DNA of 30,090 nucleotides from the IMG/VR virus record IMGVR_UViG_3300009164_000241, positions 1-30,090 of that record; one strand, 5' to 3'. The position numbers and the translations under genes were made by a program. The notes beneath the pieces were generated by a model. It did no database searches. It saw only the letters and a program-made list of their open reading frames with translations, and was not told where the DNA came from. Shown one piece after another: positions 1 to 30,090 of the stretch (position 1 is the first letter of the stretch; each line of letters opens with the position of its first letter). This DNA is from a virus.

Positions 1-114
1 AAGTTTGCAACGAATAACTACTATGATATAAAGAAAATGGCAAATAAAAATTATGTAGAGAAATTTTTAACAGAATACGAAAATGGTAATATTACAAGAC
101 AATCCAGTAATTGA
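1..114 (+). CDS. 3' end of an unidentified gene (partial)
   Basis: Reading frame 1 is open from the left edge of the window to a TGA at 112-114, giving 37 residues that end in ENGNITRQSSN. It could be the C-terminus of a gene that begins outside the window. It overlaps the next plus-strand ORF by 32 bases if that gene starts at 83, but does not overlap it if the start is the ATG at 125. The piece is too short for any functional statement, and an internal ATG at 37 means it could also be a very small ORF. Support is only the open frame and same-strand position. Confidence 0.45.
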   Translation, partial: KFATNNYYDIKKMANKNYVEKFLTEYENGNITRQSSN

Positions 115-406
115 AGCTAAATTAATGAGAAAGAAATCTTTGAAAGATAGTCCAGCTATAGAAGTTGGTGAAACTTTCATTGGTCATTATTACGAAAAAC
201 CAGAAATTGGTAATTCATTTTATTTTTTTAGTACTGAAATTTCCACACAGAAAGCCTTCTGGAAAAGAAGTGGTATTGTACCATTCCAAACAACTTCAGT
301 AACAAAAATTATTGATGAATTTACCTTTGAAACTAAAAACTCTGTTTATTATCTAATTGATAAGTCAAGGGAAAGGGATATAAAGATTGAGGATATACTT
401 AAATAA
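83..406 (+). CDS. Small beta-rich protein of unknown function (107 aa)
   Basis: I do not recognise a named family. The protein is full length, and its last codons run into a terminator hairpin. The central part alternates hydrophobic and polar residues as in a small beta barrel. The pattern IGHYYEKPEIGNSF followed by VPFQTTSVTKI and FETKNSVYYLI looks like a recurrent phage small-protein design in which a strand carrying TTS/TSP-V is followed by T-x-N-S-x-Y; this is pattern recall, not a search. The start at 83 overlaps the upstream frame; the ATG at 125 (Met15) is an equally plausible start because conserved-looking sequence begins only about residue 28. No Shine-Dalgarno is visible before either start. 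Confidence 0.7.
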   Translation: MVILQDNPVIEAKLMRKKSLKDSPAIEVGETFIGHYYEKPEIGNSFYFFSTEISTQKAFWKRSGIVPFQTTSVTKIIDEFTFETKNSVYYLIDKSRERDIKIEDILK

Positions 407-435
407 AAAAAGACACCTAATTGGTGTCTTTTTTT
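405..435. terminator. Bidirectional intrinsic terminator between convergent genes
   Basis: An A-run, the stem AGACACC, the loop TAATT and the arm GGTGTCT are followed by a T-run. With the A/T tails the two arms pair over 13 bases (405-417 with 423-435). It has a U-tract in both directions and lies exactly between the stop of the 107-aa plus gene and the stop of the HAD-like minus gene. Confidence 0.9.
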
Positions 436-1540
436 ATTTCTTTGATTTATTCTTTTTTCTTTTAAAAGCGAATTTCTTATAAAGGTCACCAGCTTGGTTT
501 ACGTTATTTTTCATTTGGTTATGATAATCATCTTTTGGAGCATCATTAGAGTTGGGATATAGTCTTTGTGTCATATTATTCCATTTAGTAAATGGAAGGA
601 CTGAGGACTCTAATCCAGGTGTCTGGTGTGATGTTTCTGTAAACTTGGTTACCTCACCACCTTTTATTGTTGGATCTGTAGTTTTATAAAGACTCAACTT
701 AACTTCACTACTTATAGATGGTAATTTTTCTTTAAAGAACTTTTTAACGTGTTCAACATTTTTTGGATCGTCATCTGAGAATCCAACAGATACTGATTTG
801 GCTCCTATATTTTTTCCTAATTCACTACATCTTTCTATGAAAAAGTTAAGTGCTATTTCTTTAGCTACTTCAGGGTTTGAAGCACTTGCTTCACCAAATT
901 CTTTAGCAAAACTCGGAGAACTAACTCCATAGAAACTACAAGAATCTAAATATTTACTAACTAGAGTGTTTTGTGATGGAACTCCTTCCAATTGCATTTC
1001 ATTTATTGGTTCTCCTATATCAAAAATATATTTATATTTCTTCAATTGTTGAAACATTTCATCAGCCATTGAAAATCCTGGATTCAAAGAAGGCATTTTA
1101 GTCAATACATTGTCTATAACATATTCAACACCTTTTCTTATAGATTCTGGTTGATGGCCTCTTGCTGTTATTATAGCAAATAAGTAACCTTCTGATAAAC
1201 ATTTGATAAAAGCTTCCCATGAGGGAGCAAATGCTTTTTGTGTGATAGCTTTTTTAACATCTTCTATGAAAGCATCTGAACCTCTTAATCCAGTATCTCT
1301 GAATTCGGAAAAAGCCTCTATTGGATTATTATTTCTAAGTCTGTAATTTTCATTATCATTTCGAACTTCTGCAAATTTAGCAGTTGACACTTCAGTTGGT
1401 TGCCATTGGTCACCCACTTTTTTATCCATAAGGATTTTAGTGGGCATGTGTAGAATATTGTCATCCCAGTCTAAAGCGTAATAGTGTAATTCAGGTCCTT
1501 GTTGACTGAATTGTTCGAAACGTTTTATCATTTTTATCAT
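434..1540 (-). CDS. HAD-superfamily hydrolase-like protein
   Basis: A 368-aa protein with the haloacid dehalogenase signature in order. Motif I is ALDWDDN (Asp24 and Asp26, the nucleophile and general acid positions), motif II is IITARGH (Thr125), and the acidic motif IV is GFSDDDPKNVE (Asp256-258). HAD enzymes are mostly Mg-dependent phosphatases; the substrate cannot be read from the sequence. The long insert between motifs II and IV would be a cap. The first residues MIKMIKRFEQF form a short basic/aromatic tag also seen at the ends of other proteins here. The C-terminus is Lys-rich (FKRKKNKSKK). The start is Met1 or Met4. The gene begins one base after the stop of the acidic-protein gene, so the two are probably co-transcribed and coupled. 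Confidence 0.8.
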   Translation of the reverse strand: MIKMIKRFEQFSQQGPELHYYALDWDDNILHMPTKILMDKKVGDQWQPTEVSTAKFAEVRNDNENYRLRNNNPIEAFSEFRDTGLRGSDAFIEDVKKAITQKAFAPSWEAFIKCLSEGYLFAIITARGHQPESIRKGVEYVIDNVLTKMPSLNPGFSMADEMFQQLKKYKYIFDIGEPINEMQLEGVPSQNTLVSKYLDSCSFYGVSSPSFAKEFGEASASNPEVAKEIALNFFIERCSELGKNIGAKSVSVGFSDDDPKNVEHVKKFFKEKLPSISSEVKLSLYKTTDPTIKGGEVTKFTETSHQTPGLESSVLPFTKWNNMTQRLYPNSNDAPKDDYHNQMKNNVNQAGDLYKKFAFKRKKNKSKK

Positions 1541-1541
1541 A

Positions 1542-1862
1542 TTACTTCTTTCTTCTTTTTACAAAGTAGTTGAAGGATTCAAGTTTTCCTTCTTCCTCTT
1601 CTTCCATTTCTTCTCCACCCATTTCTTCATCATCATCAAAGTCTTCTTCTTCTTCCATATCATCATCTTCACCAAAAGAGGACATTTCATCATCATCACC
1701 TTCCATTTCATCATCATCGAAATCTTCGTCACCTTCCATTCCTTCAGACTCTAGTTCGAACTCTTCTACTACTTCATCATCTTTCATTGCAGAGACCATA
1801 ATCTTACCATCCATCTCTTCGATTTTTATTTCAAAACCATTTACTTCAATTGTTGTTTTCAT
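1542..1862 (-). CDS. Highly acidic low-complexity protein (106 aa)
   Basis: The first 38 residues look folded (MKTTIEVNGFEIKIEEMDGK, beta-rich). Residues about 39-92 are almost entirely Glu, Asp, Met and Gly in runs such as DDDMEEEEDFDDDEEM. The tail is abruptly basic (LESFNYFVKRRKK). Such charge layout is known from phage prohead-core or scaffold-type proteins and from DNA-mimic proteins; I cannot choose between them. It lies directly upstream of the HAD-like gene with one base between them and has an AATATATA-type promoter upstream. The basic aromatic C-terminus resembles the N-terminal tag of the HAD protein. Confidence 0.75.
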   Translation of the reverse strand: MKTTIEVNGFEIKIEEMDGKIMVSAMKDDEVVEEFELESEGMEGDEDFDDDEMEGDDDEMSSFGEDDDMEEEEDFDDDEEMGGEEMEEEEEGKLESFNYFVKRRKK

Positions 1863-1882
1863 ATCAATTAAATTTTTATTTT

Positions 1883-1890
1883 TATATATT
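1883..1890 (-). promoter_or_regulatory. Late-type TATA promoter box (AATATATA)
   Basis: On the minus strand this reads AATATATA about 20 bases before the ATG of the acidic-protein gene. It matches the box found before many other genes in this window. Confidence 0.55.
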
Positions 1891-1924
1891 AAATTTTAAA
1901 CTCTATTTTAATTTAAACTTTTAT

Positions 1925-1933
1925 TATAAAATA
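1925..1933 (+). promoter_or_regulatory. Possible TATA-type box upstream of clpP
   Basis: TATAAAATA lies 13 bases before the clpP ATG. It is a weaker relative of the AATATATA/TATAAATA boxes elsewhere in the window; no -35-like partner is clear. Confidence 0.3.
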
Positions 1934-1946
1934 GTGTAAAAAATAC

Positions 1947-2609
1947 ATGACTAATAATGATTTTAGAAACTACGCAATTAAACATAGAAAAATATCTAGT
2001 ACTTTCTATGATTCCTATTCCAAATTAAATACCACACAGCACATCTTAGATGATGTTAGTGAAGGTATTATGGTGGATATATTTTCAAAATTATTGGATT
2101 CTCGAATTATATTTCTCTCAACCGAAATGGAATCTGATATTTGTAATATCATAAAAGCACAACTTCTTTACCTAGAACAATTAGATTCTGATAAAGATAT
2201 TAAAATTTATATTGATTCACCTGGTGGTAGTGTTTATTCTGGTTTAGGTTTATTGGATACAATGGATTACATAAAGCCAGAAATAGTAACAATAAACACT
2301 GGATTAGCTGCTTCTATGGCTGCTGTACTTTTATGTTCTGGTGCTCAAGGTAAAAGAAAAACACTAAAAAGAGCTAGAACCATGATTCACCAACCATTGG
2401 CTGGATTTGGTGGATACTTACAAGCATCTGATATAGAAATTGATGCTAAAGAGATAAACTCTTTGAAGAAAGAATTACACAATATAATCTCCGATAGAAC
2501 TGGTAAAAGTTATGATAAAGTTGAGAAAGATTCTGATAGGGATTATTGGATGACTGCTGAAGAAGCTCTGAAATATGGAATGGTTGATGAAATAATCAAT
2601 AGGAAATAA
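1947..2609 (+). CDS. clpP: ClpP-type serine peptidase
   Basis: A 220-aa member of the S14 Clp protease family. Family marks are IDSPGGSV (residues 90-95), the nucleophile in GLAASMAAVLL (Ser123), the histidine in RTMIHQP (His148) and the aspartate in DRDYWMTAEEA (Asp199, aligning with the ERD motif of bacterial ClpP). The complete catalytic triad and the oligomer-forming handle suggest an active tetradecameric chamber protease. About 35 residues precede the folded core; they do not resemble a signal peptide and could be a cleaved propeptide. In phages S14 peptidases often serve in head maturation, but this one looks closer to housekeeping ClpP, so host-protein turnover or hijacking of host Clp ATPases is also possible. 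A strong hairpin terminator follows. Confidence 0.93.
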   Translation: MTNNDFRNYAIKHRKISSTFYDSYSKLNTTQHILDDVSEGIMVDIFSKLLDSRIIFLSTEMESDICNIIKAQLLYLEQLDSDKDIKIYIDSPGGSVYSGLGLLDTMDYIKPEIVTINTGLAASMAAVLLCSGAQGKRKTLKRARTMIHQPLAGFGGYLQASDIEIDAKEINSLKKELHNIISDRTGKSYDKVEKDSDRDYWMTAEEALKYGMVDEIINRK

Positions 2610-2636
2610 AAAAAACCCCTTAAAGGGGTTTTTTTT
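2608..2636. terminator. Bidirectional intrinsic terminator after clpP
   Basis: The hairpin is an eight-A run, CCCCT, loop TAA, AGGGG, then an eight-T run. It lies between the clpP stop and the convergent stop at 2640 and can act on both strands. Confidence 0.92.
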
Positions 2637-2639
2637 ATT

Positions 2640-2972
2640 TTATTCAGTAGGTTTATTTTTCTTTGGCCTAGGTCTTCTATAAGGTTTTTTAGTTTTTTCA
2701 GAAGCTGGTTTTGGATGTTCTTCTGAAGTATGTTTTGGTCTAGATTTAGACTTAATATCTTTAACTGTAGTTTTTTCGGTTTGTGTTTCAGATTCTACTT
2801 TAACAGGTTCTTCAACTTGTTTTACTTCTTCCACAATAACTTCTTCAGCAACCAATGCTTTTTCAATTACAACTTCTTCAACAACTGTTGCTACATAAGC
2901 ACTAGATTCTACGATTTCAGTTGTTGATTCCCCAAAACCGAATAATTTTTTAAGACCATTTAAAAATCCCAT
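2640..2972 (-). CDS. Small charged protein with amphipathic N-terminus (110 aa)
   Basis: No recognised family. Residues 1-14 (MGFLNGLKKLFGFG) form a short amphipathic, membrane- or partner-binding-like helix. Residues 17-70 are rich in Val and Glu (repeated VVEEV/VIVEEV units, probably extended or helical). The last 40 residues are Pro/Lys/Arg-rich and likely disordered (PYRRPRPKKNKPTE). The alternation of acidic middle and basic tail suggests a linker or scaffold protein. It ends at the shared terminator with clpP and has an ATATATATA box upstream. Confidence 0.7.
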   Translation of the reverse strand: MGFLNGLKKLFGFGESTTEIVESSAYVATVVEEVVIEKALVAEEVIVEEVKQVEEPVKVESETQTEKTTVKDIKSKSRPKHTSEEHPKPASEKTKKPYRRPRPKKNKPTE

Positions 2973-2991
2973 AATTTTTCAATTTTTTTCT

Positions 2992-3000
2992 TATATATAT
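2992..3000 (-). promoter_or_regulatory. Late-type TATA promoter box (ATATATATA)
   Basis: The minus-strand box ATATATATA lies about 19 bases before the ATG of the 110-aa gene. It faces away from the plus-strand box at 3079 in the same 118-base intergenic region. Confidence 0.5.
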
Positions 3001-3078
3001 CATGTGGAATACGCTTCCCCCTTAAAAAAATCAAAATTTATTTTTTTAATATAATAAAAAAGGTAGGACAAATTTATT

Positions 3079-3088
3079 AATATATATT
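3079..3088 (+). promoter_or_regulatory. Late-type TATA promoter box (AATATATATT)
   Basis: AATATATATT ends two bases before the ATG at 3091. It is the only evident promoter for the overlapping chain of zinc-finger ORF, homing endonuclease and uvsW. Confidence 0.5.
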
Positions 3089-3090
3089 AA

Positions 3091-3222
3091 ATGAAGTGTG
3101 AATATAGAAATTGTTTTGTTGAAGTAACTGGAAGGCCAAATAAAAAATTTTGTTCAATTAGATGTAAAAGAAATGAAGCAAAATATAGAAAAAGGAAAAG
3201 AGATAAATGCGAAAAAAGTTAG
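3091..3222 (+). CDS. 43-aa four-cysteine zinc-finger protein
   Basis: A short ORF from ATG 3091 to TAG 3220-3222. It has the layout C-x4-C (CEYRNC), about 12 residues, then KKFCSIRCKR (C-x3-C), followed by a strongly basic tail (KYRKRKRDK). The second half matches the FCS-x-x-C knuckle common in small zinc fingers attached to mobile endonucleases. It follows a TATA box closely and overlaps the start of the homing endonuclease by 16 bases in another frame, so it could be translationally coupled and may be a DNA-binding partner of that nuclease. The overlap, Cys spacing and basic tail argue that it is real. Confidence 0.7.
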   Translation: MKCEYRNCFVEVTGRPNKKFCSIRCKRNEAKYRKRKRDKCEKS

Positions 3223-4103
3223 AATGGGAGGAAATAGTAAGAAGATCATCTGAAAAACATCATAATAAGTATTCATATACTATTCAAGATTATAAAAATG
3301 GGAAATGTAAAATTGAAATTTTTTGTAGAAGTCACGGAAATTTTAAACAATCTATTGAATCACACTTGAATGGTAGAGGATGTCCAAAATGTGCAAATAA
3401 TATAAAATATACAATATCAACATTAATTGAAAAGATAAATTCTATACATGGTGATAAATATACATATGATTTTGAAGGTTTTAAAAACAATGAAAGTTTA
3501 ATAAACATAAATTGCAAGATGCATGGTTCTTTCAGAATGAAAGTTTCTAACCATTTGCATGGACAGGAGTGCAAATATTGTTCACATACCGTTTATACAA
3601 ATGAAGAATTCTTAGAAAGGTGTTCAAATTTACACAATAACTATTATGATTATAAATTAGTCGAATATAAAAATTATAAAAGTAAAATTAGTATAATTTG
3701 TCCAAAACATGGGATTTTTGTTCAAAATGCTAGAACTCACTTTAGAGGCCATGGTTGCCCATCTTGTAAATTATCCAAAGGTGAAATTAAGATAAAGGGA
3801 ATTTTAGTTGAAAAAAATATAAATTTTGAAAAACAAAAAAAATTCGAAAAATGTTACTATAAAGAAAAATTATCTTTTGATTTTTATCTTCCAGATTTTA
3901 ATGTTTGCTTAGAATATGATGGGTATCAACACTTCAACTCTGTTGAGTTTTTTGGGGGGGGAAAAAGTTTTGAAAAACAAAAAATACGAGATATTATAAA
4001 GGATAACTATTGTTTAAATAATAATATAAAGTTATATCGCATAAGGTATGATGAAAATATTGAAAAAAAATTAAATAAAATTTTAAATGAACTTCCGATA
4101 TGA
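3207..4103 (+). CDS. Homing endonuclease with three zinc-knuckle repeats and a Vsr/EDxHD-like nuclease domain
   Basis: A 298-aa protein. Three repeats of about 55-60 residues (roughly 10-62, 72-125 and 134-187) each carry K-Y-x-Y, then C-x2-HG-x-F, then H-(L/F)-x-G-x-(G/E)-C-x2-C, for example CRSHGNF followed by GCPKC. They are probable zinc-binding DNA-recognition modules. The C-terminal 110 residues hold a Vsr-like PD-(D/E)XK core: LSFDFYLPDFNVCLEYDGYQ (222-241), a conserved His242, and a final region with RDIIKDNYC and LYRIRYDE. Such repeats plus this domain are typical of free-standing phage homing endonucleases. It overlaps the zinc-finger ORF by 16 bases and the uvsW start by 17. An eight-G run at 3954-3961 lies inside the nuclease domain. 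The product would cut DNA near its own insertion site in genomes lacking it. Confidence 0.85.
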   Translation: MRKKLEWEEIVRRSSEKHHNKYSYTIQDYKNGKCKIEIFCRSHGNFKQSIESHLNGRGCPKCANNIKYTISTLIEKINSIHGDKYTYDFEGFKNNESLININCKMHGSFRMKVSNHLHGQECKYCSHTVYTNEEFLERCSNLHNNYYDYKLVEYKNYKSKISIICPKHGIFVQNARTHFRGHGCPSCKLSKGEIKIKGILVEKNINFEKQKKFEKCYYKEKLSFDFYLPDFNVCLEYDGYQHFNSVEFFGGGKSFEKQKIRDIIKDNYCLNNNIKLYRIRYDENIEKKLNKILNELPI

Positions 4104-5724
4104 TCCAAAGGAGGAAAAATTGATAGTGCAAAATTCAACAAGAATTGAATATCATCAAATATCTTTGTGGCTATCTAGAAAAGTTAAGGGTTACAGATTT
4201 TTACCAGCGGTAAAAATGGGAGTTTGGAACGGCGAGGTTTCGTACTTTGATAATGGTAAAATTAGTTTAGGTTTGTGGAGAGAATGTTTAAAGGCTTGTA
4301 AGGAAATTGGGGTAATTTTTAATATTGAAAATAAAGATGAATTCCCATTAAACAGAGAAGTAACATTAGAATCTGTTAAAGATTTTTGTGATGATTTCTT
4401 CAAGGATTATAAAATGAAGGATAGAAATACAGGAGAGTGGATACCATTTAAACCATATGACTATCAAGTTGAAACAGCTTATAAGATTTTGAGAAATAGG
4501 TATTGTATGGCTGAAGTTGCTACATCTGGTGGTAAGTCTTTAGTTATATCAATAGTAATGTTTTACACCTTAAAAAATATAAATCCAGAGGCTAAATTTT
4601 TAATTATAGTTCCATCAATAACATTAGTAACACAATTTTATGAGAATATAATGGAGTATAATTATGGATTTAATTTTTTATCCAAGTATCAAGATAAATT
4701 AGACTTTAGAGAACATAAAATTGATGAAATAGTTAAAGAAAATCCAACATATAATCCTTGCTATTTGAAAATGGAGGAAATTATGTCTGATAAACCACGA
4801 AAATATTCTGGTCCAACTCAACCAAATATTTACATAGGTTGTTATCAATCATTAGAAAAATGGCCAAAAGAATTCTTTCAACAATTCCATACGATTGCCT
4901 GTGATGAAGCACATGGTGCCAAAGCAACAACATTGACCACTATATTAAAGAGGACATTTGGGCATGCTTATAATAGATTTGGGGTTAGTGGTACATTCCC
5001 AACAGATGAAAGCTTGGAGATATTAACAATACAATCAGTATTAGGACCAAATGTAACTAAGATTGAGGCCAAGACCCTAGTAGAGTCTGGAACTATTACT
5101 CCGATGAATATAAAGGCAGTTGTTTTAAACCACTCACACGGTCAGTTAAATGAACAACTAGCTTATATTAAAAAAATGGGTGCTGGTGCAGACGCTTTCA
5201 GGTATGAAAAAGAATTCATACAACAATCTGATAAGAGGTTAGAATTTATAAAAAAGTTAATAGATAAATGTGATACTAATACTTTATTACTATTTCATAC
5301 AATTGAATATGGTACTAGAATATATGATAAATTAAGGACTGAACTAACTAATAAAGACTTTTATTACATCGATGGTGAGATTAATAATAAACAAAGGGAG
5401 TTTATTAAAAAAGAAATGGATAAAACCGATGGTAATGTAAAGGTACTAGTGGCTTCGTACGGTACACTGGGTACAGGAATTTCTATAAATGCCATTTTCA
5501 ATGTTGTTTTTGCTGATTCTTTTAAATCCGAACAAATTATCATTCAATCTATTGGTAGGGCTTTAAGAAAACATAATGATAAACAAGTAGCTACAATATT
5601 TGATTTAGTAGATGTTTTTGACACAAAAGAAATGAATAATATTTTATACAAGCATTTCTTGGAAAGAGAGAAGTTTTATAAAAAAAGAGAATATCCTTAC
5701 AAAGTTATAAAGATGAACCTTTAA
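4087..5724 (+). CDS. uvsW: UvsW-type recombination helicase
   Basis: A 545-aa superfamily 2 helicase matching T4 UvsW over its full length. T4 UvsW unwinds R-loops and branched DNA and moves replication from origin-dependent to recombination-dependent initiation. The N-terminal domain retains the UvsW pattern GYRFLP...VWNGEV (35-51). Motif I is ATSGGKSL (145-152), Ia follows at SITLVTQ, motif II is DEAH (273-276), III is SGTF (301-304), V is ASYGTLGTGIS (456-466), and VI is QSIGRALRKH (487-496). The C-terminus YKVIKMNL mirrors the T4 ending YVMKTVNL. Met1 lies inside the homing endonuclease gene but aligns well with the T4 start. No promoter of its own is visible, so it likely depends on transcription through the nuclease gene. 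Its stop overlaps the convergent gp5-like gene by four bases. Confidence 0.96.
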   Translation: MNFRYDPKEEKLIVQNSTRIEYHQISLWLSRKVKGYRFLPAVKMGVWNGEVSYFDNGKISLGLWRECLKACKEIGVIFNIENKDEFPLNREVTLESVKDFCDDFFKDYKMKDRNTGEWIPFKPYDYQVETAYKILRNRYCMAEVATSGGKSLVISIVMFYTLKNINPEAKFLIIVPSITLVTQFYENIMEYNYGFNFLSKYQDKLDFREHKIDEIVKENPTYNPCYLKMEEIMSDKPRKYSGPTQPNIYIGCYQSLEKWPKEFFQQFHTIACDEAHGAKATTLTTILKRTFGHAYNRFGVSGTFPTDESLEILTIQSVLGPNVTKIEAKTLVESGTITPMNIKAVVLNHSHGQLNEQLAYIKKMGAGADAFRYEKEFIQQSDKRLEFIKKLIDKCDTNTLLLFHTIEYGTRIYDKLRTELTNKDFYYIDGEINNKQREFIKKEMDKTDGNVKVLVASYGTLGTGISINAIFNVVFADSFKSEQIIIQSIGRALRKHNDKQVATIFDLVDVFDTKEMNNILYKHFLEREKFYKKREYPYKVIKMNL

Positions 5725-7247
5725 ACATATGTGTCAAATTCACTTTGTTTAATTAGTGTATATGTGAAAGAGTTCTTCCTAGCCTCTGATTCTTGTTTTT
5801 CACAGAATCCCATAAATTGATCAAACTGACTAGCCATCTTAAACACTTGACATCCTTTTGACCAATTGAATACTGATAGACCACCACCACTCTTATTTGA
5901 TCTGTGTATATTAATTCCTATTGCTGCTTTATTTGTTTTAGAATTATAGTCATATTTATCAATATTCTTATTGACATGGTTAACAGTTGTAGCAAATTTA
6001 AGACATTTATGATCTGCTTTACCTTGGTGCAAACCAATTTTAAATTGATTAACATATTGCCCTAATTTTAAGATTGATACTACATCCGGTAGTTGTTTTT
6101 GTCTTGGTTCATATCCTGGTAAAGTTGTTATTGCATATTCATAGAGTTCCCAATTGCCATTACCATTCTTAAAGAAAACACACATTGTTTCATCAAATCT
6201 ATTAGTAACAGTTCCATCATCTTTCTTTCGGAGACCAACCATATTTAGGATAAATCTATCTTCAAATACTTTATAACCTTTAGATTTCATAAATCTGATG
6301 AGTTTATCAACTTTTGGTATAGATTTGGCCGAGGTTAATGGTTCAGGTTGTGGGTTAGTATTAGGTTGTGGTACTGTATCTGGTGTTCCATCAATAGCTG
6401 GTGGTACATAATTAGGGTCATATTCTGGTTTATCACCCTCCACAGGTGCATAGTTTGCAGATGTTGGGTCTGATTTTACTAAATCATTTGGCACAACAGT
6501 AGACCTCCAAACATCCCCAACTTGTCCTTTATTCTCTCTATCGGTATTTTTGACAGTTGAAACTTTACTATTATCTACTATATTAACATGATGGGAAAGA
6601 AATACTGGGTCTCTTAAAGCTTTATATTTCAAAAGAACTTCTATAAATGCTGGATTTGGTATAACAGGAGCTCCTAAGTTACCAAGATAAGGACCACCAG
6701 TTGAGCCAAGAAGGTTATCAACAAATCCATCAAACCAATCCATCCAGTGATTTCCTAATATTGCCTGTTGTCCTGCTGTTGCATCACCAAGATTTAACAT
6801 AGCGTTATTATCTTTAAGGTTCAAATTAATTGAATCTTCTTTTATATTCATGTTATTGAACTTGTGGTCTATTTTAAGACCTTCTTTATCATTTGAATAG
6901 ATTTGGGTTTTGTGATTAAACACAAGTGTACCCATTGAAAGATAATCAGATTCTTCTAACTTTTTTAATTTATTTTCTAAATTAACATTATAGTGATCTG
7001 CTCTTATAAATTCTGGTTTATAAGGATTTCCCTCATCAAATACTACTGAAACCACCTTACCAATTTCTGGTAAATCAAATTGATTACCAGATAAATCTTT
7101 CCAAGGTGTTGCCCAAGGTAATTCATCTACTGGTATATCATCAAAAATATTTAAAACTCTAACTCTACATCTACCCAATCTTTTTGGATCATTATTATCT
7201 TCTACGACTCCAATAAATAGTTGGCTTTTTAGTTCTTCTGTCCTCAT
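5721..7247 (-). CDS. gp5-like baseplate hub/spike protein with C-terminal L,D-transpeptidase-like domain
   Basis: A 508-aa protein. Residues about 6-85 are the OB-fold domain typical of gp5/VgrG spike proteins (FIGVVEDNNDPKRLGRCRVR, then LPWATPW and LPEIGKVVSVVF). Residues 100-250 include regular short strands compatible with a needle or connector, and 255-310 is a Pro/Asn-rich linker. T4 gp5 carries a lysozyme; no lysozyme motif is seen here. Instead residues 315-508 form a different domain with INIHRS (His448) and NWSKGCQVF (Ser463, Cys466). The spacing H-x14-S-x-G-C fits the L,D-transpeptidase (YkuD) signature H-x14-17-[ST]-H-G-C except for Lys in place of the second His. I infer a peptidoglycan-active or peptidoglycan-binding tip. 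It is the last gene of the baseplate module and starts three bases after the preceding gene. Confidence 0.85.
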   Translation of the reverse strand: MRTEELKSQLFIGVVEDNNDPKRLGRCRVRVLNIFDDIPVDELPWATPWKDLSGNQFDLPEIGKVVSVVFDEGNPYKPEFIRADHYNVNLENKLKKLEESDYLSMGTLVFNHKTQIYSNDKEGLKIDHKFNNMNIKEDSINLNLKDNNAMLNLGDATAGQQAILGNHWMDWFDGFVDNLLGSTGGPYLGNLGAPVIPNPAFIEVLLKYKALRDPVFLSHHVNIVDNSKVSTVKNTDRENKGQVGDVWRSTVVPNDLVKSDPTSANYAPVEGDKPEYDPNYVPPAIDGTPDTVPQPNTNPQPEPLTSAKSIPKVDKLIRFMKSKGYKVFEDRFILNMVGLRKKDDGTVTNRFDETMCVFFKNGNGNWELYEYAITTLPGYEPRQKQLPDVVSILKLGQYVNQFKIGLHQGKADHKCLKFATTVNHVNKNIDKYDYNSKTNKAAIGINIHRSNKSGGGLSVFNWSKGCQVFKMASQFDQFMGFCEKQESEARKNSFTYTLIKQSEFDTYV

Positions 7248-7250
7248 ACT

Positions 7251-9617
7251 TTAGATAGGTTTTTTGAAAAATGAGGCTATAGATGATCCAACAGCATTTC
7301 TTAATGCATTTATTATATCGTTTCTAAATGCATTTGTGCTGGTATATACGTTGGTTGGTTCACTCATTCTACCAGCAAAAGGTATTTTATTTCTTATTTC
7401 ATCTATTGCATCATTTAAAAGTCTAGCTCTTTGTGTTATAGTTCTATTAATTTGATTTACGACAGCATTTTTCAAATCTCTCTTTAATTTATCTTTGATT
7501 GCACTTTGAAAGAAAGATTTTTCTTTACCTTGTGTTTCAACACCAGTATTATTATTTAATGTTGTGAAGTTAGTTTTTGGAATATTACCACCAGGGGCGC
7601 TCTGGCTTATTTTTAATTTATCTCTTTCGTAATCTTGAAAGAAAGATCTTTCTCTATTTTGTGTTTCTATTTGTGTATTATCATTTATTGTGGTAAAATT
7701 TTCCTTTGGAATATTAGTACCAGGTCCAGTTTGATCTTTTATATTACCAAGAGTTTTATCTAAAAGAGCTGCTTGTGTTACTACTTGATTATTAGCCTGT
7801 GTTACCTGTCCATTTTTCAATCCAGCTTCTATCGGGTCGAATTGTTTATTTTGTGCCAATTGTGGTAAATTTGGATCTGTCAATGATTCTGGTGTTACAT
7901 TATATGAAGCATTTTTTTGTGCTTCTTCATTTTTCAGATCTTGTAAAGATCTATTAAACTCGGTTTGTTCATTTGGTATAGTACCAGTTCCAACATCATT
8001 TGTTGAAACTAAATTATCATTAATCTTTAAAGCGTTGGTAGCCACATTTGACAAACTTGGGTAAGAATCTATCAGATTTAAATATCCAATACCAGGAGGA
8101 GTTTCTGATGGGAGTGCTTTATTTAGATTTTTTCTTAAATTATTTATAATAAAGTAATTAATTTTAGCAGTTCCATCTGGTAATGGTGTAATTTTACCAT
8201 CATACTTAACAAATTTCATAGTAGCAAATTTATAAGTAAAAGATAGTTTAAAATTTTCTAATGTATCTGATGGTGATTTGGAATTGGATACAATATCACC
8301 ATGTGGCATTTTATCAAAGATAAATTGACACTCATATAGTGTATAATAATAGGTTGATATTCTATCATTGAATGAATCTATTCTTTTTGGGTTTTTTGGA
8401 TCTTTTATATGTCTTTTATAATTCCTCATTTCAGTTATTTTGATATCGATATCAAACTTTAGTAAATTTGTGGGGATCATTTCTTTCCCACTTATTTTGG
8501 AATAAGATAATGTTTTATAAAGAGCGGATAAATATCCCATGTTTTGACTAACATCTTCTAAGAAATCAAGTGTTATTACATCTTTACCATAATCTATAAA
8601 ATATTTAGGATCAGGTCCTGCTGCTTCAACCAATTTATCTAATCCGGTTACATTTTGTAAATAAAATGCTTTAGCTCTTCTATACGAAGCATCAGCTGTT
8701 AAATCTGTTGGTATAAATTTAAATAATTGTTCTCTGAATCTATAAAGCAAGTTTTCTCTAGAAGATATTTCATTATAAGTAGTTCCAAATGCTTCTATAA
8801 AAGATTCAATATTTTGATTTAAAAGTGGTGATGTTTGACTATTTAATCTCAGATCAACACCTAAAATAGTTGGATCTTCATTATCATCAAATGTTCTAGT
8901 GAAAGATGTTCCTAAATAAACTTCTTTTAAAGAACTAAGTTTAGCGTCAGTGGCTAATATTTTAGGTTTTGATGGCACACCATCATTATCTATAAAAAAA
9001 TCTAAAAGGTGTGTAAAATTTTTATTAGCCCAAGCATTATAATAATTATATACTGAGTATCTGTCAGATAGTCTTTCTTTTGTTTCTGAATTATTGAATT
9101 CAACTGGTGAATTTTTTATAGCATTTCCATACTCAATTGGATATCCAGTGTTTGGATTTATATTATTCGGGTCTTGTATATTTGCATATGGACTCAAATT
9201 ACCCTTTTTTATACTCAATTGTGGATTACTACCACCACTAACTTCTGTTTTACTCCTAGTCCCAGCTCCCCTTACAGAAATACCACTACCCCTATTAACT
9301 GTTAGACTATCTCCATACTCAAGGTGTCTACCTGTGTTTCTATCCTTACCAGCCGATGTTTGATTAAATATACCAGTCTGACTTGAGTTAAGTTCTGCTT
9401 CTTTAGCATCAGTTATTGGGTCTTGATTGGCGTACAAATCAACTGGTGGGGTAAATCCCTTTGGATATTTCCTACCGGTCTGTGGGTCTATACTCTTAGA
9501 GTCACCTTTTTTAGCACCAGAATTACCAACAGCAGCAATTTTTTCATTTGCCTCTTGATTATTTGGATTATCAGGATCTGTATCTAAATTAAAAAAAGGT
9601 CTACCCTTTGGTGTCAT
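7251..9617 (-). CDS. Baseplate protein with tail-tube-fold-like domain (788 aa)
   Basis: A large virion protein between the hub and spike genes. Residues 1-175 are low-complexity and Asn/Gly/Pro-rich, with three copies of an NTG-type motif (DPQTGRKYPKG, DRNTGRHLEYG, NPNTGYPIEYG). Residues 180-370 are mainly helical. Residues 385-470 read like the beta-barrel core of tail-tube and tube-cap proteins (FDIDIKITEMRNYKR, YTLYECQFIFDKMPHGDI, FKLSFTYKFATMKF). Residues 633-712 are two tandem copies of a 43-residue unit. The tail end (715-788) is helical and basic. Placement next to gp5 and gp27 analogues and the tube-like strands suggest a tube-initiator or cap role comparable to T4 gp48/gp54. That assignment is an inference; the virion role itself is well supported by context. 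Confidence 0.75.
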   Translation of the reverse strand: MTPKGRPFFNLDTDPDNPNNQEANEKIAAVGNSGAKKGDSKSIDPQTGRKYPKGFTPPVDLYANQDPITDAKEAELNSSQTGIFNQTSAGKDRNTGRHLEYGDSLTVNRGSGISVRGAGTRSKTEVSGGSNPQLSIKKGNLSPYANIQDPNNINPNTGYPIEYGNAIKNSPVEFNNSETKERLSDRYSVYNYYNAWANKNFTHLLDFFIDNDGVPSKPKILATDAKLSSLKEVYLGTSFTRTFDDNEDPTILGVDLRLNSQTSPLLNQNIESFIEAFGTTYNEISSRENLLYRFREQLFKFIPTDLTADASYRRAKAFYLQNVTGLDKLVEAAGPDPKYFIDYGKDVITLDFLEDVSQNMGYLSALYKTLSYSKISGKEMIPTNLLKFDIDIKITEMRNYKRHIKDPKNPKRIDSFNDRISTYYYTLYECQFIFDKMPHGDIVSNSKSPSDTLENFKLSFTYKFATMKFVKYDGKITPLPDGTAKINYFIINNLRKNLNKALPSETPPGIGYLNLIDSYPSLSNVATNALKINDNLVSTNDVGTGTIPNEQTEFNRSLQDLKNEEAQKNASYNVTPESLTDPNLPQLAQNKQFDPIEAGLKNGQVTQANNQVVTQAALLDKTLGNIKDQTGPGTNIPKENFTTINDNTQIETQNRERSFFQDYERDKLKISQSAPGGNIPKTNFTTLNNNTGVETQGKEKSFFQSAIKDKLKRDLKNAVVNQINRTITQRARLLNDAIDEIRNKIPFAGRMSEPTNVYTSTNAFRNDIINALRNAVGSSIASFFKKPI
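7482..7721 (-). repeat. Tandem duplication of a 43-residue unit inside the 788-aa baseplate protein
   Basis: Residues 633-669 (GTNIPKENFTTINDNTQIET onward) are repeated at 676-712 (GGNIPKTNFTTLNNNTGVET onward). Both contain SFFQ and end in DKLK. The copies have diverged at the protein level, so the duplication is not recent. Confidence 0.9.
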
Positions 9618-9623
9618 AATAAC

Positions 9624-9631
9624 TATATATT
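9624..9631 (-). promoter_or_regulatory. Late-type TATA promoter box (AATATATA)
   Basis: AATATATA on the minus strand ends seven bases before the ATG triplet of the 788-aa gene, in the 28-base gap after the hub gene. It would give an almost leaderless transcript. Confidence 0.55.
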
Positions 9632-9645
9632 ATTTTATTAGATTA

Positions 9646-12522
9646 CTAAGAGAATAAATCTATTAGTCTATTAAATTCGGTTATATAATCTTTAGATTTT
9701 TGGTTCTTATCCGGTCTATCCAATGGAAAACTACTAGAAAAAACCTTTGTCCATTTAAATACAGCTATTAAAATACTATTTATAACTTGCTCATCAGTAT
9801 CAGAACCAGTTAGGTGTGTAGCATTATCTGAAGTTATTATTGTTGGATTTGTTAAGAAATCTTTACCAAGAAATTGTCCAGTAAGTTTATATTGATCTTT
9901 TCCAAAAATCATAGAAAGACCCCTACCCTTATATTCTAAATCTGTTGTAAATGGACGCAGACCCAGCTCAGCCATAGACAACTGGCCACTAACAGCATAT
10001 TTGGTCCAATTTACATCCTCAGTTACAAAGTTAAGATAATTTGATTCTATATTAACAAAAGATAGGAAATTAGAAATTTCATTATCCTCTTTAATATTAT
10101 ATTCTCTTAATATCTCAACCATAGGTGTGTAATATTTTTCAATTACCTTTGGATTTACCTTACCAAGATAGATAGTTCTCCATATTTCTTTTGTTAGAAT
10201 GGATTCTTCTTCAGCTGGTGCTACTGGAGGTGCTGGTGGTATTGGATCTATATTATCTTGTGTGGATGTACCAGTTACTGGTGTAATAGTTCCTGGTTGA
10301 GGTGGTGTGGATGATGTTGGTCCAACCTCAGCTGGTTGTGCAGGCAATGGTGCTTCTTGATCAGTTGGATTTTCATTATTCTGATTTTGAGTTGGTTCCT
10401 TAGATTGATTAGTTGGGCTTGTTTGTGGAGCTTCTTTACTAAGTTCTTCTGGGGAAAGTTCCAAATCTCTTTTGGATAATTCAATTCTTTGTCTAAAGTT
10501 ACCACCAATGAAAGTAAATGATATATCACTTATAAGCCATTGTCCAGTCAAACGGCTATTTAATTCTGATTTAGATGGTGATGCTTTTTGATTTGATACA
10601 ATTACAAATACTTTTTGAAACTTATAAAAATTATAATTTGGACTAGTTAATTCAACTATAAGACCAATTTTAGATAGTTCCATGTAATTAATCTTGTTCT
10701 GAACAACAGCATAATAGTAATTCTCATGAACATTGTCCATATCCAATCTACCTGCATAGAGTAAGTTTATATTTTCTTTGAAAAAGGTTTCATCTTGTGG
10801 AGCACCTCTTAATAAAATCTTCTCATCAGCTGGACTTGTTATAGCATCAATATCAAAAACTAAAAAGTTTTTCTTTAGTTCATCATAAAATTTCAACTTT
10901 GTTAAATATCCTTTTGTTAGAGATATTCTAGTTGCATTATTTATTGTGGTGTACTTTTCATAGTAAAAATTTGTTTGTTTATTTGCAAAATCATTACTTA
11001 GAAAATTTCGAGATAAAACATCTTTATCCAATGTTTTAACAACTTCTTCAATACCAACATTAGCTATGCCAAGTTCTTGTGTTATATCTCTTTTCATTTC
11101 CTTTTCCACATCTATATAATTAAGATTGTAGTAAAAGTCAATATATTGGATTAAATATGTCTCATCTGATTTGTAGGTATGTTTAGTCACACCATTAATA
11201 AACTCATATAATTTATTTCCAGTGTTTATCCAAGTCATTTTATCATCAGTATTATCAATGTTCGAATTAAAACCTAATCCCAAATCCTTTGCTATTTGTT
11301 CATACAATTTATAAGATGTTTTCTGTGAATATGATTGAAACTTTCTCAAATATAACTCTTTGATATCTATCACACCAGTTATACCATAAATATCATTATC
11401 ATCTGAAAAGTCAACAATTTTAAAATCCATGTGTATTGGTTTTAAAAATTTAGTTCTAGGATTTAAGAATAAAGATATTTTGGTATCATCTAATGGGATA
11501 CCTGATTGTTTCATAAGACCAATAGTATCTTTGAATTTTGCAGTTAATGTGGGTAAATTATCTAAATAAGATAGTTCAAAAGAAATAATATCTGCGTATT
11601 CTATTTGAGTGCTATTATACCAAAGCATTGGTAGATTACCAAAACTCTCAGCAAATTCTTTTTTGTAACCGTCATTTGGTGGTAATTCTATTTTGATTTC
11701 GCTTGCTTTTCTTTCATTTGGGAAAACATTCTTTATCGATTTTGTCTTTTCAACATCTTCCCCCTTATTCTTATTAGCATTGGGGGTTTCCCCAGTTCTT
11801 TCCTCTCTTCCTTGGTCTTGTTCATCAACTTCCATTGGAGTTTGCTCCTGTGGTTCTGGTTGTGTCACTTCTTCAGGTGGTGATGAAGTAGTTGAACTAT
11901 CTGGTGTGGGTGTTTCTTGATTTGGAGTATCATCAATTGATTCATTTGGATCATCTTCAGGTAAACTACTTGGAGTTTCTTGTGGATCTAATTCTGTATC
12001 AGTTAATTCTCCATTTACTGATTGTGGTGGTGCATTCTCAGGTGCTAATTCGGACTGTGTACCAGATTGTATGGGAGATTCAGATGATAAAAGATATAAG
12101 GATAGTGCCCAACCACCACCATTTTGATCAGATGAGAATGTATTTATACTTGAATCGCTTTGATTTTTTGTATATTCAAAAAGTGGTGGATTAGGATAGC
12201 CAGGTACAGTTGTTGTTGCGGATTGTATAATTTCAGATAAAATCTGCTTTATAGAAGTTACAGTATTATCAATTTTATCGACTATTTTATCGTAATCAAA
12301 TTGTAAAAATACCTCAACATTTCTATCATCAAATTCTGTGAAATAGTATGGGGGTAAAAGATTAGCAACAAATCCAGTTGAGTTGAAAAAATTATAAATT
12401 CTATCATCTATTTCATCTGTTAATAATTTACCACCTTTGGGTGATTGGTAATCATTTAATACAAATTTTACTCTATCTTTAGGACAGGTAATTTTAATGC
12501 TAATTACATAATACTTTGACAT
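9646..12522 (-). CDS. gp27/gpD-like baseplate hub protein fused to a GH19-type cell-wall hydrolase domain
   Basis: A 958-aa protein in four parts. Residues 1-145 are a folded N-terminal domain. Residues 146-265 are a Pro/Glu/Thr/Ser-rich linker. Residues 280-690 are a hub-type domain as in gpD/gp27 proteins (FELSYLDNLPTLTAKFKD early; GQWLISDISFTFIGGNFRQR at the end). Residues 690-772 are a second Pro/Gln-rich linker. Residues 776-958 look like a glycoside hydrolase 19 (chitinase/lysozyme-like) domain: FVNIESNYLNF with the likely acid Glu826, VTEDVNW (Glu835), YKGRGLSMIFGKDQYKLTGQ matching the GRG-x7-9-Y-x-x-G signature, then LGKDFLTNPTII. It would be carried at the tail tip and cut peptidoglycan glycan strands during entry. 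The genes on either side are the gp53-like and tube-fold-like proteins. Catalytic activity is inferred, not shown. Confidence 0.82.
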   Translation of the reverse strand: MSKYYVISIKITCPKDRVKFVLNDYQSPKGGKLLTDEIDDRIYNFFNSTGFVANLLPPYYFTEFDDRNVEVFLQFDYDKIVDKIDNTVTSIKQILSEIIQSATTTVPGYPNPPLFEYTKNQSDSSINTFSSDQNGGGWALSLYLLSSESPIQSGTQSELAPENAPPQSVNGELTDTELDPQETPSSLPEDDPNESIDDTPNQETPTPDSSTTSSPPEEVTQPEPQEQTPMEVDEQDQGREERTGETPNANKNKGEDVEKTKSIKNVFPNERKASEIKIELPPNDGYKKEFAESFGNLPMLWYNSTQIEYADIISFELSYLDNLPTLTAKFKDTIGLMKQSGIPLDDTKISLFLNPRTKFLKPIHMDFKIVDFSDDNDIYGITGVIDIKELYLRKFQSYSQKTSYKLYEQIAKDLGLGFNSNIDNTDDKMTWINTGNKLYEFINGVTKHTYKSDETYLIQYIDFYYNLNYIDVEKEMKRDITQELGIANVGIEEVVKTLDKDVLSRNFLSNDFANKQTNFYYEKYTTINNATRISLTKGYLTKLKFYDELKKNFLVFDIDAITSPADEKILLRGAPQDETFFKENINLLYAGRLDMDNVHENYYYAVVQNKINYMELSKIGLIVELTSPNYNFYKFQKVFVIVSNQKASPSKSELNSRLTGQWLISDISFTFIGGNFRQRIELSKRDLELSPEELSKEAPQTSPTNQSKEPTQNQNNENPTDQEAPLPAQPAEVGPTSSTPPQPGTITPVTGTSTQDNIDPIPPAPPVAPAEEESILTKEIWRTIYLGKVNPKVIEKYYTPMVEILREYNIKEDNEISNFLSFVNIESNYLNFVTEDVNWTKYAVSGQLSMAELGLRPFTTDLEYKGRGLSMIFGKDQYKLTGQFLGKDFLTNPTIITSDNATHLTGSDTDEQVINSILIAVFKWTKVFSSSFPLDRPDKNQKSKDYITEFNRLIDLFS

Positions 12523-12526
12523 GAAT

Positions 12527-12534
12527 TATATATT
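12527..12534 (-). promoter_or_regulatory. Late-type TATA promoter box (AATATATA)
   Basis: AATATATAATTC leads directly into the ATG of the hub gene; the box ends five bases before the start codon triplet. It lies in the 16-base gap after the gp53-like gene. Confidence 0.5.
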
Positions 12535-12538
12535 CTGA

Positions 12539-13000
12539 TTAGGAGCCTATGACCAGAACATTTCCATCAATTCTAACTGGAGCTTGTGGTGTTTCTAAGA
12601 AATTAGGCGGTAGGCTATATCCTTGCTCAACAAATTGTTTTCTATTTGGATCTTTTCTAGTGGACTTATTAGAATTTAGTAATCTTTTTCTTACTTCCTC
12701 AACATTAGTATCTACGTTATTAAATAATACTATTTCTGTCAATTCAACATACTTTATAACATCACCCTGCATTACATTGAGAGGATTGTCTATTTGATTA
12801 AAATTGCATAAAAAGTCAACATAATTAACTGAACCATAAATTTTAAAAGAAATTAAATCCATTCTCATTTCCTCATCTTGGTCAACAACATAGTTTGTTG
12901 ATTGAGCTGCTGGATAATCAATATAAGTCTTATTGAAAAGATTATATAAATCATCTTGATTTGGGTCTCTGGTTAATTTTTCTATATCATAAAGTTTCAT
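12539..13000 (-). CDS. gp53-like baseplate wedge protein with LysM-like core
   Basis: A 153-aa protein. Residues about 45-90 follow the T4 gp53/LysM scheme: MDLISFKIYGSVNYVDFLC, then FNQIDNPLNVMQGDVIKYVE. That is D-x-I-(S/A)-x-(K/R)-x-Y-G followed by N-x-I-x-(D/N)-P and a closing G-D/M-x-I strand. In T4, gp53 locks adjacent wedges around the hub. The flanking N-terminal segment and the basic loop (RKRLLNSNKSTRKDPNRK) are specific to this phage. The gene sits between the 679-aa baseplate gene (5-base gap) and the hub gene (16-base gap) on the same strand, consistent with a baseplate operon. Confidence 0.72.
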   Translation of the reverse strand: MKLYDIEKLTRDPNQDDLYNLFNKTYIDYPAAQSTNYVVDQDEEMRMDLISFKIYGSVNYVDFLCNFNQIDNPLNVMQGDVIKYVELTEIVLFNNVDTNVEEVRKRLLNSNKSTRKDPNRKQFVEQGYSLPPNFLETPQAPVRIDGNVLVIGS

Positions 13001-13005
13001 AATAA

Positions 13006-15045
13006 TTAGGCACTTCTAGATTTTTGTTCATTTTCAATTAATTTACGTTCATCCTTAAGTGTTATAAGGCGTTCTCTTAATTCTTTTGATTTATTTTGAG
13101 CATCTTGGTCAAAATAAAATTCTGGATCATTTTCAAGAGTAGATAATGCCTCTACGGTGCTTCCCGTCTCTTTATCTACATTTTTCTTTCTTGAAACCAA
13201 CAAATCATCACTAGATGTTTTAGCAGATGATGGTGTAACTGGAACACTTGATGGGGATGGTTGTGAATTACTAACGGAGGGTGGTATTCTCGTTTGTGGA
13301 TCAGAAGTACCATTTCCACTAGTTTGTGCAGATGGTTGTAAATTACTTGCGTTTAAATTATTTGGATTTTGTAATTTACCATTTGAATTTACACTAGCCT
13401 CTCCAACATTTATTGGTCCATTATTTTCACCAACAGTTCCGGAACTTGTGTCATTCCCATTATACGCTAAATAGTAATCACCATTACCACTTGTTGTAGC
13501 ATATTGAACATCCGAAGATGAAGCTCCCTCACCATCAGTTGGTGAAGCATCAAAAGTTTTAGTATTAATATTTTTTCTTGAAGGACCTGATGTTTGATCT
13601 ATAGTACCATCATTTTTGGTTTTAACTTCAGATTGTAAATTAACAGTTATATAACTCCTACCCCTACCAGTATTTAATCTATTGAATATTTCTTGAGATC
13701 CCAATGGTCTAGCATTTTCAAACTTAAGTGTAAACTTTATGGTTGATGGTAAATCATTAAAAGCTAAAACTTTACCTAAATCCATATCTACAGTTTTTAA
13801 TAACATATCACCAGAGCTAAATATAGGTTTCTTTGGATTTCCAATTGTTATGTGCCAAGGAGTTGATGGTGAACCAGTCAATGCATTTGTTATACCCAAT
13901 AGTCTCTGTTTATATTTCCCAATAGTAGCGGCGAAAGCTTTTCCAGTTACGGTAAATGCACCTTTTAATGCTGTTTTTACATCACCTGCAACATCCGCTA
14001 TAGCGACATTTGGTGGTGTTACTAGTAAATCTACTATTTTATCAGCTATTTTTTGAACTTCTTCAAAAATAGCTTTAACTATACTAGACAAAGCTTCATA
14101 AATAGCTTTGTAATCACCACTTACAAGATCTTGTATGATTTTAGTAGCACCAGTAGCAAATGGTTTAGCTAGTTGAAATGCAGCTTCTGAGGTACCAAAA
14201 GTCAAAGCATTTTGTATTATATCTAAATAAACTAAACTTGGATCAACTCCATTAATAAACTTTTGTTCATATTCAACTTCCATTGAAACTTCTATACCAC
14301 ATGCTAATCCACTCTCTGCTTGATCTGCTGATACAGTATACCTTCTTTTAGCTTGTCTAATTAGATTTGGATTGCCCAATGGGAGATTGTATGGATCATC
14401 AACCAATCCAAATTTAGCCATTACCGCTCTTTGTAAAGGCTCTGTAAAACCTGGTAGGGGTAACATGTTTAATCCCGCCGCTGCAAAACTACCTATAGCA
14501 TTTGTATCATCCTTTGAAACTCTAACATCCTTTCCTATATCATTCAAAACATCCACGTAAGACGCATCTGCTTCTACCCATTTCTCATTATATGTTATTT
14601 TTAAAAATGACTCATCCTTATCTGGGACCCAAGAAACCATTGTCGCCATAGGTTTTATTTTCATAGAATTTAAGTCATTCCCAACTGCAGAACCAAATCT
14701 TCTAGCAACAATTAATCTATTATTTGGATATACTCCTAAATTTCTTAAATAAGCAAAATCAATATAATCCAATTTCATTGATGGCTTATTTGATGTATAT
14801 TTAACTATACTACCAACTGATGTATCATAAATATCGTTATTATGAACATCTGCTTGTTTTTTTATACTAACTGGAAATCCAGTTTGTGGATCTACTTGAT
14901 TATTTGGAAATGGTGAAAAAACAGAACTTCCATTAAAAAGTGATTTTACTTTTTGTCCTTTACCCCCACTATAAACTTTATATGGGTTTCCAACTTTTAT
15001 ACCTTGGTTTGATAAATCAAAAGTTAATCCTAGTGGTGATGCCAT
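13006..15045 (-). CDS. Baseplate/tail structural protein (679 aa), tube-cap candidate
   Basis: The first gene of the five-gene baseplate module. Residues 1-60 are an extended N-terminus with one DPQTGFPVS motif like those in the 788-aa protein. Residues 90-260 are beta-rich (YLRNLGVYPNNRLIVARRFG, IEVSMEVEYEQKF). Residues 285-375 are a strongly helical, Ala/Val/Ile-rich stretch that could pack as a helical bundle. Residues 395-455 contain WHITIGNPKKPIFSSGDMLL and STIKFTLKFENARPLGSQEI, which resemble the tube-like domain of T4-type tube-cap proteins gp48/gp54. Residues 470-640 are Ser/Asn/Thr-rich and probably disordered; the last 40 residues are helical and charged. The virion role is secure from context; the cap assignment is tentative. 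Confidence 0.72.
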   Translation of the reverse strand: MASPLGLTFDLSNQGIKVGNPYKVYSGGKGQKVKSLFNGSSVFSPFPNNQVDPQTGFPVSIKKQADVHNNDIYDTSVGSIVKYTSNKPSMKLDYIDFAYLRNLGVYPNNRLIVARRFGSAVGNDLNSMKIKPMATMVSWVPDKDESFLKITYNEKWVEADASYVDVLNDIGKDVRVSKDDTNAIGSFAAAGLNMLPLPGFTEPLQRAVMAKFGLVDDPYNLPLGNPNLIRQAKRRYTVSADQAESGLACGIEVSMEVEYEQKFINGVDPSLVYLDIIQNALTFGTSEAAFQLAKPFATGATKIIQDLVSGDYKAIYEALSSIVKAIFEEVQKIADKIVDLLVTPPNVAIADVAGDVKTALKGAFTVTGKAFAATIGKYKQRLLGITNALTGSPSTPWHITIGNPKKPIFSSGDMLLKTVDMDLGKVLAFNDLPSTIKFTLKFENARPLGSQEIFNRLNTGRGRSYITVNLQSEVKTKNDGTIDQTSGPSRKNINTKTFDASPTDGEGASSSDVQYATTSGNGDYYLAYNGNDTSSGTVGENNGPINVGEASVNSNGKLQNPNNLNASNLQPSAQTSGNGTSDPQTRIPPSVSNSQPSPSSVPVTPSSAKTSSDDLLVSRKKNVDKETGSTVEALSTLENDPEFYFDQDAQNKSKELRERLITLKDERKLIENEQKSRSA

Positions 15046-15068
15046 TTCTTAAATAATAATATTTTTAT

Positions 15069-15076
15069 TATATATT
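15069..15076 (-). promoter_or_regulatory. Late-type TATA promoter box for the baseplate module
   Basis: The minus strand reads AATATATAATAAAAATATT about 23 bases before the ATG of the first baseplate gene. Its position suggests it drives the whole 15045-5721 unit. Confidence 0.55.
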
Positions 15077-15111
15077 ATATTTGAATTTATACATCTAAAA
15101 CTACATAACCC

Positions 15112-15504
15112 TTAGTAATCACGTATTATTTGACTATTAGAAAATTTAGTTAAGTTACCCAATACATCATCTAAAATATCATTATCTTTTCTAAAGTCAT
15201 TGAAAAAAATTAAAATATTAAAGTTATTTTCCTCCCCCAATAACTTCTTAATATTTAATAATTTTTCTATGGAAAAATCATGTTCAAAATCTGGGACATA
15301 GTAAATATCTTTATTCTTTTCTATGGCTATTTGTATTTTCTGATTAACTAATATCTTTAAGTAAGTTCTATCCTTATCAAAGTCTATTTCTTCTTCCTCA
15401 AGAATTTTCTTTATATCTACAATATACTTATTCTTAATGCGGTTGACTTTAACATACTTGTCAAGTTTCTTCCTAGTCTTCACATATACACAATAAAACT
15501 CCAT
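15112..15504 (-). CDS. Unknown protein (130 aa)
   Basis: No family recognised. The protein is Lys/Ile/Asp/Glu-rich and looks soluble with alternating strands and helices: an N-terminal strand pair (MEFYCVYVKTRKKL), a charged helix (IKKILEEEEIDFDKD), a strand (KDIYYVPDF) and a second hydrophobic strand (NNFNILIFFNDF). The order recalls half of an alpha/beta nucleotide-binding fold but no P-loop or other signature is present. It stands alone between the baseplate module and the divergent DHH gene, with an exact TATAAATA box upstream. Confidence 0.65.
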   Translation of the reverse strand: MEFYCVYVKTRKKLDKYVKVNRIKNKYIVDIKKILEEEEIDFDKDRTYLKILVNQKIQIAIEKNKDIYYVPDFEHDFSIEKLLNIKKLLGEENNFNILIFFNDFRKDNDILDDVLGNLTKFSNSQIIRDY

Positions 15505-15520
15505 AAGGTAATTATTTACA

Positions 15521-15528
15521 TATTTATA
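15521..15528 (-). promoter_or_regulatory. T4-like late promoter box (TATAAATA)
   Basis: The minus strand carries TATAAATA, identical to the T4 late promoter -10 core, 16 bases before the ATG triplet of the 130-aa gene. Confidence 0.55.
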
Positions 15529-15610
15529 TTATTTTGTAATGTTCCCCATGCAAAATAGCTAACGCACAATGTCTTTGATGGAAAAAACAAATAAAAGTGT
15601 GTATATTTTT

Positions 15611-15619
15611 TATATATAA
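15611..15619 (+). promoter_or_regulatory. Late-type TATA promoter box (TATATATAA)
   Basis: TATATATAA ends three bases before the ATG of the DHH gene. The rest of the 118-base divergent region holds nothing else I can identify. Confidence 0.5.
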
Positions 15620-15622
15620 CTT

Positions 15623-17338
15623 ATGGAAATTAAAAGATTTAATAACTGGGAAAAAACAAACGAGGAAGTTGGTTTAAGGAATATATCTAAATTTGCTAAA
15701 TTACATAAAACTTGTGAGATTTATTTTCACAAAGATTTGGATGGTGTAACATCTGCACTTGCTATGAAAGGTTTTTTAAAAACCTATTATCGAATTGAGT
15801 GTGTGGATTGTCACATAATTCAATATGGTGGGTTAGAATACGCTATCAAACAACATCAACCAGAAAATCTTTGTGTATTGGTTGATTTTGCCCATGGGAA
15901 ACCTATGTTCCAAATTCAATCTGACCACCATGATAAACAAGTTGGTGCTGAAGATACAGAATCTACTTATTTCAAATCTGCTCGTTCTAATGTTGAAATT
16001 ATTTCTGGTGAAATTTCCTATGCTCCCATCTTCACTCCACAAGATATTGATTTAATTAAGACAGTTGATTCAGCTAACTTTTTAACTTATAATATCAAAC
16101 CAGAAGATGTTCAGAATTCTATTTTTTCGGTATCTAAAGATGATTCTGCTACTAAGAATAGATTTATGATGGGATTTGTAGTCAATAGGCTACTATTAGC
16201 ATACAAGAATAAAAGGATTTCTTGCACATCGTTAGATGGTAAAATGACTCATAACAATAGAAATATTCTTGAATGTTTAGTTTTAGATTCATCACCTAGT
16301 TTATACTCAATGTTTAATAATATAAAACATTATATAAAAAATGGTGGAACAACTGATAAACTTGGTAGATTAGCAACACCTGAAGAAATAACAGCAAATC
16401 TGAGTGATTATATACAGAGAATGAAAAATTATTCATTCATCGAAGATCCACAGACTGGTGAAGTATCCGAGTATGACCCTACGAATTGGAAACATAAAAA
16501 AATGATGTCAAGTGGTTCTCAGATTGGTAAAGGTGTAAATTTTGATGAGGATTATAAAATTGTAACTCAATATGGTGGTGGATCTATGTTTAAACCTGGA
16601 TCATATGATAGATATGTAGTTTTCAAAAACAATCCTGAGGCAGATTTCAACTGTATAGCTTGGCCAATGGGATTATTGCAAGTTTCTTGTAATCCATTCA
16701 AGGAAAAAAAATTAAAGGGAATTAATTTAGGTGAAATTGCCAAGGAAGTTTTGGCAAAATACGAGCCCACACTTAAGAAATTTTATGTTTCTTTAGAGTC
16801 AATAAAAAATGAGTTTGAAACATCACAAGATTGGAAAGCAATGGCTAAGGCTGAGGGACAAGATTATGAAGGGGTGGGGTTTAGGTTCAGTGATTTAGAA
16901 GCATTCTACAAAGATTGTTTATATGCAAAACAAGATAATAAAATAGTTAATGTAGATATTGACGAACCAAAATTAAAGTCTACAATGGATACTCTACATG
17001 GTGACTTGAAATCTGATCAGAAGAAATATTTGAGTAATATTAAGGTTCCTGCTTGGGAACTTATAATAAGAAATTCTGGTGGGCATCCATCAATTACAAA
17101 TATTTCTGGTTTTAATTTCTTAAAATACAATAGACCAGCACTAAAAATGGCATTCAATACGGAAAAATATGTTGATGTTCTTAAAATTATGGCAAAGGAT
17201 TTTGTAAATAATTTAAAAGAAAAAATTGACATCGCAAATCAAGGGGGTAAGGTAGAATATGATACTAAAGGTGTAGAGTTATTAGGACAGGATACTAATG
17301 AAAGTGTTGTGTTAAAATATGATAATTTTATTTCTTAA
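15623..17338 (+). CDS. DHH-family phosphoesterase (571 aa)
   Basis: The DHH/RecJ-type motifs are complete: HKDLDG (36-41; Asp38, Asp40), LVDFAH (Asp88), SDHHDK (Asp101-His102-His103) and KTVDS (Asp149), all Mn-binding positions of this superfamily. A GGHP motif at 486-489 matches the substrate-binding GGH of a DHHA1 domain. About 330 residues lie between the two parts, far more than in NrnA-type enzymes of about 320 aa in total, so there is a large insertion. Known members degrade nanoRNA, pAp or cyclic di-AMP, or act as 5'-3' exonuclease (RecJ); the substrate here is undetermined. The ends carry short tags, MEIKRFNNWE at the start and VLKYDNFIS at the end. The stop overlaps the convergent amidoligase gene by 11 bases. 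Confidence 0.9.
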   Translation: MEIKRFNNWEKTNEEVGLRNISKFAKLHKTCEIYFHKDLDGVTSALAMKGFLKTYYRIECVDCHIIQYGGLEYAIKQHQPENLCVLVDFAHGKPMFQIQSDHHDKQVGAEDTESTYFKSARSNVEIISGEISYAPIFTPQDIDLIKTVDSANFLTYNIKPEDVQNSIFSVSKDDSATKNRFMMGFVVNRLLLAYKNKRISCTSLDGKMTHNNRNILECLVLDSSPSLYSMFNNIKHYIKNGGTTDKLGRLATPEEITANLSDYIQRMKNYSFIEDPQTGEVSEYDPTNWKHKKMMSSGSQIGKGVNFDEDYKIVTQYGGGSMFKPGSYDRYVVFKNNPEADFNCIAWPMGLLQVSCNPFKEKKLKGINLGEIAKEVLAKYEPTLKKFYVSLESIKNEFETSQDWKAMAKAEGQDYEGVGFRFSDLEAFYKDCLYAKQDNKIVNVDIDEPKLKSTMDTLHGDLKSDQKKYLSNIKVPAWELIIRNSGGHPSITNISGFNFLKYNRPALKMAFNTEKYVDVLKIMAKDFVNNLKEKIDIANQGGKVEYDTKGVELLGQDTNESVVLKYDNFIS

Positions 17339-18716
17339 ATCCTTTCAAACTACCTTGATCTTTTTTCCTATTGTATTGATCATCATCAAACTTGGTATTG
17401 AAGAAGTTATCTGTATCAGATACAATTTTAGTTTCTGAACTTATATTAGCATAAGGTCCTAACTTACCACTTCTATAAACACCACCGGTCATATCACAGT
17501 TTAAGTATCCACCCATAAAGAAAGAATCCTTTAATTCAGTAGATTCGACTTCACAGTTAAGTACTTTTGTACCAGTGACATCACAACCATGTATTCTAGA
17601 TTTAATTATTTGACAATTGTTTATTTCTGAATTAACAAATTGACAATTCTCAAATATTCCATCTGCTAAAATACAGTTAATAAAATCAAATCCACTAACA
17701 TTTTGAGTGGTTTTTATATTAGCATCAATAATTTCAATCTTCTGTGTTGCTGTAACAAAATTTATAATACAATCTTGTAAAGATTCAGTCGCATCGACTA
17801 ACTTATGTAGTTTTGGATATATTCTATCATAATAAGCATTTATTATATCATAAGAATATTGTTGATCAACTTGTAAAGTTACACTAGGAAAGTCAACTAT
17901 AAAGTTATTATAATTAGAAAAGTTCTTAAAATTGTTAATGTTTTCCTCTAAATAATTTTCCAAATCTTCGATATCTTGGTCATTGAATGTAGCGTCTATG
18001 GACTTATACACATTTAAAATAAATCTATCTAAAAAATAAGTTATTTGTCCTATATTCTTTTCATAATCCTTACCACCAATATATCTGAACTCTAATCTTT
18101 GTGAATCTTTTGGATTATTAATGTGTAGAAAGTTAATTCCATAGTATTTATCATCTGGTAATCTTAAGGTATTTCTAACAACATCGATAGGTACACTATT
18201 ATAATCATATTCCTTGAATGGAATTATTTTCTTTATGGTTTTAGCATAAACATTGCCTTTTCTAGAAGGGAATACTTGATAAATTTCATCTTCATCAACC
18301 ATCAATATTAACTTTAATGCATTTAAATCATTTAAATTTTTATCAGATTCTTCTGTGAATGAAAGGTTAAAGTGTATTGATGACTTTTCATTTGTATATC
18401 CATACATTTGGATAAACTTTAATATTTTAATCAAATGATATTTAGCTTCAAAATAAGGCATTGGCCCTGTAATCATTTCAACCATGTTGGCGCCTCCCGA
18501 TAAATCAGGTTCTATTTTAAAATTTTGAGAATCTGGTTTAAATTCAGTGTGGTATTTTCTAAATCCCCATACTTTAACAGGTGCTAAGTATTGATTAAGC
18601 AATTCCAATGTCTTATAATAAGACAAATCTTTCATATAAAACTCAAATTCTAAACCACAAACAGCTTTGTTTAGAATTACCGAATCATTTAAAAACTTTT
18701 CTGAATATTTCTTCAT
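17328..18716 (-). CDS. Amidoligase-like enzyme fused to a pentapeptide-repeat tail (462 aa)
   Basis: Residues 18-240 follow the COOH-NH2 ligase (Amidoligase_2, glutamine-synthetase-like fold) scheme. They have GLEFEF (21-26, metal-binding glutamates), EPDLSGGANMVEMITGP (69-85, the D-x-S...E-h-h-(S/T)-x-P strand), SSIHFNLSF (112-120, His115) and RLEFRYIGGKDYE (207-219). Such enzymes join a carboxyl and an amino group using ATP; substrates are often peptides or cell-wall components. Residues 325-425 are a pentapeptide-repeat helix with Cys recurring about every ten residues (348, 358, 368, 378, 388, 407). The tail ends basic (RKKDQGSLKGFKK). The ATG overlaps the upstream stop by one base (TAATG), so translation is probably coupled. 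The fusion suggests an anchored or protein-modifying ligase; the target is unknown. Confidence 0.8.
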   Translation of the reverse strand: MKKYSEKFLNDSVILNKAVCGLEFEFYMKDLSYYKTLELLNQYLAPVKVWGFRKYHTEFKPDSQNFKIEPDLSGGANMVEMITGPMPYFEAKYHLIKILKFIQMYGYTNEKSSIHFNLSFTEESDKNLNDLNALKLILMVDEDEIYQVFPSRKGNVYAKTIKKIIPFKEYDYNSVPIDVVRNTLRLPDDKYYGINFLHINNPKDSQRLEFRYIGGKDYEKNIGQITYFLDRFILNVYKSIDATFNDQDIEDLENYLEENINNFKNFSNYNNFIVDFPSVTLQVDQQYSYDIINAYYDRIYPKLHKLVDATESLQDCIINFVTATQKIEIIDANIKTTQNVSGFDFINCILADGIFENCQFVNSEINNCQIIKSRIHGCDVTGTKVLNCEVESTELKDSFFMGGYLNCDMTGGVYRSGKLGPYANISSETKIVSDTDNFFNTKFDDDQYNRKKDQGSLKGFKK

Positions 18717-19054
18717 TATTTAAATTGAGATGGGTCTTGTAAATTTTTCTTTAGAAAATTTTGCAACTTTGGGCATTTATTATCAACATCTAATTTCATT
18801 TGGTTAAACCCACTGATAGTTGTTGGATTATCAAAAATATTTTTGATAGCTATGATTTCCAAGTCAGTAACATTATTAATATTTTTATATTTATTTGCAC
18901 TTTTGTACAATTCTAAATATTCATCAATTAATTTCTCATCGCACTTCAATTGACCATTTAGGTAAAGTGGTATTATAAAAGAAGCATATTTTTTCAAAAT
19001 GCTAGGATCTGGTATAAATCTTTTTGACTCAACTACTTTAGTAAATTTTTCCAT
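18716..19054 (-). CDS. Unknown small protein (112 aa) coupled to the amidoligase
   Basis: No family recognised. It is mostly helical, with a hydrophobic core segment (LKKYASFIIPLYLNGQLKCD) followed by Lys/Tyr/Asn-rich helices. It starts MEKFTKVVES, similar to short Lys/Phe N-termini of other proteins here. Its stop shares one base with the amidoligase start, so the pair is a two-gene unit and this protein may be a substrate, partner or regulator of the ligase. It is preceded by a TATAAATA and an AATATATA box. Confidence 0.72.
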   Translation of the reverse strand: MEKFTKVVESKRFIPDPSILKKYASFIIPLYLNGQLKCDEKLIDEYLELYKSANKYKNINNVTDLEIIAIKNIFDNPTTISGFNQMKLDVDNKCPKLQNFLKKNLQDPSQFK

Positions 19055-19066
19055 ATTATAAAATTT

Positions 19067-19086
19067 TATTTATAATGGTATATATT
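19067..19086 (-). promoter_or_regulatory. Double late-type TATA box (TATAAATA and AATATATA)
   Basis: On the minus strand AATATATA (19079-19086) is followed by an exact T4-type TATAAATA (19067-19074), the latter 12 bases before the ATG triplet of the 112-aa gene. Confidence 0.55.
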
Positions 19087-19097
19087 ATTTATCCATA

Positions 19098-19129
19098 CTT
19101 GGAAATAAGTCTAAGAATACTTATATTTG
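19098..19129 (+). promoter_or_regulatory. Possible Bacteroidota housekeeping promoter (TTG ... TATATTTG)
   Basis: TATATTTG (19122-19129) fits the Bacteroidota -7 consensus TAnnTTTG. CTTG (19098-19101) lies 20 bases before it and approximates the TTTG -33 element. It ends four bases before the ATG at 19134. It differs from the AATATATA boxes and may mark an early gene read by host RNA polymerase. Confidence 0.4.
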
Positions 19130-19133
19130 TCTT

Positions 19134-20012
19134 ATGATTTTAAAGTCTGAGATAATCCAAGTTAATTTAGATAGGTTAGAAAAAGCCAAAAAGGATTTTT
19201 CTATATTGGAAGATTATGCCTCAACCAATAATGATGTTGTTTTGAAACATCTTTGGGATGAAGGTAGAGCTTATGGATTATTAAATTATATGTCATTTAT
19301 TGATTTTATTAGATATTCAAATAAAATTGGGCAAGAGGTTTTCTACAGTAAAAAGATAAAAATAAAAGATTTTCAAGATGCCTTGGTTAAATGTGCTACA
19401 GACGATACAGTTAAAAAGATTTTAAAATCTAAGAGTAAAGTATCATTTACAAAGTTAATAAACTCACCAAGGTGGGATTTATACTCTGGTAATAGAATGA
19501 GGAGAGGTAGTGTTAGATATCATGATAATTTTGCACCGGCTACTGCTATAATAGCAAATTTTTGTATTCAGAATGAGATTGAGGTTGTAGATCAATCTAG
19601 AATTTCAGAACACTACAGAAGACTGCTACCTGAAATTGATATAACTTTAAAGAAAGAGTTAGAATTAACAAAAGATTTGTTGAATTATATGGTTAAGAGT
19701 TTTTCCGATTCAGACTCTGATTTCAAAAGGTTAAATGTTGATCATGTAACAAAGTTTATGGGTGAGGAATTAAAAAAGAAACTCCTAAACATAGAGAAAG
19801 GTGAATCTGTTAAACTAATAGAAGATGCTAGTTATTATGGTGGATTGACTTTGGGTAAAGTTTATGATGTAAAAGATAAAGAAATCCAATCCGGTAGGTT
19901 AAATGTTATTATTGAGAATGATAATGGATATAGAAGGACATATCCTTATAGATTGTTTGAAACAGTATCTAATTTAAGAAATTCAGCATTAGATGATTTA
20001 TTGGACCTCTAA
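19134..20012 (+). CDS. Unknown protein (292 aa) with SH3-like C-terminal segment
   Basis: I do not recognise the family. Residues 1-110 are helical (RLEKAKKDFSILEDYASTNN, then IDFIRYSNKIG). Residues 112-135 form a basic, aromatic patch (SPRWDLYSGNRMRRGSVRYH) that could contact nucleic acid. Residues 160-220 are helical. Residues 222-275 read like a small SH3/KOW-type barrel (GESVKLIEDASYYGGLTLGK, then NVIIENDNGYRRTYPYRLF). The start has a host-like promoter in place of the late box. The stop overlaps the convergent minus gene by 15 bases. Confidence 0.72.
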   Translation: MILKSEIIQVNLDRLEKAKKDFSILEDYASTNNDVVLKHLWDEGRAYGLLNYMSFIDFIRYSNKIGQEVFYSKKIKIKDFQDALVKCATDDTVKKILKSKSKVSFTKLINSPRWDLYSGNRMRRGSVRYHDNFAPATAIIANFCIQNEIEVVDQSRISEHYRRLLPEIDITLKKELELTKDLLNYMVKSFSDSDSDFKRLNVDHVTKFMGEELKKKLLNIEKGESVKLIEDASYYGGLTLGKVYDVKDKEIQSGRLNVIIENDNGYRRTYPYRLFETVSNLRNSALDDLLDL

Positions 20013-20762
20013 AACTGTTATAGGTGAATTTTCAATCAAAAGGTAATTAACTTCCATAGAAATGCCTTTTGTATAGGTGGTGCTATTTGTTTTAATTTCT
20101 TTAGTTTCTAAATTCTTATTTACAATAAGAGTGAGTGATTCATAACTACCAAAGTAAATTTTAGAATCTATTTGGTCTGGATTCACATATACATTCAAAT
20201 CTTCAAATTTTCCCAGATTGTATATTAGTGATTTACAATTTACTTTATCTACTTGTGTATTTCCAATTTGTAAAAATAAATCAACTAAACTATTTGGTAT
20301 AATTAACCAACTATATCCTTGACTTAATTCTTTAATTTTTTCAGTTAAATCTTCAACAGTTATTTTATTGAAAAGTTTTTTAAAAAATCCTTGGTTAAAA
20401 TAATTTATTTTGTGATTTACTGTGTTTTTTAATTTACCAAATTCTTTTGCAAAAATATTATTTGTATTTCTTGCTACACAGTCACAGAGAGGTTTATTGT
20501 TTCTTATAGTTTCTGAATCTATGTCTGAAATTATAATGTTTTTGTTAAAATTATCATCAGATTTTATAATCAGTCTTGTAGATTTCAATTTATATTCAAT
20601 TTTATCAGTTATATTTCTGACTGAATCAACATCTTTAATTGTTTTAAAAATCTCTATTGTGCCATTTTTATCATCCACCAAAATAGTTTCTATTATTTGG
20701 TCAAGAGATGATAAATTAGTTACCTGTTCAACAAATGATTGATTATCTACTAGGAAATCCAT
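19998..20762 (-). CDS. Unknown protein (254 aa), possible HK97-fold-like C-terminal half
   Basis: The frame extends to 20798, but that start would overlap the upstream gene by 56 bases; the ATG at 20762 (MDFLVDNQSF) overlaps by 20 and is preferred. Residues 1-100 are mixed beta/helix. Residues about 145-254 have an order seen in capsid proteins of the gp23/HK97 type: SWLIIPNSLVDLFLQI, then a short loop, YNLGKFEDLNVYVNPDQ, IYFGSYESLTLIVNK, and a final strand pair ending ENSPITVLEV. That recalls the passage from A-domain to P-domain in a major capsid protein, but at half the usual length and without the rest of the fold being evident. I treat it as unknown, with a capsid-related function as a hypothesis. 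Confidence 0.7.
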   Translation of the reverse strand: MDFLVDNQSFVEQVTNLSSLDQIIETILVDDKNGTIEIFKTIKDVDSVRNITDKIEYKLKSTRLIIKSDDNFNKNIIISDIDSETIRNNKPLCDCVARNTNNIFAKEFGKLKNTVNHKINYFNQGFFKKLFNKITVEDLTEKIKELSQGYSWLIIPNSLVDLFLQIGNTQVDKVNCKSLIYNLGKFEDLNVYVNPDQIDSKIYFGSYESLTLIVNKNLETKEIKTNSTTYTKGISMEVNYLLIENSPITVLEVQ

Positions 20763-21360
20763 TTTCTTTATAACTAAGTTCTTGGGCTTTTTTACCATAT
20801 TTTTCTGATATTGAAGATAGTTGTTTTCTTGAATAGTTTAAAAATTTGAAATTTGATTTCATTTTATTTGCAGTAATTGACATTAAGTTTGCCTCATTTG
20901 AATCATTAGATTTAGAAACCATATTCTCTAAGATTGTTTCAAATCTATCATCATCACCATATGTATCCAAAAGAGTTTTTACTTTATTTATTTGTTTTCT
21001 ATTACTATTGAATTCTTTATTTTCTTCAACTAAGTTATTTAACTCATTTATTTTATTGTCTATAACCTGCCAATCTCTAGTTTCTCCCTTTAAAGATTCT
21101 AATGTTTTCATTTGTTCTTCAATAGATTTATCATTCATAAAATCTATAAGAGCTTCTATAAACATTTCTTTACCAGAAATTTTAACAGTATTTTCTAAGA
21201 TGTTCTTCCTTGCTGATCCATAAGATCTAATTGTTAAGAAATTATCAATTAAACTATTGATTCCTGCTTTTAAAGCTTCTAATTTTACTGTATCTTTATT
21301 TGTAATCAACTCCGGTACATCATTAACTTTTTGACCTGACATTGCGCTAAATTTATTCAT
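20743..21360 (-). CDS. Coiled-coil protein of unknown function (205 aa)
   Basis: Almost entirely helical and charged. Two stretches have coiled-coil character: about 75-125 (KSIEEQMKTLESLKGETRDW, then NELNNLVEENKEFNSNRKQI) and 155-195. No catalytic or binding motif is visible. It has an AATATATA box about 24 bases upstream and directly precedes the 254-aa gene with a short overlap, so both are likely made together. If the 254-aa protein is capsid-related, this one would have the profile of an assembly partner; that is speculative. Confidence 0.72.
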   Translation of the reverse strand: MNKFSAMSGQKVNDVPELITNKDTVKLEALKAGINSLIDNFLTIRSYGSARKNILENTVKISGKEMFIEALIDFMNDKSIEEQMKTLESLKGETRDWQVIDNKINELNNLVEENKEFNSNRKQINKVKTLLDTYGDDDRFETILENMVSKSNDSNEANLMSITANKMKSNFKFLNYSRKQLSSISEKYGKKAQELSYKENGFPSR

Positions 21361-21384
21361 AATTTAAGGTTTCTATGTTTGATG

Positions 21385-21392
21385 TATATATT
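21385..21392 (-). promoter_or_regulatory. Late-type TATA promoter box (AATATATA)
   Basis: AATATATACATC on the minus strand, 24 bases before the ATG triplet of the 205-aa gene and immediately after the terminator of the preceding gene. Confidence 0.55.
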
Positions 21393-21430
21393 AAAAAAAA
21401 ACTTCACATTTTAAGGTGTGAAGTTTTTTT
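21393..21430 (-). terminator. Intrinsic terminator after the Hc1-like gene
   Basis: The arms ACTTCACA and TGTGAAGT enclose an eight-base loop and are bordered by A- and T-runs. On the minus strand the U-tract follows the hairpin. It separates the 76-aa gene from the promoter of the 205-aa gene. Confidence 0.85.
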
Positions 21431-21437
21431 GTGAAAT

Positions 21438-21668
21438 TTAGATTGTTTTTTTATAATCTTGTACATCAATTCTAACATCTTCTGCTGCCTTTCTAAGCAT
21501 TTGCATAATTTTTCTAACCCTTACACCAGCAGTTTTATTTGATCTAACAAAAAACTTTTCAAAATCATCTTTGAGTTTGACTTTTTTACCATCAACTTCA
21601 ATATCTTCCGTTAGAATTTTCAATAAATAATCATACTTATCTAAGTATTCCATATTTTCTTTACTCAT
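21438..21668 (-). CDS. Histone H1/Hc1-like DNA-binding protein (76 aa)
   Basis: Residues 34-75 (KFFVRSNKTAGVRVRKIMQ, then LRKAAEDVRIDVQDYKK) match the pattern of the short Hc1-like proteins of Bacteroidota, where a GNKAAGTRVRKGMQ segment is followed by L-x(2)-(A/L)-A-x-(D/E)-(I/V)-R-K-x-V-Q-(E/D)-x-K. These are non-specific nucleoid proteins. The N-terminal 33 residues differ from that family (IEVDGKKVKLKDD instead of a simple helix). A phage copy could compact phage DNA, coat host DNA, or affect transcription. It is a stand-alone unit, with an ATATATA box upstream and a strong terminator downstream. Confidence 0.78.
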   Translation of the reverse strand: MSKENMEYLDKYDYLLKILTEDIEVDGKKVKLKDDFEKFFVRSNKTAGVRVRKIMQMLRKAAEDVRIDVQDYKKTI

Positions 21669-21689
21669 AAATTTAATTTATTTTTCAAG

Positions 21690-21697
21690 TATATATG
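21690..21697 (-). promoter_or_regulatory. Late-type TATA promoter box (CATATATA)
   Basis: CATATATACTTG on the minus strand lies about 21 bases before the ATG of the Hc1-like gene, in its 52-base upstream gap. Confidence 0.5.
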
Positions 21698-21720
21698 AAA
21701 TTCTCGATTTTCCCCCTATT

Positions 21721-22848
21721 TTAGTCTATGTTGAAATGATTCTTTAGTATTTCTTGTGCAGTTTCTTTACCCTTAGCAAAGTACTTTGAACTACCAGAGG
21801 ACCTAATTATTCCAAGTGATGAAAATAGTTTGAACATATTAGCTATATCTTTCTGTAATAAGATAATACCATTCATTTTACACAAGTCTTGGATAGATTT
21901 ACCACTTGGTAGTTTATCATTTATCTTAGTATCTTGGTTATAGACAACATCCAATATTGAGTTGTAGTTATAGTATAGTTGAAAGTTAGGATCTTTTTCC
22001 ATTTTAGCTTTAAAGTCAGTATAAGACCTATATTTATAGTATTCATTGAAATAAACTCCAAATAAGATAATAAGTTCTATCAAAGTTGAAATCATAACAA
22101 AAAAGAATGAATTATCTTTATTCTCTTCTTTCTTCTCAAGACCTTTTGATTCGGTCTTTGATTTATGTGATAAAATCTTTCTTTCGGTTCTAGCTTCTAA
22201 TGTATCTATTTCAGATTTATATAAAAGTCTTTCCTGTGATAAGTCTTTAATTTGTGATTTTAAATCTTTAATCCTATTCTTTTGAAGTCTTGTTAGATCT
22301 GTTGAATTAGATAGTTCCGTTTGTTCTTTATCTTTTTCATCTACTTTTTCATCAATCTTTTCAATTTTCAGCTTCAATTTATCAGCTTCACTTTTACTAA
22401 TCAGCCTAAGACTATCTTCATATGACTTAACATTTGTCTCAACTTGAGTATCAATTTCTTTTGACTTTGAAGAGAATTCTTGTGCTCCCTTAATAGATGA
22501 GTAGAAAGATATAGAAACAATAACTATACTAACTATCATAAGTGGGAGTACATCCGATCTTGTTATGCTCTTATATTTAATTTGCTGTAATGAGAATTTA
22601 TCAAAAATTTCTCTTTTCAATAATTCAAGTCCACATAATAATATAATGGAGGATATACCAACCAATACTGGGTTATCAATAATAGCACCAGATAGAATTT
22701 TAGATACTAAAAAGTAAGCAAGAAATATTGATGCTACATGTCCAAATATAGACAAATAAAGCATTACCTTATTTATATTCTTAAAACTTTTGTTAAAGTC
22801 TTGTTCCTTTACAGATTCTTCTAATTTTTGAAATTCACTAATTTTCAT
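21721..22848 (-). CDS. Four-helix membrane protein with long coiled coil (375 aa)
   Basis: No named family. Hydrophobic segments are at about 27-50 (VMLYLSIFGHVASIFLAYFL), 57-77, 100-118 (VLPLMIVSIVIVSISFY) and 248-267 (FFFVMISTLIELIILFGVYF). Between the third and fourth lies a charged coiled coil (about 140-225). The C-terminal 60 residues (GKSIQDLCKMNGIILLQKDI, then LGIIRSSGSSKYFAKG) look like a small winged-helix-type domain. If the ends face the cytoplasm, the coiled coil would project to the periplasm, unusual for a holin but compatible with superinfection exclusion or envelope remodelling. The start overlaps the upstream gene by 11 bases. It begins with MKISEFQKLEE, a Lys/Phe tag like others in the window. 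Confidence 0.78.
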   Translation of the reverse strand: MKISEFQKLEESVKEQDFNKSFKNINKVMLYLSIFGHVASIFLAYFLVSKILSGAIIDNPVLVGISSIILLCGLELLKREIFDKFSLQQIKYKSITRSDVLPLMIVSIVIVSISFYSSIKGAQEFSSKSKEIDTQVETNVKSYEDSLRLISKSEADKLKLKIEKIDEKVDEKDKEQTELSNSTDLTRLQKNRIKDLKSQIKDLSQERLLYKSEIDTLEARTERKILSHKSKTESKGLEKKEENKDNSFFFVMISTLIELIILFGVYFNEYYKYRSYTDFKAKMEKDPNFQLYYNYNSILDVVYNQDTKINDKLPSGKSIQDLCKMNGIILLQKDIANMFKLFSSLGIIRSSGSSKYFAKGKETAQEILKNHFNID

Positions 22849-23167
22849 TATTATTAATAATTTTTCCGTTAAATCTTTCTTTCCAAGTTAATTTCTTATT
22901 TAGGACAGTATTTAATTTATTTTTTATTTCTATTTTTTGATTTTCTATTTCTGAAATTTTCAACTCACTAGAACTTTTAATTTCAGCAGAGTCACTTATA
23001 GCCTTTTCCATCCTTTCTTTATGAGATGAAATACTACAAGCAGCTACTCTATAGAAATTTCTGAATTTTAGTAATAGAAATTTAAATTCATCTGGTGTTA
23101 ATCCTTCTTCAAACTCAGATGTCATTAAATAATCTAAAATTTCATTTTCTGAAAGTTCATTGATCAT
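22838..23167 (-). CDS. Unknown small helical protein (109 aa)
   Basis: All-helical, with an acidic N-terminal half (NELSENEILDYLMTSEFEEG) and a Lys/Glu/Ile heptad stretch at 65-95 that could form a coiled coil. It has an AATATATA box upstream and an 11-base overlap with the following membrane-protein gene, which itself has a coiled coil; the two may interact. No motif or family recognised. Confidence 0.7.
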   Translation of the reverse strand: MINELSENEILDYLMTSEFEEGLTPDEFKFLLLKFRNFYRVAACSISSHKERMEKAISDSAEIKSSSELKISEIENQKIEIKNKLNTVLNKKLTWKERFNGKIINNNEN

Positions 23168-23173
23168 TGTTAT

Positions 23174-23181
23174 TATATATT
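23174..23181 (-). promoter_or_regulatory. Late-type TATA promoter box (AATATATA)
   Basis: AATATATAATAACA on the minus strand, six bases before the ATG triplet of the 109-aa gene; the upstream AAA+ gene ends at 23185. Confidence 0.55.
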
Positions 23182-23184
23182 ATT

Positions 23185-24264
23185 TTATTGAAAACCAATC
23201 TCATTTTTATGACCTGTGAAATTTCTATTCTTCAAAACGTCAATTAGTTTAGTTGGTTTTTTGACTTTAATTTTACTTTTCAGATGTTTATTAAGTTCCT
23301 TAATTTTATTAACTTCTAATTCCTCAACATTGATAATATCAATTAAATTATTACAATCCAATAAAATGTGGTCAATGTCACTAACATCTGATAAATTTAA
23401 AACAGCTACAATATGTAGTTTTAGAGTATCTGAGTCTAGTCCATCTACTAATTGTAAAATATTGTTTGTAAATATATTAGATTTTGAATAAATTTCACTA
23501 AAATAAATATCGGAATCATCTAATATAATAACAGAATCAGGGTTTTTATTAATAAAACTCCTAAAATCGGGATTGATAATTGTAGTTTCAAACATACTAC
23601 AAGGTATGAAAATAAATTTTTTATCAATTTTGCTTGATAGGTATTTTACCAAAGTAGTTTTACCAGTTCCCCTTTCACCATGAATAATTGATAATCCTTT
23701 TTTATTATTTTTTATAGACTTAGAAAGCTTATTTACTTTTTTCAGTGTTTGATCATTAAAATATAAGTCAATATTTTCTATATCCGAATCCAAAAAACTA
23801 ATAGATTGATCTTCCAATCCAGTAGTACCAATTGAAACTGTATAGGTATTTGATTTTTCTTCTGGGTTTTTCGAATCTATAGCTTCTTCTAATTCATAAA
23901 TTTTTTCTAAAAAGTCATTTAGAGATTCTTCACCATTTTTATTATAAATAAAACATATTTCTGTTACAATACACTCTTCTGATTCTGAGTCAAATTGTGT
24001 ATATGATAAAAATACATCATCATTTAATTTTGTAAAAATTTTTTTATTTACTAAATTACCTTCATTAGTTGGGAAGACCTCAATCAAAATACAATTATCA
24101 ACTATATTTGAGTCTGATAAAATTTTTTCAAAATCCTCAAAATTAACAGTTTGGTAAAGATTTATTTTATTTGGTCTTTCGCCAAATATATTCCAGGCAT
24201 ACAAATAGTCATTTAAGACAAAATCTTCTTTATTGACATTTATGTTTAAGTTGCTTTTTTTCAT
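23185..24264 (-). CDS. AAA+ ATPase (359 aa)
   Basis: The C-terminal half is an AAA+ module: Walker A GERGTGKTT (196-204), Walker B SVIILDDSD (244-252) and a sensor-1-like VLN (288-290). The region where an arginine finger normally sits (after the second hydrophobic strand) reads DIDHILLDCNN with no arginine, so inter-subunit hydrolysis may be altered. Residues 1-165 are a non-ATPase domain without a recognised match, beta-rich and acidic. Members of this general type occur in T4-like phages as chaperone- or remodelling-type ATPases of unknown target. The last residues are NEIGFQ; an IGF tripeptide is what Clp ATPases use to dock on ClpP, but here it is terminal and may be chance. Confidence 0.82.
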   Translation of the reverse strand: MKKSNLNINVNKEDFVLNDYLYAWNIFGERPNKINLYQTVNFEDFEKILSDSNIVDNCILIEVFPTNEGNLVNKKIFTKLNDDVFLSYTQFDSESEECIVTEICFIYNKNGEESLNDFLEKIYELEEAIDSKNPEEKSNTYTVSIGTTGLEDQSISFLDSDIENIDLYFNDQTLKKVNKLSKSIKNNKKGLSIIHGERGTGKTTLVKYLSSKIDKKFIFIPCSMFETTIINPDFRSFINKNPDSVIILDDSDIYFSEIYSKSNIFTNNILQLVDGLDSDTLKLHIVAVLNLSDVSDIDHILLDCNNLIDIINVEELEVNKIKELNKHLKSKIKVKKPTKLIDVLKNRNFTGHKNEIGFQ

Positions 24265-24273
24265 AATAAAATT

Positions 24274-24282
24274 TATATATAT
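24274..24282 (-). promoter_or_regulatory. Late-type TATA promoter box (ATATATATA)
   Basis: CATATATATAAATTTTATT precedes the ATG of the AAA+ gene on the minus strand. The box is palindromic and sits in a 40-base divergent gap, so it might also serve the small plus-strand gene at 24305. Confidence 0.5.
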
Positions 24283-24304
24283 GGTATTGAAAATTGTTTG
24301 AAGT

Positions 24305-24475
24305 ATGACTGCAAAAGAAAAAGAATCGATTTTAATAGTTAGTAAGTTTTTAGCTGTGTGTAAAGAAGATTCTGATAAGTTCTCTGTTATGAGAAATTAT
24401 TTGCACAATAAAATTACTAAACTATTAGAAAATAAGAGAAAGGAGTTATCTAAATCAGAGTTTAGGTCCTTCTGA
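24305..24475 (+). CDS. Small helical protein (56 aa)
   Basis: The ORF from ATG 24305 to TGA 24473-24475 fills a gap between minus-strand genes. It would give a short basic helical protein (TAKEKESILIVSKFLAVCKE at the start, then MRNYLHNKITKLLENKRKEL). No family is recognised. It is divergent from the AAA+ gene and overlaps the 3' end of the convergent 80-aa gene by 21 bases, a layout repeated by other plus-strand genes here. No Shine-Dalgarno is seen. The amphipathic helix pattern supports coding. Confidence 0.55.
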   Translation: MTAKEKESILIVSKFLAVCKEDSDKFSVMRNYLHNKITKLLENKRKELSKSEFRSF

Positions 24476-24697
24476 AAACCCTAAATTTGGACCACCGATT
24501 GTTGGTAACCCAAAAGTTGGAATTTCTCCTAGTTGTTGTATTGGGTTATTAAATAGACCCTTTTGTTTTTCCTCATCAATCAACTTCATTAAAAACTCTT
24601 TCTGAGCTTTTTCATATTTTTTTCTTTCTTGTTGAATAATGTTATTTCTTTTAGCGACCCTTTTCTTGTGATCTTTTTTAGTTTTAGACTTTGCCAT
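24455..24697 (-). CDS. Small Lys-rich protein of unknown function (80 aa)
   Basis: The first 50 residues are a highly charged, mostly basic helix (AKSKTKKDHKKRVAKRNN, then KKYEKAQKEFLMKLIDEEKQ). The last 30 are Gly/Pro-rich and flexible (TFGLPTIGGPNLGFSEGPKL). The charge suggests nucleic-acid or capsid contact; there is no family match. A weak CATATAACT box is upstream (24719-24726). Confidence 0.65.
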   Translation of the reverse strand: MAKSKTKKDHKKRVAKRNNIIQQERKKYEKAQKEFLMKLIDEEKQKGLFNNPIQQLGEIPTFGLPTIGGPNLGFSEGPKL

Positions 24698-24734
24698 AAA
24701 ATTATTTTTAATTTTTAGTTATATGAAATTGTGA

Positions 24735-27700
24735 TTAAAAGTTAAAGGTATATTGTAAATCTTTATTTTCCTCCATAAATTTATCTAATTCTTGTTGATC
24801 TAATTCTAAAACACTTCTACCATCAGAGGTTTTTATATCATAAATAAAATTAAAACTACTTTCAGTATCTTCATTGACTGATGGATTTTTAGCTATACCC
24901 GAACCAGTTTCACCTTGACTCATATCAGGTAAAGTCAAATTCAATAGATTTACTATATCTTTTGGTGATAAATCATTATTTGAACCTTTACAGAGTGTAA
25001 TATATGGTGGTTTTATAACAATCCATCTTCCACTTTCTGGATCAACTAGTCCAAAGATAGACCAAATTAAATCAATAAATGAATTTATTATTGCTTCAAT
25101 CAAGCAAAGTATTGAATTTAAGATTAATACTGGTATTGATATCGGAAATTTTACATTTATACCACCAGGTAATCCAGATCCGAATGTCATAGCATAATAT
25201 TGATCATATGTGAAAGTTGGGAATGTAATCCAAGGTAATTTTATAATTTCATTCATATCAAAACTTGATTTTGTCTTGGCTCTTAGACTTGGTAACCAAA
25301 CAGTGAAATAAGTTTCTATATCAAAAAGTATTCCAGCCATAGCAAACATACTATTTTTACTAACAGGACTAAAAAAATCTAATAACCATTTAAATGAAAG
25401 AAAATTTATAATTTGCCCAGGAAGTGCAAATGGGTTAGTAAGTGACTTGAAAAAGTTAAGAATGAATTTAATTATGCCAATGACTACTTTTAATGGTAAA
25501 GTAACCAAATTCAACATAAAGTCTAATAGTGGCTGTGTGGCAAATACCCCTTGTAATCTTCTGAGAGAAGCTAGTTTTTCTTTTATCAATTTATTATTTG
25601 AGTCTATTTTGCCAGCATCTTCTAAAATTTTAATAGCCTTACTAATACTTTCACTATCACCAATTGATTGTAATTCATCTGCTTCTTGAATCATTTTTTG
25701 GACTTCTTCTGTCAAATATATGTAAGTATAATCAACGCCTTCTTTGAAAACACCTGTTGAATATTGAATTGAAACCTCCTCTATTGTTTGGATTCCGCCA
25801 GCCTCAGTTCTAATTTCATTTTTTACTATTAATGGTCCCTTTGGATTCAAATTTGCATTATAAAGATTTGAGGATTGGATTTGTTTATTGATGTTATCAC
25901 TAGTCAATCCTAAAAATTCTGGTATAGTTTTGGAACTACTTGAAGCAAATCTATTTATACTAAAGATCAATTTAAAAGGTACTTTTGGTTCTGTACTTAT
26001 AAGACTACTTAGATTTGTTTCTAATCCAAATGCGATTCCAGGTAGTCCTTTTAAAATTGGGGCATCTCCAAATAATCGAATTGTGGCTGATCCATCTAAA
26101 ACAAATTTACCCCTACCATTATCATCGACATAAACATAGTTTTTCAATAGAGAGGCATTTAAAAAAGTTTTTAGATTTTGTTTTGCTACTTGAATTTTCG
26201 CTAAATCGTTTTTAGCATCTTTTAACTTCTCTGTGTATGTTTTTAATTCTTTTAATTGTTCAATAAAATCTTTTGATAGGTATCCAAACTTTGGGACTTC
26301 AGTACCAAAATCATCACCCAATTTAGCAATAATTATATCAGTAACAAAAGAAGCTGGATTTCTAATAAGATTTAAAAATGATTGAATTGCTGGTATTAAT
26401 TTAGTTGCTATTCTTATAACTAATCTTATAAATTTAGGAATAACTCTGAAAATATCCTTAAAAGTGTAACTACCACCACCACCACCTCTGGTTCCACTTC
26501 CTTTATTACTACCACTATTATTATTTCTATCATTCTCTGAAAGTAGTGGGTTTGTATTTTTAGATTTAAGAACAGCTTCTATTATATAGAATGTTTCAAC
26601 ATCATCAATAAATCTTTGAAACCTGTATATTTGATCAACCTCCTGTGTTGATGATTCACCAGGCTCTTCACTAACATTTGGTGTACCATATTCCCCCTTT
26701 GATAGGGGTCCTGGTATTCTTAACTGTTCATTTGTTATATTTACCTCACTTATAATTCTTGGTTTAGCTGTACCAGTACTAACATCTTCAATTCTTATTT
26801 GGTTTGGTACCGATTGCTGTGATACTAAACTTATTTGGTTAGTAGTTGGGTTGTATAAAAGATTGTTTATTTGGCCATCATTTGGAATAAAAAATTCAAA
26901 TGATATATTTTTTTCAATACCATAAAATCTGTTTTGTGAGTCTACATAAACAACTTCACCATTATAATTTATTTGATACAGTTTTGGATTATTAAACCCA
27001 GATTCTGAGAATAATGTTTCTCTTTTATTTAACGGTGGTCCAAAAGTATCCAAAGTAGCTGGTCGCCATTCGTTAACTGTTTCATTATAATTTTCTTCTT
27101 TTAATTTATAATAATCTCCTGATTGTACAAATTTATATCTTTTTGATTGAGAATAACTCCAGTATTCATTTTTAAATTTGTCTGGTATATTAGTTTGAAA
27201 AGTTGTTATTGGGAATTGAGTATTTCCAGTATCATAAGTCTGTCCAATTTCCAATATCGCAAACCTAAGTTTACCATCCTCATTAAAGTAGTCAACTGTC
27301 AAACTAGTCTGATCTAAAGACACAGAGTATTTATCACCACTTTTTACAAAAAAACCTATTTTTTGTCCGTCAGATATTTGGATAGTCATATTCTTCCTCA
27401 AGAACCTTCTTATGACAGCTGATTTTTCCGGAGTCCCAACAGTATCCAAAAAAGTTATATTAGTAGTTGAATCACATTTTATGATTTTCATATCATATTC
27501 TGCTTCAGGGTCTATCCAAACATTTTTTGTATTCTTCTTGGGTTTATAGGCATATGCAGATTTCATAAACTTATCCTTATCGATGAGTTTTCTAGTATTG
27601 TCACCTTGTCCAGATAAATTCAAGAAATTATTTGTTAATAACCCTTCTAATTGAATAACTAAACTTCCAAGTGGTCCATAATCTGAAAGGATTGAATTTA

Positions 27701-29003
27701 AACTAGATAAAGTTTCTTGTTTTGTATTAACTTCATTTCCATTTTCATCTAAATAAGTTTGGGGTCCTTCACCAATTGATTTATCAAGTGACTTTGATGT
27801 TGTTTCCAAATAATAACTTTTATAAAATTCTAATATGGATCTAGTTTTATCTGAATTCAAAGCTATCACTTGTTGTCCTTTCTTTATAAATTTACCATCA
27901 CCCTCAACTTCAATTATTGGCCCTTCATTTTCATATTTTTTAATCTTCCATTCTATAGGCACATCCACACCAAGTATGTTTACTGATTCTGGTTTTCCTG
28001 GTCCACCAACATTAGTAACTTCAACTCCCAAAATACTAGCAAAGTAGACAAAATCAAAGTCATTACCTGGTTTTAATTGTGGCCAAGCATTATTTTGGTA
28101 TTTATCAACAATCCAAGGTAATTTATCCTTTACTTGACCTAGTGTCAGTAATTCCCAATCTTTATTATAAACTCCTAGAACTATTGTTTCATCTTTTCCA
28201 GTATCATCCTCATCTTCTATTGTAGTGCTTTGTGAACCTATAATTGGATCAAACTCCTCAAACAAATCTTTATATATGTAATTATATTGAACATTTTCCT
28301 TAAACTCACCTGTTGAATATAGTATAGATTGTGTTATGGCTATATAAGGTGGTGGAAAGGGAATTGTCATTGTTTCTGGTTTTGATGCGTTAATAACATC
28401 AGCACTTAGTTTATTTTCAGAAAGTTTATTTTTTGGCCCAGGTTTACCAACAAACTTATCTAAGGTATCTAAACCCTTGGAAACACCACCACCATCTTGT
28501 CCCTCTCCTTGATATCCAAGAGCTCTTTTGTTTCCTCTTGGTTTTTTTGATTTACCGAGTAACCCTAATACATGAGCCACTATATCTTCTATTATAACGA
28601 AGTGGTCTATAACCAATTTTGCAATTGTAATATAGGGTTTTTGTGTTTCAAAAATAGATTGTATTAAGGCTTTTTCAAGAGCATCTAATCCACCTAAATT
28701 ATTAGATGTTTTACCAACGCTTATAGAAGAAGGTGGGGTGAATTTCCCATCTTTAAAAAATTGATCTATATTATCCCCAATATTAACAGCACTTACCTTG
28801 TTATAAACTAAAAGAGTATCTTTATTCTTTATTTTGGACAAGGATTTTTTATGATATTTCTCATTTATTTTTTTAGCAATACCGAGATCGCCATCTACAA
28901 ACTTTCTAAGAAATGGTATATTTGGTACAAATAAAATAGGAAGTCTATTTGGTTCTTCACTAGTAAAACTTGGGATATTTGGTATTGAAAACTTGATTGC
29001 CAT
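24735..29003 (-). CDS. Very large virion structural protein (1422 aa), probably baseplate/tail
   Basis: The open frame reaches 29075, but the ATG at 29003 (MAIKFSIPNIPSF) is preferred: an AATATATA box lies just upstream, and the longer start would overlap the neighbour. No enzyme motif is seen. The chain alternates beta-rich stretches, a Gly/Ser loop (GSGTRGGGGGSYTF) and hydrophobic helical stretches (FIRLVIRIATKLIPAIQSFL; VVIGIIKFILNFF; VLILNSILCLIEAIINSFID) near the C-terminus. Three PYI-type motifs recur (PYITIA, PYIAIT, PYITLC), and a 19-residue segment is duplicated (YSTGEFKENVQYNYIYKDL and YSTGVFKEGVDYTYIYLTE). Size, composition and strand agree with the baseplate module. It may be a wedge or fibre-base component; I cannot name a T4 counterpart. 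Confidence 0.75.
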   Translation of the reverse strand: MAIKFSIPNIPSFTSEEPNRLPILFVPNIPFLRKFVDGDLGIAKKINEKYHKKSLSKIKNKDTLLVYNKVSAVNIGDNIDQFFKDGKFTPPSSISVGKTSNNLGGLDALEKALIQSIFETQKPYITIAKLVIDHFVIIEDIVAHVLGLLGKSKKPRGNKRALGYQGEGQDGGGVSKGLDTLDKFVGKPGPKNKLSENKLSADVINASKPETMTIPFPPPYIAITQSILYSTGEFKENVQYNYIYKDLFEEFDPIIGSQSTTIEDEDDTGKDETIVLGVYNKDWELLTLGQVKDKLPWIVDKYQNNAWPQLKPGNDFDFVYFASILGVEVTNVGGPGKPESVNILGVDVPIEWKIKKYENEGPIIEVEGDGKFIKKGQQVIALNSDKTRSILEFYKSYYLETTSKSLDKSIGEGPQTYLDENGNEVNTKQETLSSLNSILSDYGPLGSLVIQLEGLLTNNFLNLSGQGDNTRKLIDKDKFMKSAYAYKPKKNTKNVWIDPEAEYDMKIIKCDSTTNITFLDTVGTPEKSAVIRRFLRKNMTIQISDGQKIGFFVKSGDKYSVSLDQTSLTVDYFNEDGKLRFAILEIGQTYDTGNTQFPITTFQTNIPDKFKNEYWSYSQSKRYKFVQSGDYYKLKEENYNETVNEWRPATLDTFGPPLNKRETLFSESGFNNPKLYQINYNGEVVYVDSQNRFYGIEKNISFEFFIPNDGQINNLLYNPTTNQISLVSQQSVPNQIRIEDVSTGTAKPRIISEVNITNEQLRIPGPLSKGEYGTPNVSEEPGESSTQEVDQIYRFQRFIDDVETFYIIEAVLKSKNTNPLLSENDRNNNSGSNKGSGTRGGGGGSYTFKDIFRVIPKFIRLVIRIATKLIPAIQSFLNLIRNPASFVTDIIIAKLGDDFGTEVPKFGYLSKDFIEQLKELKTYTEKLKDAKNDLAKIQVAKQNLKTFLNASLLKNYVYVDDNGRGKFVLDGSATIRLFGDAPILKGLPGIAFGLETNLSSLISTEPKVPFKLIFSINRFASSSSKTIPEFLGLTSDNINKQIQSSNLYNANLNPKGPLIVKNEIRTEAGGIQTIEEVSIQYSTGVFKEGVDYTYIYLTEEVQKMIQEADELQSIGDSESISKAIKILEDAGKIDSNNKLIKEKLASLRRLQGVFATQPLLDFMLNLVTLPLKVVIGIIKFILNFFKSLTNPFALPGQIINFLSFKWLLDFFSPVSKNSMFAMAGILFDIETYFTVWLPSLRAKTKSSFDMNEIIKLPWITFPTFTYDQYYAMTFGSGLPGGINVKFPISIPVLILNSILCLIEAIINSFIDLIWSIFGLVDPESGRWIVIKPPYITLCKGSNNDLSPKDIVNLLNLTLPDMSQGETGSGIAKNPSVNEDTESSFNFIYDIKTSDGRSVLELDQQELDKFMEENKDLQYTFNF
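25707..25763 (-). repeat. Second copy of a 19-residue segment within the 1422-aa protein
   Basis: YSTGVFKEGVDYTYIYLTE, the partner of the copy at 28263-28319. A 14-base stretch (CACCTGTTGAATAT on the plus strand) is identical in both. Confidence 0.8.
28263..28319 (-). repeat. First copy of a 19-residue segment within the 1422-aa protein
   Basis: YSTGEFKENVQYNYIYKDL, about 850 residues before the partner copy. Twelve of 19 positions are identical, which points to an ancient internal domain duplication. Confidence 0.8.
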
Positions 29004-29011
29004 AATAATTT

Positions 29012-29019
29012 TATATATT
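29012..29019 (-). promoter_or_regulatory. Late-type TATA promoter box (AATATATA)
   Basis: AATATATAAAATTATT leads into the ATG at 29003 on the minus strand; its position supports that start over the one at 29075. Confidence 0.6.
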
Positions 29020-29031
29020 ATGGCACATGTT

Positions 29032-29349
29032 CTACATCCTTTGACTCCAAATTGATCTTGGGTTATTAACTTCAACCCCCTTATTCCAATGACCTACTCT
29101 TAAATTTCTGTCATTATTAAATTCACCCCTCAATCTTCCATATCTCAAATCAGTTAAATAAATATGGAATTGTTCAACATAATCATTCTCATCTATTGGT
29201 TCTTTAAAGTATTCTTCGTTAGATTCAAATCCATCTATACTCTGTATAACACCGAATCCCCACCCATGAGTTTTTTTAAGCATTCTTATGATTTTATCAT
29301 AATCATACTTATCTTCGAACATTTCAAAGAACTTTTTAATCTTGTTCAT
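29032..29349 (-). CDS. Unknown small protein (105 aa)
   Basis: It begins with the basic/aromatic tag MNKIKKFFEMFED, then a helix, then a compact region rich in Gly, Trp and Tyr (THGWGFGVIQSIDGFESNEE; YLTDLRYGRLRGEF; RVGHWNKGVEVNNP) that looks like a small beta-rich domain. No family is recognised. It overlaps the preceding gene by 14 bases and ends 28 bases before the 1422-aa gene. Confidence 0.72.
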   Translation of the reverse strand: MNKIKKFFEMFEDKYDYDKIIRMLKKTHGWGFGVIQSIDGFESNEEYFKEPIDENDYVEQFHIYLTDLRYGRLRGEFNNDRNLRVGHWNKGVEVNNPRSIWSQRM

Positions 29350-30090
29350 TTGATGAACCTTTCATTTTATCGGAAATCAATAAGTTAAAATTATCAACAG
29401 GCTCAAACTTGTATTTAGCAGATAACTTACCAGACATTTCACCACCACTAAACTTAACATCTATATCACAATTAACAAGTGGTTGGTTATCCAATTCTAA
29501 TCTCAACTTTATAGTAAAGTCATTTTTCTCCTCATCTTCTTGATTAACTATTAATTTAACATGGTAATCAAATTTTATAGTTAAATCATCATAGAACTCT
29601 CTGAAGAATTTCCTAGAAGGCACTTGATAAAAGTCACTTCCTTTTTTACCCAAGTAGTAAGTAGATCTTTCTAAACAACCTAATTTTTCAACAAAGGTTT
29701 TGATCAACTTCATTTTAACATTACCATCTGCTTGTTTAAAACCATCATCTAATTTCTTTATATCATCTTGACTATTTTTGAGTAAAGATTCTGTCATTAG
29801 ATGTTCTAGTATTTTAGAGTTTAATAAAAATATTTTAACTTCCATCCACTCATTATAAACCCTTTCAACATCTAAAAAACAAGATTCCTTATTTTTCCAT
29901 ATTTCAGACATTAGATCTGAGAATTTAAGAATGTTTTTATCGAACTCTCTTATATGTTCTCCAATATTTTTGAATCTCATATCCCTATGCTTCAATTCAA
30001 AATACTCAAAATGACCTAATGTATCAATTCTATCAGCATCGATAAATTTTTCAATGTGGACTTGTATTGGTTTATTGGCATTTTCATAGA
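29336..30090 (-). CDS. Unknown protein, 5' end cut by the window edge
   Basis: The frame has no ATG-based start at 29995 (that codon is TTG) and stays open to the right edge, with coding-like sequence (VHIEKFIDADRIDTLGHFEY). The gene therefore starts outside the window. The visible part has about 250 residues. The first 120 are helical and charged. The last 100 are beta-rich (FYDDLTIKFDYHVKLIVNQE, then KNDFTIKLRLELDNQPLVNC and KFSGGEMSGKLSAKY), with alternating strands as in a small beta sandwich. No motif or family recognised. The end overlaps the next gene by 14 bases. Confidence 0.75.
   Translation of the reverse strand, partial: YENANKPIQVHIEKFIDADRIDTLGHFEYFELKHRDMRFKNIGEHIREFDKNILKFSDLMSEIWKNKESCFLDVERVYNEWMEVKIFLLNSKILEHLMTESLLKNSQDDIKKLDDGFKQADGNVKMKLIKTFVEKLGCLERSTYYLGKKGSDFYQVPSRKFFREFYDDLTIKFDYHVKLIVNQEDEEKNDFTIKLRLELDNQPLVNCDIDVKFSGGEMSGKLSAKYKFEPVDNFNLLISDKMKGSSNEQD

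Follow-up and report, generated by a model that had tools for sequence, protein, structure and literature searches.

A gp5-type tail spike from a megaphage contig with a putative Cys-His cell-wall peptidase domain of the phrog_3000 family

The window analyzed in this study, a viral contig of 30,090 bases taken at its whole length, encoded a spike protein of 508 aa on the minus strand (5721-7247, start ATG at 7247), for which the initial annotation had given no strand. In our reading, this protein forms the central spike of a megaphage with a contractile tail, and its C-terminal domain, a phage domain of endolysin type (phrog_3000) acquired by capture, would cut the peptide part of peptidoglycan, Cys466 being activated by His448 and acting through an acyl-enzyme as in enzymes of the L,D-transpeptidase fold. 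A probability of about 0.65 was given to this reading as a whole. The role of the domain as a peptidoglycan peptidase, judged from sequence comparison, appeared very probable when taken by itself. A tail-tip peptidoglycan peptidase was well supported because of the swaps of the domain with VanY and CHAP, its fusions to lysozyme and peptidoglycan-binding domains, its holin and amidase neighbours, the conservation of His and Cys, and the hydrolase genes near spikes that had lost the Cys.

The N-terminus of the spike carried a gp5/VgrG-type OB domain (residues 12-79, 7011-7214, minus), which matched PF04717 over the cut-off (E 1.3e-7) as well as phrog_430 (2.1e-15) and phrog_694, both gp5-like. 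It was followed by a Pro-rich linker (residues 263-306, 6330-6461, minus; 25% Pro), so that both elements described in the initial annotation were confirmed. The C-terminal domain (residues 310-503, 5739-6320, minus) matched phrog_3000 of PHROGs v4, a family of unknown function, at positions 7-203 of the 209-position profile (3.6e-14). The window also encoded a gp25-like baseplate wedge subunit (12539-13000, minus; phrog_7145/1269) and a hub protein of the same tail tip, gp27-like by position (9646-12522, minus). The order wedge, hub, 788-aa protein, spike was retained in several relatives, indicating that the spike ORF belongs to the tail tip. The nearest relatives in the annotated collection were LR756502 (642 kb) and LR745206 (635 kb), the C-terminal domains of which were 56% and 47% identical to that of the window, respectively.

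No Pfam match to the GH24 lysozyme (PF00959) was found in the spike ORF, and to this extent the earlier statement that the domain stands instead of lysozyme was correct. However, it needs a caveat, because the adjoining hub protein was GH19-like (chitinase/endolysin) at its C-terminus (residues 776-958; 9649-10197, minus), by matches that were weak and mostly of one kind: phrog_181 endolysin at 1.1e-5, PF00182 below the cut-off (E 0.033), and GH19 chitinase/endolysin structures at E 0.016-0.037. From these similarities, the glycan hydrolase may have been relocated to the neighbouring hub protein. Elsewhere in the window, a 462-aa protein (17328-18716, minus) resembled pentapeptide repeats in its C-terminal half, and a 106-aa ORF (1542-1862, minus) was highly acidic with long Asp/Glu runs. 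In addition, a 298-aa ORF beside the helicase gene (3207-4103, plus) contained repeated Cys/His modules of the type HGxF...GCPKC and is perhaps a homing-endonuclease-like protein.

The candidate catalytic residues were located in INIHRS (residues 445-450) and NWSKGCQVF (residues 461-469). His448 (5904-5906, minus) and the S463-K464-G465-C466 motif (5850-5861, minus) were separated exactly as previously stated, and H448-x14-S463-K-G-C466 conformed to the YkuD (PF03734) motif H-x(14-17)-[ST]-x-G-C. The pattern H-x12-17-[ST]-x-G-C arose by chance in 0.3% of 20,000 shuffles of the C-terminal domain. More tellingly, the His and the Cys were kept in essentially all of the 236 relatives outside spikes. 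Among these, 33 positions were at least 95% conserved, including the Cys and two His, the second of which corresponds to His407 in the window (6027-6029, minus). The window domain retained 21 of the 31 other conserved family positions, and the family's conserved TTxPG loop was present as TTLPG (residues 374-378, 6114-6128, minus); the Arg-Asp pair conserved in the family was missing. It had been suggested that the Lys replacing the second His of the YkuD motif was unusual and might define a subfamily. Lys464 was rejected as such a mark, since the residue x of SxGC was Ala (168), Glu (69) or Lys (4) among the relatives and is therefore not unusual in kind, and the bacterial YkuD proteins retrieved also had residues other than His before G-C (SSGC, WTDGC, SQGC and others). 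In L023 and other free-standing relatives, a D-x-N-x-D-G-x-x-D loop (e.g. DNNKDGKLD) was observed directly before the His motif. It resembles a calcium-binding loop and was missing from the window spike.

The initial annotation had called the domain L,D-transpeptidase-like, a label that the order of motifs and weak YkuD and Tlde1 matches only suggested, with no match at a family cut-off. The window C-terminal domain gave no match over any Pfam or NCBIfam cut-off, and no Pfam match to YkuD or Tlde1 (PF10908). The best relative scores read were 16.3 bits against a cut-off of 23.4 for YkuD and 16.8 bits against 30.1 for Tlde1. For the 122 family members examined, weak matches were obtained to YkuD in five (best 0.0091) and to Tlde1 in two (0.0094). 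When 24,736 Pfam models were ranked by the number of weak matches to these members, the unrelated family ATP_bind_3 came first, YkuD second and Tlde1 among the next few. The weak YkuD matches of relatives placed the His and SxGC in YkuD register, and our own YkuD profile matched 213 family sequences at E < 10 compared with 69 reversed ones. In hhalign, only the motif region showed similarity to YkuD; for three of the four YkuD sets, some 2 in 100 column shuffles did as well, one outlier (score 133) inflating the spread for YkuD_all, and nothing was obtained with YkuD_2 and the ErfK-type set. For DUF5675 (PF18925), none of 100 shuffles was as good. This family shares H-x(n)-x-G-C with the domain and gave a weak match in the fold search of the viral library (E 0.004, probability 0.92), but it is shorter and of unknown function, and the DUF5675 profile used here was built from three sequences only. 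Searches for Tlde1 in 10 genomes returned nothing, and those for DUF5675 in viral contigs returned no relatives. Sequence searches of the domain against the PDB gave no real match: the nanobody matches were judged to be chance, and 4obm (whole-protein E 8e-5) was rejected, as the SxGC motif was not covered and the match disappeared with the family profile.

In the AlphaFold2 model of the window domain (pLDDT 88.9), His448 lay in a strand. Cys466 immediately preceded a short strand and a long helix, after which came the last strand. The model of the free-standing relative L130 (pLDDT 97.1) had the same order of elements. This arrangement, with the His strand coming after other strands and SxGC being followed by a helix and the last strand, resembles that of YkuD. 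Using Foldseek against the PDB, the top match of the window model was Bd1075, although weak (E 0.075, TM 0.29). This enzyme is an L,D-carboxypeptidase; it contains an LDT domain and has a Cys-His-Ala triad (PMC8938487). The L130 model, at a pLDDT of 97, gave no significant match, and no L,D-transpeptidase was among its top 50. The domain was like YkuD and Tlde1 in H-x14-S-x-G-C, the His on a strand and the helix after the motif, and unlike them in scoring below every curated cut-off, in similarity limited to the motif and in giving no convincing fold match. An L,D-transpeptidase fold was nevertheless considered somewhat better than an even bet. A less likely explanation, though one to be taken seriously, is that a separate lineage of cysteine peptidases with another fold converged on H-x(n)-S-x-G-C and plays the same peptidoglycan-cutting role at the tail tip. 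The lack of a PDB counterpart for so confident a model, the confinement of YkuD similarity to the motif, and the second invariant His together with the Arg-Asp pair of the family are consistent with it, whereas the YkuD-like order of elements, the recurrence of both YkuD and Tlde1 among the few repeated weak Pfam matches, and the L,D-transpeptidase-fold enzyme as top PDB match of the window model argue against it. Equally tentative is the proposal that the domain founds a new class of phage cysteine peptidoglycan peptidases with a fold absent from the PDB. Such a class would be common in phages, among them crAss-like phages and the prophages of Bacteroidota and marine Gammaproteobacteria, and would have moved once onto the megaphage spike, there to decay and be replaced by other peptidases.

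The relatives of the domain comprised more than 590 viral-contig stretches among the matches listed and 324 bacterial-genome stretches. Most of those read were free-standing proteins of about 200 aa, whereas in the window the domain forms the tip of a gp5-type spike. The crAss002 gp5 protein is one of the free-standing relatives. In crAss-like phages, the phrog_3000-type gene was directly upstream of the terminase, and in the P2-like Pseudoalteromonas phage ACA1 it was located between the tail tube and the tail chaperone. Several relatives were associated with lysis functions. L234 was fused to a GH24 lysozyme (3e-45), L101 and L053 were fused to PG_binding_1, a holin gene (2e-6) came after L101, and an Amidase_2 gene (5.9e-18) directly preceded L227. 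Moreover, phrog_33083, which is labelled endolysin, matched lysozyme as well as this domain. By a rough tally, with redundant loci counted and membrane segments called by a simple hydropathy rule, the domain gene was followed by a short ORF predicted to contain a membrane segment in 84 of 230 loci compared with 9% of control ORFs. In a cluster of Bacteroidota genomes (L227:2000-9000, L252 and L223), the gene order was similar, the domain gene came immediately after an amidase-like gene, and no tail genes were recognised by eye; it is perhaps a tailless prophage. The initial annotation had left open whether the tip attacks or grips the peptide part of peptidoglycan. Attack was supported by the swaps, fusions and lysis neighbours, and cutting was favoured over gripping because the free-standing relatives sit in a lysis-gene setting.

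At the position of the window domain, the homologous megaphage spike L005 carried VanY (1.3e-13) and L006 carried CHAP (1.3e-5), while the spike of L007 was short and its next gene was VanY (1.3e-10). Such swaps with known hydrolases at the same spike position suggest that the domain belongs to the class of tail-associated peptidoglycan hydrolases. In the spikes of L011, L025 and L033 the Cys was changed to Ser, and in L025 the His was gone too. In L003 (7947-11274) and L004 (7947-10922), the C-terminal domain was split over two ORFs with loss of the Cys, the motif reading SEDGSQVF or SENGSQVF, and the second ORF ended in an OmpA-type domain (1.5e-23 and 9.1e-22). OmpA-type domains are peptidoglycan binders. 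These losses indicate that the activity is not essential in every spike. Four of the five Cys-less spikes, all but L011, were faced by an opposite-strand gene (L025:6915-8528, L033:6725-8932, L003:11293-12954 and L004:10925-12919) ending in an M15, GH19, VanY or CHAP-like domain. The scores were 3.9e-13 for VanY and, below the cut-off, 5.2e-5 for M15 (just below), 9.5e-4 for GH19 and 0.01/0.0013 for CHAP/DUF1287. Next to the spikes of L024, L032, L034 and L002, the stretches that were read showed no gene of this type. The association of Cys loss with a nearby hydrolase gene is only suggestive, because L025 and L033, and probably L003 and L004, are not independent. In the tree, the spike-fused domains shared one side of a branch (support 98/94). 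This is compatible with a single capture of the domain by spikes but does not prove it, as the root is not fixed and two of the rows are long. A non-catalytic module, serving to bind peptidoglycan, to grip it covalently or to plug the tip, could account for the lost Cys in these five spikes and for the peptidoglycan-binding type of domain joined to the split ones (1.5e-23), but it is very improbable given that the window spike has kept both the His and the Cys, which do not vary outside spikes, and that four of five Cys-less relatives have a facing hydrolase-like gene, as if the activity needed replacing.

For the peptidase spike preferred here, the following course of events is proposed. After tail contraction, the spike would be pushed through the outer membrane, the OB domain keeping it in the hub and the linker presenting the C-terminal domain to the cell wall. 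There, His448 would activate Cys466 for attack on a stem-peptide bond via an acyl-enzyme, and the GH19-like domain of the adjoining hub protein could possibly cut the glycan. Acyl-enzyme attack on stem-peptide bonds is the mechanism of carboxy- and endopeptidases of the L,D-transpeptidase fold. Enzymes of the YkuD family can work as transpeptidases, as carboxypeptidases or as endopeptidases, and they are also able to attach proteins to peptidoglycan (PMC12729407).

Searches of the open-access literature turned up no paper on phrog_3000; going by titles and abstracts, they also gave none on a spike of the L,D-transpeptidase type. Within the open-access part of the literature that was searched, the cartridge seen here and its probable function appear undescribed. 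If the reading is true, the peptidoglycan peptidase of megaphage tail spikes is a cartridge exchanged at one fixed position, and loss of the catalytic Cys often goes with another hydrolase gene nearby. Furthermore, a testable function can be offered for a large phage family that had none assigned, namely that of a candidate endolysin in phages of Bacteroidota, the crAss-like ones among them.

Tail spikes bearing a peptidoglycan enzyme are already known. Lysozyme is the enzyme domain of T4 gp5, the baseplate hub subunit and tail lysozyme. The swaps, fusions and lysis-gene neighbours bore out the view that the window encodes a gp5-type spike in which a putative Cys-His cell-wall enzyme takes the place of the lysozyme of T4 gp5. 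Like T4 gp5, the window spike possessed an N-terminal OB domain, was accompanied by hub and wedge genes in the tail cassette, and carried a domain of peptidoglycan-enzyme type. Unlike T4 gp5, it had no GH24 lysozyme, and its added domain was C-terminal and peptidase-like.
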